Assembly (NCBI GenBank): GCA_944384205.1
Contig: CALWSL010000004.1
Span: forward strand, 122,840 to 186,839
Length of the DNA: 64,000 nucleotides
Source of the DNA: an uncultured Acetatifactor sp.
GTDB lineage: Bacteria; Bacillota; Clostridia; Lachnospirales; Lachnospiraceae
Reading direction: 5' to 3'
In this document: positions 1 to 64,000 of the stretch, piece after piece
Position numbering within the stretch: position 1 is the stretch's first letter
Layout of the letters: each line of letters opens with the position of its first letter
Notes under the pieces: model-generated
What the model was told of the DNA's origin: nothing
Database searches by the model: none
Seen by the model: the letters and a program-made list of their open reading frames with translations, nothing else
Made by a program: the position numbers and the translations under genes

Positions 1-1210
1 ATTACCACGAGAGGTGATGGAGGAACATTAAAAGCAAGACCTAATTTGGGATATACAGTATATTATAAACCTGATACGAAAGATAAGATTGCAGTTATGG
101 ATTACGACATTACGTTAGCAAAAAAATCCAATGAGATTGGAAAAGTATATTCAGACAATTTGGAATTAATTTGTCAAGGATATGTACCTATTCGTCCACC
201 GATGGTACGTGGTAATTTAGGATGTTGGACGTGGTCATTGGAAAAATTTAATGAAGAAAAAGAGAATATAATTATTACAGGAAAAGAAGGAAAGTATGCA
301 GTAAAAAAGCGTACTTTTGTAGACAAAAAAGATATTATTGAAAATGATGGTAAATTTCAGTATGTTTCTAAAGTTGAGAGCAATTCTAAAAGTATTATAG
401 AATTTTCAACAAATGAAGGAACAAATTTACTCTCGGATATTATGAAGCATGGTGGGTTATTTAGCAATCCGAAAAATACTAACATGATACAGTATTTCGT
501 TGAATTGATTAAGGATCAAGAATGCACAGTACTTGATTTTTTTAGTGGTTCTTCAACAACAGCACAAGCTGTAATGCAACAAAATAACTTGGATGGAGGG
601 CATAGAAAATGGATTATGGTTCAATTAGATGAAAAATGTGCAGAGGAAACGGAAGCATACAAATATGGATTTGACAATATACCAGAGATTGCTAAAGAGC
701 GTATACGCCGAGCAGGGGACAAGATAAAGCAGGAACACCCGGACTCCAACCTTGACATAGGATTTAAAGTATTCAGGGTTGCAGATACAAATATTAAATG
801 GAATTCACTGATAGATATTGGACAGATTGATATAGCACAGATGGAAACATCACCGGACACAATAGATTTTATGCCAAATGTAAAGGATGTGGATGTAGTG
901 TATGAAATAATGTTAAGGCAAAGAAATGTACCATTATCATCAAAAATCGAACATATATTCTGGGGGGGGGGGGTACTCTCGTACTTATCTTTATGCAGAT
1001 AGTTACTTGGTTTGTCTTGAGACAAAAATTACAGAGGAATTAATTGATAAGTTGGCAGGGATAGACCCGTTGCCAATAAAATTCATTTTCAGAGACTCGG
1101 CATTCCAAGATGATATCGCAATGAAGGATGAAACATTCCGTAGACTAAAAGCGCTGATAGAAAAAAATAATGGAATGAATAAGATGGCATACACAGTAGA
1201 GTTTATCTGA
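1..1210 (+). CDS. Type III DNA methyltransferase (Mod), 5'-truncated by window and frameshifted at a poly-G run
   Basis: This is the C-terminal two-thirds of an N6-adenine methyltransferase of the type III (Mod) kind. The frame is open from base 1, so the start and the DPPY catalytic motif lie before the window. The SAM-binding motif DFFSGSSTT is visible near bases 535-560, preceded by a stretch that should be the target-recognition region. From there to the end it closely follows the intact neighbour at 1283-3145, as far as MLRQRNV. At a run of 12 G (962-973) the frame shifts and stops at 1002 after a short foreign tail. The missing end (RTYLYAD...YTVEFI) continues in the next frame to TGA at 1210. 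One G fewer, or two more, would restore one protein. This may be a phase-variable gene held off, a decayed gene, or a sequencing error in the homopolymer. Confidence 0.82.
962..973 (+). repeat. Poly-G tract (G12) inside mod
   Basis: Twelve consecutive G lie in the 3' part of the first methyltransferase gene. With 12 the frame ends at 1002; with 11 or 14 it would read through to 1210 and give a C-terminus matching the second Mod. Mononucleotide runs of this size are known to change length by slippage and to switch mod genes on and off in other bacteria. Here the switch is inferred, since only one length is visible. Confidence 0.85.
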
Positions 1211-1282
1211 TGTTGTGATATATCTGATTTGCTTGAAGTATGCCAGGGTCATAGTGCTGAAAATGAAAAATTGGAGGACACT

Positions 1283-3145
1283 ATGGAATATAAAAAAGTA
1301 AATCAGAGTATGAACAACATTGTAAATGAGCAGGTTAGAAAATTGGAAAGTTTGTTTCCGTCAGCGGTGAAAGATGGAGAAGTGGATTTTCAGGCTCTGA
1401 AGGAAGAATTAGGTCAGTTTACAGAGGTTGGAAATGAAAAATACGAACTGACATGGGCTGAAAAAAAGAATGCGAAAAAGATTGCACAAGAAGATATTGT
1501 GGGAAAGACACTGAAATTCGTTCCTGAAGATAGTAAGAATGCAGATGCGACAGAGAATCTTTATATAGAGGGTGATAATCTGGAAGTATTGAAGTTGCTT
1601 CGCCAGAATTACTTTGGTGCGATAAAGATGATTTATATTGACCCACCGTATAATACAGGAAATGATTTTATTTACAATGATTCTTTTGATATCTCTCAAG
1701 CTGAAAGTGATATTGCAGAAGGGGATATGAATGATTTGGGAGTTAGATATACTGTTAATACAAAATCGAAAAATAGGTTTCATGCTAAGTGGTTGAATAA
1801 TATTTATGCGAGACTAAAAATAGCGAAGGATTTACTGACTGAAGATGGTGTTATTTTTATTTCGGTTGATGACAATGAAGTTACCAATTTGAGAAAACTT
1901 TGTGAAGAGATATTCGGAGAAGATAATTTTGTTGCACAGTTTATCTGGAAATCTAAATTAGGAAAGGTAGGTACTACGTCCACAATTTCTACGGTACATG
2001 AATATATATTGTGTTATTCAAAAAGTATTAATAATGTACAATTTAAAATGATTGAGACTCCGAATGATGGAAGAAAAGAGAATTTGAGACAATGGGGAAT
2101 TGCTGATAGACGAGAGGATAGACCGTCTATGTGGTATCCTATTAAAATTGATGGGATTGAGGTATATCCATATAAGGAGGATGGTACAGAGGGAAGATGG
2201 CGAGTTGGCGAAGATATGGCAAAGGAATTGTTAGCTGATGGAAAACTTGAACTTGTTAAGAAAGGAAGTACATATAATATATATAGAATTTTTGATTCTG
2301 GAATATCTGTTACACCATATGACACGTTACTTTTAGATGATATTGGCACGACAGCAAGAGGGGCGATTACCCTTAAGGCTTTAGAGATGTCCAAGATATT
2401 TGACTATTCTAAGCCGGTAGAGTTGATAAAGCATTTTTTGGTGTTAGCCACAGACAAAGAAGATGTAATATTGGATTTTTTCTCTGGTTCTTCAACGACA
2501 GCGCATTCTGTTATGGAATTAAATTCAGAGAATGATACAAGTAGAAGAAAGTGGATAATGATTCAATTAGGAGAAAAGACAGATGATAAGTCAGAGTCTT
2601 ATAAAAATGGATATTATCGGATTTGCGATATAGGAAAAGAACGAATCAGACGTGCAGGCGAAAAGATTAAATCAGAACATCCAGATGCAGATATTGATAT
2701 AGGATTCAAAGTATTCCGAGTAGCAGACACTAATATCAAATGGAATTCTCTTATGGATGCAGGGCAGTTAGACATGACACAGATGGAGTACAATCCAGAC
2801 CTTATAGATTTTATGCCAGATGCAAAAGATGTCGATATTGTTTACGAAATCATGCTTCGCCAGCGTAATGTAGCATTATCTGAGTCTTTAGAACTGTTAT
2901 CTGACATTGGTAATCGTACATATCTCTATGCAGGCAGTTTCCTTGTATGTCTCGAAACAGAGATTACAGAGGTATTGATTGGAAAGCTGGCAGAACTTGA
3001 CCCTTTACCGATTAAGTTTATTTTCAGAGATTCTGCTTTTAAGGATGATATTGCCTTAAAGGACGAGACTTTTAGAAGGTTGAAAGCGCTCGTGGAGAAA
3101 AATGCAGGAACCAATAAACCTGTTTATACTGTAGAGTTCATATAA
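1283..3145 (+). CDS. Type III restriction-modification methyltransferase subunit (Mod)
   Basis: A 620-residue adenine-N6 methyltransferase that would methylate the recognition site of the type III system and give specificity to the Res subunit downstream. The catalytic motif DPPYNTGNDF is at residues 120-129. The SAM-binding motif FSGSS is at about 400-404, so the order is catalytic motif first (beta class, as in type III Mod). The roughly 270 residues between them hold the target-recognition domain. The ATG at 1283 is chosen because GGAGG sits at 1273-1277; a TTG frame begins further upstream without such a site. The C-terminal 250 residues closely resemble the preceding truncated mod, but the recognition regions differ, so the two would probably recognise different sites. 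A hairpin terminator follows at 3189-3215. Confidence 0.93.
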   Translation: MEYKKVNQSMNNIVNEQVRKLESLFPSAVKDGEVDFQALKEELGQFTEVGNEKYELTWAEKKNAKKIAQEDIVGKTLKFVPEDSKNADATENLYIEGDNLEVLKLLRQNYFGAIKMIYIDPPYNTGNDFIYNDSFDISQAESDIAEGDMNDLGVRYTVNTKSKNRFHAKWLNNIYARLKIAKDLLTEDGVIFISVDDNEVTNLRKLCEEIFGEDNFVAQFIWKSKLGKVGTTSTISTVHEYILCYSKSINNVQFKMIETPNDGRKENLRQWGIADRREDRPSMWYPIKIDGIEVYPYKEDGTEGRWRVGEDMAKELLADGKLELVKKGSTYNIYRIFDSGISVTPYDTLLLDDIGTTARGAITLKALEMSKIFDYSKPVELIKHFLVLATDKEDVILDFFSGSSTTAHSVMELNSENDTSRRKWIMIQLGEKTDDKSESYKNGYYRICDIGKERIRRAGEKIKSEHPDADIDIGFKVFRVADTNIKWNSLMDAGQLDMTQMEYNPDLIDFMPDAKDVDIVYEIMLRQRNVALSESLELLSDIGNRTYLYAGSFLVCLETEITEVLIGKLAELDPLPIKFIFRDSAFKDDIALKDETFRRLKALVEKNAGTNKPVYTVEFI

Positions 3146-3188
3146 GGGGCATATATGTTGAAGAAGGAATTATGAATTTTGTGATTGA

Positions 3189-3215
3189 AAAATCCGAGAA
3201 GGCTTCTCGGATTTT
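3189..3215. terminator. Hairpin between mod and nuclease gene
   Basis: Perfect 13-base arms (AAAATCCGAGAAG / CTTCTCGGATTTT) around a single G. The A-run on one side and T-run on the other make it a candidate bidirectional intrinsic terminator. If active, it would separate mod expression from the nuclease and res genes, or cut it down. Confidence 0.6.
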
Positions 3216-3262
3216 AGATGATGAGGAACTGGTCCAACTTGTATTTTGGGGAGGTGTTAAAA

Positions 3263-4381
3263 TTGAATGAAATAGAAAGAATAGACAATAATGATATTAT
3301 GGGAAAATATCAAAAAACAGAAAACATATTGAATGATATACAAAACATAATTGAGGTATCTCAAAAAGAAGCATATCGGGCTGTGAATACTATTTTGACA
3401 CAGAGAAACTGGCTCATTGGATATCGGATTGCAGAGGAAGAAATGAGAGGGGAAAACCGTGCAGAGTATGGTGCGAATATCATAAAAAAACTCTCGAAAG
3501 AATTGACTGTAAAATATGGAAAAGGCTTTACCAAAACGAATCTATACAATTTCTATATGTTTTACAAGTATTTTCCTCAGATTTTCCACACAGCGTGTGG
3601 AAAATCTGAGAGAGTGTTATCTTGGTCGCATTACAGGACATTATTGCAGGTAAAGGATGATGCAGCCCGCAGTTGGTATGAAAAAGAAGCATATGAGCAG
3701 ATATGGAGTGTACGTACATTGCAACGAAATGTCGATACTCAGTATTATCATAGAATATTGCAGTCACAAAATAAACAAATTGTGGAACAGGAGATGAAAG
3801 AGAAAACAGCAGATTTTCATAATGATAAGCTAGAGTTCATCAAGAATCCTGTAATTGCCGAGTTTTTAGGCTTGTCATCCAATATAGATTTTACGGAAAC
3901 GCAGTTGGAAAGCTGTATTATATCCAATATACAGAAATTCCTTATGGAATTAGGCAAGGGTTATGCGTTTGTTGCCAGACAGCAGCATATTCATACGGAG
4001 AAACAGGATTATTATATAGACTTGGTGTTTTATAACTATATACTAAAATGTTTTGTATTGATAGACCTTAAAACAAGTAGAATTACACATTAGGATGTAG
4101 GTCAGATGGATATGTATATCCGTATGTATGACGAATTAAAAAAGTCAAAGGATGACAATCCTACGCTAGGCATAGTTCTCTGTTCAGAAACAGATGAAGA
4201 TATTGCAAAATATTCTGTACTGCATGGAAATGAGCAGCTATTTGCAAGCAAATATAAATTATATCTGCCAACTGATGAGGAACTTCGAGCAGAAATTGAA
4301 ACACAAAAAGCAATGTTTTATCTCCAACAGCAGGAAAAGGAACAAAAACAGAATGATGAAGAAGGTGAGATAGATGGCTAA
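3263..4381 (+). pseudogene. DUF1016/YhcG-type PDDEXK nuclease, interrupted by an in-frame amber codon
   Basis: The two halves (to 4090 and from 4094) lie in the same frame, separated only by TAG at 4091-4093; together they make about 372 residues, the usual size of DUF1016 (YhcG) proteins. The first half has the N-terminal DUF1016 region and the PDDEXK-like core: D in YYIDLVFY, then IDLK with K at residue 270. The stop falls seven codons later, where the family normally reads HQD(V/I)GQM, so a single CAG-to-TAG change explains it. A TTG start at 3263 is preferred because GAGGT precedes it; an ATG at 3218 is also in frame. It lies between mod and res, a place where this family is often found, and its last codons overlap the res start. 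The truncated product keeps the acidic and lysine residues but loses the conserved Gln. Confidence 0.8.
3576..3610. repeat. Perfect 16-bp inverted repeat inside the nuclease gene
   Basis: Arms 3576-3591 (CTCAGATTTTCCACAC) and 3595-3610 (GTGTGGAAAATCTGAG) are exact reverse complements around a 3-base loop, within coding sequence that reads QIFHTACGKSE. Because of the symmetry the opposite strand reads almost the same peptide. It resembles a REP-type palindrome carried in a gene; its origin cannot be told from one copy. Confidence 0.8.
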
Positions 4382-7300
4382 TCGTATTACATTCCAATTT
4401 GAGGACGACCTTGATTATCAAATGCAGGCGATTCACTCTGCTGTGGAATTGTTCAGAGGCTTGTCAAGACATGTAGATGGCATTTACAAATATAACCGAA
4501 TACATGATGTGACACAAGGGAATCCAATTAGAAACAATGATATTGTTGTCGGCAGCAGACTGCTTGAAAATCTGCGTGGAGTACAGCTATCCAATAATTT
4601 GTTTGCAGATAATATGCTGGCAGATGGTAATAATTTTACGATTGAAATGGAGACGGGTACCGGAAAAACATATGTGTATCTGCGTACTATATTAGAGTTA
4701 TATAAGGAATATGGCTTCAAGAAGTTTATGATTGTTGTTCCGTCTATTGCTATTCGTAAGGGCGTTGAAAAATCTATGGAACAACTGACTGACCATTTCA
4801 AACGATTATATAGTATTGATATTTTGAAGCACAGCTTTATTTATGACAGCGATAATCCAAAGCAGATTAGTTCCAAACTGGTAGAAAGCAATGATTTGAG
4901 CATCTGCGTATTGAATATTCAGGCTTTTAATAAAGATACCAATAAAATCCGTAAGGAAGATGAATATGGGCAGAACCTGTGGGAAGATATCAAGTATATC
5001 AAGCCGATTGTCATAATTGATGAGCCACAAAAGATTGAAGGTACTGCAAAGAAGAAGTCTAAATCATTAGAGGCTATTGAAGAGTTACAGCCTTTGTTTA
5101 CCCTGCGGTATTCTGCTACACATAAGCAGTTATATAATCAGATTTACAAATTGGATTCCTATGCAGCATATCAGAAGGATTTGGTAAAGAAGATTGTAGT
5201 GAAGACAGTCCACGGGGTAATTCCAAAGGATTATCCTTATGTCAGATATTTGTCCTTTACTTCAGATTTGAAGGCAAAGATAGAAATTTTTTCACAAGAG
5301 CAGGGCGGTACAATCCGCTTTAAGACGTTTCATGTCGGAGGTGGGGCTTCGCTTGAAGAACTTTCTGGCGGATTGTTACAATATAAGGACTATCGTATTG
5401 CAGAAGAACCTCATAAACTCAAACCTTTGTCCATTGCAACAAAGGATGGTTTCTTTGCTTTGGAGCAGGGACACAGTAATCATGAGATTGAGAAGAATGA
5501 GGCTGTGCGTATTCAAATAAGATTGGCGATTCAGAATCATTTTACAAAGCAGCTTAATATTATTCGTCAAGGAAGAAAAATAAAAGCACTGACATTGTTT
5601 TTTATTGATTCGGTAGATAAAGTGCGTGATGATACCGCTTCTGATGGACGTGGCGAATACCTGCGTATTTTTGATGAGGAATATAAAAAGTATGTAAGTA
5701 CACATGCGCACGAACTGGAGCAGAACAAAGAGTATTTTCCTGATTACATGAATGTTCAGGCTGTCAGAGAAGGTTATTTTGCCAGAGATAAGAAAAATAA
5801 TGCTGTAGATGTTGATGGATGGGATTCATCCCTTGATGAAAATAATATGAAGATTAAGGCAAAGTCGCAGGAGGATATTGACCGGGGAATCAGTTTAATT
5901 CTGGAAAAGAAAGATGAACTGATTTCCTTTGATGAGCCATTGGCATTTATCTTTTCTCACTCTGCCTTAAGAGAAGGTTGGGATAACCCGAATGTATTTA
6001 CACTTTGTACCTTGAAGTCTGGCGGTTCAGATATTGCAAAAAAGCAGGAGATTGGTCGAGGATTAAGACTGCCGGTTGATATTACCGGCAATCGTTGTAT
6101 TGATAAGAGAGTCAATGAATTGACAGTCATTGCCAACGATTATTATGACCACTTTGCAGCGGCACTTCAGAAGGATTTCAACGATAATATACATTTTGAT
6201 AAGAATGAAGTTACTGCGGAAATCTTGATTTCTACGTTGAAGACAGCGGGAGTTCCTGCAAAGAAAATTACACCGGAACTGGTGGATGCTTTTAAAGAAG
6301 AACTGGTATCAGCGGGCGTCATGAATTCTGATAATATACTGAAAGGTTCTCCTGACCGGATTACAAAGATTTTTGACAACATGGTATTTGTCAATGATAC
6401 CTTAAATGAACATGCAGATATTATCAAAAAGCAGTTCAAAGAGCTGATGGTTCAGAAAGGTACGAGAAAAATTGAGATTACCAATGGCGACAATGAGCCT
6501 TACGAAAATAAAGTGAGAGCCTATGTGACTGAAGGTGAGTTCCAAAAGATTTATGTCGGACTTCGCCAAAACCTGATGAAGCGTACTATTTACAGGTTCA
6601 AGATCGATAAGGATAAATTTATAGAAGACTGTATCTTTGAAATAAATAAGTCTTTGCTGTTCAAAAAAGCGAAAAACGAGTATAAGGTGGAAACGGGTAG
6701 AGCAAGGTTCAATGATTCTGCAATGTTTGTTATGGAAGAAACTGCCTGTGGTGATAAGCAGCTTGAAATAGAAATCAGTTCTGACCCAAAATCTGATTTT
6801 GAAATTGCAAATTTCATTATGCACCATACAATGCTGCCCCGTTTGGCTATTTTCAAGATTATCCAGGGAGTTGATAAACGGGAGCTATTGGATAATCAGG
6901 ATATTTTGGATGAAGTAACTCAGCTTATTCTGAAAAAACTGAATGATATTAAAGCTGCCAACATTACTGCTTATGAAGTTATCAATGGTTATGAGTTGGA
7001 TGAAAGGAACATCTTTGAACTGGATACCATATCAGAAGAAGACTTTGAACAGGAATGGAGAGTATTCAGAGCCAAGTCCGACAGAAGCTCTGCTATGAAC
7101 GAATACTACAAAATGGATAGTGCGGGTGAGGCTGAATTCGCTCATAGACTGGAGAATAATACAAATGTGCTGTTATTTACCAAGTTGAAAAAGGGTGGAT
7201 TTGTGATTGACACGCCATATGGTAACTATAGTCCTGACTGGGCAGTTGTCTGTAGAAAAGAAGCATTAGCTGACGCATCCGTGGGAATCTATTTCATTGT

Positions 7301-7469
7301 AGAGACAAAGCCGGGAAAGTCAGAAGTGAATCTTCAAGATGTAGAACGCAATAAGATTCGTTGCGGTAAGCTTCATTTCAAGGCAGTATCTGACCAGATT
7401 AAATTTGACTGGGTAAATAGTTACGAAGATTTCCGCAGTAAATTTGGAGTGGCTGAAAGTGCTTCTTAG
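4374..7469 (+). CDS. Type III restriction endonuclease subunit (Res), SF2 helicase-nuclease
   Basis: A 1031-residue motor and nuclease subunit of a type III restriction enzyme, which with Mod would translocate or slide on DNA and cut unmethylated sites. Walker A (TGTGKT) is at residues 94-99. The helicase motif II is DEPQ at 216-219, the variant typical of type III Res, and the later helicase box QEIGRGLRLP is present. A C-terminal PD-(D/E)xK nuclease reads PDW at about 954-956 and ETK at 977-979. The length matches the family. The ATG overlaps the last bases of the nuclease gene by 8 and has AAGGTGAG just upstream, so the two are translationally coupled. No break is seen, so Res with the second Mod could form a complete enzyme. 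Confidence 0.95.
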   Translation: MANRITFQFEDDLDYQMQAIHSAVELFRGLSRHVDGIYKYNRIHDVTQGNPIRNNDIVVGSRLLENLRGVQLSNNLFADNMLADGNNFTIEMETGTGKTYVYLRTILELYKEYGFKKFMIVVPSIAIRKGVEKSMEQLTDHFKRLYSIDILKHSFIYDSDNPKQISSKLVESNDLSICVLNIQAFNKDTNKIRKEDEYGQNLWEDIKYIKPIVIIDEPQKIEGTAKKKSKSLEAIEELQPLFTLRYSATHKQLYNQIYKLDSYAAYQKDLVKKIVVKTVHGVIPKDYPYVRYLSFTSDLKAKIEIFSQEQGGTIRFKTFHVGGGASLEELSGGLLQYKDYRIAEEPHKLKPLSIATKDGFFALEQGHSNHEIEKNEAVRIQIRLAIQNHFTKQLNIIRQGRKIKALTLFFIDSVDKVRDDTASDGRGEYLRIFDEEYKKYVSTHAHELEQNKEYFPDYMNVQAVREGYFARDKKNNAVDVDGWDSSLDENNMKIKAKSQEDIDRGISLILEKKDELISFDEPLAFIFSHSALREGWDNPNVFTLCTLKSGGSDIAKKQEIGRGLRLPVDITGNRCIDKRVNELTVIANDYYDHFAAALQKDFNDNIHFDKNEVTAEILISTLKTAGVPAKKITPELVDAFKEELVSAGVMNSDNILKGSPDRITKIFDNMVFVNDTLNEHADIIKKQFKELMVQKGTRKIEITNGDNEPYENKVRAYVTEGEFQKIYVGLRQNLMKRTIYRFKIDKDKFIEDCIFEINKSLLFKKAKNEYKVETGRARFNDSAMFVMEETACGDKQLEIEISSDPKSDFEIANFIMHHTMLPRLAIFKIIQGVDKRELLDNQDILDEVTQLILKKLNDIKAANITAYEVINGYELDERNIFELDTISEEDFEQEWRVFRAKSDRSSAMNEYYKMDSAGEAEFAHRLENNTNVLLFTKLKKGGFVIDTPYGNYSPDWAVVCRKEALADASVGIYFIVETKPGKSEVNLQDVERNKIRCGKLHFKAVSDQIKFDWVNSYEDFRSKFGVAESAS

Positions 7470-7541
7470 TTGAAAAGAAAAAAGGCGTATCGTTTGAGAG
7501 AAGCAATTTTGTACTTCTTAGAAAATAATTTTAAATAGTTA

Positions 7542-7573
7542 TCCGTAGGGTAGAAATATCCTACGGAATTTTT
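7542..7573 (+). terminator. Intrinsic terminator after res
   Basis: Eight-base arms TCCGTAGG / CCTACGGA with a ten-base loop, followed directly by ATTTTT. It closes the restriction-modification locus. Confidence 0.82.
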
Positions 7574-7594
7574 GCTATTTTTGTTCAGGACAAC

Positions 7595-7608
7595 AGAACT
7601 AATGTTCA
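7595..7608. promoter_or_regulatory. LexA (SOS) box upstream of uvrB
   Basis: The sequence AGAACTAATGTTCA has the dyad GAAC-N4-GTTC of the Firmicute LexA/DinR operator. It lies just upstream of the likely -35 of uvrB, one of the most regularly LexA-controlled genes. Confidence 0.75.
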
Positions 7609-7616
7609 CTACGCTA

Positions 7617-7645
7617 TGTACTTTTTGTAACTTTTATGGTATACT
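7617..7645 (+). promoter_or_regulatory. Probable sigma-A promoter of uvrB-uvrA
   Basis: A -10 TATACT (7640-7645) lies 17 bases after a poor -35 (TGTACT). It is next to the LexA box and about 50 bases before the uvrB start. Confidence 0.6.
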
Positions 7646-7695
7646 ATAGATTCAGTATTTATGGTTGTTTGTTATGAGATTTGGAGGTGCTTTTT

Positions 7696-9699
7696 ATGCA
7701 AGATGCACAAAAATGCTTTAAACTTCATTCCGACTATGCTCCCACCGGCGACCAGCCTCAGGCAATCGCTGAACTGGTGGAGGGTTTCCGACAGGGCAAT
7801 CAATTTCAGACCTTGCTTGGTGTAACCGGCTCCGGCAAGACCTTTACTATGGCGAATGTCATTGCCGCACTGAACAAGCCGACGCTGATTATCGCTCATA
7901 ATAAGACTTTGGCGGGACAGCTTTATGGCGAGTTCAAAGAGTTTTTTCCCGAAAATGCGGTGGAGTATTTCGTCTCCTATTACGATTACTATCAGCCGGA
8001 GGCATATGTACCGTCCTCTGATACTTATATCGCAAAGGATTCCGCTGTTAACGATGAGATAGATAAGCTGCGTCTTTCTGCTACGGCGTCGCTGACGGAG
8101 CGGAGGGACGTGATTGTGGTTGCGAGTGTGTCCTGCATTTACGGTTTGGGAAGCCCTGACGAATACAAGGATATGATTGTTTCCCTGCGCCCCGGTATGA
8201 TTAAGGACAGGGATCAGGTGTTGCGGGAGCTGGTGGATATCCAGTATACCCGCAATGATATGGATATGCAGCGCGGTTGCTTTCGCGTGCGTGGTGATGT
8301 GGTGGAGATTTATCCTGCACAGGGCGGCGACTATCTGATTCGCGTGGAATTTTTCGGCGACGAGATTGACCGTATCGCCGAGGTGGAGCCGTTGACAGGC
8401 AAGATTCATTCCGTGCTGAATCATGTTGGGATTTTCCCCGCATCCCATTATGTAGTGTCTCAGGATAAGATTAAAGCAGCCTGCGAAAATATAGAAAAAG
8501 AAATGGAAGAGCGGGTCAGGTATTTCAAAGGAGAAGACAAACTGATTGAAGCCCAGCGTATTGCCGAGCGTACTAATTTTGACATTGAGATGCTCCGGGA
8601 GACGGGCTTTTGCTCCGGTATCGAAAATTATTCCAGACATTTAAACGGTATGCCGGAAGGCGCGCCGCCTATGACGCTGATGGATTTCTTCAAGGATGAT
8701 TACCTGATTATCATTGATGAATCCCATATGACGATTCCGCAGATTCGCGGTATGTATGCGGGGGACCGTTCCCGGAAAACCACGCTGGTGGACTATGGCT
8801 TCCGCCTGCCGTCGGCTTTGGACAACAGACCGTTGAATTTTGAAGAGTTTGAAGCGCATATTGACCAGATGTTGTTTGTATCGGCTACGCCTTCGGATTA
8901 TGAGGCGGAGCATGAGCTGCTTCGCACGGAGCAGATTATCCGTCCCACGGGACTGCTTGACCCGGAGGTTGATGTCCGCCCTGTGGAGGGACAGATTGAC
9001 GATCTGATTGGTGAAGTAAACAAAGAGGTTGAAAAACATAACAAGGTGCTGATTACCACATTGACCAAGCGAATGGCAGAGGATTTGACGGATTATATGA
9101 AGGAAGTGGGTATCCGTGTGAAGTACCTGCATTCCGATATCGATACGCTGGAGCGTGCCGAGATTATCCGTGATATGCGTCTCGATGTGTTCGATGTTCT
9201 GGTGGGCATCAATCTGCTGCGTGAGGGATTGGATATTCCGGAAATTTCCCTTGTGGCGATTCTGGATGCGGACAAGGAAGGATTCTTAAGAAGCTCGACT
9301 TCCCTGATACAGACTATCGGACGTGCGGCGAGAAATGCCGAAGGTCATGTTATCATGTATGCCGATACCGTCACGGATTCCATGCGTGTAGCGCTGGATG
9401 AGACGAATAGACGTCGCGAGATTCAGAAAAAATACAATGAGGAGCACGGTATTACGCCTCAGACTATCAAGAAGGCAGTCCGGGATTTGATAAGTATTTC
9501 CAAAGTAATTGCCCAGGAAGAGCTGCGGTTTGAAAAGGATCCCGAATCCATGGATCGCAAGGAGCTGGAAAAGCTGATTGCGGATGTGCAGAAAAAGATG
9601 CAGAAGGCGGCTTCGGATTTGAATTTCGAGGCGGCGGCAGAGCTGCGTGATAAGATGTTGGAATTGAAGCAGCAGTTAAATAAGCTGGATGAAGAGTAG
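7696..9699 (+). CDS. uvrB: Excinuclease ABC subunit UvrB
   Basis: A 667-residue UvrB, the damage-verifying helicase-like subunit of nucleotide excision repair, which takes lesions from UvrA and recruits UvrC. Walker A GVTGSGKT is near residues 42-49. The beta-hairpin tyrosines ([12 protein letters not shown]) near 90-100, the DESH box, the QTIGRAARN helicase motif, and a C-terminal UVR domain for UvrC contact are all present. The ATG at 7696 has GGAGGTG eight bases upstream and beats a TTG at 7681 that lies within that site. uvrA follows after 21 bases, so they form an operon under the LexA-box promoter. Base composition is richer in G+C than the restriction locus before it, which marks the return to backbone sequence. 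Confidence 0.98.
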
Positions 9700-9720
9700 T
9701 GGTACAGAAAGAGGTTTACA

Positions 9721-12576
9721 ATGGAAGAAGTAAAGAAGATGCGTCCGCGGGAATATATCAAAATCCGCGGAGCCTGTGAACATAATTTAAAGAATATTAA
9801 TGTGGATATCCCCCGAAATGAACTGGTAGTTCTGACAGGAATGTCAGGTTCCGGAAAGTCATCGCTGGCATTTGATACCATTTATGCAGAGGGGCAGCGC
9901 AGATATATGGAATCTCTGTCCTCCTATGCCCGTCAGTTTTTGGGTCAGATGGAGAAGCCAAACGTAGAGAGAATAGATGGTTTATCGCCGGCGATTTCCA
10001 TTGACCAGAAATCCACCAACCGAAATCCCCGTTCTACCGTGGGTACGGTGACGGAAATTTACGATTATTTTCGTTTGCTGTATGCCCGAATCGGTATTCC
10101 CCATTGTCCCAAATGCGGCAGGGAGATTTCCCGTCAGAGCGTGGATCAGATGGTAGATCAGGTGATGGCGCTGGAGGAGGGAACCAAGATTCAGATTCTG
10201 GCTCCGGTTGTCAGGGGGCGCAAGGGTGAGCATGCAAAGGTGCTTGAGCGTGCAAAGAGAAGCGGTTATGTGCGAGTGCGCATTGACGGCAGTATGTATG
10301 AGCTGACAGAGGAGATTAAGCTGGAAAAAAATATAAAACATAATATCGACATTGTGGTGGACCGTCTGGTGGTAAAGGAAGGAATCGAGAGAAGATTGAC
10401 CGATTCCATTGAGAATGTTATGAATCTTTCGGAAGGCTTGCTTGTGGTGGATATCGTTGGCGGGGAACCCATGAATTTCAGTCAGAGCTTTTCCTGTCCC
10501 GACTGCGGCATCAGTATCAGCGAGGTGGAGCCGAGAAGCTTTTCCTTCAATAATCCTTTCGGCGCATGTCCCGAATGTTTTGGTCTGGGTTATAAGATGG
10601 AATTTGATGTGGACCTGATGATTCCTGATAAGAGTCTGAGTATTAAGGAAGGTGCCTTTCAGGTGACGGGCTGGCAGTCCTGCGCCGACAAATCCAGTTT
10701 TACGAATGCGGTTTTACAGGCGCTTTGCAGGGAATATGATTTTGATTTAGAGACGCCGTTTCAGGATTACCCTGAAAAAATAAGAAATATTCTTCTCTAT
10801 GGAACGGATGGAAAAGAAGTGGAAGTGCACTATACGGGACAGCGGGGAAGAGGCATTTATCCCGTTGCATTTGAAGGTCTGATAAAGAATGTGGAGCGCA
10901 AATACAAGGAAACCTTCTCTGAGACGATGAAGCAGGAGTATGAGAGTTTTATGCGTATTACCCCCTGCAGTGAATGCAAGGGCATGCGTCTGAAAAAGGA
11001 ATCACTTGCGGTAACGGTTTGCAATAAAAATATTTACGAAGTGACATCTATGTCCATTGCCGACCTTTATGAATTTATGCAGAATCTACAGCTTACCAGT
11101 CAGCAGCAGTTGATAGGGAAACAGGTATTGAAGGAAATCCGCGCAAGGGTAGGCTTCCTGATTGATGTGGGATTGGATTATCTGTCGCTTTCCAGAGCAA
11201 CGGCAACCCTGTCCGGCGGAGAGGCGCAGCGTATCCGACTGGCGACTCAGATTGGTTCCGGTCTGGTTGGCGTATGTTATATTCTGGATGAGCCCAGTAT
11301 CGGCTTGCACCAACGTGATAATGATAAGCTGCTTAACACCCTGAAAAATCTGAAGGATTTGGGCAACACTCTGATTGTGGTGGAGCATGATGAGGATACC
11401 ATGCTTGCGGCAGATTATATTGTGGATATCGGTCCCGGTGCAGGCTCCCACGGCGGAGAAGTGGTGGCATGCGGTACTGCTGAAGAAATTATGAAGGTGC
11501 CGGAATCCGTTACCGGTAAATACTTAAGCGGCGAATGGAAGATTCCTGTTCCTGCCACAAGACGTACTCCGACAGGCTGGCTCAAGGTGGTAGGAGCCCG
11601 GGAAAATAATCTGAAAAATATTGACGTGGAGATTCCGCTGGGTGTGCTGACCTGTGTAACAGGTGTGTCCGGGTCGGGAAAAAGCTCTCTTGTCAATGAG
11701 ATTTTATACAAACATCTGGCGAGGGATTTGAACCGCGCAAGATGTATTCCCGGAAAACACAAAGACATTCTGGGAATGGAGCAGTTGGATAAAGTAATAG
11801 ATATTGACCAGTCGCCCATCGGAAGAACACCCCGTTCCAATCCGGCAACCTATACGGGCGTGTTTGACCAGATTCGTGAATTGTTTGCCTCCACGGCAGA
11901 TGCAAAGGCAAAGGGGTACGGCAAGGGAAGATTCAGTTTCAATGTAAAGGGCGGGCGCTGTGAAGCCTGCAGCGGCGATGGTATCATCAAGATTGAGATG
12001 CACTTTTTGCCGGACGTCTATGTGCCCTGCGAGGTCTGCGGGGGCAAACGCTACAACAGGGAGACGCTGGATGTCAAATACAAGGGAAAGAGCATTTTCG
12101 ATGTGCTGGATATGACGGTAGAGGAGGCAATGACCTTCTTTGAAAATTTACCTGCCATCAGACGCAAAATTGAAACCCTTTACGATGTGGGACTTTCCTA
12201 TGTAAAGCTGGGACAGCCATCCACCACGCTTTCCGGCGGGGAAGCCCAGCGTATTAAGCTTGCCACGGAGCTGAGTAAACGGAGCACGGGCAAGACAATC
12301 TATATTCTGGATGAGCCGACGACGGGATTGCATTTTGCGGACGTACACAAGCTTGTGGAAATACTGCACCGACTGGCTGACGGCGGCAATACAGTGGTGG
12401 TTATCGAACACAATCTGGATGTTATCAAGACGGCAGACTACATTATCGATATCGGACCGGAGGGCGGCGACAAGGGCGGAACCGTCATTGCCAAGGGTAC
12501 GCCGGAGGAAATCACAAAGGTGAAAAAGTCCTATACCGGTCTTTATGTGAAAAAAATGCTGGAGCGGGATAAATAA
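9721..12576 (+). CDS. uvrA: Excinuclease ABC subunit UvrA
   Basis: A 951-residue UvrA, the damage-recognising ABC-type ATPase of nucleotide excision repair. It has two ATP-binding modules: Walker [11 protein letters not shown] near residue 40 and [10 protein letters not shown] near 650, each with its LSGGEAQRI signature (near 495 and 835). Zinc-binding Cys motifs are visible (CPKC, CPDC...CPEC, and CEAC...CEVC with the DNA-binding insertion). Length and order match canonical UvrA, so it is not the shorter UvrA2. It shares the uvrB transcript; a hairpin at 12594-12636 ends the operon. Confidence 0.98.
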
Positions 12577-12593
12577 AGTACGGTGAAAAGTTT

Positions 12594-12636
12594 CGGCAGG
12601 GGTAAAGTGAACGCTTTAACCTGCCGATAATATTTT
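12594..12636 (+). terminator. Probable terminator after uvrA
   Basis: CGGCAGG(G)GTAAAG pairs with CTTTA(A)CCTGCCG around a short loop with one unpaired base on each side. An AT-rich tract with several T-runs follows. The U-tract is not continuous, so strength is uncertain. Confidence 0.6.
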
Positions 12637-12672
12637 AAGATTTTTATTTTTTTAAATTTTTATAAACCCCCT

Positions 12673-12700
12673 ATGAAAATATGGAGTTTTCAGTTATAAT
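12673..12700 (+). promoter_or_regulatory. Likely promoter of mbl
   Basis: A consensus -10 TATAAT at 12695-12700 follows ATGAAA (4 of 6 matches to TTGACA) by 16 bases. It lies about 95 bases before the mbl start. Confidence 0.5.
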
Positions 12701-12795
12701 ATATTACATATGACTAAAAAATGATAAGCGGTCAAGAATAATGAAAACGGATAAAAGCCATAATTCATAGATAGCATAAGAAAGGGGTACTAAAA

Positions 12796-13788
12796 ATGCA
12801 GTGCACAGACATTGGAATTGATTTGGGTACAGCCAGTATACTGGTGTACATTAGAGGAAAAGGTGTGGTTCTGAAGGAGCCGTCAGTAGTCGCCTTTGAT
12901 AGAGATACAAATAAAATTAAAGCAATCGGAGAGGATGCAAGACTGATGCTGGGCAGGACGCCCGGCAATATCGTAGCGGTAAGGCCTCTGCGTCAGGGAG
13001 TTATTTCCGATTATACGGTCACCGAGAAAATGATGAAGTACTTCATCCAGAAGGCACTGGGCAAAAGAACCTTCCGCAAACCCCGTATCGCGGTTTGTGT
13101 ACCCAGCGGTGTTACAGAGGTAGAGAAAAAAGCGGTTGAGGATGCTACTTATCAGGCAGGAGCAAGAGAAGTATCGATTATTGAAGAGCCGATTGCAGCG
13201 GCTATCGGCGCGGGTATAGATATTTCCAAGCCTTGCGGCAATATGATTGTAGATATCGGCGGCGGTACGTCCGATATTGCAGTAATTTCCCTGGGAGGTA
13301 CGGTTGTAAGCGCTTCCATTAAAATTGCCGGCGATGATTTCGACGAGGCAATCGTGCGATATATGCGTAAGAAACATAATCTGCTGATTGGTGAGAGAAC
13401 AGCAGAGGATTTAAAGATAAAAATCGGTTCTGCTTATAAGAGAGCGGAAGTAGACTATATGGATGTGAGAGGACGCAACCTTGTGACAGGTCTTCCGAAG
13501 ACGGTGAAGGTTTCTTCCGAGGAGACAGAGGAAGCGTTGCGCGAGACAACTGCACAGATAGTCGAGACCATTCACAGCGTTTTGGAGAAAACACCGCCTG
13601 AACTGGCTGCGGATATTGCAGACAGAGGAATTGTACTTACGGGCGGCGGAAGTCTGCTTCGGGGACTGGAAGATTTGATTTCCGCAAAGACCGGGATAAA
13701 TACCATGACGGCGGAAGACCCTATGACGGCAGTAGCAATCGGTACCGGCAGATATGTTGAATTTTTGGCGGGTTATCGTGAGAACTAA
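12796..13788 (+). CDS. mbl: MreB-family actin-like protein, Mbl-type
   Basis: A 330-residue bacterial actin that guides lateral cell-wall synthesis and rod shape, forming membrane-bound filaments in the cytoplasm. The nucleotide-binding motifs are clear: phosphate loop 1 IDLGTASILVY near residues 7-17, phosphate loop 2 DIGGGTSDIAVIS near 155, and the adenosine motif LTGGGSLLRGL near 277. No mreC or mreD follows. Instead two flagellar rod-type genes do, the same order as mbl-flhO-flhP in Bacillus subtilis, and that favours Mbl over MreB. The ATG has AAAGGGG upstream. The name rests on that synteny, since MreB, Mbl and MreBH are hard to tell apart by sequence alone. Confidence 0.88.
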   Translation: MQCTDIGIDLGTASILVYIRGKGVVLKEPSVVAFDRDTNKIKAIGEDARLMLGRTPGNIVAVRPLRQGVISDYTVTEKMMKYFIQKALGKRTFRKPRIAVCVPSGVTEVEKKAVEDATYQAGAREVSIIEEPIAAAIGAGIDISKPCGNMIVDIGGGTSDIAVISLGGTVVSASIKIAGDDFDEAIVRYMRKKHNLLIGERTAEDLKIKIGSAYKRAEVDYMDVRGRNLVTGLPKTVKVSSEETEEALRETTAQIVETIHSVLEKTPPELAADIADRGIVLTGGGSLLRGLEDLISAKTGINTMTAEDPMTAVAIGTGRYVEFLAGYREN

Positions 13789-13833
13789 AGACGAAAACAA
13801 TTTCCATGTCAGGAATGGGAAGGGAGTTTAAAT

Positions 13834-14613
13834 ATGGTAAAGGGATTATATACCGCATGGACGGGGATGGTGAATGAACAGCACAGGATGGACATCATGA
13901 CCAACAATCTGGCGAATGTTACAACGGTTGGTTATAAGAAGGAAGGCACAACCAGTCAATCCTTTGATGATGTTCTGGCAGTCAAGGTAAAGGATGAGTC
14001 TGTAGGTCTGTCCAATGTACAGAGGATTGGTGTAAACAATCCGGGTGTAAAGATCGGAGAAAATTATACGGATTATTCTCAGGGGTCCTTCCGTGTCACA
14101 GGAAATACCTATGATTTGGCATTGTCGGGAGACGGCTTCTTTGCAATCGAGTTTACAAACAAGGCGGGAGAGACTTCCACAAAATATACCCGGGCAGGGC
14201 AGTTTACTTTGAACAGAGAGGGCTATCTGGTAACGCAGGACGGCGATTATCTTCTTGACACAGCAAACAGAAGAATCCAGCTGGATACCCTGCAGGATGC
14301 GTCTATCAGTAAGAACGGAACTATTACCCAGAACGGAAGAACAGTAGCCCGTATTCAGGTAGCAGATTTTGAGGATTATGATTATCTTGAGAAATATGGT
14401 GAGACTTATTACCAGCCGATTGAGGGTGCAAGCATAACGACGGCAGACGCAACCGTAAATTCCGGTTATCTGGAAATGGCCAATGTACAGACGGTATCGG
14501 AGATGGTGAACCTCATTACAATTACGCGCGCATATGAGACAAACCAGAAAATGATACAGACAATAGACAATACTTTGGAGATAGCAGTAAACCAGTTGGG
14601 TAAATTACAGTAA
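13834..14613 (+). CDS. flhO: Flagellar hook-basal body rod protein (FlhO/FlgF-like)
   Basis: A 259-residue rod-type flagellar protein of the FlgE/F/G family, placed in the basal body rod. The N-terminal rod signature (ANNLANVTTVGYK-like, residues 24-35) and the C-terminal helical flagellin-like region ending in MIQTIDNTLEIAVNQL form the usual coiled pair of ends. A FlgG-like D1 domain lies between. It follows mbl after 45 bases and precedes a paralogue after 31. In Bacillus the equivalent pair is FlhO and FlhP, needed for the rod and hook. GGGAGTTT lies upstream of the ATG. Assignment as the FlgF-like partner is from order. Confidence 0.88.
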   Translation: MVKGLYTAWTGMVNEQHRMDIMTNNLANVTTVGYKKEGTTSQSFDDVLAVKVKDESVGLSNVQRIGVNNPGVKIGENYTDYSQGSFRVTGNTYDLALSGDGFFAIEFTNKAGETSTKYTRAGQFTLNREGYLVTQDGDYLLDTANRRIQLDTLQDASISKNGTITQNGRTVARIQVADFEDYDYLEKYGETYYQPIEGASITTADATVNSGYLEMANVQTVSEMVNLITITRAYETNQKMIQTIDNTLEIAVNQLGKLQ

Positions 14614-14644
14614 ACTAAAGTAAAGGCAGACGGGAGGCAGAAGC

Positions 14645-15460
14645 ATGGTACGTAGCTTATGGACAGCGGCAACCGGAATGATTGCACAGCAAACAAATGT
14701 TGATACAATAGCAAACAATTTGTCAAATGTGAATACTACAGGATATAAAACACAGGTAAATGAATTTAAGAGCCTGTTATATCAGAATATACAGACCAGA
14801 ACAACTTCGGCAAACGGCGAAACCAAACCCTCAAGCGCACAGGTAGGATTGGGAGTGCGTAACGCATCCATTACCTCTGTGTTTACTCAGGGAAATTTGA
14901 TAGCATCCGAAAGCGATACCTCGTTTGCGATTGACGGAGACGGTTTCTTTGCAGTACGCGGTGAGGACGGTAATACATACTACACACGAAACGGTAATTT
15001 TAAATTTACGCTTGCCACCAACGGCAATATGCTGGCGACTTCGGAAGGATTACCGGTACTTGATACAAACGCAAATCCCATTATTCTGGATAACAGATAT
15101 GTTATCAGTCAGATAACTGTATCGGAAGATGGACAGCTTTATTATCCGGATGTGGAAAACAATCTTCAGCCATTGGGAGTTACAATCGGTGTATTCCAAT
15201 TTAACAATCCTAACGGTCTGGAAAAGCTGGGAGACAGTCTTTATCAGCAGACGGCAGCAAGCGGACAGGCTATCAACGAAGCAACTAATAATAATGTGCA
15301 GAGAAGTTCTGTGATTCAGGGGTATCTGGAAGGCTCCAACGTTCAGGTGGTTGATGAAATGGTAAATATGATTGTGGCACAGCGTGCCTATGAATTGAAT
15401 TCCAAGGCGATTACAGCATCTGATGAAATGCTCCAGCAGGCTAACAACCTGCGAAGGTAG
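14645..15460 (+). CDS. flhP: Flagellar hook-basal body rod protein (FlhP/FlgG-like)
   Basis: A 271-residue paralogue of the preceding gene with the same plan: N-terminal rod signature IANNLSNVNTTGYK, a central FlgG-type domain, and a C-terminal tail with EGSNVQVVDEMVNMI and AYELNSKAI, the FlgG hallmark. It should form the distal rod with FlhO. GGGAGGC lies upstream of the ATG. The last codons (NNLRR) are encoded by sequence that is also the left arm (CCTGCGAAG) of a foldback element at 15448-15577, so the C-terminus may have been reshaped by that insertion. Confidence 0.9.
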   Translation: MVRSLWTAATGMIAQQTNVDTIANNLSNVNTTGYKTQVNEFKSLLYQNIQTRTTSANGETKPSSAQVGLGVRNASITSVFTQGNLIASESDTSFAIDGDGFFAVRGEDGNTYYTRNGNFKFTLATNGNMLATSEGLPVLDTNANPIILDNRYVISQITVSEDGQLYYPDVENNLQPLGVTIGVFQFNNPNGLEKLGDSLYQQTAASGQAINEATNNNVQRSSVIQGYLEGSNVQVVDEMVNMIVAQRAYELNSKAITASDEMLQQANNLRR

Positions 15461-15577
15461 CGAGGAAAGTACATGACTGCCATGCTTGCATGAGCAGTCA
15501 TGTATTTGACGAGCGGAACACATGAGCGCAGGGCGTAAGCCCTCGCGAATGTGTCTGCGTCAGCAGAGCTTCGCAGG
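15448..15577. repeat. Cloverleaf-like foldback element between flhP and the rod-binding gene
   Basis: Outer arms CCTGCGAAG (15448-15456) and CTTCGCAGG (15569-15577) are exact complements. They enclose a hairpin with arms ACATGACTGC / GCAGTCATGT and a second with ACACAT...AGGGC-GTAA-GCCCT...ATGTGT. The left outer arm overlaps the end of flhP. The layout of one outer stem holding inner hairpins is shared with 50067-50240 although the bases differ. It could be a small palindromic mobile element or a structured RNA within the flagellar transcript. Confidence 0.65.
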
Positions 15578-15594
15578 GATAATAGGAGGGTAAA

Positions 15595-15960
15595 ATGGAT
15601 ATCAGTAATATTACTTCGATATACAATGATTTATATGCTTCTGCATCAGGTCAGGCTGCATCCAAATTGGAGAATAAGCTGGATGCAGATTACTCGTCGG
15701 CTACAGACGATGAACTGATGGATGTCTGTAAGGAGTTTGAGGCATATTTTCTGGAGCAGGTGTTCAAACAGATGATGAAAACGGTTCCTAAAAATGAAGA
15801 TGAAGAATCCGGCTCTAATTCAACTATGATGGAATATTTTCAGGAGCAGATGATTCAGAGCCTTGCATCTGATTCCACGGAAAACAACAGTCTGGGATTA
15901 GCGCAGATGCTCTATGAGCAAATGAAACGCAATTATGGGCTGGACAGTCAGAGCGTTTAA
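15595..15960 (+). CDS. Flagellar rod-binding protein (FlgJ N-terminal domain type)
   Basis: A 121-residue protein matching the rod-binding half of FlgJ (KEFEAYFLEQVFKQMMK core with a following GL-AQMLYEQM motif). It has no muramidase half, as is usual in Gram-positive bacteria. It should cap the growing rod. AGGAGGG lies upstream of the ATG. It is the last gene of the mbl-flhO-flhP group and is followed at once by a strong terminator. The foldback element lies between it and flhP. Confidence 0.85.
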   Translation: MDISNITSIYNDLYASASGQAASKLENKLDADYSSATDDELMDVCKEFEAYFLEQVFKQMMKTVPKNEDEESGSNSTMMEYFQEQMIQSLASDSTENNSLGLAQMLYEQMKRNYGLDSQSV

Positions 15961-15984
15961 GCTGCTATATTTAGCAGCTTTTTT
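15959..15984 (+). terminator. Intrinsic terminator after the flagellar group
   Basis: AAGCTGCTA / TAGCAGCTT stem with a small loop followed by TTTT, beginning at the stop codon of the rod-binding gene. Confidence 0.85.
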
Positions 15985-16064
15985 CTGTTATAATCCGACA
16001 CGCATTTCGGTGGAAATTCCATGATACAATCATTCTAATATAGAAAATAGCAGGTATGTGCTGT

Positions 16065-18308
16065 ATGGAAACAATTAGCGGTTATGTAGAACACATTATA
16101 TTCCAAAACAGGGAAAATGGCTACACTGTGATGAATCTCATGTCAGAGGGCGGGGAAGTCACCTGTGTAGGCATATGTAAGGGACTGGAACAGGGAGAAA
16201 ACATCTCTGCCCGGGGAGAATATGTTGAGCATCCGGTATATGGCAGTCAGTTTAAGATAAGCGGTTATCAGACGGTTGCACCGAAGGATAGTGTAAGCAT
16301 GGAACGCTATCTCGGCTCAGGCGCCGTAAAAGGAGTCGGTGCAGCATTGGCTGCGAGAATTGTCAAAAAATTTGGCGACGATACCTTTCGCATTATAGAG
16401 GAGGAGCCGGAAAGACTGGTAGAGGTAAAGGGTATCAGTGAGCGTAAGGCAAGGGAAATTGCCGTGCAAATGGAAGAAAAAAAAGATTTACGGGAAGCAT
16501 TGGTATACTTGCAGCAGTATGGCATTTCCAATGCGCTGGCGGTAAAAATTTATGATACCTATGGAATGAATTTATATGGTGTTATGAAAGAGAATCCCTA
16601 CCGTCTGGCAGAGGATATTACGGGTGTGGGGTTTAAAATTGCCGATGAGATTGCGGCGAAAATCGGTATTCACACAGATTCGGATTATCGTATCCGCAGC
16701 GGCATTTTCTACACGCTGATGCAGGCGGTTGTAGAGGGGCATTGTTATCTGCCTGTGAATATCCTTTTGGAGAGGGCGCATATATTGCTGAGTGTGCCGG
16801 AGGAGAATATCCGTCCCCAGCTTGACAATATGATGATGGATAAAAAGCTGGTTATCAAGGGAGACTGTGTGTTTGCGTCATCTTATTATTATGCGGAGCT
16901 GAACTGTGCAAGGATGCTTCACCAGTTAAATATTCCGATGCTCGAAGGAGAAAACCTGCCGTCACAGGACAGTGCCATCCGGCTAAGATTGGAAAAACTG
17001 GCACAAAGCCTGGAGATGGAGTTGGATGAATTACAACTGGAAGCTGTGACGGAATGTATTCATAATGGTTTGTTTGTTTTGTCGGGTGGACCCGGAACCG
17101 GTAAAACGACGACCATCAATATGATTATCCGTTATTTTGAGGCGGAGGGATTGGATATTTTTCTGGCAGCACCTACGGGGCGCGCAGCCAAGCGCATGAC
17201 AGAGGCAACAGGCTATGAAGCACGAACCATTCACAGAATGCTGGAACTGAACAGTGCACTGTCCGATGAGGACAGCCGGAAGGTCAGCTTTGAACGGAAT
17301 CAGGAGAATCCATTGGAGACAGATGTGGTTATTATTGATGAAATGTCCATGGTGGATATTCAGTTGTTTCAGTCTCTTTTGAAGGCAATTGCACCGGGGA
17401 CCCGTCTGATTCTGGTGGGAGATGTGAACCAGCTTCCAAGCGTAGGTCCGGGACAGGTGCTGCGGGATATTATGAACAGCAAAGCATTTCCGATGGTAGT
17501 CCTTCAAAAGATTTTCCGGCAGGCAGAAAAAAGTGACATTGTTGTCAATGCGCATCGGATTAACAAGGGTGAGCAGATAAAATTAGACAATAAATCGAAA
17601 GATTTTTTCCTGCTTGAGAGAAATGACGTGAATGTCATATACAAACATATGATACAGTTGATTCAGGATATGCTTCCCAAATATGTGGATGCTTCCTGCT
17701 TTGATATTCAGGTATTGACACCTATGCGGAAGGGGAGCCTTGGCTGTGAAACCCTGAATGGAATATTGCAGAGGTATCTGAATCCGCCGGACAGCCACAA
17801 GAGGGAATATACGGTTGGAGACACCGTTTACCGTGAGGGCGACAAGGTAATGCAGATAAAGAACAATTATCAGCTTGAGTGGGAGATTGTCAGCAAATAC
17901 GGGATTCCCATAGACAAAGGAACCGGTGTGTTCAACGGAGATATGGGCAGGATTCTGGAAATCAATGAGGCAGCGTCAGTCTTAACGGTGGAATATGATG
18001 AGCACAGGCGGGTGACGTATCCCTTTTCCATGCTGGATGAGCTGGAGCTGTGTTATGCTGTGACAATTCACAAATCTCAGGGGAGCGAATATCCGGCAGT
18101 GGTAATTCCCCTTTTAGGCGGTCCCAGAATGTTGTTTAACCGGAATCTGCTGTATACGGGAATCACCAGGGCAAGAAGCTGTGTCACTATTTTGGGCAGT
18201 AGCGACACGGTGCGCAGCATGATTGATAATGTGGCTGAGAACTGCAGATATACGGCGCTGCGGGAGCGGATTCTGGAGCTGGATACAGAAATGCAGCGGG
18301 AAGCTTAG
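16065..18308 (+). CDS. recD2: ATP-dependent RecD2-type DNA helicase
   Basis: A 747-residue SF1B helicase of the RecD2 (YrrC) type, thought to act in replication-fork and recombination repair independently of RecBC. The N-terminus has the OB-like domain and tandem helix-hairpin-helix motifs (GAVKGVGAALAARI, LVEVKGISERKA) typical of RecD2. Walker A GGPGTGKT is at residues 341-348, DEMSMVD is motif II, and AVTIHKSQGSEYP with GITRAR closes the helicase. The ATG at 16065 (METISG) is preferred by homology; another ATG three codons earlier is equally near an AGG. It begins a run of co-directional genes with comF 50 bases downstream. Confidence 0.95.
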   Translation: METISGYVEHIIFQNRENGYTVMNLMSEGGEVTCVGICKGLEQGENISARGEYVEHPVYGSQFKISGYQTVAPKDSVSMERYLGSGAVKGVGAALAARIVKKFGDDTFRIIEEEPERLVEVKGISERKAREIAVQMEEKKDLREALVYLQQYGISNALAVKIYDTYGMNLYGVMKENPYRLAEDITGVGFKIADEIAAKIGIHTDSDYRIRSGIFYTLMQAVVEGHCYLPVNILLERAHILLSVPEENIRPQLDNMMMDKKLVIKGDCVFASSYYYAELNCARMLHQLNIPMLEGENLPSQDSAIRLRLEKLAQSLEMELDELQLEAVTECIHNGLFVLSGGPGTGKTTTINMIIRYFEAEGLDIFLAAPTGRAAKRMTEATGYEARTIHRMLELNSALSDEDSRKVSFERNQENPLETDVVIIDEMSMVDIQLFQSLLKAIAPGTRLILVGDVNQLPSVGPGQVLRDIMNSKAFPMVVLQKIFRQAEKSDIVVNAHRINKGEQIKLDNKSKDFFLLERNDVNVIYKHMIQLIQDMLPKYVDASCFDIQVLTPMRKGSLGCETLNGILQRYLNPPDSHKREYTVGDTVYREGDKVMQIKNNYQLEWEIVSKYGIPIDKGTGVFNGDMGRILEINEAASVLTVEYDEHRRVTYPFSMLDELELCYAVTIHKSQGSEYPAVVIPLLGGPRMLFNRNLLYTGITRARSCVTILGSSDTVRSMIDNVAENCRYTALRERILELDTEMQREA

Positions 18309-18358
18309 GGTTCTGGGCGTAGAACCATATAGTTCGGAGAGGGTCTGAAAGGAAGACC

Positions 18359-19087
18359 ATGATAAAAAATAAAATAATGAAAACAATTTATAAGCAACTG
18401 CTTCAACTGTTTTTTCCAACCAGATGCCCCGTGTGCGACGGGCTTGTGGCTCCATACGGAGAGAAAATTTGTCTTGCATGTATGGAGAAGCTGAAACTGC
18501 TGACGCCGCCGTGGTGCATGAAATGCGGCAGGAAATTAGAGGATGAAGGAGAGCTGTGTGAAGACTGCCGGAAAAAGGGACATGAGTTTATACGGGGCAG
18601 AGCGCTCTATGAATACGGAAGCGTGGCGGCATCCATTTATCGTATGAAATATGGAGGAAGGCAGGAGTATGCTGATTTTTTCGGTGAAGAGATGGGGCGG
18701 TATCTGGGAAGCTTTATCAGGCAGATGAAGCCGGACGGTATTGTTCCGGTTCCGCTGCATCGGAAGAGACAAAAGGAGCGGGGGTACAATCAGGCGGCGC
18801 TGTTGGCAAAGGCGCTTGGAGAGCACATGGAAGTACCTGTTTATGACAAATTAGTACGCAGAACGAAAGACACAAAGCCTTTAAAGCTGCAAAATCCCGG
18901 GGAACGGCAAAATAATTTGAAAAAGGCTTTTATTATAGCTGAAAATGATGTAAAATTAAAGACGATTCTATTAGTGGATGATATATATACCACCGGAAGT
19001 ACGATGGATGAAATGGCGCGGGTTCTGAAGCGGCACGGAGTGGAGAAGGTCTGCTTTGTTACGATTGCCTGTGGCTCAGGAATATGA
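18359..19087 (+). CDS. comF: ComF family protein (zinc-ribbon phosphoribosyltransferase)
   Basis: A 242-residue ComF/ComFC-type protein. The N-terminus holds two zinc-binding Cys pairs sets (CPVC...CLAC and CMKC...CEDC). The C-terminal half is a phosphoribosyltransferase fold with the PRPP loop LVDDIYTTGST near residues 203-213. In transformable bacteria ComF is needed for DNA uptake; in others it has roles in single-strand DNA handling. GAAAGGAAG precedes the ATG. It is followed after 10 bases by a YvyF-like gene, the same order as comFC-yvyF in Bacillus. Confidence 0.9.
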   Translation: MIKNKIMKTIYKQLLQLFFPTRCPVCDGLVAPYGEKICLACMEKLKLLTPPWCMKCGRKLEDEGELCEDCRKKGHEFIRGRALYEYGSVAASIYRMKYGGRQEYADFFGEEMGRYLGSFIRQMKPDGIVPVPLHRKRQKERGYNQAALLAKALGEHMEVPVYDKLVRRTKDTKPLKLQNPGERQNNLKKAFIIAENDVKLKTILLVDDIYTTGSTMDEMARVLKRHGVEKVCFVTIACGSGI

Positions 19088-19097
19088 AAGGCAGGGT

Positions 19098-19514
19098 ATG
19101 GACATGAATGTAAAAAACTGTAGAGGGTGCGGACGTATATTTAACTATGTGGCAGGTCCTGTATTGTGTCAGGTATGCCGTGAGGGACTGGAAGCCAAAT
19201 TTCAGGAGGTCAAGGAGTATATTCGTCAGAATCCCGGCGTGGGGATTAACGAGGTATCGGTGGCATGTGACGTGTCGCCTTCTCAGGTACAGCAGTGGCT
19301 GAGAGAGGAACGCCTTGAGGTGACGGAGGACTCTCCCATTTTTTTGACCTGTGAGTCCTGCGGTGCGAATATCCGCTGCGGAAAATATTGTGATAAATGC
19401 AAGAACACTATGGCATCGGAATTGAGAGGAGCGATGCGTTCTTATAATACTCATCCGGAAAAGAAGGAACCGAAGAAAGACCCCCGGGATAATCCCAGAA
19501 TGAGATACCTGTAG
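19098..19514 (+). CDS. yvyF: YvyF-like flagellar operon protein with zinc-ribbon cysteines
   Basis: A 138-residue protein like YvyF (TIGR03826), found near comF and flgM in Firmicutes and suggested to help flagellar gene regulation. It carries Cys pairs CRGC, CQVC, CESC and CDKC, and a central winged-helix/HTH-like stretch (INEVSVACDVSPSQVQQWL). The start at 19098 follows GGCAGGG; a second in-frame ATG two codons later is possible, and a frame starting at 19056 would overlap comF. No flgM follows here. The exact molecular role is unknown in the family. Confidence 0.82.
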   Translation: MDMNVKNCRGCGRIFNYVAGPVLCQVCREGLEAKFQEVKEYIRQNPGVGINEVSVACDVSPSQVQQWLREERLEVTEDSPIFLTCESCGANIRCGKYCDKCKNTMASELRGAMRSYNTHPEKKEPKKDPRDNPRMRYL

Positions 19515-19529
19515 AAGGAGACAGATTCT

Positions 19530-19916
19530 ATGTTGAATGAGGAACGAGTCATTCTCATGACTAAAATGGCATCCTATGAGGAAAAAGAAGGTAAGAAGAA
19601 TGTTGCCATCGGTAATTATTTCCGCGGTGATTATATTGGCATTCAGGTGCTGAAATCCATCTTCTGCGCCACCGTCGCGTATGTTATTGGTTTTGCATTA
19701 TTCATTTTTTATGATTTCGAAGTGTTTATGCAGGATTTATATAAAATGGATTTGATTACCTTTGCAGGAAATGTACTGCTTTGGTATGCGCTGACAGTTG
19801 TGGCATATGGTATTGTCTCTTATGCCGTATATTCCTATCGCTATACAAAAACGAAGAAAAGTCTGAAGGTTTATTATCATAATTTAAAAAAGCTGAATTC
19901 CCTGTATGACGAGTAA
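19530..19916 (+). CDS. Small membrane protein of unknown function
   Basis: A 128-residue protein that I do not recognise by name. It has a charged N-terminus, two clear hydrophobic spans (about residues 38-62 and 75-105), and a basic C-terminal tail, so both ends are probably cytoplasmic. AAGGAG precedes the ATG. It sits 15 bases after the YvyF-like gene and 30 before a larger membrane protein leading to cdaA, so it is part of that transcript. A role in the envelope or in c-di-AMP signalling is only guilt by position. Confidence 0.75.
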   Translation: MLNEERVILMTKMASYEEKEGKKNVAIGNYFRGDYIGIQVLKSIFCATVAYVIGFALFIFYDFEVFMQDLYKMDLITFAGNVLLWYALTVVAYGIVSYAVYSYRYTKTKKSLKVYYHNLKKLNSLYDE

Positions 19917-19946
19917 TAGACGGTAAGGCTTAATCTGGAGGAAATA

Positions 19947-21116
19947 ATGACTGGTTTATTGGAACTGAGAGAGAAAATAAAAATATTTTACAGCAAGTAT
20001 GAGGTATTTATTCTGCCTGTCGTCAAATTCTTGCTTGCGTTTGTGGTACTGAATACCCTTAACGGGCAGCTGGGTTATATGACGCAGCTTGACAACATTG
20101 CAATTGTTCTGATTGCGGCGCTGGTATGTTCTTTCCTGCCGGTGGGAGGCATTATATTTTTTGCGGTGGTGTTCAGTCTGCTTCACATGTATGCGCTTTC
20201 CATGGAAGTGGCGCTGGTAGGGGGTTGCATGTATCTGCTGATGTTTTTGCTGTTTTTCCGTTTCAGCCCCAAGGAGTCGCTGGTGGTCGTGCTGACTCCG
20301 ATTTTGTTTGTGTTAAAGATTCCCTATATAATGCCTGTGGCTATGGGACTTTTGGGAACACCTGCTTCCATGGTTTCCGTTGGATGCGGTGTTGCGGTTT
20401 ACTATCTGATGATAACAATTTCGACAAATGCTCCTACCATTAATACCATGGGAACGGATGAGATATCGGCAAAGCTCAGACTGCTGATTGATGGAATACT
20501 AAACGACAAGGCAATGCTTGTCATGATTACCGCTTTTGCAATTACTGTTATGGTGGTATATCTGATTCGCAGAATGTCGGTGGATTATTCCTGGACAATT
20601 GCCGTAATTGCCGGAGCAATGATAAATATGCTGATTCTTCTGCTGGGGGATTTGCTTTACGATACCAACATTTCCGTGGTTGGTGTTATTATCGGCGCCG
20701 TTGTGGCAGTATTTGCCGGAAAGGTGATAGAATTTTTCAGGTTGTGTCTGGATTACAGCAGAACGGAGAAGGTTCAGTTTGAAGACGATGAATATTATTA
20801 CTATGTGAAAGCGGTTCCCAAGATGAGTGTTGCGGCGCCTACAAAAACCGTGAAGAAAATAAACGAACAAAAGAGAACCTCCATGCAGCAAATGCGAAGC
20901 GGAGGAACCGTAAGACGCACTGTTTCTTCTTCCGGAACCGGAAGTTCACGAAGTGTAACCACGGAGAGAACAGGGACGGGGCGGAGCACAACACAGAGGG
21001 GGCAGACGGCTTATACCCGCAGAAATGATTATTCGGGCAGCGGCAGAAGTGTGACAATCAACAGTAATAATATGACCACAGACAGGGATACGGACGATTA
21101 CGAGGAATTATTTTAA
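19947..21116 (+). CDS. Polytopic membrane protein with Ser/Thr/Arg-rich tail
   Basis: A 389-residue protein not matched to a named family. Residues 20-265 contain about nine hydrophobic spans. Residues 270-389 are hydrophilic, first acidic (EDDEYYYY), then a low-complexity tail rich in Ser, Thr, Gly and Arg that ends DDYEELF. GGAGGAAAT precedes the ATG. It lies 34 bases before cdaA, so the two are probably co-transcribed. The tail may be a cytoplasmic platform or, if topology is reversed, a wall-crossing segment. Function is unknown. Confidence 0.78.
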   Translation: MTGLLELREKIKIFYSKYEVFILPVVKFLLAFVVLNTLNGQLGYMTQLDNIAIVLIAALVCSFLPVGGIIFFAVVFSLLHMYALSMEVALVGGCMYLLMFLLFFRFSPKESLVVVLTPILFVLKIPYIMPVAMGLLGTPASMVSVGCGVAVYYLMITISTNAPTINTMGTDEISAKLRLLIDGILNDKAMLVMITAFAITVMVVYLIRRMSVDYSWTIAVIAGAMINMLILLLGDLLYDTNISVVGVIIGAVVAVFAGKVIEFFRLCLDYSRTEKVQFEDDEYYYYVKAVPKMSVAAPTKTVKKINEQKRTSMQQMRSGGTVRRTVSSSGTGSSRSVTTERTGTGRSTTQRGQTAYTRRNDYSGSGRSVTINSNNMTTDRDTDDYEELF

Positions 21117-21150
21117 AGAATAGAAACGATTGAGCAGGGATTGATGCGAT

Positions 21151-22026
21151 ATGGAGTGGTATGACAAGGCAGTAGATTTTTTAAAAAATTCTAATGTATA
21201 CAGAGTGACGATGGATTTTGGAGATATTCTGGAAATCCTGATTATTGCGCTGATATTGTATTATATATTGGTGTGGATGAAAACCACACGTGCGTGGGCT
21301 CTGCTGAAGGGTCTTATTGTCATATGTGCATTTTTGGTCATTGCTTCTCTTATGCAGATGAATACCATTCTGTGGATGGCAGAGAATGTATTGGGATTTG
21401 CGGTTACTGCGCTCATTATCGTGCTGCAGCCGGAGCTTAGAAAGGCACTGGAAGAACTGGGAAAGAAAAATTTTATTTCATCTGTGCTGCCGTTTGACTC
21501 CTCCCGCAGAGAGGAGGGGAATTTCTCTGAAAAGACAATCAATGAGATTGTCAAGGCATGCGTGGAGATGGGAAAAGTGAAGACGGGTGCGCTGATTGTA
21601 ATCGAACAGAAAATCTCTTTGCGCGATTATGAAAGAACCGGTATTGACGTGGATGGTATCGTTTCCAGTCAGTTGTTAATTAATATTTTTGAGCATAACA
21701 CGCCTTTGCATGACGGCGCTGTCATTATCAGGGGAAACAGAGTGACATCGGCTACCTGTTATCTTCCGCTTTCGGATAATCTGGGACTGAGCAAGGAGCT
21801 TGGAACGAGGCACCGCGCTGCGGTAGGCATTTCGGAAGTAACTGACTCCCTGACGATTATTGTATCTGAGGAGACAGGTAAGATTAGTCTGGCATACGAA
21901 GGAGAGATAAGATATAATCTGGATGCAGAGGGTTTAAAAGCCAATATGGTGCAGATTTTAAATAGGAGCGGAGAAGAAACTAAGGGCATTCGCAAATGGA
22001 AAGGAAGGAGCCGGGCAAAGAAATGA
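21151..22026 (+). CDS. cdaA: Diadenylate cyclase CdaA
   Basis: A 291-residue membrane-bound diadenylate cyclase that makes cyclic di-AMP from two ATP, controlling potassium and osmolyte balance and wall homeostasis. Three N-terminal transmembrane helices are followed by a DAC domain with the catalytic DGA at residues 188-190 and RHR at 220-222. The stop overlaps the next start (ATGA), the usual cdaA-cdaR coupling. glmM, often third, is not here. Confidence 0.96.
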   Translation: MEWYDKAVDFLKNSNVYRVTMDFGDILEILIIALILYYILVWMKTTRAWALLKGLIVICAFLVIASLMQMNTILWMAENVLGFAVTALIIVLQPELRKALEELGKKNFISSVLPFDSSRREEGNFSEKTINEIVKACVEMGKVKTGALIVIEQKISLRDYERTGIDVDGIVSSQLLINIFEHNTPLHDGAVIIRGNRVTSATCYLPLSDNLGLSKELGTRHRAAVGISEVTDSLTIIVSEETGKISLAYEGEIRYNLDAEGLKANMVQILNRSGEETKGIRKWKGRSRAKK

Positions 22027-23291
22027 GAAAAAAGCTATTGCATAACTGGGGATTAAAGCTGGCTTCTTTGGCGCTGGCATTAATATTGTGGTTCCTGGTG
22101 GTACAGTTTGAGGATCCGCCGGATACCAAGACTTTCAGCAATATTACCGTGCGGTTGGTCAACACGGAACTTTTGGACAAGGAAAACAAGGTATATGAGG
22201 TATTGGATAAAACGGATGTCATCAGCGTAACGGTAAAGGCGCCAAAAAGTATTATCGGACAAATTCGTACCTCGGATATCGTGGCGGAAGCTGACGTAAG
22301 TAAAATTACGGATATTAATACCATTGCAATTACATGTGCCGTGCAGAATGTTGAAGGTGTGGATTCTGTCGAAAGCAATCGTGATGTAGTGCGTCTGAAT
22401 GTGGAGGACAAAAGAACGAAAAACGTCAGGGTTGTTTCTAAGACAGTCGGAGAAGTGGCGGAAAATTATATGGTGGGAGCTACCCAGACAGATTTGAACC
22501 AGATACAGATATCGGGACCTGCGTCAGAGGTGGATCAGATCAGTTATGCCGGTGTGGAGATTAATGTTACCGGCTATACAACGAATCTGTCTGCAAATCT
22601 GGATGTCAGTTTTTATGATGCAGACGATAATTTGTTAGACTTGGATAATATCACAAAGAATGTGGATTATATACACATGTCCGTGGAGGTGCTGGCTACC
22701 AAAGAGGTGCCTGTGGAGGTGAATTATACGGGCGTTCCGGCGGAAGGCTATATGGCGACGGGAGCAGTTGTGAGCGATCCGGCGACTGTCAGAATTGCGG
22801 GAACGACTTATACCTTGTCGGGTATCAGCAGAATTTCGATACCTGAGGAGCGTCTTGATATCACGGGCGAAAGCAGCAATCTGTCAGATACCGTTGATTT
22901 GCGGGATTATCTGCCGGAGAATGTAAGTCTGGCGGACAGTGATTTTAACGGCAGGGTTACAGTAACGGTTTATATTGAGCCGATTGTGGAAAAAACGCTG
23001 GAAGTGCCTGTGGAGAACGTAAGCGTTGTCAACCTGCCGGAGGGGATGACAGCGGCTCTTCCTGAAACAGAAGAACCTTATATTTTGTATGTGTCAGGGC
23101 TTGCCGAGTTTATTGACCCGCTTCGTGAAAGCGAGGTGAAGGGTGTTGTTGACATTGCAGCCTGGATGGAAGAGGAGGAGCTTACGGAGCTTGAAACAGG
23201 TACCTATACGATTCCGATTACTTTTGAGTTGGCGGAAGAGATTACCGTTGAGGAGATTGTCGTGCGGGTGACAGTTGATGAAATTGTATAG
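22023..23291 (+). CDS. cdaR: CdaA regulatory protein CdaR (YbbR domains)
   Basis: A 422-residue extracytoplasmic regulator of CdaA. One N-terminal membrane span (LKLASLALALILWFLVVQF) anchors several YbbR repeats, recognisable by recurring KEVPVEVNYTGVPAEGY-like strands. The ATG at 22023 overlaps the cdaA stop and has AAGGAG 12 bases upstream; an ATG at 21996 is in frame but lacks a binding site. In Bacillus and relatives CdaR binds CdaA through the membrane. Confidence 0.92.
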   Translation: MRKKLLHNWGLKLASLALALILWFLVVQFEDPPDTKTFSNITVRLVNTELLDKENKVYEVLDKTDVISVTVKAPKSIIGQIRTSDIVAEADVSKITDINTIAITCAVQNVEGVDSVESNRDVVRLNVEDKRTKNVRVVSKTVGEVAENYMVGATQTDLNQIQISGPASEVDQISYAGVEINVTGYTTNLSANLDVSFYDADDNLLDLDNITKNVDYIHMSVEVLATKEVPVEVNYTGVPAEGYMATGAVVSDPATVRIAGTTYTLSGISRISIPEERLDITGESSNLSDTVDLRDYLPENVSLADSDFNGRVTVTVYIEPIVEKTLEVPVENVSVVNLPEGMTAALPETEEPYILYVSGLAEFIDPLRESEVKGVVDIAAWMEEEELTELETGTYTIPITFELAEEITVEEIVVRVTVDEIV

Positions 23292-23325
23292 AAATGTATG
23301 ACGATTTCATTAAAATGGCTTGTGA

Positions 23326-23354
23326 TTGGCACACAAATCTGATATAGTTAAAAT
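23326..23354 (+). promoter_or_regulatory. Sigma-A promoter of the HPr gene
   Basis: TTGGCA (23326-23331) and TAAAAT (23349-23354) are 17 bases apart, each one base from consensus, about 50 bases before the start codon. Confidence 0.75.
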
Positions 23355-23405
23355 AAGGTATGAGGCTGTAGAGAGCCGGTCATATATGGAATTGGAGGGA
23401 AGGCT

Positions 23406-23669
23406 ATGGTAAGTCAGAAAGTAGTGATTAAGAACCCGACTGGCTTGCATCTGAGACCAGCAGGTATCCTGTGTAAAGAAGCAATGCAGTTTAAATCACT
23501 TATAACATTTTCATTCCGTGAGAATACAGCAAATGCAAAGAGCGTGTTGAGCGTGCTGGGTGCCTGCGTAAAATGCGGTGATGAGATTGAATTTATCTGT
23601 GAAGGGGAAGACGAAGAAGAGGCATTAAAAACGCTGGTATCGGCAGTAGAGAATGGCCTTGGAGAATGA
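23406..23669 (+). CDS. HPr family phosphocarrier protein
   Basis: An 87-residue HPr-type protein of the sugar phosphotransferase system. The phosphoryl-accepting His15 lies in TGLHLRPAG. Ser46 in NAKSVLSV is the site HPr kinase would phosphorylate for carbon catabolite control. It has its own promoter and terminator and no ptsI beside it, so it is monocistronic. Because genomes of this group may have more than one HPr, it could be the main ptsH or a paralogue (Crh lacks His15, so that is excluded). GGAGGG precedes the ATG. Confidence 0.9.
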   Translation: MVSQKVVIKNPTGLHLRPAGILCKEAMQFKSLITFSFRENTANAKSVLSVLGACVKCGDEIEFICEGEDEEEALKTLVSAVENGLGE

Positions 23670-23673
23670 TAGG

Positions 23674-23700
23674 CAGCTCATCCTTTGGATGAGCTGTTAT
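23674..23700 (+). terminator. Terminator after HPr
   Basis: Ten-base arms CAGCTCATCC / GGATGAGCTG with loop TTT, then TTATT. It is a short distance after the HPr stop. Confidence 0.7.
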
Positions 23701-23709
23701 TATGTATAG

Positions 23710-23740
23710 TACACCCGGGATCACTTTTTCCCGGAGTGTA
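23710..23740 (+). other. Hairpin in the leuA leader
   Basis: TACACCCGGGA pairs with TCCCGGAGTGTA around a T-rich loop, about 40 bases before leuA, with no T-run after it. It might be an attenuator-like or protective structure. No T-box motifs are visible. Confidence 0.4.
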
Positions 23741-23780
23741 TCATGCGTCCGACAGACGAGGTGAAAGGTAGGTAAAGGAA

Positions 23781-25463
23781 ATGCTTAATTATAGTAGGTA
23801 TCGTAAAAATCCGGTGGTGGAATATCCGGAGAGAGAATGGCCCAATAAGGAGATTACAAAAGCTCCTGTTTGGTGCAGCGTGGATTTGCGTGACGGCAAT
23901 CAGGCATTGATTGATCCCATGGTGGTGGAAGAAAAGATTGAGATGTTCCAGTTTCTGATAAAGCTGGGCTTTAAGGAAATAGAAATCGGATTTCCCGCAG
24001 CAAGCCAGATTGAGTTTGATTTTCTGCGTCAACTGGTAGATCGCAAATTAATTCCCGATGATGTAGTGGTTCAGGTATTGACCCAGTGCAGGGAGGAGTT
24101 GATAGACCGTACTTTTGAAGCGATTGAAGGCTGCAAACAGGCGATAGTGCATATATACAATTCCACTTCCACACTCCAGAGGGATGTGGTGTTTCATATG
24201 GACAGAGAGCATATTACGGAGATTGCCGTAAAAGGAACTAATATGGTGAAGGAGCGGGCTGCAAAATTCCCCGGAAAAATTATTCTGGAATATTCTCCGG
24301 AAAGTTTTACGGGAACAGAGCTTGATTATGCCTTAGATATCTGTAACGCGGTGTCCAAGGCATGGGGACCGACGCCCAAAAATCCTATGATTATCAATCT
24401 GCCATCCACAGTGGAAATGAACACGCCCAATGTGTATGCGGATCAGATTGAATGGATGATTAAGCATCTGGATAACAGAGAGAGTATTATTATAAGTGTC
24501 CATCCCCATAATGACAGAGGTACCGGTGTTGCCAGCGCCGAGCTTGCCCTGCTTGCAGGTGCAGACCGCGTGGAAGGTACTTTGTTTGGCAACGGTGAGC
24601 GTACCGGTAATGTGGATATTTTGAATATTGCATATAATATGTTTTCTCAGGGAATCAATCCGGAACTGAATATAGAGCATATCAACGAGATTATTGAGAT
24701 TTATGAGCGTTGCTGTAAGATGCCTGTCCATCCCAGACATCCCTATGCAGGGAAGCTTGTGTTTACTGCATTTTCAGGCTCCCATCAGGATGCGATTAAC
24801 AAGGGTATGCAGGCGATGAAGGAACGCGGCAGTGAAATCTGGCAGGTTCCTTATCTTCCCATTGATCCTGCCGACATTGGAAGGGAATATGAGCCTATCG
24901 TCCGTATCAACTCCCAGTCGGGCAAAGGCGGCGTTGCCTTTGTAATGGATACTTATTTCGGCTTTAAGCTTCCTAAGGCAATGCACAAAGAATTTGCCAA
25001 TGTGATTCAGAATATTTCTGAGAAGCAGGGAGAGGTATCCCCTGAACAGATTATGGCAAGCTTTAAGGCAGAATATTTGGATCGCAAGGAGCCTATCCAT
25101 TTCCGTAAGCTGCGTGTGGATGATAAGAGTGATTTAGTTGACTCTGAGTTTGATACACATGTACAGGTGGTATATACTGACCATGGCGTTGAGAAAAGCT
25201 TTGAAGCGGTTGGAAACGGTCCGATTGACGCAGTACAGCGGGGACTTTCCCATGAGCTTGGAATTTCCATTAAAATACTGGACTATGTAGAACATGCTTT
25301 GCAGAGCGGGGCAAACTCTCAGGCAGCAGCTTATATTCATCTGCTGGATGCAGATACGGGCAGAGTAACCTATGGCGTCGGTGTCAGCTCCAATATTACC
25401 AGAGCTTCGGTACGCGCAATTTTCTCCGCAGTAAATCGTCTGGGACTGGGTAAGAAGGCGTAA
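23781..25463 (+). CDS. leuA: 2-isopropylmalate synthase
   Basis: A 560-residue LeuA that condenses acetyl-CoA with 2-oxoisovalerate in the first step of leucine synthesis. The HMGL-type TIM barrel has VDLRDGNQALIDP near residues 35-47 and the HPHNDRGTGVASAEL metal-binding stretch near 242. The C-terminal part is the LeuA allosteric domain for leucine feedback. This is the longer LeuA form. It starts MLNYSRYRKNPVV after AGGTAGGTAAAGGAA. No other leu genes are adjacent, so it stands alone, ended by a bidirectional terminator. Confidence 0.95.
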   Translation: MLNYSRYRKNPVVEYPEREWPNKEITKAPVWCSVDLRDGNQALIDPMVVEEKIEMFQFLIKLGFKEIEIGFPAASQIEFDFLRQLVDRKLIPDDVVVQVLTQCREELIDRTFEAIEGCKQAIVHIYNSTSTLQRDVVFHMDREHITEIAVKGTNMVKERAAKFPGKIILEYSPESFTGTELDYALDICNAVSKAWGPTPKNPMIINLPSTVEMNTPNVYADQIEWMIKHLDNRESIIISVHPHNDRGTGVASAELALLAGADRVEGTLFGNGERTGNVDILNIAYNMFSQGINPELNIEHINEIIEIYERCCKMPVHPRHPYAGKLVFTAFSGSHQDAINKGMQAMKERGSEIWQVPYLPIDPADIGREYEPIVRINSQSGKGGVAFVMDTYFGFKLPKAMHKEFANVIQNISEKQGEVSPEQIMASFKAEYLDRKEPIHFRKLRVDDKSDLVDSEFDTHVQVVYTDHGVEKSFEAVGNGPIDAVQRGLSHELGISIKILDYVEHALQSGANSQAAAYIHLLDADTGRVTYGVGVSSNITRASVRAIFSAVNRLGLGKKA

Positions 25464-25480
25464 GATTTGTTTAATATATA

Positions 25481-25561
25481 AAAAAGAACCGGTTATATCT
25501 TTTGGACAGAATACAGACTTGGGAGACGTTTTCTGTTCCAAAAATATAACCGGTTCTTTTT
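25481..25561. terminator. Bidirectional terminator between leuA and the DUF3048 gene
   Basis: Eighteen-base exact arms (AAAAAGAACCGGTTATAT / ATATAACCGGTTCTTTTT) around an inner, partly paired stretch. An A-run at one end and a T-run at the other serve both convergent genes. Confidence 0.88.
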
Positions 25562-25577
25562 GAAAAAATCATACCGT

Positions 25578-26723
25578 CTACCGGAATGTAAAGGAATCAC
25601 CATCCTCCACGATACATACCATGGTTTTGCCGGTGTTCATGATGATTTCATTTCCGTTGTCATCGTAATATCTTGTAGCGCCATAGTCAGAGGTCTTTTT
25701 CCAGGTTACATGAATACCCTTGCCGTTGGTGAAGTACCAGCCGTCGCGTGTGGTATCGTGGCACTGGAATGCCAGATATCCTTCTCCGAGTTCTTCATGC
25801 TTGGTGTTCTGCACGAGAATGTTCTTAAAGGCAAGCTGTTCGCCGGTTGCGGCGTCAATATGGGGACCGTCTGTGGAACCGGACAAATGCTGTGAGCGGT
25901 AATAGAGACCGTCCTCCTCGTTATATTCAAAATAACATCTGGTCAAAGGATAACATCCAGACATATCAATATAGGTGGCAACCTCTGCATCATCGCCGTA
26001 TTGCTCCAGTGTATTCGGATTTGATTTAGGGGCAAACTGGTAATGTTCCTCATCAGAAAGTCCCCGGTAGGACAGACTATAACCCTTGCGGTCAATTACT
26101 TCTTTGATTCCCTCGCCGCTTGCATAAGCATTGTGCGGCGCTTTACGGTCTGTGGTGCGGAAGAATGCCTCATCATCTCCGAAGTTTCCGTTGATATTCT
26201 GTGTATCTGCCTGTGCCAGCAGGTCGTTAATAAAAAAAGGACCGCCAAAGTGCACAATAAAAGCATCCCATTCAAATGCCCAGTAAGCATAATAAGTGCG
26301 TAGACTGCGGACGTTGCCGATTTTATCCAAATCCTCCCAGTCCTCATAAATTGCCATCATGCGTGTCATACGTCCCTCTACGTTCGCCTCATAAAGAATG
26401 GAAGCTTCAGATAAATTATAATGAGGAATCGCAGAAGCTTCGTTAGGAATGATGACTGCGATAGGGCGGGTATTGGCAACCTCTTCGTCAACCCATTCGT
26501 TTGTCAGCTTACTGCGAACCATTCCCTCTGCGGGAGGTAGATCGTCATCTTCCATTCCGGAATTTGTGTCAGGGTCTTCCCCGTTTGCAGTATTATTGTC
26601 TGCCTCGTCTGTAGAGATGTCTTCGTTGTCTAAAATAATAGGACTTTTCAGGTCATCGTTGCCGCAGGCACATAACAGGGCGACAGAAGCAGCGAGAACC
26701 AGCCATATTTTAAGCTTTTTCAT
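25578..26723 (-). CDS. DUF3048 (YerB-like) lipoprotein
   Basis: A 381-residue lipoprotein with signal peptide and lipobox (LLCAC, Cys near residue 20), then an acidic Asp/Glu/Asn-rich spacer and a DUF3048 domain starting at NTRPIAVIIPN and running to the end. The molecular role of DUF3048 proteins is not established. The start MKKLKIW at 26723 is chosen for the signal peptide; an in-frame ATG five codons earlier is very close to GGAAAGG, so it is possible too. It is the only clear minus-strand gene in the window, convergent with leuA and divergent from the next glycosyltransferase. Confidence 0.88.
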   Translation of the reverse strand: MKKLKIWLVLAASVALLCACGNDDLKSPIILDNEDISTDEADNNTANGEDPDTNSGMEDDDLPPAEGMVRSKLTNEWVDEEVANTRPIAVIIPNEASAIPHYNLSEASILYEANVEGRMTRMMAIYEDWEDLDKIGNVRSLRTYYAYWAFEWDAFIVHFGGPFFINDLLAQADTQNINGNFGDDEAFFRTTDRKAPHNAYASGEGIKEVIDRKGYSLSYRGLSDEEHYQFAPKSNPNTLEQYGDDAEVATYIDMSGCYPLTRCYFEYNEEDGLYYRSQHLSGSTDGPHIDAATGEQLAFKNILVQNTKHEELGEGYLAFQCHDTTRDGWYFTNGKGIHVTWKKTSDYGATRYYDDNGNEIIMNTGKTMVCIVEDGDSFTFR

Positions 26724-26793
26724 AATGTAAATAACCATACCTTTCCGCCGGATATCTGCATTGCAATAATCCGACTCATCATGCTTGCGCATT

Positions 26794-26822
26794 ATTGTAC
26801 CACATTTTGCGGACATAGTCAT
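26794..26822 (-). promoter_or_regulatory. Promoter of the DUF3048 gene
   Basis: On the minus strand ATGACT and TACAAT are spaced by 17 bases, upstream of the lipoprotein start. Confidence 0.55.
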
Positions 26823-26879
26823 TAAACTCTGTGGAAATTAATGTTAAATTAAGAATTACAAGGCAAAAAAAGATATCCC

Positions 26880-26908
26880 TTGCGATTTTTCCGGCGCAAT
26901 AGTATACT
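26880..26908 (+). promoter_or_regulatory. Promoter of the membrane glycosyltransferase gene
   Basis: TTGCGA (26880-26885) and TATACT (26903-26908) are spaced by 17 bases. Because the -35 begins at 26880, a TTG frame starting there cannot be the translated start. Confidence 0.75.
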
Positions 26909-26939
26909 AATCACAAAACCCAGTCTGTCGGAGGATGAG

Positions 26940-27869
26940 ATGAGCCTTTTAAGTGTAATTGTTCCATGTTATAACGAGGAAGAAAGTGTAGAGCTGTTTT
27001 ATTCGGAGTTAATGAAAAATGATGTTTTTTTCATGGAAAAGAATATTGAGATCGAGATTTTATATATTGATGACGGCTCTAAGGACGGAACCGCTGCGGA
27101 GGTAAAAAAACTTCACGAGAAGGACGAACGTGTACGTTTGGTTTCCTTTTCCCGGAATTTCGGAAAAGAGTCAGCTATGTATGCAGGACTTGAAAAATCC
27201 AGAGGCGATTATGTGGTAATGATGGATGTGGATTTGCAGGATCCGCCCTCTCTTTTGCCCGAAATGTTTTCTTATATGGAACAGGGGTACGATTCTGTGG
27301 CAACGAGGAGAGTCAGCCGCAAGGGTGAGCCGCCGGTCCGCAGTTTTTTTGCCAGAAAGTTTTATAAGCTGATGAAAAAAATATCGAAGACAGAAATTAT
27401 GGATGGTGCAAGGGATTATCGCCTGATGACAAGACAGATGGTAAATGCCATTTTGTCGATGCAGGAGTATAACCGTTTCACAAAGGGCATTTTCGGCTGG
27501 GTTGGCTTCCATACAAAATGGCTGGAATATGAAAATATAGAGCGTGCCAAGGGTGAGACTAAGTGGAATTTCTGGAAGCTTTTGATGTATTCTTTTGACG
27601 GTATTACGGCTTTTTCCACTGCGCCGTTGATGATAGCTTCTTTTATGGGGGTGTTGTTCTGTATTCTGGCATTTGTAATGATTATTTTTATTGTTGTGCG
27701 CAAACTGATATTTGGGGACCCGGTATCCGGCTGGCCATCTTTGGTCTGCATTATTCTCATGACCAGCGGTGTACAATTCTTTTGTACCGGGATACTGGGA
27801 CAATATCTCGCCAAGGCATATATGGAGGTAAAAAGACGCCCTATTTATATTGTGAAGGAAGAATTGTAG
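26940..27869 (+). CDS. Membrane-anchored family 2 glycosyltransferase (DPM1/GtrB-like)
   Basis: A 309-residue GT2 enzyme that probably loads a sugar on polyprenyl phosphate. The GT-A core has SVIVPCYNEEESV at residues 5-17, YIDDGSKDGT near 45, DVDLQDPP near 98, and the ARDYRLM motif typical of the GtrB/DPM1-like group. Two C-terminal membrane helices (from about 220) anchor it. GGAGG lies 5 bases before the ATG at 26940. It is monocistronic with its own promoter. The sugar cannot be read from sequence; GtrB-type enzymes often use UDP-glucose and serve a GT-C partner, not seen beside it. Confidence 0.9.
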   Translation: MSLLSVIVPCYNEEESVELFYSELMKNDVFFMEKNIEIEILYIDDGSKDGTAAEVKKLHEKDERVRLVSFSRNFGKESAMYAGLEKSRGDYVVMMDVDLQDPPSLLPEMFSYMEQGYDSVATRRVSRKGEPPVRSFFARKFYKLMKKISKTEIMDGARDYRLMTRQMVNAILSMQEYNRFTKGIFGWVGFHTKWLEYENIERAKGETKWNFWKLLMYSFDGITAFSTAPLMIASFMGVLFCILAFVMIIFIVVRKLIFGDPVSGWPSLVCIILMTSGVQFFCTGILGQYLAKAYMEVKRRPIYIVKEEL

Positions 27870-27904
27870 AATGTAGAAAAAGTTTAAAAAATGTAAAAAA
27901 ATAC

Positions 27905-27936
27905 TTTTCATTTTCAAGATAATATGATATTATCTT
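27905..27936 (+). promoter_or_regulatory. Promoter with perfect palindrome before the Spo0A-C gene
   Basis: TTTTCA (27905-27910) and TATTAT (27928-27933) are spaced by 17 bases. A perfect 21-base palindrome, AAGATAATAT-G-ATATTATCTT (27916-27936), covers the spacer and -10. It is placed as an operator would be. It does not match the TGTCGAA Spo0A box. Confidence 0.55.
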
Positions 27937-27990
27937 ATTTAATTAGTGCAGTAAAGGGCAAATATTTGTCAGGCGAAAGGGGAAATCATT

Positions 27991-28368
27991 ATGGAAATTG
28001 CAGCTGTTAAGGATTACGAATTGGAGAGATATATCACAAATATTATGTTAGATATTGGTGTGCCGGCTCATTTAAAGGGTTATCATTATCTGAGAGATGC
28101 GATTATGCTGTCGGGAAGAGATATGGAGGTTGTCAGCAGTGTGACGAAGCTGCTGTATCCAACCATTGCAAAGAGATTTAAAACCACGGATCAGAAAGTT
28201 GAACGGGCTATCCGGAATGCGATTGAAGTATCATGGACAAGAGGAAACGTGGAGACCTTTGAAGAAATGTTTGGTTATTCTGCAACGTCCGGTAAGAACA
28301 GACCAACAAACAGCGAATACATAGCAAGGATTGCAGATAAGGTACGCCTTGATTTTAAAGCAATGTAG
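27991..28368 (+). CDS. Stand-alone Spo0A C-terminal DNA-binding domain protein
   Basis: A 125-residue protein consisting only of the Spo0A effector domain (PF08769 type). It has the recognisable stretches GYHYLRDAI, LYPTIAKRF, VERAIRNAIEVSW and SGKNRPTNSEYIARIADKVRL. The N-terminal phosphoacceptor receiver of true Spo0A is absent, and no receiver frame lies upstream. So it should bind DNA without phosphorelay control, or be controlled by its amount. AAAGGGG precedes the ATG. It has its own palindromic promoter and terminator. It could compete with or modulate Spo0A, or regulate other genes; its targets cannot be told here. Confidence 0.9.
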   Translation: MEIAAVKDYELERYITNIMLDIGVPAHLKGYHYLRDAIMLSGRDMEVVSSVTKLLYPTIAKRFKTTDQKVERAIRNAIEVSWTRGNVETFEEMFGYSATSGKNRPTNSEYIARIADKVRLDFKAM

Positions 28369-28419
28369 TAATTAATAAAATATAAGATTCAAATAAAGTT
28401 CTTTACCGCAAACTGTCGG

Positions 28420-28452
28420 ACAGTCGTGATATTGAGGTCGCGGCTGTTTTTT
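28420..28452 (+). terminator. Terminator after the Spo0A-C gene
   Basis: ACAGTCGTGA pairs with TCGCGGCTGT (with G-U pairs) around an eight-base loop, followed by TTTTTT. Confidence 0.8.
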
Positions 28453-28489
28453 ATATTCAGAGTATTTTTGAAATAACAAGATAATACGG

Positions 28490-28518
28490 TTGACATATAC
28501 AATGAATAGATGTAATTT
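28490..28518 (+). promoter_or_regulatory. Possible promoter of the small secreted protein gene
   Basis: A perfect TTGACA (28490-28495) is followed after 17 bases by TAATTT, a poor -10. The leader to the start is about 95 bases. Confidence 0.4.
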
Positions 28519-28612
28519 TATAAAGAAGAGTTATCTTCTGCTTCGAAGTGTTTTACAACTGAATAAAAGAGAACATTATGCAACATTTCATTTCTAAGGA
28601 GGAAAGATTCTT

Positions 28613-28888
28613 ATGAGAAAAATTAAAAAAATAGCGGCGATGTTAATGTTAGGCATTATGTTATGCGGAACTGTATTAACTGCGAATGCGGCGTGCGGAC
28701 ATGCAAACGGCGCTACTCCGAGAGTGGTATCTACAACGTATTCAAGCGAGGGAAGCCATACCTATGGAACCGGACAGATATGTTACATAACAAGAGTGAC
28801 TCGAAACTATAATGTTTATTGTAATGACTGCGGAGCGATTTTAAGCTCCTATTCGACAACATCTAAAGAGCATAGCGCCAGTCATTAA
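28613..28888 (+). CDS. Small secreted protein with Cys/His residues
   Basis: A 91-residue protein with a typical signal peptide (basic MRKIKKI, hydrophobic core, TANA cleavage site near residue 26). The roughly 65-residue mature part has CGH right after the cleavage site, YCNDCG near residue 74, and a C-terminal HSASH, a pattern that could bind a metal or form disulfides. AAGGAGG precedes the ATG. A strong hairpin follows. I do not recognise the family; a host-facing or envelope role is only possible. Confidence 0.75.
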   Translation: MRKIKKIAAMLMLGIMLCGTVLTANAACGHANGATPRVVSTTYSSEGSHTYGTGQICYITRVTRNYNVYCNDCGAILSSYSTTSKEHSASH

Positions 28889-28896
28889 ACCCAAAA

Positions 28897-28924
28897 GTCT
28901 GCCAGTCCGTAAGGACTGGCGGAC
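28897..28924 (+). other. Strong hairpin without T-run
   Basis: GTCTGCCAGTCC-GTAA-GGACTGGCGGAC forms a 12-pair stem (one mismatch-like U-G pair) with a GTAA tetraloop between the small secreted gene and the next lipoprotein. Lacking a T-tract, it is more likely an RNA-stabilising structure than a terminator. Confidence 0.55.
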
Positions 28925-28980
28925 GGAATGATATTGTAAAATAATAGAAAATAAAGGCAGGGAGTATCAGGGAGGCAGTT

Positions 28981-31326
28981 ATGAGACGGAAATGTATAGC
29001 AGTGGCAGTGTTGATGAGTCTGCTGCTTTGTTCCTGTGGTACACAACAGACAACAGAACAGACAGACGAACAGCAGGCGCACAGGTCGGAAACAGATATG
29101 CAAAATATAGAAAACCAAGAGGAGTCTGCAAACAAAGTATATGAATTGGAAACTATTACAGTGCCGGATGCGGATGAGGCATTAGGAGAACTGTTTCCGG
29201 AAGATGGAGAAAGATATATTCTTGCAGAGGGACTTGCCGGCAATAAAATTTATCGTTTGGTAGAGGCTTATCCTGAGAGCGGAAATTATGATGTGGTAAA
29301 TTATAGCGTGCAGATACTGGATTCACCTTATGCGGAATGGATGACATATCCGGTGGATATAATTTCATTTGTTGGAGGAACGGATGTTTATATTAGAAAT
29401 GCTTACATAGCAGAGGATGGAACGATTAATTTTCTGTTTCAGACCGGAGAGAGAGATTACATCGGGCAATGGAACGAAGAGAATGGTTTTTCTGCAAGAG
29501 AATTGCCCGAAGAGATAGATTTGGATGGAACGTTTTATAATCATTTGTTTCCCAGATGGTATTACGATGAAGAGGATGGTCTGTTTTTCCTGAATGAAGA
29601 AACGGTTCTGCGGTATGATGAAAACGGCGAAAGACAGCAGACGGCGCTTGCAAATACGGGAGGGCTGGTTTTTGAGATAGAAAAAAATCCATATTCGGAA
29701 ATCCTGTACTTTATGGGCACCAGTGCGGAGACATGGTCCGTGTCGGAAGAGAGTTTCCGGATTGACAGCGGCGGTTTCAGCGTCTGGACGGCAGACAGTG
29801 AGGAGGCTGTATTTACGGCGCGGGATTCCTCAGGGAGCAGCTCGGACGTGGCAAATTGTTCGATAGACGGATGGAGTGGATGCGTGGCGTTTGCTTCTGC
29901 CACGGAAGGGTATATCGGTAACGGGATGGGAATCTATTATTTTTCCATGGAAGACGGGACCTTAAAGGAAATTTACAGCTTTGAGGATGCCGGTATGGGA
30001 ACCCGGACCTCTGCGGCAGTCAGAGACATTGACATGTCCGTGGGAGAAGACGGAACTTTGCTGGTTATGGGAGAAAGCGCCAATGACACGAAGTGGGTTG
30101 CAAAACTGGCGGAACAGGCTGTGGAGGATGAGAGCGGTAAACAGGAGCTGGAGCTGGCATTGATGTGGGATGATTCCTATCTGAAGAGAGCAGTTGTTGA
30201 CTTTAATAAACAGAGCGACGAGTACCGGATAGTGCTCCGCATCCGTTCTGAGGAAGAAGATTTGGACGATTACCGCAGCAGGATACAGGCGGAACTGAGC
30301 GCCGGAGAAGGACCGGATATCATGGACAGCTCCGTGCTGAATCTCAGGACGGGAGCGGAGAAAGGATATCTGCTGGATCTGACGGAGTATTATGAATCCT
30401 TGCAGGATACACTTTTCCCCACGGTGACACAACTGGGAAAGGTGGATGGGAAATATTATGGAATCCCCTATGCGTTTGACGTGCAGACCATGGTGGCGGA
30501 CAGGGAAGTGGTAGGGGACCGGCAGGGCTGGAACCTTGAGGAGCTAATGCAGTATATGGAGCAGAGCGGCGCTAGGAATGCGGTAGCCGGGATGGACGGA
30601 GCGTATTCCTATTATTATCTGGGAGCGAGGACGGAGAATCCGGGCTTCATAGACTGGGAGAACGGCGTCAGTCATTTGAACGAAGGTCAGGCATGTGAGT
30701 TGCTGGAATTTGTTACCCGTTATTCCCAGACGGATGGAGAAACAGGAGGTTCCACCTATGAACAGGTAGCGGATGGGGAAAGTCTGGCTGCGGTTATATA
30801 TACCCTGATTCCGCCAATTGCGCTGAGTGTATCTGATTCCCTGCAGGGGAGAGAGGTGTATATCGGCTTTCCTACGGAAGATAATTCCGGCGGGCACTGT
30901 CTGACGGGAAACATTTTGGAAGTAAACCGCAACAGTGCGGATACGGAGGGTGCGTTAGCATTTCTGACATATCTGCTGTCGGAGGAGCAGCAGTCCTATC
31001 TGGCGGATTCGATGCTGTCTGGGATCGGAGTCTCCAGTTATCCTGTCAGGAATGATACGCTGACGGAGCTTTTTGATGACTTCCGCAGGGAAGCGGAGGA
31101 GCAGGAGGCAGAAGAGAATTACGGGGTTTCTTTCCTTACATCCGGACAGTACGATGCCTTGTGGGAGGTACTGGAAAACGCCAGGTTGTATGATAATGAT
31201 ACGGAAATCGTGCTTGATATGCTTCTGGAGGAAGCCGGCGCGTACCGGGCGGGCACCAAGACGGCGCAGCAGGTGATGGATGTTATCCATAACAGAGTTC
31301 AGCTTTATCTGGACGAGTCAAGATAG
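28981..31326 (+). CDS. Large lipoprotein with C-terminal extracellular solute-binding domain
   Basis: A 781-residue lipoprotein with lipobox LLLCSC (Cys near 19) and an acidic Gln/Glu-rich spacer. The N-terminal half (about 50-385) is of no family that I recognise, with repeated strand-rich segments. The C-terminal half (about 390-780) is like family 1 ABC solute-binding proteins: DFNKQSDEYRI, AGEGPDIMDSS, GKYYGIPYAFDVQTMVADREV. No permease or ATPase gene is nearby, so it may be a sensor, an orphan receptor, or a partner of distant transport genes. GGGAGGCAG precedes the ATG, and a terminator follows. Confidence 0.83.
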   Translation: MRRKCIAVAVLMSLLLCSCGTQQTTEQTDEQQAHRSETDMQNIENQEESANKVYELETITVPDADEALGELFPEDGERYILAEGLAGNKIYRLVEAYPESGNYDVVNYSVQILDSPYAEWMTYPVDIISFVGGTDVYIRNAYIAEDGTINFLFQTGERDYIGQWNEENGFSARELPEEIDLDGTFYNHLFPRWYYDEEDGLFFLNEETVLRYDENGERQQTALANTGGLVFEIEKNPYSEILYFMGTSAETWSVSEESFRIDSGGFSVWTADSEEAVFTARDSSGSSSDVANCSIDGWSGCVAFASATEGYIGNGMGIYYFSMEDGTLKEIYSFEDAGMGTRTSAAVRDIDMSVGEDGTLLVMGESANDTKWVAKLAEQAVEDESGKQELELALMWDDSYLKRAVVDFNKQSDEYRIVLRIRSEEEDLDDYRSRIQAELSAGEGPDIMDSSVLNLRTGAEKGYLLDLTEYYESLQDTLFPTVTQLGKVDGKYYGIPYAFDVQTMVADREVVGDRQGWNLEELMQYMEQSGARNAVAGMDGAYSYYYLGARTENPGFIDWENGVSHLNEGQACELLEFVTRYSQTDGETGGSTYEQVADGESLAAVIYTLIPPIALSVSDSLQGREVYIGFPTEDNSGGHCLTGNILEVNRNSADTEGALAFLTYLLSEEQQSYLADSMLSGIGVSSYPVRNDTLTELFDDFRREAEEQEAEENYGVSFLTSGQYDALWEVLENARLYDNDTEIVLDMLLEEAGAYRAGTKTAQQVMDVIHNRVQLYLDESR

Positions 31327-31341
31327 GAGATGCAGATTGTG

Positions 31342-31385
31342 GGACTGAGATTTGAGGCTTGCCTTATTTCTTAGTCCTCTTTTTG
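31342..31385 (+). terminator. Terminator after the solute-binding lipoprotein
   Basis: An imperfect long stem from GGACTGAGA to TTTCTTAGTCC with an inner paired part, followed by TCTTTTT. Confidence 0.7.
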
Positions 31386-31409
31386 GTATTCTTTTAAGAA
31401 TTGTTTAAA

Positions 31410-31438
31410 TTGTATAATTATGGGAAATATGATAAAAT
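31410..31438 (+). promoter_or_regulatory. Promoter leading into the surface-glycan region
   Basis: TTGTAT and TAAAAT are spaced by 17 bases, about 40 bases before the first membrane protein gene of the glycan region. A consensus-like TATAAT at 31413 overlaps the -35 and has no partner. Confidence 0.55.
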
Positions 31439-31475
31439 CAGTTGAAGGATACAGTAAAATTGATTGGGGAATGAC

Positions 31476-32507
31476 ATGATTTATCTTTTTTGTTTATTGG
31501 TTCCCTGCCTGTTGGGAAATGCTGTGCTGCGGGTTTTCTATGGCAAATGCCGCACACAGGATATCACTCTTGCAGACAGTGCGCTGACGGGTGGAATGGT
31601 TGTGATTGGACTGGCTGAGGCGGCTCATTTGGGAGCGATTGCATTAGGGCGGTCTTTTTCTGATTGCGAAAGACTGTTTCTTGCAGGACTTGTGGTGTTG
31701 TTCATTGTAGCGGTAATACTGATTGTGGCAGGTAAGTTGTTGAAAAAAGAGGACGAGAGACTGAGGGAACAAAGAGCTTCGGGCAGAAAACAGATTCAGA
31801 CAAGGGACCAGATTCTTTACTTTGTATTTGGTGCAGCGGCGCTGATTCAGTTGCTGCTTATTGTAACAGAGCAGAAGGTTTATTTCACGGGAGATATGAC
31901 GGCTGAAACGGTGAACAGCATTTTGGATACCAATGCCATTTATCAGGTAAATCCTCTGACAGGACAAGCCTATACCCTTGGCATGCCCCTGCGCCTTAAG
32001 ATTCTTTGTCTGCCCACATTGTATGCCATTTACTGTGATTTGTTCGACATGAGTGCGGTACAGGTGGTATGGACGGTTGTACCGGCGCTGACTTTGCTGG
32101 GAAGTTATCTGAGCTTTTTTACGGTGGCAAAAGCATTATTTCCGGAGGATGTCAGAAAACGCGGCATTTTTATGTTGTTTGTGGCATTGCTTTTGTGGGT
32201 TGGCGATTATATGTACGGAGTGGACGGATTTGCTGTGCAGTATGCGGGCTTCCGGGGTGTTTCCATCCGGATGGCGGTATTGCTGCCTTATACCTTCGGG
32301 CTGATTCTGCGCAGGAAATGGAAGCTGGTGCCGCTTTGTATTCTCACCGAGGCGTGTATTGTGTGGACACTCTATGGTATGGGAATCTGCCTGCTGGTGA
32401 CAGTGGGAATGCTTTTGGCGGGATTGGTTACAAATAGGATGTCAAACCAGAAAGAGTTGAGACAAAAGAACGGGATCCGGCAGGGCGGAAAGGAGGATTC
32501 CTTATGA
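31476..32507 (+). CDS. Polytopic membrane protein of the glycan region
   Basis: A 343-residue protein with about eight to nine hydrophobic spans, a basic loop after the third (KKEDERLREQRASGRK) and a larger extracellular-like segment around NSILDTNAIYQVNPLTGQAY. The ATG at 31476 has GGGGA five bases upstream; a TTG four codons earlier is less likely. It overlaps the next gene by ATGA. The two may be halves of one GT-C-like multi-spanning machine, in which the loop with D residues would be catalytic. That is inference; I do not recognise a named family with confidence. Confidence 0.75.
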   Translation: MIYLFCLLVPCLLGNAVLRVFYGKCRTQDITLADSALTGGMVVIGLAEAAHLGAIALGRSFSDCERLFLAGLVVLFIVAVILIVAGKLLKKEDERLREQRASGRKQIQTRDQILYFVFGAAALIQLLLIVTEQKVYFTGDMTAETVNSILDTNAIYQVNPLTGQAYTLGMPLRLKILCLPTLYAIYCDLFDMSAVQVVWTVVPALTLLGSYLSFFTVAKALFPEDVRKRGIFMLFVALLLWVGDYMYGVDGFAVQYAGFRGVSIRMAVLLPYTFGLILRRKWKLVPLCILTEACIVWTLYGMGICLLVTVGMLLAGLVTNRMSNQKELRQKNGIRQGGKEDSL

Positions 32508-33388
32508 CGGAATTAATCAGAAACGCCTGGCTGGGTTGGCAGGATTATACGGAACATGGAAAAATGGCGGCATTGCTCCTGCTTGCGCTGCTGCTTTACT
32601 GGTTTGGGAACAAAAGGTCCGGGAGCAAAGAGATGATGAGCAGGCGGCACACGCTGGTTTCCTATACAACGGTGATGACGGTCTGTTGTATTTGTCCGCT
32701 TACGGCTGCGGCGTTGATGGCATATCAGACAAAATTCTATGACTACCAATGGATTTGGGGAGCGGTACCTGTAACCATAGTGATTGCTTTGGCGGCTACG
32801 CAGCTTTGGACGGAGCTTGCAGATAAATATACCGGAGGAGATGGCGCAGGCTGGAAGAGGGCAGGTATCACTGTGTTATTTGCCTGCGTTATCTATTTGT
32901 GTGGAAGTATGCAGAGTGCTGTCTGGGATGAGGACGAGGCGGCGCAGAACCGGCAGAAAGCTGAAAGAGTATTGGAAATTATAACGGAAAATGGGCAGAA
33001 TAAAGATATCTGCCTGTGGGCGCCTCAGGGAATCATGGAATATGCCAGAGCGTTGGACGGAAGCATCGTGCTGCCCTATGGCAGAAATATGTGGGATGGG
33101 GCGTTAAGTGCCTATTCCTATGATACTTATGGCGAGGAAGAAAAAATGCTGTATGTCTGGATGTGTCATGCGGAAGCAGCCGGAGAGGGTGAAGCTGAAT
33201 ATCAGACGGAAACAGGGGAGACAAAGATTGTTACGGCAGCCGAATGTATGGAAATGATAAATCAGTTTGCTGTAACCCATATTATACTGCCCGGAAACCT
33301 GCAGCAGGAGGTTCTGACAGAAGCGGAAGCGCATTGGGGAATACAGGCAGAGGATATAGAAGGATATTATTTGTTATGTATCGAATGA
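32504..33388 (+). CDS. Membrane protein with C-terminal soluble domain
   Basis: A 294-residue protein with three or four hydrophobic spans in the first 140 residues and a hydrophilic C-terminal domain of about 150 residues. The domain has a strand-rich pattern (DICLWAPQGIMEYAR, VTHIILPGN) like the periplasmic parts of membrane-bound glycosyltransferases. The ATG overlaps the preceding stop (ATGA), so translation is coupled. Function is probably joint with the previous gene. No catalytic motif is clear. Confidence 0.72.
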   Translation: MTELIRNAWLGWQDYTEHGKMAALLLLALLLYWFGNKRSGSKEMMSRRHTLVSYTTVMTVCCICPLTAAALMAYQTKFYDYQWIWGAVPVTIVIALAATQLWTELADKYTGGDGAGWKRAGITVLFACVIYLCGSMQSAVWDEDEAAQNRQKAERVLEIITENGQNKDICLWAPQGIMEYARALDGSIVLPYGRNMWDGALSAYSYDTYGEEEKMLYVWMCHAEAAGEGEAEYQTETGETKIVTAAECMEMINQFAVTHIILPGNLQQEVLTEAEAHWGIQAEDIEGYYLLCIE

Positions 33389-33425
33389 TGGGGTAAGAGA
33401 GCTGTACAAGTCCGAAACGGAGAAG

Positions 33426-34190
33426 ATGAAAATGAATGATGTAATCAGTATTATTGTGCCGGTTTATAATGTCAGCAAATATATTATAGAAACGATGGAT
33501 TGTGTGCGCCGTCAGACCTATGCTGACTGGGAGTTATTGTTGGTGGAGGACGGCAGTACTGACGGCACTGCGGAGATAATACAGAAATATATGGAGCGGA
33601 CACAGGATGCCCGCATTCGTCTGCTCAGGCAACCCTCCAACATGGGGGCGGCGCGGGCGCGTAACAGAGGTGTTGAGGAAGCCGTGGGCAGATATGTGGC
33701 GTATCTGGATGCGGATGATTTGTGGATGCCGACAAAGCTGGAAAAGGAGCTTGCGTTTCTAAAGGAAAAGCAGGCAGCTTTTGTTTTTACCGGCTATGAG
33801 TTTGCTGACGAATGGGGAAGAGGCACCGGAAAAGTAGTAAGGGTGCCGGAAACCATTACTTATAAAGAAGCCTTGAAAAATACCACAATTTTTACAACGA
33901 CGGTTATGTTCGATACGGACAGGATTTCAAAAGAGCTGTTAATGATGCCTGTGATGAAGAGCGAAGACACTGCTTTGTGGTGGAAAATCTTACGAAACGG
34001 CTACACAGCGTACGGATTGGATGAGAATCTTGCAAAATACCGTCGCGGGGGCAAATCACTTTCCTCCAATAAGCTGGAGGCGCTTCGCAGAATCTGGAAC
34101 CTGTATCGCAGGGCGGAGGGAATGAGTGTATTAAACAGTGCATGGCATTTCTGTTTTTGGGCGGTTCGCGCCGTAAAGCGCAGAATATAG
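33426..34190 (+). CDS. Family 2 glycosyltransferase
   Basis: A 254-residue cytoplasmic GT2 with the GT-A signature: IIVPVYNVSKYI at residues 8-19, LVEDGSTDGT near 39, ARARNRGVEEA near 76, and the DADD metal-binding motif near 97. It transfers one sugar to a lipid-linked glycan in the neighbouring capsule/EPS-type pathway. The nearest ATG repeats (MKMND) leave the start uncertain by two codons. Donor and acceptor are unknown. Confidence 0.88.
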   Translation: MKMNDVISIIVPVYNVSKYIIETMDCVRRQTYADWELLLVEDGSTDGTAEIIQKYMERTQDARIRLLRQPSNMGAARARNRGVEEAVGRYVAYLDADDLWMPTKLEKELAFLKEKQAAFVFTGYEFADEWGRGTGKVVRVPETITYKEALKNTTIFTTTVMFDTDRISKELLMMPVMKSEDTALWWKILRNGYTAYGLDENLAKYRRGGKSLSSNKLEALRRIWNLYRRAEGMSVLNSAWHFCFWAVRAVKRRI

Positions 34191-34269
34191 TGGCAGAATC
34201 CGGTTAAATGTGATAAAATGCAATATTAGAGCTTATAAGGCATAGGATGTCGATGTGGAGGAACATATT

Positions 34270-35745
34270 TTGTCAGCAAAAACAAACGAAGAAAAATTAC
34301 GGACGATGGAGTCCTTTAAAAGACTGATTAACTTAAGCCTGTCAGCAATCTGTCTGGCTTTGGAGATCGGAATTTTTGCATATAACTGGCTGGTTCATTT
34401 CCAGTATAGTGTAGTTGAGCCTTTGCGTTATTTCTATTTCAGAGGGCATGTTATGGAGGTTGCCATCTACGGCGTCATATTGTGGATGCTGTCCACGATG
34501 TACGGAGGAATGAGGCTGGGTTATCTTAAAAATGTGGAGCTTATTTTTTCTCAGGTGTTCGCCACGCTGATAGCCAATATTATTATTTATGCGGAATTAT
34601 CCATTATGGCGCTCCAGTTGTTCGTGCCGAAGATTTTCCTGCTGATGATGTTAGAGCAGACGATAGTGATTATCATCTATATTAATATTGCCAACAGAGT
34701 ATACCGTTCCCTGTTTCCACCCAGAAAGCTGCTTCTGATTCACGGAGACAGACCGATTCAGGATATCTGCAGCAAATTTGAGAGCAGAAAGGATAAATAC
34801 AAAATTGTTGCAAGCGTCCACATCAATAAGGGTGTGCGCAGGATTTGTCAGGATATTTCCAAAGCGTATGAAAACGGGGAATATAACGCGGTTGTTATCG
34901 GGGATATTTCCGTGGAGGAGAGAAATCTGATTCTGAAGTATTGCTATGCCCATTCGATTCGTGTGTATGTGATGCCCAAAATTCCGGATGTTATCATGAT
35001 GGGGGCGGAGGAGCTTCATGTGTTTGACACGCCGTTGCTGCTGACCCGGGAATACAATCTCACTATGGAGCAGAGGTTTATCAAGAGAAGCATGGATATT
35101 ATCTGCGCGTTGATATTGCTGATTATCGCCTCTCCGTTTATGCTGCTTACGGCACTTGCCATTAAGCTGTATGACGGCGGTCCGATTCTGTATAAGCAGA
35201 TACGCTGTACAAAGGATCAGAGGGAATTTTATATTATGAAATTCCGCAGTATGCGGACGGATGCGGAGAATGACGGCGTGGCAAGGCTGGCGCAGAAAAA
35301 CGATGATCGGATTACTCCGGTTGGTAAATTTATCCGTAAATGCAGATTGGACGAGCTTCCTCAATTAATCAATATATTGAAAGGTGATATGTCCTTTATC
35401 GGTCCCAGACCGGAGCGCCCCGAAATTATTGCACAGTACGTGGAGGTTATGCCGGAATTTACGTATCGCATGAAGGTGAAGGCAGGACTGGCAGGCTTTG
35501 CCCAGGTATATGGGAAATACAACACTTCGCCCTATGACAAGCTGAAGCTTGATTTGACTTATATTGAAAATTATTCGCTGTGGCTTGACTTAAAGCTGAT
35601 GCTTCTGACCCTGAAGATTCTTTTCTGGCCCGACAGTACCGAGGGCGTGGAGAGCGAGCAGGTTACAGCGTTCAGGGCAGAGTACAGTCCTTCGCAGGAA
35701 AATAATATAGTTGATTCAGAGGATGAGGGCACGGAAAGCAATTAG
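34270..35745 (+). CDS. Polyprenyl glycosylphosphotransferase (WbaP/EpsE-like)
   Basis: A 491-residue initiating enzyme that moves a sugar-1-phosphate from a nucleotide sugar to undecaprenyl phosphate. About four membrane spans and a Rossmann-like domain form the N-terminal half. The C-terminal phosphoglycosyltransferase domain begins KRSMDIICALILL and has DELPQL and GPRPE motifs. A TTG start at 34270 is chosen because GGAGG lies 8 bases before it; a GTG at 34255 overlaps the binding site. It is the first of two such enzymes in the window and leads the Wzz/EpsG part. Confidence 0.92.
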   Translation: MSAKTNEEKLRTMESFKRLINLSLSAICLALEIGIFAYNWLVHFQYSVVEPLRYFYFRGHVMEVAIYGVILWMLSTMYGGMRLGYLKNVELIFSQVFATLIANIIIYAELSIMALQLFVPKIFLLMMLEQTIVIIIYINIANRVYRSLFPPRKLLLIHGDRPIQDICSKFESRKDKYKIVASVHINKGVRRICQDISKAYENGEYNAVVIGDISVEERNLILKYCYAHSIRVYVMPKIPDVIMMGAEELHVFDTPLLLTREYNLTMEQRFIKRSMDIICALILLIIASPFMLLTALAIKLYDGGPILYKQIRCTKDQREFYIMKFRSMRTDAENDGVARLAQKNDDRITPVGKFIRKCRLDELPQLINILKGDMSFIGPRPERPEIIAQYVEVMPEFTYRMKVKAGLAGFAQVYGKYNTSPYDKLKLDLTYIENYSLWLDLKLMLLTLKILFWPDSTEGVESEQVTAFRAEYSPSQENNIVDSEDEGTESN

Positions 35746-35762
35746 AAAAATGGAGGCTGTGT

Positions 35763-36827
35763 ATGCGGGAAGAAAGTTCTGTATATTATGGGAAAGAGCC
35801 GTTTGACCTGCGGCTGACAGTGCTGCGGACGATTCGTTGTCTGCCGTTTATCATTGGCGTTACGCTGCTGGGTACGCTGTTGTTTGGCGGAGGATATTAC
35901 GTAAAAAATGTGCTGTTAAATCAAAATACCACATATACGGTGACCTCAACCTACCGGGTGAGCTTTGTGGATGAGCCGAGCAAATCCGGTGATTATTATA
36001 TCAATGAGACGACGTGGAATACCTATGTGACTTCCAAAGAATTTCTGGATGCCGTATGGGAGCATTTGCAGGAGGATACTGTCGCGTATGATTCCGTGTA
36101 TGTGAGCTCTGCGGAGGAATTGTCCGGTATGCTGGAAGCCAGACTGGCTTCGGATATTCATGTGCCGTCTACAATTGTGACGGCAGATTCGCAGGAATGG
36201 ACTGTGTTGATAGCAAAAGCTGTGGAAGAGACCATGGTGGCAGATTTTGTGGAAAGCAATGAACAGGTGTCGGCAATCCGGGTCATTGATCCGGCACTGG
36301 AAGCGCAGGTGGTCGTACCTGATGTCAGACCTCTGAGAGCCTTCCTGTTAAGCGGAATTTTGTCTTTCTTCTTTGCAATCGTAGTTTTCCTGATTTGCGA
36401 GCTGAGTGATTCTGCTGTCTGGCTGCCGTCCACCCTTCGCAGAAGGTATGGACTTGCGGTAGTGGGAACCGTCAACAGTCCTGAGTTAAAGGCGAATCTG
36501 GCGCATCTGTTTGGGGAACGGTCCCGGATTGCGGTTTGTGCCGTGAGTGACAGCGTGAATCCGGCAGAAGTAATTGCTGCTCTGCAGGGGAAAGAGCAGA
36601 GCCGGCGGGAATGGATTCCGGTCCCGGCGCCTGTGCTTTGCCCGGAGACGTGTGAAGCAATGCGTAGGACAGAAGGGATTCTGCTGGTGGTGAAAGCGGG
36701 AAAACGTGCAGGCAAGCAACTGGAATATGATATGGAATATTTAGAAACCCAGGAAATCAAAGTCGACGCCGTGTTATTGTGGGATGCGGACGAATGGCTG
36801 CTTCGGACCTACTACATGTTACCGTAG
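35763..36827 (+). CDS. Chain-length regulator (Wzz/YveK-like polysaccharide co-polymerase)
   Basis: A 354-residue protein with two membrane spans (about 33-54 and 193-213) enclosing an extracytoplasmic domain, the plan of Wzz/YveK modulators. A C-terminal cytoplasmic part follows. That part has no intact Walker motifs, so it is not a working tyrosine kinase; it may be a degenerate kinase-like or docking region. GGAGGCTGT precedes the ATG. Its place between the initiating transferase and glycosyltransferases fits control of polymer length. Confidence 0.8.
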   Translation: MREESSVYYGKEPFDLRLTVLRTIRCLPFIIGVTLLGTLLFGGGYYVKNVLLNQNTTYTVTSTYRVSFVDEPSKSGDYYINETTWNTYVTSKEFLDAVWEHLQEDTVAYDSVYVSSAEELSGMLEARLASDIHVPSTIVTADSQEWTVLIAKAVEETMVADFVESNEQVSAIRVIDPALEAQVVVPDVRPLRAFLLSGILSFFFAIVVFLICELSDSAVWLPSTLRRRYGLAVVGTVNSPELKANLAHLFGERSRIAVCAVSDSVNPAEVIAALQGKEQSRREWIPVPAPVLCPETCEAMRRTEGILLVVKAGKRAGKQLEYDMEYLETQEIKVDAVLLWDADEWLLRTYYMLP

Positions 36828-36861
36828 TAAGCATTTGTGCAGACGGAAAGGGAAAGATGGA

Positions 36862-37638
36862 ATGAAGGTGCAGGTATTGGCTTCTGTGATGAATCAATCC
36901 ATGGAGCAGATTGCAGAACAAATGAATCTACAGTCCGATGCAGTCATTATTAATCAGTGTGAAAGACTGGATTATGAGGAAATGGAATACAGAGGGCGGA
37001 AAGTGCGTTTTTTCTGCTTTCCCGACAGGGGTGTGGGCAAAAGCCGCAACGAAGCCATATTAAGGGCAGATAGGGATATCTGCCTTTTTTCGGATGAGGA
37101 TATTGTATACGAGGACGGGTATGAGGAAGCAATCTGCCGTGAGTTTGAGCGCAACCCTAAAGCCGATATGATTTTGTTTAATATTGAGGTGGAGGAGGCA
37201 AGACGTACCTACCATATCACAGAGCGCAGGAGAGTGCACTGGTATAACTGTGGAAGATACGGTGCGGTGAGCTTTGCTGTCCGCAGAGACAGACTGTTTC
37301 AATCCGGAGTCATGTTTTCTCTCTTGTTTGGCGGCGGCGCAAAATACAGCGCCGGTGAGGACAGCTTGTTTTTAAAGGAATTTATGGGAAAAGGATATCG
37401 TGTGTATACGGCTCCTGTCACTATCGGGAGAGAACAGGCAGGAGATTCCACATGGTTTGCGGGTTATAACGAGAAATTTTTCTATGACAGGGGCGTACTG
37501 TATACTGCCCTGTACGGCAGATTGGCGCGGGCAATGGCGCTGCGGTTTCTGCTGGCACATCGGGGCAGGCTGTGTGAATCCTGTACGGTAAAACAGGCGT
37601 ATCAGTGGATGAGAGCAGGGATGAAGGAAGGAAAATAG
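36862..37638 (+). CDS. Glycosyltransferase family 2 protein
   Basis: A 258-residue GT2-like protein. Residues 50-75 carry the motif region GVGKSRNEAILRA, followed by DICLFSDEDIVYEDG with the metal-binding acidic cluster. The later part resembles the small capsule-type GT2 that work on undecaprenyl-linked chains. The start at 36862 has GGGAAAGATGGA before it; upstream frame to 36784 overlaps the previous gene and is not favoured. Sugar specificity is unknown. Confidence 0.82.
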   Translation: MKVQVLASVMNQSMEQIAEQMNLQSDAVIINQCERLDYEEMEYRGRKVRFFCFPDRGVGKSRNEAILRADRDICLFSDEDIVYEDGYEEAICREFERNPKADMILFNIEVEEARRTYHITERRRVHWYNCGRYGAVSFAVRRDRLFQSGVMFSLLFGGGAKYSAGEDSLFLKEFMGKGYRVYTAPVTIGREQAGDSTWFAGYNEKFFYDRGVLYTALYGRLARAMALRFLLAHRGRLCESCTVKQAYQWMRAGMKEGK

Positions 37639-37642
37639 ACAG

Positions 37643-38776
37643 ATGGAGAGCAGTGCACTGGTATATATTATACTGACGGCAGTTACTTTGGCGCTGTCAT
37701 ACTTTATTGAGAACAGGGATTATGTGCCGGCTCATGTAAATGGCGGAAGAACGGTGGGGCAGATGCCGGGCTGTAATCGTATACAGGCGAGAAATCTTGT
37801 GGCGGAATTTGCGATTTTCTCTCTGCTGACGGGCGTATCGGCGTGCCGCATCGCCGTTGGAAATGATTACTGGGTCTACCGTGATAATTTTAAATTAATT
37901 GCGCAGGAGCGTTACGTTTCCTATGAATGGGGTTTTAATCTGATTGTAAAGTGGATGCAGGACCTTTTCGGATATGACAACTATCTGCCCATTTTTGCGC
38001 TGTTTTCCTTTGTTACGGTATTCTTCTTTATAAAAGCCCTCCATGATCAGGCGTCAGATTACACAATGACCTTGTTTTTGCTGATGACGGGTGGTTATTA
38101 TTTTAACAGTCTCAATTCCGTGCGGTATTATCTGGCGTTGGCGATAGCGTTATATTCCATGAAATATGTGCTTCGTGGAGAGTACGGAAAATTTGTGCTG
38201 TGGATTGCCGCCGGAGCCATGTTCCACAAATCCGTTTTATTGGTGATTCCGGTTTATCTGGCGGCGCGTTTTCTGGCATCCCGCAAATTAAAACGATGGC
38301 ATTATATTGCAGGCACCGTTTTTGCGCTGAGCCTGATTTTTGGACAAAGTATATACAGAGAGATTATCTTTTATTTTTATCCCTACTACAGAGATTCCAT
38401 GTTTGACACGGGGCAGTTATCCTATGCCAATATCGGCAAATGTCTGGGAACTCTGGCGCTTTGCCTCCTTTGCTATCGGAAAAGTCTGAAGGACAATTTG
38501 ATGAACCGCTTTTACTTCTTCTTAAATGTGGCGGGAACGCTGGTTTACTGCTGCGGTTCGTTTATTCCGGAGGTGTCCAGAGTAGGCTATTATATGATAA
38601 TTTCACAGATATTTCTGCTCCCCAGACTGCTTATGGATATGGAAAAAGGATGGCTTCGCAAGCTTTGTTATGCGGGAGTTGTGGGAGCCTTTACACTGTA
38701 CTTTGTGATGATGCTGCAAAGGATGTACGATGTCAGTATCAGACTGTTGCCTTATTTGAACTGGATATTTGATTAG
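37643..38776 (+). CDS. EpsG-family polysaccharide polymerase
   Basis: A 377-residue integral membrane protein with about nine to ten spans and the EpsG family pattern: RIAVGNDYWVYRDNF, YEWGFNLI, and SVRYYLALAIALYS-like segments. EpsG proteins are thought to polymerise repeating units outside the membrane (Wzy-like). It follows the glycosyltransferase after 4 bases and is part of the same transcript. The presence of EpsG and a Wzz-like protein indicates a Wzx/Wzy-type pathway, but no flippase gene is seen in the window. Confidence 0.88.
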   Translation: MESSALVYIILTAVTLALSYFIENRDYVPAHVNGGRTVGQMPGCNRIQARNLVAEFAIFSLLTGVSACRIAVGNDYWVYRDNFKLIAQERYVSYEWGFNLIVKWMQDLFGYDNYLPIFALFSFVTVFFFIKALHDQASDYTMTLFLLMTGGYYFNSLNSVRYYLALAIALYSMKYVLRGEYGKFVLWIAAGAMFHKSVLLVIPVYLAARFLASRKLKRWHYIAGTVFALSLIFGQSIYREIIFYFYPYYRDSMFDTGQLSYANIGKCLGTLALCLLCYRKSLKDNLMNRFYFFLNVAGTLVYCCGSFIPEVSRVGYYMIISQIFLLPRLLMDMEKGWLRKLCYAGVVGAFTLYFVMMLQRMYDVSIRLLPYLNWIFD

Positions 38777-38794
38777 GAGAAAGGAAACGGCAGA

Positions 38795-40204
38795 ATGAAA
38801 ATTTTATGGGTCTGTAATATCATGCTTCCCGTAGTGGCGGAACATCTGGGAGTGGAGGGAAGTAATAAGGAAGGATGGCTTTCCGGTCTGTGCAGCGTTA
38901 TACTGATGAGGCAGAGAGAGAATAAAATAGACCTTCATGTGGCTTTTCCTGTGGAAAAAAGGATGGACGGCTATACGGAGGAAATCGTTACGAAGGCGGG
39001 CAGACTGCATTGCTATGGCTTTTATGAGGATGTAAATCATGCGGAACGCTATGATAAGAGGCTGGAAGTGCGGCTTCGCCGTATTATAGATACGGTGCAG
39101 CCGGATGTGATACACTGCTTCGGAACGGAGTATGCACACACGCTGGCGGTGGTCAGATGCGCTCCGGAGCCGAAAAAGGTGCTGGTGGGCATTCAGGGAG
39201 TGTGCAGCAAGATTGCGCAGGCATATATGGCTGATTTGCCTGAAAAGATACAGAAAAGCAAAACCTTCCGGGATATTTTGAAGCGCGACAGTATGCTTAG
39301 ACAACAGCAGAAATTTGTGATACGCGGACAAAGAGAAAAGGAAATGCTGCAGGATGCTGCCAATGTGACCGGAAGAACAGAGTTTGACCGTATCTATGTG
39401 ACACAGTATAATCCCGGAACCCAGTATTTTTCCATGAATGAGACGCTGCGCACCTGCTTTTATGAGGGAGAGTGGAAGCCTGAGAAATGTGAACCTCATT
39501 CTATTTTCTTAAGTCAGGGAGATTATCCCTTAAAAGGACTTCACTATATGCTGCTGGCGGCAGCAAGGCTTCGGCAGAAGTATCCCGATTTGAAGATATA
39601 TGTTGCGGGCAACAGTATCGTTAAATACAAAACACTGACGGAAAAAATTAAGATTTCCGCCTATGGAAAATATCTGCGCAGTCTGATGGAGGAGTATGCC
39701 CTGAGGGATTGTGTACAATTTCTGGGGAGACTTACCGCAGCGGAGATGAAAGCCCAGTACTTGAAGAGCAATCTTTTTGTATGCTGTTCCTCCAATGAGA
39801 ATTCCCCCAATTCCCTGGGAGAAGCAATGATACTTGGTGTGCCCTGTGTGGCGGCTGCCGTGGGCGGAATTCCCAGTCTTTTTGAGGATGGAAAGGACGG
39901 AATTCTCTATTGCGGATACGAAAAAAATGAAAAAGAAATAAATAACGATAGTTATTTTAAAAATGAAAGCTTCAGCGGGGCGGAGACAACGGAAAACATA
40001 ACAAAATCAGATGTTAGAAATCCGGATTTGTTGAGAATTTCAAATAATTTGTATCATGCTGTCTGCGAGATGTGGGAACATCAGGAGAAAATGAAGGCAT
40101 TTTGCCAAAATGCAAGATTACATGCAAGAAAAACTCATAACAGAGAGGAAAATTATCAAAAAATGCTGGAGATTTATGCAGCAATAACAGGAAAAAATAA
40201 ATAA
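38795..40204 (+). CDS. Family 4 glycosyltransferase
   Basis: A 469-residue GT-B fold enzyme. The N-terminal half starts MKILWVCNIMLPVVA with HCFGTEYAH near 107. The C-terminal donor-binding half has LSQGDYPLKGL, FLGRLTAAEMKAQYLKSN, and CSSNENSPNSLGEAMILGVPCVAA (E-x7-E type motif). An unusual Lys/Asn/Glu-rich, AT-rich insert lies at about residues 383-405, just before the C-terminal helix. It continues the EPS-type transcript. Confidence 0.86.
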   Translation: MKILWVCNIMLPVVAEHLGVEGSNKEGWLSGLCSVILMRQRENKIDLHVAFPVEKRMDGYTEEIVTKAGRLHCYGFYEDVNHAERYDKRLEVRLRRIIDTVQPDVIHCFGTEYAHTLAVVRCAPEPKKVLVGIQGVCSKIAQAYMADLPEKIQKSKTFRDILKRDSMLRQQQKFVIRGQREKEMLQDAANVTGRTEFDRIYVTQYNPGTQYFSMNETLRTCFYEGEWKPEKCEPHSIFLSQGDYPLKGLHYMLLAAARLRQKYPDLKIYVAGNSIVKYKTLTEKIKISAYGKYLRSLMEEYALRDCVQFLGRLTAAEMKAQYLKSNLFVCCSSNENSPNSLGEAMILGVPCVAAAVGGIPSLFEDGKDGILYCGYEKNEKEINNDSYFKNESFSGAETTENITKSDVRNPDLLRISNNLYHAVCEMWEHQEKMKAFCQNARLHARKTHNREENYQKMLEIYAAITGKNK

Positions 40205-40220
40205 AAGACAGGTGTTATTT

Positions 40221-41435
40221 ATGAAGATTTCTTTCGTGTCGAATTATATTAATCATCATCAGATACCATTTTGTAATGCCATGTGCAGGGAGACGGGCAA
40301 TCAGTTTGCGTTTATCCAGACACAACCCATGGAGGAAGAGAGAATACAGATGGGGTGGCAGGAGAAGAACCGGGAGGAGTATATCCATTATTATTACGAA
40401 GAAGAGGAACTTTGCAAGGAATTCATACGAGAGAGCGATGTGGTGCTGTTCGGCGGCTGTGAGGATGAAAGCTACATAGAGGAACGGTTACGGGCAGGAA
40501 AACCGGTTATCCGAATCAGTGAGCGTTTGTATAAGGGGGGGCAGTGGAAGGCTGTTTCCCCCAGAGGGCTTGTCAAAAAATATCATGACCACACCAGATA
40601 CCGCAATGCTCCCGTATATCTGCTTTGCGCAGGAGGATATGTGCCTTCTGATTTTCGGATAATCAGGGCTTATCCCCAAAAAATGTTCTGCTGGGGATAT
40701 TTTACCGAGACAAAACGGTATGATGTGGATAAATTGTTTGAGCGGAAGGGATACAACCGGAAGGGGCAGAAGATGCCATATCTTTTGTGGGCAGGCAGAT
40801 TGATTGAATTAAAACACCCGGAGCTGGCGCTCAAGACTGCAAAATATTTAAAGGACAGGGGACTGACTTTCCATATGGATATGGTAGGCGGCGGCGTGAT
40901 GGAGGGAGTTTTGAAAAAAATGCTGCAGGATATGGAGCTTCAGGACTGCGTTTCCATGACGGGATTCTTAAGTCCCGCCGAGGTGAGAGGCAGGATGGAG
41001 CGGGCGGATATTTATCTTTTTACCAGCAACAGAATAGAAGGCTGGGGTGCGGTGGTGAATGAGGCCATGAACAGCGGCTGCGCAGTGGTGGCAGCGCATA
41101 TGATTGGCTCTGTGCCGTATCTGATTCGTCAGGGACAGAATGGTTATGTATATGAGGACGGCAAGGAACAGATGCTGTTACAGACTGTGGAAAAACTGGC
41201 AGGAAACCGCAAGTTGTGCCGGACGCTGGGGATAAATGCCTATCATACCATCACGCAAACATGGAATGCGGAGAATGCTGCCGGAAACCTGATGGAACTG
41301 ATAGAAAACGTGGTCTTACGGAACGGGAAAAGCGAAAAGGTTCCTGCGAAACTGAAAAACCTTTATCCCTGTGCGCCTGCGCCGGTGATTCCTGAGAAAC
41401 GGATGTGGAAGGAACTGACGCGGGAAACAGAGTAA
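40221..41435 (+). CDS. Family 4 glycosyltransferase
   Basis: A 404-residue GT-B enzyme. It has a simple N-terminal domain (MKISFVSNYINHHQIP) and a C-terminal donor domain with LLWAGRLIELKHPELAL, VSMTGFLSPAEVRGRM, and RIEGWGAVVNEAMNSGCAVVAA, typical of GT4. AGGTG lies upstream of the ATG at 40221. It is the last sugar transferase before the wall hydrolase. The substrate is not determinable. Confidence 0.87.
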   Translation: MKISFVSNYINHHQIPFCNAMCRETGNQFAFIQTQPMEEERIQMGWQEKNREEYIHYYYEEEELCKEFIRESDVVLFGGCEDESYIEERLRAGKPVIRISERLYKGGQWKAVSPRGLVKKYHDHTRYRNAPVYLLCAGGYVPSDFRIIRAYPQKMFCWGYFTETKRYDVDKLFERKGYNRKGQKMPYLLWAGRLIELKHPELALKTAKYLKDRGLTFHMDMVGGGVMEGVLKKMLQDMELQDCVSMTGFLSPAEVRGRMERADIYLFTSNRIEGWGAVVNEAMNSGCAVVAAHMIGSVPYLIRQGQNGYVYEDGKEQMLLQTVEKLAGNRKLCRTLGINAYHTITQTWNAENAAGNLMELIENVVLRNGKSEKVPAKLKNLYPCAPAPVIPEKRMWKELTRETE

Positions 41436-41461
41436 TAAAGCATGGTAGTTACTGGAATATG

Positions 41462-41490
41462 TTGCAATGATATATGCACAACGGTATGAT
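41462..41490 (+). promoter_or_regulatory. Promoter of the glucosaminidase gene
   Basis: TTGCAA (41462-41467) and TATGAT (41485-41490) are spaced by 17 bases and lie 46 bases before the start. Confidence 0.72.
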
Positions 41491-41536
41491 AAGGATGTTG
41501 TAACTTTTGTAGGAATGCACGGAAGAAAGGAAGAAC

Positions 41537-43708
41537 ATGAGAAAAATAAGTAGTAAATACGGTAAGAGAGTGATAAGCCTGTTGCTGGCGGTACTTATGA
41601 CAACCTCCATTTTTTCAGGCAGTTTTACAATGAGGAAGGTACAGGCGACAGGGACAGAGGAGGCTGACCGGACAGAGGGGGCTGCCTTGCTGGAGGAAGC
41701 CAGAGGTGCGTTACAGGGAATTGTAGGCGACAGAGATGTGATGGCAGTGGTGTACATGAGTGACAGCTACCCTGTGAAAGCAGAGGCTTCTTATGAAAGC
41801 GAGACGCTGATTGAGGTATCCAGCGGACAGACAGTGTTTATTCAGGATGTGGCTTTGGATGAAAACAATGAGCCGTGGGAATACGTCAGCTTTTACTGTG
41901 GAGAGCAGGAATATTACGGCTATATTCAGAGAAGCTATCTGGCATGTTCCGATGAACGTTTTCTTAAGTGGGAGTCAGAATACCACATGAATCCTTCCGC
42001 ATATGGACTTTATGGTTTGAGTGGAGTAGGAAGCGCGCGCAGTTCCTACGCTGACATTGAACAGTTTCCGGAAAGTTACCGGTCCGCCCTCAAGGCGTTG
42101 AAGGATGCCCATCCCAATTGGATTTTTGTCCCGATGAAAACAGGACTTGACTGGAATACGGTAATTGCCAATGAAATCAAAGACGGCAAAAGTCTGGTGG
42201 AGTATATTCATTCTGAGGCGGCAAAAGAAGGCGCATACGACAACGGAAGCTGGTATTATGCCTCCGAGGAAATTCTGGAATATTATATGGATCCGCGAAA
42301 CAGTCTGACGGAGGAAGCCATTTTCCAGTTTGAGCAGTTGACCTATAATGAGACATATCATACGGAAAGCGCATTGGAGCAGTTTTTACAGAATACCTTT
42401 ATGAAGGGTGACAAAAACGCGCCGGGAACCTCAATGACCTATTCCCGTATTATCTGGGCAATCGGTAAGGAAGAAGGGCGGCAGGTAAGTCCTTTTCATC
42501 TGGCGGCGCGTATTTTTCAGGAGCAGGGGAGGGGAAACTCGCCTCTGATATCGGGTACGTATCCGGGATATGAGGGCTATTATAATTATTTTAATATAAG
42601 CGCATCGGGAAAAACGGAAAAAGAAGTGATTGAAAACGGGTTAAAATACGCCAAAAATGCGAACCCCCAGTGGAACAATGCTTACTATTCCATTTTGGGC
42701 GGTGCGGATATTATTTCCGCCAACTATATCAAAAAGGGGCAGGATACGCTGTATCTGCAAAAGTATAACGTAAATCCAAACGGATATTATGCGTTGTACA
42801 CCCATCAGTATATGCAGAATATTGCAGCGCCTACCAGTGAGGCAAAAAATATTTACAAGCTTTATAAAAATGCGAATGCTCTGGAAAGTCCCTTTGTATT
42901 CAAAATTCCCGTGTATGAGAATATGCCGGGAACAGCATGCGCTAAGCCCACCCAGTCTACAAATGTAGTATTGCAGATTCCGGGCGGCTATGACAGTACG
43001 GTTTATGTGGACGGCGTGGCTTATACCGGAACGTCCCGCAACGGTAATCTGATTGTAAATGCGGGAAATACCTCCGCAGGAACGGCTGCGGTTTACAAGT
43101 ACAATGAAGTCGGTGTGCCTGTCGGTATGTATGTGTGGACATTGGATTATAGAGACGGCGGATATATTGAGACGGCACAGCCGGAGCTTATGGATTTGTT
43201 GTCCTATCACGGTTTTTCCATACGAATCAAGGGAAAATCCGGAATCCGGTTTAAGACGGGAATTTCTATTTCGCTGAGAGACAGACTGATTTCTGAAGGT
43301 GTGAACGGCTATAAGCTGAAGGAATACGGAACCCTTGTAATGAACAATGCCACAAGAGAGAGTTATCCTTTTGTGAAAGGCGGCGAAAAGGTGTTGAGCG
43401 GCATGGCTTACGGTGTAGGCAGCGATGGAACACTGACCAATAAGATTTATGAGATTGTGGAGAACAGATACCGTTATACCTCCGTGCTGGTGGATTTGCC
43501 GGCAGAACAGTACAAGCAGGAGTATGCGTTCAGAGGATATATGGTACTGGAAAAGGACGGCGTGGAAAAGACCGTTTACGGACCGATTGTGGCAAAGAGC
43601 ATCTATTCATTGGCGGAGCAGGTGCTGAATGCGGGTATCTATGCGGGCGGTTCCGAGGCGGATGTATTTCTGCGTCAGCTTATAACAGATGCAGATGCAG
43701 CAGAATAA
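41537..43708 (+). CDS. Secreted beta-N-acetylglucosaminidase (cell-wall hydrolase)
   Basis: A 723-residue secreted protein that should cleave peptidoglycan glycan strands. A signal peptide (to about residue 37) is followed by an SH3-like segment (about 70-135). The glucosaminidase (GH73-like) domain covers about 165-460, with the likely catalytic Glu329 in FQEQGRG and the later YNYFNI and GGADIIS motifs. A bacterial Ig-like region then leads to a C-terminal domain of about 180 residues that I know from surface proteins of this group but cannot name. It has its own promoter, so it is separate from the EPS genes though embedded among them. Confidence 0.9.
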   Translation: MRKISSKYGKRVISLLLAVLMTTSIFSGSFTMRKVQATGTEEADRTEGAALLEEARGALQGIVGDRDVMAVVYMSDSYPVKAEASYESETLIEVSSGQTVFIQDVALDENNEPWEYVSFYCGEQEYYGYIQRSYLACSDERFLKWESEYHMNPSAYGLYGLSGVGSARSSYADIEQFPESYRSALKALKDAHPNWIFVPMKTGLDWNTVIANEIKDGKSLVEYIHSEAAKEGAYDNGSWYYASEEILEYYMDPRNSLTEEAIFQFEQLTYNETYHTESALEQFLQNTFMKGDKNAPGTSMTYSRIIWAIGKEEGRQVSPFHLAARIFQEQGRGNSPLISGTYPGYEGYYNYFNISASGKTEKEVIENGLKYAKNANPQWNNAYYSILGGADIISANYIKKGQDTLYLQKYNVNPNGYYALYTHQYMQNIAAPTSEAKNIYKLYKNANALESPFVFKIPVYENMPGTACAKPTQSTNVVLQIPGGYDSTVYVDGVAYTGTSRNGNLIVNAGNTSAGTAAVYKYNEVGVPVGMYVWTLDYRDGGYIETAQPELMDLLSYHGFSIRIKGKSGIRFKTGISISLRDRLISEGVNGYKLKEYGTLVMNNATRESYPFVKGGEKVLSGMAYGVGSDGTLTNKIYEIVENRYRYTSVLVDLPAEQYKQEYAFRGYMVLEKDGVEKTVYGPIVAKSIYSLAEQVLNAGIYAGGSEADVFLRQLITDADAAE

Positions 43709-43738
43709 TGGAGATTGAATTAGAAAGAGAAGTGATTT

Positions 43739-44758
43739 ATGAAAAAGAAATTTTTATATAGAGCGGTACTGCTGGCGGCGTTGATTGTGGGCATGACTGC
43801 GTGCGGCAGTAAAGAAGCAAATGTGACGACTGAGGAGCAGGTTTCGGAGCAGACGGAAGAAACCGTTGTGGAAGAAGAGGTTTCCCCGGAGGAGCCAAGG
43901 AATCTGGAAGAGGTAGATGGAAGCATTCGGGAGCAGGGAATGCTCATGCTTCAAAATTTAGAGCTTGCGGAATATCTGGATGAGAGTATTAACCTGATTG
44001 CCACGGAAGAATGGTTCCGCACCATGATGGACGGAGCGACGGAGGGCAGCAGAAATTATTATGTGCAGCGGGACGGTGAAACCGTTTGGACCATTCAGGC
44101 AGGATATGATGAGGCGGGAGAACTCTATGCCAGAGTATATTATGCCGGCGAACAGGTACGAGTACTGCAGAGAAAGGGAAACGCCGTACAGCTTTTGACG
44201 ACACAACTGGCAGACGGCAGATATGAGGGGGCTTATGAGGTCTGGACCTGCGATGGCGACATGGGCAGTATTTATCAGGAAACAGGCTCCTTTGCAGAGG
44301 GTGTGCTGACAGGGGAATACACGCTGAAGGTGCATGAGGGCGAGACGTCAAGCGAGATATTTTCTCTTTGGAGCAACAGGGAAGGAATGAAATATACCAC
44401 TTATACCGGAACCTATGCGGAACAGGAAGAGCTTCTGACAAACGAATGGTATTGGTGGGAGCATGAGACGGAAGGGCTTGTGAAGGAGGCGGAAAAGCCT
44501 GCGGATAAACCGGCAGCCCAGAACTCTGCGCAGAAACCTGCCGCACAGGAGACAACTCCGGAAGCGCCGCAGCAGCAGGAGACGCAGCAGCCCTCTGGCG
44601 AACAGCAGCCGTCACAGCAGCAACCGTCACAGCAACCTTCGCAGCAGCCTTCAACGGAGCAGCAGGAGCCCCAACGGCCATCGGAGGAGATACAGCAGCC
44701 TGTGGAGGATTCCGGCGAAAATGACGTAGATGTGGAGTGGACGCCGGATATCCTGTAG
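43739..44758 (+). CDS. Lipoprotein with Gln/Pro/Ser-rich C-terminal tail
   Basis: A 339-residue lipoprotein (lipobox MTAC, Cys near 22) with an acidic Thr/Glu/Val spacer. A domain of about 200 residues has repeated strand pairs such as RDGETVWTIQAGYDE, of the MORN-like turn-strand kind. A low-complexity tail is built from QPSQQ units between about 250 and 330. The tail may span the wall. I do not recognise a function. It follows the glucosaminidase after 30 bases, so the two may share a transcript. Confidence 0.8.
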   Translation: MKKKFLYRAVLLAALIVGMTACGSKEANVTTEEQVSEQTEETVVEEEVSPEEPRNLEEVDGSIREQGMLMLQNLELAEYLDESINLIATEEWFRTMMDGATEGSRNYYVQRDGETVWTIQAGYDEAGELYARVYYAGEQVRVLQRKGNAVQLLTTQLADGRYEGAYEVWTCDGDMGSIYQETGSFAEGVLTGEYTLKVHEGETSSEIFSLWSNREGMKYTTYTGTYAEQEELLTNEWYWWEHETEGLVKEAEKPADKPAAQNSAQKPAAQETTPEAPQQQETQQPSGEQQPSQQQPSQQPSQQPSTEQQEPQRPSEEIQQPVEDSGENDVDVEWTPDIL

Positions 44759-44820
44759 GATATTTGGGATACCAATGAGAAAACAAAGCTTTGACAGCGT
44801 ATGAAAAGCGGGAAATCGGC

Positions 44821-46545
44821 ATGAGTAACGGGTTAAAACGAAATCAGAAAAAAAAGGAATCGGCGTGGACGACAGCGAAAAATTTTACCGCCTATGTTCT
44901 GGATGGCGTCATATGTGTTTTGATGCTGCTGATTATTGTGGCGCTGCCCTTTTACAATGAGAACGGCTATACTTATATCGGCACGGACAAGGCACAGTTT
45001 CTTCAGAAGACAGGTATCTGCGGACTTATGTTTGCAGCGCCGCTGCTGGCGCTTTATCTGATGTTTGCGGCGGCAGCGGAAATACAGAAATTTCTGAAGG
45101 AAAGAGGAAACAGAAAAAAGACCACATTTACAGGATTTGCAGGCTTGCTTAGGGCATGTCTGCAAAAGCTGTCCCTGACGGATAAGTTTGCCCTGCTCTA
45201 TGGGGGGAGCATCCTCCTGTCCTATTTTTGCTCCGACTATAAGGAGACTGCTTTTTGGGGGGCGGACGGCTGGATGATGGGACTTTTTGCGCAGTTGACG
45301 CTTCTGGCATTCTATTTCCTGATTTCAAGATTCTGGACGCCTAAAAAGTGGATGCTCCGGCTGTTTCTGCCGGTGTCGGCAGCGGTATTTCTGCTGGGAT
45401 ATGTAAACCGGTTTGGTATTTATCCTATTAATATGAAGCTGCAGCATCCGGAATTTATCTCTACCATCGGCAATATAAACTGGTACTGCGGATATCTGGT
45501 GTCAGTTTTCTTCGGCGGTTATTATCTGCTGTGGCAGTGCGGAAGTACCTGGAATCGGGAGAAAGTGACATGGAGGCGGTGGCTTTTGATGGCATACGTG
45601 GCAGTGGGCTTTGCTACTTTGGTGACCCAGGGCAGCATGAGCGGTATTGTGACACTGGCGGTTATGCTGATTGTAACCTTTTGTTTTTCTGCAAAGGACA
45701 GCAAAAAAATGCTGCTGTTCTGGCAGGAAACGCTGCTTTTGTCGCTGGTGTGTCTGCTTACATTCGGTATCAGAAGCATTTTTGGCGGGGAGATTACTTA
45801 TCAGGACGGAATGGTAGATTTGCTGACTTACAGTGTTTTTCCCGTGATTACAATGGTATTATCCGCTTTTTTTGTAATGGGTATCATGCGGAGTGAAAAG
45901 AAAGGAAGCTATCCGGTTGGGTTTTTCCGTATTATGACGCGGATTGCGGCGGCAGGAAGCGCGGCGGGAGCGGCTCTTCTGATAGGAATGATAGCTCTGA
46001 ATACATTGTGTCCGGGAAGTCTGGGCGCGCTGTCGGAATATCCCGTTTTTACCTTTACACCCGATTGGGGGAGCAACAGGGGCGCCACCTGGCGGGCGGG
46101 AATCGCCTGCTTTCTGGAGCAGGATTTTGTGCATAAGCTGGTCGGCGTTGGTTCCGACTGCATGGGAGAATGTTTGAATGACACTGCGGGCGCGGAGCTG
46201 AAAAGTATACTCGCCGAGCGGTTTGGAATGCTCAACCTGAGAAATGCCCACAACGAATGGCTCACGGTTCTGGTGAACAATGGCGTCATAGGATTTGTAG
46301 GTTTTGTGGGAATGATGGTTAGTGCTATCGGACGTTTTTTGCGATACGGATTAAAAGGCGGGCAGACAATTATCGGCGCCTGCGGTTTTTGCCTGTTGGC
46401 TTATACGATAAATAATATGTTCAGCTTTCAGCAGGCTGTGAATACGGCGACAATTTTTGTGATATTGGGAATCGGAGAGGCGTATGTGCGAAAACATACG
46501 TCTTTTTTTATAGCGGAGGATAGGATTTTGGGAGGGCAAAAATAA
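44821..46545 (+). CDS. O-antigen ligase/polymerase-type membrane protein
   Basis: A 574-residue protein with about 12 hydrophobic spans and a large outside loop. It has the Wzy_C/WaaL pattern, with DWGSNRGATWRAGI and the region LRNAHNEWLTVLVNNGVIGF (residues around 478-500) containing the conserved His. Such enzymes join or polymerise lipid-linked glycans. In a Gram-positive it would attach or extend wall polymers or glycans on proteins. The start at 44821 (MSNGLK) is preferred; a TTG frame ten codons earlier exists. It is near the junction of the two glycan groups, so which chain it acts on is uncertain. Confidence 0.83.
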   Translation: MSNGLKRNQKKKESAWTTAKNFTAYVLDGVICVLMLLIIVALPFYNENGYTYIGTDKAQFLQKTGICGLMFAAPLLALYLMFAAAAEIQKFLKERGNRKKTTFTGFAGLLRACLQKLSLTDKFALLYGGSILLSYFCSDYKETAFWGADGWMMGLFAQLTLLAFYFLISRFWTPKKWMLRLFLPVSAAVFLLGYVNRFGIYPINMKLQHPEFISTIGNINWYCGYLVSVFFGGYYLLWQCGSTWNREKVTWRRWLLMAYVAVGFATLVTQGSMSGIVTLAVMLIVTFCFSAKDSKKMLLFWQETLLLSLVCLLTFGIRSIFGGEITYQDGMVDLLTYSVFPVITMVLSAFFVMGIMRSEKKGSYPVGFFRIMTRIAAAGSAAGAALLIGMIALNTLCPGSLGALSEYPVFTFTPDWGSNRGATWRAGIACFLEQDFVHKLVGVGSDCMGECLNDTAGAELKSILAERFGMLNLRNAHNEWLTVLVNNGVIGFVGFVGMMVSAIGRFLRYGLKGGQTIIGACGFCLLAYTINNMFSFQQAVNTATIFVILGIGEAYVRKHTSFFIAEDRILGGQK

Positions 46546-46588
46546 AATTTTCTTTTCCAAGCAGTATTCATATTGTAGGGTTTGCTTT

Positions 46589-46618
46589 TTGACGGCAGAG
46601 ATGGTAAAATAATATGAT
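46589..46618 (+). promoter_or_regulatory. Promoter of the second glycan gene group
   Basis: TTGACG (46589-46594) and TATGAT (46613-46618) are spaced by 18 bases, each one mismatch from consensus, 45 bases before the dehydratase start. Confidence 0.65.
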
Positions 46619-46662
46619 TACAGAAACTATAGAAAAGATTCTGCGCATGAAGTGGAGTTATC

Positions 46663-48546
46663 ATGAAAAAATTGAATGACATCAGAGTGGGAATTCTCCG
46701 GATTCCCGTTACAAGAATCATATTATTGATATTGTCAGATTGCTTTGCTGTGCTGGCGGCATCGGCCCTAAGCTTATATGTCAGGTACGATTTCAAGTTT
46801 ATGGATGTGCCCAGAGAGTTCTGGGAGGCAATTTTGGAAGCATATCTTCCTAATCTGGTCATAGTGTTTATTGTATTTAATATTTTCAGGCTGTACAACA
46901 GCGTGTGGCGTTACGCTTCGGATACGGAACTGGTAAATAATGCCATTGCGGTTGTTATTTGTGCCATTATGCAGCCGGTATTGTTCTGGCTTCTGGACGA
47001 ATATGTTCCGGAAAGCTATCCTTTTTACTATGGATTTTTTCTGTTGCTGTTTACCTGCGGCGTGCGGTTCAGCTATCGCATTTTACGCATATTACAGAAC
47101 AACCGGCTCTTTAACCGCAGGGGCGGCAAGCGCATTAACTGTATGATTGTAGGTGCCGGGGCGGCGGGCAATGCCATTTTAAAGGAAATTGAGACCAGTA
47201 ATTATTTAAGTATGCACGTGGCATGCGCTATTGATGATAATCCCGGCTGCCACGGCAAATACCTTCGCGGCGTTCCCATTGTGGGCGGCAGGGATATGAT
47301 ACCGGAAAGTGTGGAAAAATATGCCATAGACGAGATTATCATAGCGATTCCTTCCGCCAGCAGAACCAAGCTGAAACCGATTTTGGAAATTTGCAAGGAA
47401 ACAGGATGCAGGATGCGTGTCCTGCCGGGAATGTACCAGCTTGTAAACGGTGATGTCAGCGTATCCAAGCTGCGGGAGGTGCAGATTGAGGACCTTCTGG
47501 GAAGGGACCCCATCGAGGTTAATGTGAATGAGATTATCGGCTATGTGAAGGATAAGGTGATTCTTGTCACGGGAGGCGGCGGCTCCATCGGAAGCGAGCT
47601 TTGCAGACAGATTGCCCGGCATGACCCGAAGGAACTGATTATTTTTGATTTTTATGAGAACGGGGCATACGAGATACAGCAGGAACTAAAGCAGCAGTAT
47701 CCCGATTTGCAGTTGCTTGTTCTAATTGGCTCCGTGCGCAATACGAACCGCGTGAACGAGATTTTCAAAACCTATCGCCCTGATATTGTATACCATGCGG
47801 CGGCGCACAAGCATGTACCGCTGATGGAGGACAGTCCGAATGAGGCAATCAAAAACAATGTATTCGGAACCTTGAAGGTGGCGAAAGCGGCAGACCGGTA
47901 CGGAACCAAAAAATTTGTGCTGATTTCTACGGATAAGGCAGTAAATCCCACCAATATCATGGGCGCCAGCAAGCGTATCTGCGAAATGATTATTCAGAAT
48001 CTGAACTGCACCTCCAAAACGGAATATGTGGCGGTGAGATTCGGGAATGTGCTCGGCAGCAACGGCAGTGTGATTCCCCTGTTTAAAAAACAGATTGAGC
48101 GGGGCGGTCCCGTTACCGTTACCAGTCCCGATATTATCCGGTATTTCATGACGATACCGGAGGCGGTTTCTCTGGTCTTGCAGGCAGGGGCATACGCCAA
48201 GGGCGGTGAAATTTTTGTGCTGGATATGGGTGAGCCTGTCAGGATTGTGGATTTGGCAAAGAATCTGATTCAGTTGTCCGGCTATCGCGTGGATGAGGAT
48301 ATTAAGATTGAATATATCGGTCTGCGCCCCGGGGAAAAAATGTATGAGGAGCTTCTGCTGGGTGAGGAAGGTCTGCAGGAGACGGCAAACAAGATGATTT
48401 ATATCGGCAAGCCCATCGAATATGATGCGGAGACCTTTGAACGGCAGCTTAGGAAGCTGGATGAAGTTTCGCGGGATGAAGAAGGAGACGTAAGGGAAGT
48501 TGTAAAGGAGATTGTACCTACTTACCATTATTCGGAGGAAGAGTAA
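46663..48546 (+). CDS. CapD/FlaA1-type nucleotide-sugar 4,6-dehydratase
   Basis: A 627-residue membrane-bound SDR enzyme. Four membrane spans and a CoA-binding-like domain form the first 270 residues. The catalytic SDR domain starts at VTGGGGSIGSELCR and has STDKAVNPTNIMGASKR, where Met replaces the usual Tyr (the PglF/WbpM feature). Such enzymes make UDP-4-keto-6-deoxy-HexNAc from UDP-GlcNAc. Next come a phosphoglycosyltransferase (3 bases later) and a reductase/epimerase, so the likely product is UDP-QuiNAc or UDP-FucNAc used as the first sugar of the chain. The donor inference is from family behaviour. Confidence 0.92.
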   Translation: MKKLNDIRVGILRIPVTRIILLILSDCFAVLAASALSLYVRYDFKFMDVPREFWEAILEAYLPNLVIVFIVFNIFRLYNSVWRYASDTELVNNAIAVVICAIMQPVLFWLLDEYVPESYPFYYGFFLLLFTCGVRFSYRILRILQNNRLFNRRGGKRINCMIVGAGAAGNAILKEIETSNYLSMHVACAIDDNPGCHGKYLRGVPIVGGRDMIPESVEKYAIDEIIIAIPSASRTKLKPILEICKETGCRMRVLPGMYQLVNGDVSVSKLREVQIEDLLGRDPIEVNVNEIIGYVKDKVILVTGGGGSIGSELCRQIARHDPKELIIFDFYENGAYEIQQELKQQYPDLQLLVLIGSVRNTNRVNEIFKTYRPDIVYHAAAHKHVPLMEDSPNEAIKNNVFGTLKVAKAADRYGTKKFVLISTDKAVNPTNIMGASKRICEMIIQNLNCTSKTEYVAVRFGNVLGSNGSVIPLFKKQIERGGPVTVTSPDIIRYFMTIPEAVSLVLQAGAYAKGGEIFVLDMGEPVRIVDLAKNLIQLSGYRVDEDIKIEYIGLRPGEKMYEELLLGEEGLQETANKMIYIGKPIEYDAETFERQLRKLDEVSRDEEGDVREVVKEIVPTYHYSEEE

Positions 48547-48549
48547 GCT

Positions 48550-49149
48550 ATGTATCCATTTATCAAACGCGGTATTGATGTTTTCTTATCCGCTCTGGGA
48601 CTGATTATTTTGTCCCCTGTATATCTGCTTCTGGTGATTGCGATTAAACTGGACTCCAAAGGTCCGGTGTTGTTTAAACAGAAGCGTGTGGGAATTCACA
48701 AGAGCTATTTTTATATTCTGAAATTCCGTACCATGCGCACCGATACGCCGAAAGATACGCCCACGCATCTGCTGCAGAATCCCGAGCAGTATATAACAAG
48801 AGTGGGAAAATTCATGCGAAAGACCAGTTTGGATGAGCTCCCTCAGATTATTAATATTTTAAAGGGAGATATGTCCATTGTAGGTCCCCGTCCTGCGCTG
48901 TGGAATCAGTATGATTTGATTGCAGAACGGGACAAATATGGTGCAAATGATATTCGTCCGGGACTGACCGGATGGGCGCAGATTAACGGAAGGGATGAGC
49001 TGGAAATTCCCGTAAAAGCGTTGTTTGACGGTGAATATGTGAAAAAGATGGGATTTTGGATGGATGTCAGATGCTTCTTCGGCACCTTTGTAAGCGTGCT
49101 TCGCGCGGACGGTGTGGTGGAAGGCGGCACAGGGAGTAAGAATAAGTGA
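48550..49149 (+). CDS. Small phosphoglycosyltransferase (PglC/WcaJ-type sugar transferase)
   Basis: A 199-residue monotopic phosphoglycosyltransferase made only of the catalytic domain, with a membrane-entry helix (residues 11-30), KFRTMRTD, LDELPQIINILKGDMS, and GPRPAL. It transfers a sugar phosphate to undecaprenyl phosphate, the initiating step. It differs from the large two-domain enzyme at 34270, so the window has two initiation enzymes. Its stop overlaps the next start (GTGA). Confidence 0.92.
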   Translation: MYPFIKRGIDVFLSALGLIILSPVYLLLVIAIKLDSKGPVLFKQKRVGIHKSYFYILKFRTMRTDTPKDTPTHLLQNPEQYITRVGKFMRKTSLDELPQIINILKGDMSIVGPRPALWNQYDLIAERDKYGANDIRPGLTGWAQINGRDELEIPVKALFDGEYVKKMGFWMDVRCFFGTFVSVLRADGVVEGGTGSKNK

Positions 49150-50060
49150 AACATGTTTTAATTACAGGTATGAATAGTTATATCGGAAACGCGGTGGAGC
49201 GGTATCTGATGGAGTATAATGCGGCACAGGGCAGGGAGCTTTACCGGGTGGATAAGGTGTCGCTTCGGGACGACTCCTGGGAACGCATGAGCTTCGCGCC
49301 CTATGACGCCGTTTTTCATGTGGCAGGCATTGCCCATGCGGATATCGGCGGGGTGTCGGAGGAGACAAAATCTCTTTATTATCAGATAAATTGTGATTTG
49401 GCGGTTAAGGCGGCGAAAAAAGCAAAGACTGAGGGTGTGTCCCAGTTTATCTATCTGAGCAGCATTATTGTGTACGGTGACGGCGCAAAGGTGGGTGAGA
49501 GCAGGCACATCACGGCAAGCTTATGTCCTGCCCCCGCCAATTTTTATGGTGACAGCAAATGGCAGGCAGAACAGCAGCTCATGACGCTTGAAACGGATTC
49601 TGCCAATGCCGACTTTCGCGTGGCGAGAATCAGACCTCCCATGATTTACGGCAAGGGCAGCAAGGGGAATTTTCCCATGCTGGTAAAGCTTGCAGAAAAA
49701 ATGCCTGTTTTTCCTGATATTGAAAATAAACGCAGTATGCTCTATGTGGAAAACCTGGGCGAATTTGTGCGGTTGCTTGTGGACAGCGGCAAGGGTGGTG
49801 TTTTTTTTCCGCAGAATGCAGAGTATGTGACTACCTCTGAGATGGTGAGAGCCATCGGCGAGGCGAAGGGAAAAAGGATTGCGCTGTGGAAGGGGTTGAA
49901 TCCCTTTGTAAAGCTGGCGTCGAAGCTGCCCGGAAAAATCGGGGGAATGGCGGACAAGGCGTTTGGCTCCCTGACCATCGACAGGGAATTAAGTACCCGG
50001 GATTTTGAGGGATATCAGATTTGCTCTCTGGAGGAGAGTATCCGCAGGAGCCTGTTGTAG
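49146..50060 (+). CDS. NAD-dependent epimerase/reductase (SDR)
   Basis: A 304-residue extended SDR with a variant N-terminal nucleotide-binding motif (TGMNSYIG), a YGDSK catalytic Y-x3-K near residue 136, and a RPPMIYG substrate region. It is likely the C4-reductase that completes the 6-deoxy-HexNAc made by the CapD-type enzyme, as WbpV does in Pseudomonas. The GTG start overlaps the preceding stop codon. A foldback element begins right after its stop. Confidence 0.85.
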   Translation: MKHVLITGMNSYIGNAVERYLMEYNAAQGRELYRVDKVSLRDDSWERMSFAPYDAVFHVAGIAHADIGGVSEETKSLYYQINCDLAVKAAKKAKTEGVSQFIYLSSIIVYGDGAKVGESRHITASLCPAPANFYGDSKWQAEQQLMTLETDSANADFRVARIRPPMIYGKGSKGNFPMLVKLAEKMPVFPDIENKRSMLYVENLGEFVRLLVDSGKGGVFFPQNAEYVTTSEMVRAIGEAKGKRIALWKGLNPFVKLASKLPGKIGGMADKAFGSLTIDRELSTRDFEGYQICSLEESIRRSLL

Positions 50061-50066
50061 AAACAG

Positions 50067-50240
50067 GTAACAGTTCAGCCCTCACATTCATAAAAGCGTC
50101 TGCTTCGCATCTGACACCGCTTTGCGGCTCATTTTTTATTTCATGTGAGGGCGCTCCGCGCATAAAATGATTTACAATCAGTGCTTTGTGTGCAAGCACC
50201 CACGCACAGTTTGTAAATCATTTCATGGCTGAACTGTTAC
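50067..50240. repeat. Foldback (cloverleaf-like) repeat element
   Basis: Exact 14-base outer arms, GTAACAGTTCAGCC (50067-50080) and GGCTGAACTGTTAC (50227-50240), enclose hairpins. One has arms CCCTCACAT / ATGTGAGGG. The other has AAATGATTTACAA / TTGTAAATCATTT, with an inner GTGCTT / AAGCAC. It fills almost the whole gap between two glycan genes and has no open frame. It looks like a nonautonomous palindromic element or a structured RNA. Confidence 0.78.
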
Positions 50241-50263
50241 TAAAATAGATTGGAAAAAAGAAA

Positions 50264-51001
50264 ATGAAAATCAGTGTAATTACGATTGCATATAACAGTG
50301 AAAACTGCATAGGGCGTACCATAGAGTCGGTATTGGCGCAGAATTATTCTGACATCGAGTACTGGATTATTGACGGACAAAGCCGGGACAAAACCGTTGC
50401 GGTTGCGGAGAGCTACCGGAAAGCGATGGAACAGAAGGGCGTGGAGTACCATGTAATCAGCGAACCGGACGGCGGGATTTATGACGCCATGAATAAAGGA
50501 ATCCGATTGGCGTGCGGCGATATTATCGGCATTTTGAACAGTGACGACACTTATGAGCCGGATGCCCTGCAGACCGTGGCAGATACTTTTGAGAGAGAAA
50601 ACTGCGATCTGCTCTATGCCAATATCCGTATGTATAAGACGGATGGAAGCACCTTTATCAAGAAGGCAAGGATGCGCCGTTTTGAGACTTCACGGGACTG
50701 GAACCATCCCACCACCTTTGTCAAGGCGGAGATTTACAAGGCAAATCCTTTCCGGGATTTGGGCATTCATGATGATTACGGATTTTTTCTGCAAATGAAG
50801 CGGCAGAACCGAAACATTGTGATTGTGGACAAGACACTGGCGAATTTCCGCATGGGAGGAGCCAGCAATCATAAGGATTTTAAGGCGGCAAAAAAAAGAA
50901 TTCATGACAGATATTACTATTGCTACCGTATCAACGGCTACAGCAGATGGTATTTATTAGAATGTATTGCCATTGAAGCGGCAAAAATGCTGTTGGGGTA
51001 A
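50264..51001 (+). CDS. Family 2 glycosyltransferase
   Basis: A 245-residue GT2 with the GT-A core: SVITIAYNSENCIGRTIESVLAQ at the N-terminus, IIDGQSRDKT near 40, and NSDDTYEPDAL near 93 with the metal-binding DD. A short basic C-terminal helix may touch the membrane. It follows the foldback element, which keeps it near the SDR gene, and precedes the double glycosyltransferase. The sugar is unknown. Confidence 0.88.
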   Translation: MKISVITIAYNSENCIGRTIESVLAQNYSDIEYWIIDGQSRDKTVAVAESYRKAMEQKGVEYHVISEPDGGIYDAMNKGIRLACGDIIGILNSDDTYEPDALQTVADTFERENCDLLYANIRMYKTDGSTFIKKARMRRFETSRDWNHPTTFVKAEIYKANPFRDLGIHDDYGFFLQMKRQNRNIVIVDKTLANFRMGGASNHKDFKAAKKRIHDRYYYCYRINGYSRWYLLECIAIEAAKMLLG

Positions 51002-51031
51002 TCTATAAATCAGCACACAGGGGAGAGAGGT

Positions 51032-53209
51032 ATGCGCATAGGAATTGATTTGCTTTGGGTACGGGTCGGTATCTGCGGGGGTACGGAATCCTATATTAGA
51101 AATCTGATGGACGGTCTGGCGGAAAATGCGCCGGAACAGGAGTATGTGCTTTTTGCGGCAAGGGACAATGCAGAGAGTTTCCGCCATTATGAAAAGCATT
51201 CCTGTATGCGGCTTCATGTCTGTGGAGTGGACTGCGCGAATCAGGCGAAACGAATCCTTTGGGAAAATCTGTATCTGGACAGGGAAGCGGCGGCGCAGGG
51301 AATTGATGTGATGTTCATTCCCGTTTACAGCATGCCGAAAAAGCACGGCAGCGGCATCCCTTATATCTGTGTGATTCACGATTTACAGGCAATGCACTAT
51401 CCCCAATATTTTTCAAAAACAAAGCGGTTGTTTTTAAAATATACATGGTACAATACCTGCCGCAATGCGGACAGGGTTGTGACCATTTCCGATTACTGTA
51501 AGCAGGATTTGATTGCTCATTATCCCTTTGTAAAGGAGAAAATCAGCACCATCTATAATCCTGTGATTACTCAGGATTCCCGTATGGAACCTTCTGCTAT
51601 CGAAGAAAAGTATGGCATTACACGGGGAAACTATTTTTACTGTGTCAGCTCCATGCTGCCCCATAAAAATCTGACCACGCTTCTTAAGGTGATGGCGCTT
51701 CGGAAAAAGGAACAGAGTGAGGACGGCACGATTCCTCTTGTCATCAGCGGTGTCGGCGGCAGGGAGGATGAATTTCATGCCGCGGCAGAGCAGCTTGGAA
51801 TTTCCGATTTGGTGATTGATACGGGGTTCGTGTCCAATGAAGAACGGGATTGTCTGTATGAAAATTGCCGGTTGTTTTTGTTTCCCAGCGTGTTCGAGGG
51901 CTTTGGAATGCCGCCTGTTGAAGCGATGCGCAAGGGAAAAAACGTGGTTATGACCCGGGAGAGCTGTCTCGGGGAAGTGACGGAAAACAAGGCTGTCTAT
52001 GTGGACAAGCCCTACGATGAAAAAGAATGGAATGAGAAGATAGAGGCTGCCCTGAAAATGCCGGAACGAAAGTATGACTTTCCCCAATATGAACTGGCGC
52101 GGGTGGCGGAGACGTATCAGGAAATGTTTCGTAAGATGCGGAAAAAAATTCTGTTCCTCACCTGCAACGGTATTGAGGACGCGGCATTTGGCGGCGCGAA
52201 AGCGAGTATCCGCAATTATAAGCTGTTAAAAAAATATGCCCCTGTGGATGTGATTGTTGTGCAGAAGCGATCCAATCTGGCAAGTCTGATTTCGATTTTA
52301 CAGGGATATTTCCCGCCGGTCAGCCGGAAGGACTTGCAGACTGTTAAGGAAAAACTGCGGGAAGGTGGTTATTCCCATGTGTTTTTTGATGGTTCCCATT
52401 TTGGAACCATTGTAAAGGAAGTGAAGCGGAAGGGTATAAAAACCCTGTGTTTTTTCCATAATTGCGAGTACGATTATATTGAAGTGCGCTTCGGACGGGG
52501 CGACTCCCTGAAAAAAAGGGTATATAAGTATTTGATAGCAAAGCAGGAAAAGCTGGCGGCGCAATATGCGGACTGCAATATTGCTTTTACGAAACGGGAT
52601 GCGGAGAGAATCCGCCAGATATATGGTGTGGAACTGCCTTCCATTGTTCCGCTGACCCTGCCTGATATTTATAAAGAGCGTCCGAAAAGCGGCGACAGGC
52701 ACGAAACGACCTGCCTTCTCTTCGGACCCGTGGGACAGGCAAACGAGGAGGCTTTTGAATGGTTTGTGACAAATGTGTCACCTTCCTTGCGCTGCAAAAC
52801 CCTTGTGGCGGGCAAAGGCTTTGAGGCTTATCGGGATAAGTGGAGCAGTGAAAAGGTAGAGGTACGGGGTTATGTGGAGGACGTAACAGAGTTGTATGCA
52901 GAAGCGGACTGCGTGGCAATTCCGCTGTTATCCGGCGGCGGCATGAAAATTAAAACTGCCGAAGCGCTGATGTTTGGAAAAACCATTTTCGGCACGGACG
53001 AGGCGTTTGTGGGTTACGAGCTAGACAGGGAAAAGGTGGGCGGCTGCTGCAATTCCGCAGCGGAATTTATCGAAGCTATCAACCGCTTTGCTGATGGAGA
53101 GCAGGATTCCTTTAACAGTTATTCCCGCCGGATTTACGAAGAAAAGTACAGTTTGCAGGCAAGCGAAAAAGCCTTTGGGGAGATTCTTGGTGAGGTAAAT
53201 ATCGTATGA
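51032..53209 (+). CDS. Two-domain (GT4-GT4) glycosyltransferase
   Basis: A 725-residue protein with two GT-B modules in one chain. The first (about 1-370) starts MRIGIDLLWVRVGICGGTES and has FPSVFEGFGMPPVEAMRKGK. The second (about 371-725) starts KKILFLTCNGIEDAAFGG and has AIPLLSGGGMKIKTAEALMFGK. Each would transfer a sugar, so the enzyme may add two residues in order. The ATG has GGGAGAGAG upstream. Its stop overlaps the next start. Confidence 0.87.
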   Translation: MRIGIDLLWVRVGICGGTESYIRNLMDGLAENAPEQEYVLFAARDNAESFRHYEKHSCMRLHVCGVDCANQAKRILWENLYLDREAAAQGIDVMFIPVYSMPKKHGSGIPYICVIHDLQAMHYPQYFSKTKRLFLKYTWYNTCRNADRVVTISDYCKQDLIAHYPFVKEKISTIYNPVITQDSRMEPSAIEEKYGITRGNYFYCVSSMLPHKNLTTLLKVMALRKKEQSEDGTIPLVISGVGGREDEFHAAAEQLGISDLVIDTGFVSNEERDCLYENCRLFLFPSVFEGFGMPPVEAMRKGKNVVMTRESCLGEVTENKAVYVDKPYDEKEWNEKIEAALKMPERKYDFPQYELARVAETYQEMFRKMRKKILFLTCNGIEDAAFGGAKASIRNYKLLKKYAPVDVIVVQKRSNLASLISILQGYFPPVSRKDLQTVKEKLREGGYSHVFFDGSHFGTIVKEVKRKGIKTLCFFHNCEYDYIEVRFGRGDSLKKRVYKYLIAKQEKLAAQYADCNIAFTKRDAERIRQIYGVELPSIVPLTLPDIYKERPKSGDRHETTCLLFGPVGQANEEAFEWFVTNVSPSLRCKTLVAGKGFEAYRDKWSSEKVEVRGYVEDVTELYAEADCVAIPLLSGGGMKIKTAEALMFGKTIFGTDEAFVGYELDREKVGGCCNSAAEFIEAINRFADGEQDSFNSYSRRIYEEKYSLQASEKAFGEILGEVNIV

Positions 53210-54162
53210 ATAATAACGGAAAGGTAGTAGCAATCACCGTAACTTTTAACCGGGTGAATACATTAAAAAATACATTACTTGCACTGGAAAGTCAGACCTA
53301 TCCTCTGGAAAAAATTATCGTAGTGGACAACTGCAGCAACGAGGAGAGCAGGCAACAGCTCCTTGCGCTGACAAAGGACAGGGAAAACATTGAAATCCTA
53401 TGGATGGCAGATAATTTAGGAGGCGCAGGAGGGTTTGAAAACGGAATGCGCCATGCAAAAGAGAAATACGATCCCGACTGGTACTGGATTATGGATGATG
53501 ACGCCTACCCCAAAAGCGATACGCTGGAAAAGCTTTTGCAGCACAGCGGTCTGGACAATCTGGGATGTCTTGCTCCTCTCATCTGGGGCGTGGACTGGCA
53601 GCAGTATCAGTTGTACCATCATAAACGCATCAGAAGATTTCATACCATTGATGAGGCGAAGTTTGCCGGTGTGGAGGAAATGCAGGCGGTGGAAACCATC
53701 GACGCGGATGCCTTTGTGGGACCGCTGTTTCCCAAACATGTGGTGGAGGACGTGGGGTTCCCCGATGGCGGAATGTTCATTTACGGTGACGACACCGAGT
53801 ACACCACCCGGATTCATCAGAACTACAAAATTTATCTTATAAAGGATGCAGTTATAGACCACAACGACCCGCCGGTGTCAAATGCAGGTTTCAGCCCCAA
53901 AACCTATTGGAAGCTTTATTATACCGTCAGAAATAAGCTGCTGATTGCCATGAAATATAACAGAGGCTTTGGCAAGGGGATTGCCGCCCTTTTGCTTTTG
54001 GGGGAAGTGCTGTGGCAGATTGCCTACAGTCTGATTAGAAAAGGGCTTGGCAAGTATCGGTTTTTGCGTATCCGCCTTATCTTACGGGCATTCTTTGATG
54101 GTGTAGGTCAAAGAAGCGGCAAGACCCTTGACCCCGTAGTCTATAGGAAGCAGTTTGACTGA
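53206..54162 (+). CDS. Galactofuranosyltransferase-like family 2 glycosyltransferase
   Basis: A 318-residue GT2 with NLGGAGGF at residues 70-77 and DDD at 97-99, the arrangement seen in galactofuranosyltransferases of the GlfT type, and a later DHNDPP motif near the acceptor site. The ATG overlaps the previous stop by ATGA. It shares these motifs with the next gene and with the large enzyme at 58396, and a UDP-galactopyranose mutase lies nearby. So a galactofuranose donor is likely, though rhamnosyl transfer is used by other relatives with the same motif. Confidence 0.87.
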   Translation: MNNNGKVVAITVTFNRVNTLKNTLLALESQTYPLEKIIVVDNCSNEESRQQLLALTKDRENIEILWMADNLGGAGGFENGMRHAKEKYDPDWYWIMDDDAYPKSDTLEKLLQHSGLDNLGCLAPLIWGVDWQQYQLYHHKRIRRFHTIDEAKFAGVEEMQAVETIDADAFVGPLFPKHVVEDVGFPDGGMFIYGDDTEYTTRIHQNYKIYLIKDAVIDHNDPPVSNAGFSPKTYWKLYYTVRNKLLIAMKYNRGFGKGIAALLLLGEVLWQIAYSLIRKGLGKYRFLRIRLILRAFFDGVGQRSGKTLDPVVYRKQFD

Positions 54163-54179
54163 TTGCATGGAGGAGTATT

Positions 54180-55076
54180 TTGAAACAAACAGCTGCGATT
54201 GTAGTAACCTATAACAGAAGTGAATTATTAAAGGAATGTATCAGCGCCCTTCAAAAATCTACCGTATCCGTAGAAATCCTTGTTGTGGACAATGCAAGCA
54301 CGGACAATACAGCGGAGACAGTGCAGGCGCTTTTGCCCGCAGGGGGAATTACCTATTATAATACCGGAAAAAATATCGGCGGCGCCGGGGGCTTTCACTT
54401 CGGACTGAAAAAGGCTTATGAACTGGGTTTTGACTGTTTCTGGCTGATGGACGACGATACCATTGTGGAGCCGGATACCCTGTCTAAGCTTTTGGAGGCG
54501 GATGAAAAGCTTGCCGGAAATTACGGTTTTCTTTCCAGTCTGGCTCTGTGGAAGGACGGAACGGAATGCCATATGAATTATCACACTATTGCAAGGGACT
54601 GGAATCTGGAAAAGAAGAGAATCCGGGATGGCATTGTGAAGGTACAAACTGCAACATTTGTGTCATTTTTTACAACCCGTCAGGTGGTAGAAAAAGTGGG
54701 ACTTCCCATCAGCGAGTATTTTATCTGGGGGGATGACACGGAGTATTCGGGAAGAATCGCAAGAGAATATCCCTGCTTTCTGGTGGGACATAGCCAAGTG
54801 CTGCACAAGATGGAGCAGAATATTCCCTCAGGGAGAATCACAGACATCACGGATGAAAAACGCATAGAGAGGATGTTTTATTCGGTGCGCAACGACTGCT
54901 GTACCTTCAGAAGAACCGGCTGGAAAAGCTTTGTGAGATACACGGTGAACACTATATTGCTTTTTGGGGATGTGCTTTGTCATAGTAAGGAATATAAGGG
55001 CAAAAAACTGAAAATCATTCTGAAAGGATACCTTTCGGGCGTATTTTTCCGACCTGTCATTGAAAGGGTGAAGTAG
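54180..55076 (+). CDS. Galactofuranosyltransferase-like family 2 glycosyltransferase
   Basis: A 298-residue GT2 and paralogue of the preceding one, with NIGGAGGF at residues 65-72 and DDD at 91-93. A TTG start is chosen since GGAGGAG lies just upstream and the AIVVTYNRSELL core begins at once. It lies before the ABC exporter pair. A galactofuranosyl role is inferred from the motif and the neighbouring glf. Confidence 0.87.
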   Translation: MKQTAAIVVTYNRSELLKECISALQKSTVSVEILVVDNASTDNTAETVQALLPAGGITYYNTGKNIGGAGGFHFGLKKAYELGFDCFWLMDDDTIVEPDTLSKLLEADEKLAGNYGFLSSLALWKDGTECHMNYHTIARDWNLEKKRIRDGIVKVQTATFVSFFTTRQVVEKVGLPISEYFIWGDDTEYSGRIAREYPCFLVGHSQVLHKMEQNIPSGRITDITDEKRIERMFYSVRNDCCTFRRTGWKSFVRYTVNTILLFGDVLCHSKEYKGKKLKIILKGYLSGVFFRPVIERVK

Positions 55077-55162
55077 GGTTGTCTATTTTGGGGGAATATG
55101 CTATGATTTAGAGGATTATGAGTTCACGAATGTGGTATAATAAAGTAGAAGTGGGGTCAAGA

Positions 55163-55942
55163 ATGAAAGAACGCATCAGAGAGATTTATTCCTATAGAGA
55201 TATGATAGCCAGTCTGGTAAAGAGAGAGCTGCGCGGAAAGTATAAAGGTTCCTTCCTTGGATTCCTGTGGACCTTTATCAATCCCCTTTGCCAGATTATT
55301 GTCTACACCATTGTTTTTTCCATTATTGTGAGAAGTGATTTGGATAAATTTTATGTTTATATGATTACAGGTATGATTCCGTGGCTGTTTTTTGATTCCT
55401 CCATCCGAATCGGCGCAGGCTGTGTGCGCTATCAGGGGGATATGGTGAAAAAGATTTACTTTCCCAGGGAAGTGCTGCCGATTTCCTGTGTGACCGCAAA
55501 TTTTGTCAATATGCTGTTTTGTTTTGTCATTGTTTTTCTGGTGCTGGTTGTGTCGGGAATCGGCTTCAGTTTCCGGGCGCTGTTCTGTCTGCCTCTTGTG
55601 ATGCTGATTGAATATGTGATGGCGCTGGGCGTTGTACTTATCATTTCGGCAGGTACGGTCTATTTTAAGGATTTGGAGCATATCGTGACGGTTGCCCTGA
55701 TGGCATGGATTTATCTGACCCCGATATTGTATCCGATACAAATTGTGCCGGATAAACTACTGTGGATTTTTAAATTAAATCCCATGACCTATGTGATTGA
55801 ATGCTATCATGCCATTCTGTACTGGAAGGTTCTGCCCACGGGCAAAATTCTGTCCTATGCGGCGATTGCCGCCATTGCCCTTCTGATTATCGGTGAGCTT
55901 ATTTTTAAGAAGCTGGATGACAATTTTGCAGAAGAGCTGTAA
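55163..55942 (+). CDS. ABC-2 type polysaccharide export permease (Wzm/TagG-like)
   Basis: A 259-residue permease with an amphipathic N-terminus carrying LVKRELRGKYKGSFLGFLW, the signature of polysaccharide ABC-2 permeases, and six membrane spans. It forms the membrane half of the exporter whose ATPase follows. The ATG at 55163 matches the usual start of the family; an ATG at 55118 would add 15 residues and has a poor site. It exports a complete undecaprenyl-linked polymer. Confidence 0.9.
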   Translation: MKERIREIYSYRDMIASLVKRELRGKYKGSFLGFLWTFINPLCQIIVYTIVFSIIVRSDLDKFYVYMITGMIPWLFFDSSIRIGAGCVRYQGDMVKKIYFPREVLPISCVTANFVNMLFCFVIVFLVLVVSGIGFSFRALFCLPLVMLIEYVMALGVVLIISAGTVYFKDLEHIVTVALMAWIYLTPILYPIQIVPDKLLWIFKLNPMTYVIECYHAILYWKVLPTGKILSYAAIAAIALLIIGELIFKKLDDNFAEEL

Positions 55943-55965
55943 ACAGACGACAGGAGGAGCATGAA

Positions 55966-57228
55966 ATGGATGTACAGAATGTAATTTCCGTAAAGGACGT
56001 AAAAAAATATTTTAAGGTATATATGGACAAGGGCAGCACGCTGAAGGAGCGTGTGCTTTTTGTGGGAAGAAATAAACATGAAAAACGCCAGGTTCTGAAC
56101 GGTATCAGCTTTGAGATACCGAAAGGACAGGCGGTGGGGCTGATTGGGAAAAACGGCTGTGGAAAAAGTACAACCTTAAAACTGCTTACCAGAATCTTAA
56201 AACCCAACGAGGGAAGCGTTTCCATTAACGGGCGTGTTTCCAGTCTGATTGAGCTTGGCGCGGGTTTCCACCCGGACATGAGCGGACGGGAAAATATCTA
56301 TATTAACGCCTCTATCTTCGGATTAACCAGAGAAGAGACGGAAGAGAAGCTGGAGGATATTATCCGCTTTTCCGAATTGGAGGAGTTTATCGACAATCCC
56401 GTGCGGACCTACTCCTCCGGAATGTATATGCGGCTTGCGTTTGCGGTGGCAATTAATGTGAATGCAGATGTACTTCTGATAGATGAAATTCTTGCGGTTG
56501 GAGACGTCAGTTTCCAGAAGAAGTGCTTTGAACGTCTGCGGGAAATCAAGGAGGAGGGCACCACGATTGTCATTGTGTCCCACGATATGAATCAGATGTA
56601 CAATATCTGTGACCGCCTGATTTGGATTGAAGAGGGCAGAATCCGTGAGGACGGCGCGCCGAGACTGGTTGGTATGCACTATCTGGATTCTATGGAGGAT
56701 GAGCGCATTGCCAGACTGGCGGACGAGAGCAGGGAAAAGCTTGTCAGGGAAGGGGCGCATTCCATCCTGGAGCTGACGAAGAATGTGCATCCTGAGGCAA
56801 AGCGGTTCGGTAGCCAGGAGGTTTATTTTACAAGGGTGGATATTTTTGACAAGGACGGCAAGCCCTGTCACATTTTTGATACCGGTGATGCGGCGGAGCT
56901 GCGAATCGGGTTCGCCACATCCATGGAGAAACCCAAAGTCAACTTTAACATGGACTTTGTAAAGGACAACTGGCAGTATTGTTATGGGAGCTGCTTTACC
57001 AAAGCGGGGGATGAATTGAACGTTCTGGAGCCTGAGGGTGAAATTATTTTCCGCATTGAAGAACTGATGCTGCTTCCGGGGAAATATTATCTGGATATCG
57101 GTATCAACGGCGAGCATGGGGAACTGTATGATAATGTAAGAAATGTACTCCAGATTACCGTGCGCGATTATATACACAATGAATTTGGTCCCTGTACCTT
57201 CCGGCACAGTTGGGAGATTAAGCAATAA
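55966..57228 (+). CDS. ABC transporter ATPase with C-terminal carbohydrate-binding domain (Wzt/TagH-like)
   Basis: A 420-residue ATPase. Walker A (GKNGCGKST) is at residues 61-69, the signature YSSGMYMRLAFAVA is near 150, and Walker B LLIDEILAVGD is near 170. The extra C-terminal domain of about 150 residues (from about 270) is like the Wzt C-domain that recognises the end of the polymer before export. That suggests a capped or modified chain, but no capping enzyme is clear in the window. GACAGGAGGAG precedes the ATG. Confidence 0.92.
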   Translation: MDVQNVISVKDVKKYFKVYMDKGSTLKERVLFVGRNKHEKRQVLNGISFEIPKGQAVGLIGKNGCGKSTTLKLLTRILKPNEGSVSINGRVSSLIELGAGFHPDMSGRENIYINASIFGLTREETEEKLEDIIRFSELEEFIDNPVRTYSSGMYMRLAFAVAINVNADVLLIDEILAVGDVSFQKKCFERLREIKEEGTTIVIVSHDMNQMYNICDRLIWIEEGRIREDGAPRLVGMHYLDSMEDERIARLADESREKLVREGAHSILELTKNVHPEAKRFGSQEVYFTRVDIFDKDGKPCHIFDTGDAAELRIGFATSMEKPKVNFNMDFVKDNWQYCYGSCFTKAGDELNVLEPEGEIIFRIEELMLLPGKYYLDIGINGEHGELYDNVRNVLQITVRDYIHNEFGPCTFRHSWEIKQ

Positions 57229-57281
57229 GACGAGTAAGAGGGTATGAAAAATAAAAAAAACAGAAAAGAGGAGAAGAAAGT

Positions 57282-58382
57282 ATGAGGTATGATTACTTGG
57301 TAGTTGGAGCAGGATTGTATGGTGCAGTATTCGCCTATGAAGCTAAGAAAAAGGGAAAAACCTGTCTGGTAGTGGAAAAGAGGAATCACATCGCCGGAAA
57401 TATTTACTGTGAGGATATTTCCGACATTCATGTACACAAATACGGTGCACATATTTTCCATACATCAGATAAGAAAATCTGGGATTATGTAAATCAGTTT
57501 GCAGAGTTCAACAATTACATTAACTCTCCGATTGCAAGATATAAGGACGAGCTCTACAATCTGCCCTTTAACATGAATACCTTCAGCAAAATGTGGGGCA
57601 TTACCACACCGAAAGAGGCTCAGGACATCATTGCATCCCAGATTGCGGATTTGCATATTACGGAACCGAAAAACCTTGAGGAGCAGGCGCTTTCTCTGGT
57701 TGGACGGGATGTTTACGAGAAACTGATTAAGGGCTATACCGAGAAACAGTGGGGACGTGATTGTAAGGACCTTCCTTCCTTTATTATCAAACGTCTGCCC
57801 CTTCGTTTTATTTATGACAACAACTATTTTAATGACCGTTATCAGGGTATTCCCATCGGCGGCTACACCAAAATTGTGGAGAAGTTGTTGGAAGGTATTG
57901 AGGTACGCCTGAATACCAATTATCTGGAGCATCGTCAGGAGTTGGATGCACTGGCGGACAAGATAATCTACACCGGTATGATTGACCAGTTCTATGATTA
58001 CAAGCTGGGTGTGCTGGAATATCGTTCCGTACGCTTTGAGACGGAGGAGCTTCCCATTGAGAATTATCAGGGGAACGCGGTTGTAAATTACACTGAGAGA
58101 GAGGTTCCGTATACCCGTATTATTGAGCATAAGCATTTTGAGTTTGGCAAGCAGCCCACCACCATTATTTCCAGAGAGTACTCCAGTGAGTGGAAGAAGG
58201 GCGACGAGCCTTACTATCCCGTAAACAACGACAAGAATAATGCGCTTTACGAGGAGTATAAGGCATTGGCGGATAAGGAGCAGAGAGTGATTTTCGGCGG
58301 ACGCCTTGGCGGCTACAAATACTATGATATGGACAAGGTAATCGCCGCTGCACTGGAAATGTGCGAAGAAGAACTGAACTAG
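57282..58382 (+). CDS. glf: UDP-galactopyranose mutase
   Basis: A 366-residue FAD enzyme converting UDP-galactopyranose to UDP-galactofuranose. It has the FAD motif VVGAGLYGAVFA at residues 5-16, VEKRNHIAGN near 32, and the mutase pattern HKYGAHIFHTSD and NLPFNMNTF. It supplies the donor for the galactofuranosyltransferase-like genes next to it. GAGGAGAAG precedes the ATG. It is followed after 13 bases by the large transferase. Confidence 0.97.
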   Translation: MRYDYLVVGAGLYGAVFAYEAKKKGKTCLVVEKRNHIAGNIYCEDISDIHVHKYGAHIFHTSDKKIWDYVNQFAEFNNYINSPIARYKDELYNLPFNMNTFSKMWGITTPKEAQDIIASQIADLHITEPKNLEEQALSLVGRDVYEKLIKGYTEKQWGRDCKDLPSFIIKRLPLRFIYDNNYFNDRYQGIPIGGYTKIVEKLLEGIEVRLNTNYLEHRQELDALADKIIYTGMIDQFYDYKLGVLEYRSVRFETEELPIENYQGNAVVNYTEREVPYTRIIEHKHFEFGKQPTTIISREYSSEWKKGDEPYYPVNNDKNNALYEEYKALADKEQRVIFGGRLGGYKYYDMDKVIAAALEMCEEELN

Positions 58383-58395
58383 GAGGGAAACCTGA

Positions 58396-60264
58396 ATGAA
58401 TATGCAAAAGATTTTATTCCCGGAGGTCGGCAGATGTACGGAAGAAACACTGTATTTCCACTTCCGCGAAAGCGATGCGAATTCCAAGGATGCAAAGGAG
58501 ACTGATGTAAAGGAATGGAACCGCACACAGGAGCTTCGCAATCGCGAACGCATGGAGTGTTTTTTCTCTGAGAAGAGGATTGTTCTGCACAAGGGCGCAA
58601 AGCTGTGGTTTGATACTTATTTTAACGGCTTCTCCATTGAAAAATGGACAAAATATACGGTTTTGGAAAATCTGTCCTTAGAGGTTACCGTGTCCGGCAG
58701 ATGCAGAGTGGTATTGCTGACCAGGGAAAAAATCCATGAGGATACGATTACCACAGTTATCAGTGAGAATATTGTGGAAGCTCATGAACCGCAGAAGTTT
58801 GTATTCCCCTATGCAGGCGGCAACAAGAAGGGCATGTATACTTTTTCCTTGGAAGCGCTTTCCGAGGACTGTGTGTTTTATGGCGGAGAGTATACCAGCG
58901 ACATTCCGGCAGAGAAGGTGCGCGAGGTAAAAATCGGTATCGGTATCTGTACCTTCCGGAGAGAGCCTTTTATTGAGAAAAATTTACGGATTTTGAACGA
59001 AGCTGTTTTGCAGAATCCCCAGTCTCCCATGTACGGACATCTGGAGGTGTTTGTGGCGGATAACGGACAGACCCTTGATATTGACCGTCTGGCAACAGAC
59101 AAAATTCATATCAACCCGAACCGCAACTTAGGCGGTGCAGGCGGCTTTACCAGAGACTTAATCGAAATACTGCAAAACAATGACAAGCTGCACATTACCC
59201 ATGCGCTGCTGATGGATGATGATATTGTGATTGAGCCGGAAGCCCTGGTGAAGACCTATACGATTTTATCTCTGTTAAAGGAGCAGTATGCGGACGCCTT
59301 TATCGGAGGTGCCATGCTCCGTCTGGATAAGCAATATATGCAGGTGGAAGCGGGCGCAAGCTGGAACGGCGGTTATCTGAATTCTTTGAAGAGAGATTTG
59401 GATTTGCGCGTATGCGATTTCTGCCTGTACAATGAAATGGAGGAATACACGGAGTTTAACGCCTGGTGGTATTGCTGCTTCCCGATGAATGTAGTGCGGG
59501 AGGACAATTTGCCGCTGCCGATTTTTATCCGCGGCGATGACTTGGAGTACGGTCTGCGCAATATGAAGCATCTGATTTTGATGAATGGTATCTGCGTATG
59601 GCATGAGCCTTTTGAAAATAAATATTCCTCTTTCCTGGAATATTATATTACCAGAAATCAGTTGATTGATAATTCCTTCCATTGTCCATGGTTTGGCGCA
59701 AAGCATTTAAACCGGGCAATCTGGACCCATTGCAGACAGGAAATCATGTTCTACCGATATAAGAATATTGATCTGTATCTGAGAGGTATCAGCGATTTCT
59801 TCAAGGGACCGGAATGGCTGATGGCACAGGACGGCGAGGCGCTGCATAAGGAGATTATGGCGGCAGGCTATAAGGGACAGGATTTGGATGCTTTGAATAT
59901 GCCTTTCCATTACACTGTTTATAAGGAGTACAGCGATCTTCCTGACACCACAAGGGCGAGAATTAAGAGATTGCTGACACTGAATGGTCTGTTTCTGCCG
60001 GCGAGAGGCGAGAGCATTGTAGCTATGGCAGCGCCCAGGTCCGTACAGTTTTACCGTAAAAAGCGTGTAATGCACTATGATGTGACAAGTAAAAAAGCAT
60101 TTATTACGGAGCGTAAATTCGGCACATCCATGAAATATATGTTTAAGACCCTGGGTTTTATGTTTACGGTGCCTTTCCGTATGAAGAAAGCACAGCAGGC
60201 ATACCGCACGGAAGGCTTGAAGCTCCGGACCATGGAATTCTGGAAGGGATTCCTTGGGATTTAA
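58396..60264 (+). CDS. Large galactofuranosyltransferase (GlfT2-like)
   Basis: A 622-residue GT2 with an N-terminal beta-sandwich domain (about 1-175), a GT-A core beginning VKIGIGICTFRR, NLGGAGGF at 244-251, MDDD (DDD 274-276) and a C-terminal helical region. This is the plan of mycobacterial GlfT2, which polymerises galactofuranose. With glf beside it and exporter genes before it, it should extend a galactofuran chain. AGGAGGG precedes the ATG. Confidence 0.9.
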   Translation: MNMQKILFPEVGRCTEETLYFHFRESDANSKDAKETDVKEWNRTQELRNRERMECFFSEKRIVLHKGAKLWFDTYFNGFSIEKWTKYTVLENLSLEVTVSGRCRVVLLTREKIHEDTITTVISENIVEAHEPQKFVFPYAGGNKKGMYTFSLEALSEDCVFYGGEYTSDIPAEKVREVKIGIGICTFRREPFIEKNLRILNEAVLQNPQSPMYGHLEVFVADNGQTLDIDRLATDKIHINPNRNLGGAGGFTRDLIEILQNNDKLHITHALLMDDDIVIEPEALVKTYTILSLLKEQYADAFIGGAMLRLDKQYMQVEAGASWNGGYLNSLKRDLDLRVCDFCLYNEMEEYTEFNAWWYCCFPMNVVREDNLPLPIFIRGDDLEYGLRNMKHLILMNGICVWHEPFENKYSSFLEYYITRNQLIDNSFHCPWFGAKHLNRAIWTHCRQEIMFYRYKNIDLYLRGISDFFKGPEWLMAQDGEALHKEIMAAGYKGQDLDALNMPFHYTVYKEYSDLPDTTRARIKRLLTLNGLFLPARGESIVAMAAPRSVQFYRKKRVMHYDVTSKKAFITERKFGTSMKYMFKTLGFMFTVPFRMKKAQQAYRTEGLKLRTMEFWKGFLGI

Positions 60265-60289
60265 CGGATATTTGGCTTGAGAGGTAAGG

Positions 60290-62101
60290 ATGAAGAAAAA
60301 AATTATTTTAGGAATCGGAGCAGTGTACGCGGCTGTGGTTTTCGCGCTCTGCTTCCGTTTGATAGATTTTCCGTATATCAGAAGCAATCCCGACACTGGG
60401 GATGTGCCGCGTGTGGAGGAGCAGAATACAACGGAATCTGCGGATAACCAACAGACTGTAGAGACACAGGAGGGGCAGCAGGGGGCGCTGATTGACCCAA
60501 ACAGAGATTTCTCCATGGCAGAGAATACGCTGGAATACGGCGGCGGCGCCCAGGAGGACTTCTATATTGTGTCCGAGGATGTTTTATTGTCCGAAAAGGA
60601 TAAAATGAATATTCTGGTAAAATATGACCTTCCCGCCCTGGAGCGTATGAACGCCGAGGATGCTGCGGAGAAGATGGGGCAGTTACAGGTGCTTGAAAAG
60701 ATTGAGCGGCTTGGGATTGACACCAACATATTTTATACGCCGGAATATAACTGGAAGGCACTGTACAACGATTCTCTGACACAGGTAAAGGAGCGGGTGA
60801 ATTTTGAAGAAACCTTGGAATTTACCGGAAGGAAAGCGTCCGAGCTGAATGCCTTTCTGGAGGAGCATACAGGTGTGACTGTGAAAGTGACAGCAGAAGA
60901 AATCCTTCTGGATGAAACGATTCTTGTCCCTTCCGACGTGATTCTGGACGGAAACGATACGACGCTTCGGGGCGATGCGGATGGTTCTGCCGTAACCTAT
61001 GCAATGCTGGCAGAGGGCGTGGAAAATACAGGGATTTATAATTTTCATTTAACAGGCGGCTTTGATTACGGCATTTATATTATTGATTCCAATTATATGC
61101 TGGTGCACAATAATGAAATTGCAAACGCCACTTATAAAGCGCTCTGTGTCATGGATGCAAACAGCTATATCAATCTGGTAAATAATGCGGTTCACGACAA
61201 CGGAAACGGTGCGATTTTCTTTAACGGCGAGATTACCAACTGCATTATACAGGGCAATGCGGTATATCAGAATCAGGGTACGAGAAACCTTACCGCTGGT
61301 ATCGTGTTCTCCTCCATGCAGGTGGCAGACCCCTATACGGCGTATAATGCTTTTTTAGACGAATATTTATATGATTTGCTGGAAACCGCCCACGACAATG
61401 TAGTGAAGGATAACCTGATTCAGGGTAATTACTCCTCAGGCTTTTACTGCGACGGCGGTTACATGAATTATGTGATTGACAACGTGATTGAGGAAAATGA
61501 AAAGGAAGGTATGTGTCTCGATTACGGCAGCTTCGGCAATTATGTAAGCGGCAATACCATTCGGGCAAACGGCAACAGAAACCGTCAGACCGATGAGGAT
61601 TTGGAGGCGGATTTCATACTGGGAGCGGGAAGACTGGAGGACGGTTCTTCCACGGCAAAGCTTCCGGGTGTTTCCATCGACAATTCCGCCTACAATATCG
61701 TTTACAACAACAGTGTATTTGACAATTCCGGCAGCGGAATTAAAATGGTGCGCTCCGGATACCGCAATCTGATTTTATCCAACATTGTTGCGGATAACAA
61801 TCAGGGGAAGAACGAAGCCTTTCATGGCTTCGGTGTGGAGCTGGGACATGCCAGCACACCGGACGAGCCGGTTATCGGTCTGGATTTTACTGCCGATTAT
61901 GAAAATATTGTAGCGAGAAATGTGATTACCGGAGCCCATTATTCCGGCATTTATATGGGAGAGGATAATTACTGCAATGATTTGATAGATAATGTCATTA
62001 TGGACTGCGAGATGTTTTCTGTAGAGAATTTTAGTGTATATTACAACAGTGCGGTGGGTAACAGTACGAATGTGGGCACGCTGAATATGGAATTGCAATA
62101 A
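60290..62101 (+). CDS. Membrane-anchored right-handed beta-helix protein
   Basis: A 603-residue protein with one N-terminal membrane span (about 3-23) and a Gln/Glu/Thr-rich spacer. A parallel beta-helix from about 195 to the end is visible as repeating N-x-I-x-x-N turns (LVNNAVHDNGNGAIFF, IEENEKEGMCLDYG, NTIRANGN). Such folds are common in pectate lyases, epimerases and mannuronan C5-epimerase-like enzymes, and can cut or modify polysaccharide. It is the last gene of the galactofuranan group, so it may remodel or release the polymer; no catalytic residues can be assigned. Confidence 0.83.
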   Translation: MKKKIILGIGAVYAAVVFALCFRLIDFPYIRSNPDTGDVPRVEEQNTTESADNQQTVETQEGQQGALIDPNRDFSMAENTLEYGGGAQEDFYIVSEDVLLSEKDKMNILVKYDLPALERMNAEDAAEKMGQLQVLEKIERLGIDTNIFYTPEYNWKALYNDSLTQVKERVNFEETLEFTGRKASELNAFLEEHTGVTVKVTAEEILLDETILVPSDVILDGNDTTLRGDADGSAVTYAMLAEGVENTGIYNFHLTGGFDYGIYIIDSNYMLVHNNEIANATYKALCVMDANSYINLVNNAVHDNGNGAIFFNGEITNCIIQGNAVYQNQGTRNLTAGIVFSSMQVADPYTAYNAFLDEYLYDLLETAHDNVVKDNLIQGNYSSGFYCDGGYMNYVIDNVIEENEKEGMCLDYGSFGNYVSGNTIRANGNRNRQTDEDLEADFILGAGRLEDGSSTAKLPGVSIDNSAYNIVYNNSVFDNSGSGIKMVRSGYRNLILSNIVADNNQGKNEAFHGFGVELGHASTPDEPVIGLDFTADYENIVARNVITGAHYSGIYMGEDNYCNDLIDNVIMDCEMFSVENFSVYYNSAVGNSTNVGTLNMELQ

Positions 62102-62156
62102 CTGCAGGAACGCAGAATGTAATCAGAATAGTAAATACGAAAGAGAGGAATATGCC

Positions 62157-64000
62157 ATGAAGAATCGGAAACGTTTGTTTGGGATTGTGCTAAGTGTGTT
62201 TTTGCTGGCGGGGGGACTGGAGCTGCCGCCTGCTTATGCAGCGGAAAATCAGGCGGAATACCATACGGTAACATGGGTAAATCCTATCTATGCGGATTCT
62301 GTGGAGATACCGGCTAAGGAGCAAAGCGCTGAGAACGGACTTGTTTCGGAGAAAAGGCTTTTCGCTGATTCGCAGGCGCCCATATTCAGCACTTATGATG
62401 AGGCGGTTGCGTACCTCAGGCAACAGTTGGTACAGAGAACAGAGAGTATTTCCATGAGGTTTTCTTCCGCTGACATTACGAATCAGATTGTGCAGAACGG
62501 TATAACGGATGCAGCAGCTTATTCCGATAGCTGTACGGGACAGGAGGGTGATGCGATAACGTTTGGGCTTCGTGGATATTCCTTATCTTATTCCGGCAGT
62601 TGGGCAATCTATACCATGACATATCATACAACAGCGGCACAGGAGGAAGCGCTTACGTCAAAGGTAAATACTGTTATGAGCAGTCTGAATCTTGACGGAA
62701 AATCCGAGTATGATAAGGTGCAGGCAATCTATGATTATATCTGTGCAAATGTAACCTATGACTATACCTATCAGAGGTATTCTGCCTACAATGCGTTGAT
62801 AGACGGCACTTCCGTATGTCAGGGATATGCAGCATTGTTTTACCGTATGTGCAAGGAGGCAGGGTTATCTGTCAGAGGTATCACGGGTACAGCTTCCGGA
62901 GTGGGGCACGCATGGAACATTGTGCGTATCGGAGAGGTTTATTATAATGTGGATTCCACATGGGATGAAGGTAATACCATTGATAAGTATAGCTGGTTCC
63001 TGAAGAGTGATGCTGATTTTGCAGGTCATGACAGAGACGAGCAGTATCTGACGGCTTCCTTTTATCAGCAGTTCCCTATGACAAAGCTGTCCTGGGGAAA
63101 GCCGGAAACCGGCTATGATATGGTCAATCTGACTAAGACTTTTACTACTGTCGAGGGTGGTACGGTAAACAGTACGGCGGATGGCAAGTCTAAAGTGTTG
63201 ATTTTCTTTGGCGCTTCTTGCCCTAATTCCCGGTCCACGATTGAAAGCTTAACCAATGCAGATTTGCCCAATATAGATATTGTGGCGATTGAGAGTAATA
63301 ATGCAGACAAAGAGGATGCCATTATCTTTCAGCAAACTTATGGCAGTCAGGATATGACTTTTTGTTATGGCGGTAATAGCGCTATGTGGAGTTATGCGCA
63401 GAAGGTGTTTCAGAAAAATAGAACTACCTTCCCTGTAGTTGTCTATATTGATGCAGACAATAAAATTCAGTATGCTACAGAGGGGCTTAGCAGTGCGGCG
63501 CAGATTGCGGCAAATCTGGAGTTGTATTCCGGATATGAGCCGCAGAAGGTAACTTCCATTACATTAAATAAAACCTCCCTGTCGTTCAGCGCGGCAGGAG
63601 AAACGGTAACTTTGATTGCTGCGGTAGCTCCTGACAATGCGGCAAATAAAGCAGTTAATTGGGAAAGTTCAAACTCAAATGTGGCGTCTGTGAATTCCGA
63701 TGGAAAAGTGACCGCAGAAGGGGAAGGCACGGCAACCATCACCGCACGGGCGGCTGACGGAAGCGGCGTTACGGCAACCTGCAAGGTAACAGTGACGATA
63801 TCTGCGCAGGGCAGCGGAGATACCTCTGACAGTGGAAACACCGGAGATACCGGAAGCGACTCGGAGGAGGATACCGGAGATACCGGAAATACAGGCGACA
63901 GCGGTAACGCACCGGTACAGGATGGCTGGTATGAGGAAAACGGCGCTAAGTACTGGTACGAGAACGGTGTCAGACAGGGATATGACCCGGGTAATGAGGC
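62157..64000 (+). CDS. Secreted transglutaminase-thioredoxin-like-BIG2 surface protein (3' end outside window)
   Basis: At least 614 residues are visible with no stop; the end lies beyond the window. A signal peptide ends near AYA (about residue 28). A transglutaminase-like domain follows with the Cys221, His251, Asp266 triad (SVCQGYA, GHAWNIV, NVDSTWDE). Then comes a thioredoxin-like fold with CPNS (355-358) and the cis-Pro TFPVVV. A BIG2 Ig-like domain follows (SITLNKTSLSFSAAGE). A Gly/Asp/Thr-rich linker of GDTG-like units leads into a WYEENGAKYWYENGV cell-wall-binding repeat of the choline-binding kind. AGAGAGGAA precedes the ATG. It may remodel or cross-link wall or host proteins; CPNS has only one Cys, so it is not a normal disulfide reductase. 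Confidence 0.9.
   Translation, partial: MKNRKRLFGIVLSVFLLAGGLELPPAYAAENQAEYHTVTWVNPIYADSVEIPAKEQSAENGLVSEKRLFADSQAPIFSTYDEAVAYLRQQLVQRTESISMRFSSADITNQIVQNGITDAAAYSDSCTGQEGDAITFGLRGYSLSYSGSWAIYTMTYHTTAAQEEALTSKVNTVMSSLNLDGKSEYDKVQAIYDYICANVTYDYTYQRYSAYNALIDGTSVCQGYAALFYRMCKEAGLSVRGITGTASGVGHAWNIVRIGEVYYNVDSTWDEGNTIDKYSWFLKSDADFAGHDRDEQYLTASFYQQFPMTKLSWGKPETGYDMVNLTKTFTTVEGGTVNSTADGKSKVLIFFGASCPNSRSTIESLTNADLPNIDIVAIESNNADKEDAIIFQQTYGSQDMTFCYGGNSAMWSYAQKVFQKNRTTFPVVVYIDADNKIQYATEGLSSAAQIAANLELYSGYEPQKVTSITLNKTSLSFSAAGETVTLIAAVAPDNAANKAVNWESSNSNVASVNSDGKVTAEGEGTATITARAADGSGVTATCKVTVTISAQGSGDTSDSGNTGDTGSDSEEDTGDTGNTGDSGNAPVQDGWYEENGAKYWYENGVRQGYDPGNE

Follow-up and report, generated by a model that had tools for sequence, protein, structure and literature searches.

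The window, by which we mean the whole 64-kb stretch of DNA analysed here, opens inside a restriction island whose genes follow in the order SNF2-type helicase, DUF4391, mod1, mod2, a DUF1016/YhcG gene interrupted by a TAG codon, and res, after which come two genes that we take, from their sequences, to be uvrB and uvrA. The helicase is called by PADLOC as HKD+Snf2 (PDLC01075); its identity, and those of DUF4391 and DUF1016, are assignments by family search only. The first methyltransferase gene, mod1, begins outside the window, at position 7995 of L005 (G000:C4:114000-131000), with 602 codons ahead of the G run described below. Its portion inside the window before that run (positions 1..961, plus strand) encodes part of the methylase domain and the recognition region, and is recognized by Pfam as N6_N4_Mtase and by PADLOC as MTase_III (PDLC03634). 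Next comes mod2 (1283..3145, plus strand), an intact second Type III methyltransferase gene with a different central region and without a G run. The first part of the DUF1016/YhcG nuclease-family gene (3218..4093, plus strand) is closed by an in-frame TAG at 4091-4093, and its remainder (4106..4381, plus strand) continues in the same frame and still matches the family; the copy in one relative, L045, is unbroken, at 370 residues. The restriction subunit gene, res (4374..7469, plus strand), encodes a protein with an endonuclease domain, matched by ResIII, RE_endonuc and REase_III (PDLC03647).

The genes have the hallmarks of a Type III system: mod1 and mod2 both encode a Mod with an amino-methyltransferase domain, as judged by Pfam and PADLOC, DPPY and the FxGxS-type motif DFFSGS are present in mod1 and in the alignment with relatives, and the product of res, which adjoins mod, combines a helicase with an endonuclease domain. 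Systems of this type methylate one strand, and cleavage requires Mod and two sites. The two mod genes are alike at their ends and unlike in their middles, an arrangement set up for the exchange of recognition regions. Close to where mod1 begins, 590 bases (L005:8050-8639) are 78% identical to mod2 at window positions 1337-1927. Inverted repeats were also seen between mod2 and the DUF1016 gene (3189-3215; 96% self-match on the opposite strand) and within the latter (3576-3610; 91%).

The G run at the frame break of mod1

A run of 12 G occupies positions 962-973 of the plus strand, a putative slippage switch, and the frame of mod1 is lost within it. An upstream frame, already open at the left edge of the window (1-1002), is terminated at the present run length by a TAG stop at 1000..1002 (plus strand); the downstream frame (926-1210) is one position off the upstream one, and the two overlap at the run. 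The part of mod1 after the run (980..1210, plus strand) comprises 76 conserved codons and a stop, belongs to the C-terminal domain and, with 12 G, falls out of frame. Codons on both sides are otherwise open, and the DPPY and DFFSGS motifs of mod1 both precede the run. The 76 residues past the run match mod2 at 82%. The initial annotation had described the run, worked out how its length would set the frame, and remarked on the likeness of the peptide beyond it to the intact neighbour. The likeness is borne out by this comparison and, as the frames are one position apart and overlap at the run, the frame arithmetic is correct. The true length in the window may be off by one, and the run would be no less length-sensitive for that.

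A chance origin is not expected for a G12 in this operon. A first-order model predicts about 9e-5 runs of at least 12 G on the coding strand of its 12.3 kb, and the second-longest G run in the operon is 5. On both strands of the 64-kb window it is the sole run of at least nine G or C, and only two such runs exist in the 3.15-Mb genome, the second being a G10 in C17 that is not inside the open frames of at least 80 residues listed at that locus. As a milder control, shuffles of the whole window gave a mean of 0.63 G9 matches, and the 4 overlapping matches of the real sequence were attained in 2 of 100. Of 138 genomes of the genus, 79 nevertheless contain runs of at least nine G (counted as overlapping 9-mers, both strands), so that the run taken alone is a lead that says little, and comparison with relatives bears the case. 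Such runs are numerous in some genomes of the genus, for example G561, G544, G579 and G582; thirty of the places, one from each of 30 genomes, were inspected for nearby open frames, and may include other length-switched genes.

Relatives of the island and selection beyond the run

When a collection in which each species is represented by a single genome was scanned for relatives, 22 loci emerged. In two of them, from the Lachnospiraceae metagenome assemblies L044 (isolate SUG216) and L045 (Robinsoniella sp. NALB_7861_18), the mod genes stand in tandem. A third tandem relative, G075, is of the same genus as the window. In all three, mod1 carries a G run at the corresponding position, and the comparison of lengths, made among four genomes of different species, gave 12 (out of frame) in the window, 9 (in frame) in L044, 9 (out of frame) in L045 and 7 (in frame) in G075, the values for L044 and L045 being the consensus of metagenome assemblies. 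In L045 there is one base fewer directly past the run, and its phase relation differs; its frame break may therefore include an ordinary deletion. The rest of mod1 is open in all three. Several features of a simple-repeat phase-variable mod are present at this site, namely a repeat within the ORF whose length sets the frame, and a range of lengths in relatives, here of different species, of which some are in frame and others out. A variable middle with conserved ends is also evident, measured as identity on the two sides of the run rather than over a delimited recognition region: mod1 of the other three genomes is 50-52% identical to that of the window before the run and 93-95% after it. The helicases of these three islands share 85-95% identity with that of the window.

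By tblastn and run scans, the G run was found in 4 of 4 tandem-mod islands (window, L044, L045 and G075), in mod1 only, and was absent at the site in 14 of 14 single-mod loci. Seven of the latter came from the scan (L042, L043, L046, L047, L050, L051 and L052) and seven were added to it (L071, G277, G428, G648, G639, G132 and G664), as were G075 and the window to the tandem set. The 13 scan loci left uncounted are L053, which ends within mod; L048 and L049, which have no helicase and DUF4391 and whose res match is weak or absent; and the distant L054-L063, where gene order was not considered. A helicase lies beside 8 of the 14 single-mod loci and is absent at L043 (where the contig begins near), L047, G277, G428, G132 and G664, so that not all represent the full island. 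The mod of G132, which has a C7 on the coding strand, is apparently broken by a frameshift at another place, and G664 has a G8 outside mod. Judged from their sequences, the four tandem-mod islands probably form one lineage, and the contrast of four to fourteen does not therefore count independent events.

In a tree of the last 76 residues (21 rows, without the mod2 of G075), the window's mod1 has the other three copies with a run as its closest neighbours, at path lengths of 0.053-0.067 against 0.32 for the next row. A clean group of the four was not recovered in this tree, the long branches of G428 and G132 falling among them; the tree has 3 changes, a single change occurred in 2% of 200 bootstrap trees, and 78 of 500 label shuffles were as low. 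Searches of 397 family, 138 genus and 392 order genomes returned only run-less copies beyond the window's own genome and G075. No match to the island at the DNA level was found in plasmid and phage collections; a plasmid protein search gave a single Rhizobium record (35%), and viral contigs yielded one close relative of the island, L071, which has a single mod without the run. The run pattern appeared in none of 24 loci with distant viral-contig mods, one of which is on the contig of L071. Among the scan loci, the mods of L048 (Prevotella) and L049 (Roseivirga) match mod1 at 48% and 52%, respectively, over long stretches that include the middle, which hints that the recognition region has been shuffled across phyla.

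Beyond the run, purifying selection on the 76 codons is strong. In all six pairs of the four genomes their dN/dS is 0.014-0.036, at dS of 0.94-2.14, as counted by the Nei-Gojobori method with our own script, the largest dS values being near saturation. The pair in which both copies are out of frame (window and L045) gave 0.029, and the pair in which both are in frame (L044 and G075) gave 0.028; for 63 codons ahead of the run the range is 0.074-0.151. These low values argue that codons which, at the present length, cannot be read from the mod1 start have been kept as protein code. The run itself also appears to have been kept. GGG makes up 9-16% of glycine codons in three of the four run-bearing operons, and the retention of repeats of so scarce a codon at dS of about 1-2 suggests that the run is maintained in its own right.

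Consequences predicted for Mod1

Where the run cuts the protein was examined on a model of the intact Mod1 of L044. An earlier 12-sequence model (mean pLDDT 53.6) resolved the C-terminal domain too poorly for use, and a 29-sequence model, with a mean pLDDT of 78.7, took its place. The latter shows a weak linker at residues 521-535 followed by an alpha/beta domain at about 536-653, with block means mostly of 77-90. The residues encoded by the run (573-575) are predicted to fall at a turn between strands 568-573 and 576-582, a position at which an extra or missing glycine could be tolerable. The closest fold matches of the model are the Mod chains of EcoP15I in 4zcf (E 1.9e-40 and 1.5e-39, TM 0.59-0.70), and the overall rmsd of 9.4 and 11.5 indicates that the domains are not placed alike in the two. 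In sequence, phmmer aligns L044 Mod1 with EcoP15I Mod (4zcf) at E 5.5e-62, with residue 508 pairing with 508, where the alignment ends.

In the reported EcoP15I structure, the C-terminal domain of Mod spans 539-644 and makes extensive contacts with Res in one Mod subunit, and the Mod dimer forms by the N-terminal and methylase domains, the latter also touching Res in the contacting subunit (PMC4490356). By homology, a Mod1 cut at the run would retain the dimerizing, recognition and catalytic parts and lose about two-thirds of the Res-contact domain. As the loss would fall on a domain that in EcoP15I touches Res, an 'off' state need not mean loss of methylation, and might instead mean loss of Res docking. 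Carried further, this leads to a proposal that we regard as speculative and rather unlikely, that switching separates restriction from methylation, in that a shortened Mod1 would still methylate its sites and yet be unable to dock the shared Res. Were this so, a second restriction specificity would be toggled with the genome never unprotected, a safer arrangement than the usual on/off Mod. Against it, the loss of two-thirds of the C-terminal domain may destabilize the cut protein, the methylase domain of EcoP15I Mod also contacts Res, and in the published account of the MmyCI system methylation by Mod is strongly raised by Res (PMC3498834).

A length switch, its alternatives and known systems

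We consider it highly probable that changes in the length of the G run, by slipped-strand mispairing, act as a switch in mod1, the first of the two Type III mod genes standing in tandem ahead of a single res. Runs of differing length and phase at the same site, together with purifying selection downstream, fit the expectation for a reversible length switch, and are unlike the remains of an old dead gene; the phase switch proposed in the initial annotation thus gains support from two copies in frame and two out, and from agreement of every pair compared. Run lengths that restore the frame would give a full-length Mod1 with a complete C-terminal domain, and the present length would give a Mod1 cut in the middle of that domain and ending in a short alien tail. 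As mod2 has no run, Mod2 would be fixed, one specificity remaining constant and a second being gained or lost by switching. We infer for this scheme that slippage occurs in living populations, that Mod1 pairs with the shared Res, and what the cut product would be able to do.

Other accounts of the frame break deserve weight. Long G runs are difficult to measure, and in the data reported for Bifidobacterium breve an annotated G11 made up 37% against 60% for G12 (PMC9187656), so that an assembly or consensus error, the real length being in frame and mod1 of this strain intact, might be suspected. We think this improbable: the run is itself unexpected by chance in the operon, relatives carry other lengths, and L045 is out of frame at 9. 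A miscall would in any case change the on/off state assigned to the window's copy and not the existence of the run. That mod1 is dead, its frameshift a one-way loss at a mutation hotspot, could draw on the two of four copies that are out of frame and on the nonsense codon in DUF1016 of the same operon, and a very recent loss in each copy would still fit the dN/dS values. Yet the coding sequence on either side of the run, the 76 codons past it included, is otherwise uninterrupted, and selection beyond the run is equally strong in the out-of-frame and the in-frame pair, which leaves such decay with very little probability in our estimate. Homopolymers are in general capable of inducing programmed slippage by RNA polymerase or the ribosome, which would yield both products at every length without genetic switching; a fixed length would then be expected, whereas lengths and phases vary among the relatives, and we hold this to be very unlikely here.

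In a mod of the phasevarion type, switching alters the expression of a set of genes. Should the G run act as the length switch favoured above, colonies of such isolates may differ in methylome and in sensitivity to phages and plasmids. Two features would be unusual: the run lies in one of tandem mods before a single res, and what it cuts is not the recognition or catalytic part but a domain that touches Res in EcoP15I. They raise the question of whether restriction specificity can be added or removed by slippage while methylation persists. A described case in Lachnospiraceae or Clostridium was not found in the literature listings searched, which did not extend to the repeats surveyed in Type III mod genes by Atack 2018 (10.1093/nar/gky192); in a 2026 review of methyltransferase regulation, 'homopolymer' does not occur and 'Clostrid' occurs once (PMC13076061).

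Switching of Type III mod genes by poly-G is known, and the nearest counterpart is modH of Helicobacter pylori, in which a poly-G run inside the gene is likewise downstream of the recognition domain. Its reported lengths are 9-15 among strains, in or out of frame (PMC3230613), and the run is described as lying 104 bp past the recognition-domain region, the cut protein being termed inactive (PMC5700931). The run described here differs from that of modH in lying in the C-terminal domain, past DPPY and DFFSGS, in the first of tandem mods, and in Lachnospiraceae. ModS of Streptococcus suis is also a repeat-driven Type III mod, from a Gram-positive organism and with several alleles of different specificity; according to the account consulted, its GAGCA repeat is at the 5' end of the gene (PMC6265453), in contrast to a homopolymer in the last part. 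The AG runs of Mycoplasma mod genes resemble the present case in that a repeat at one site is found across several species with varying lengths and frame states, whereas the dinucleotide repeat of MmyCI in M. mycoides is reported to start at mod nucleotide 320, in an operon of one mod and one res (PMC3498834). A parallel from a Gram-positive gut commensal is B. breve, in which intragenic slippage is reported for G11 and, more weakly in culture, G10, with a proposed polarity on downstream genes; the G-tracts of that report are in pilus genes rather than in restriction-modification genes (PMC9187656). Overall, the pairing of mod genes in tandem, the placement of the run in the C-terminal domain and the group of hosts are best viewed as marking a variant of described cases, whose novelty is not proven, and one that would add gut Lachnospiraceae to the organisms in which poly-G runs switch Type III methyltransferases.
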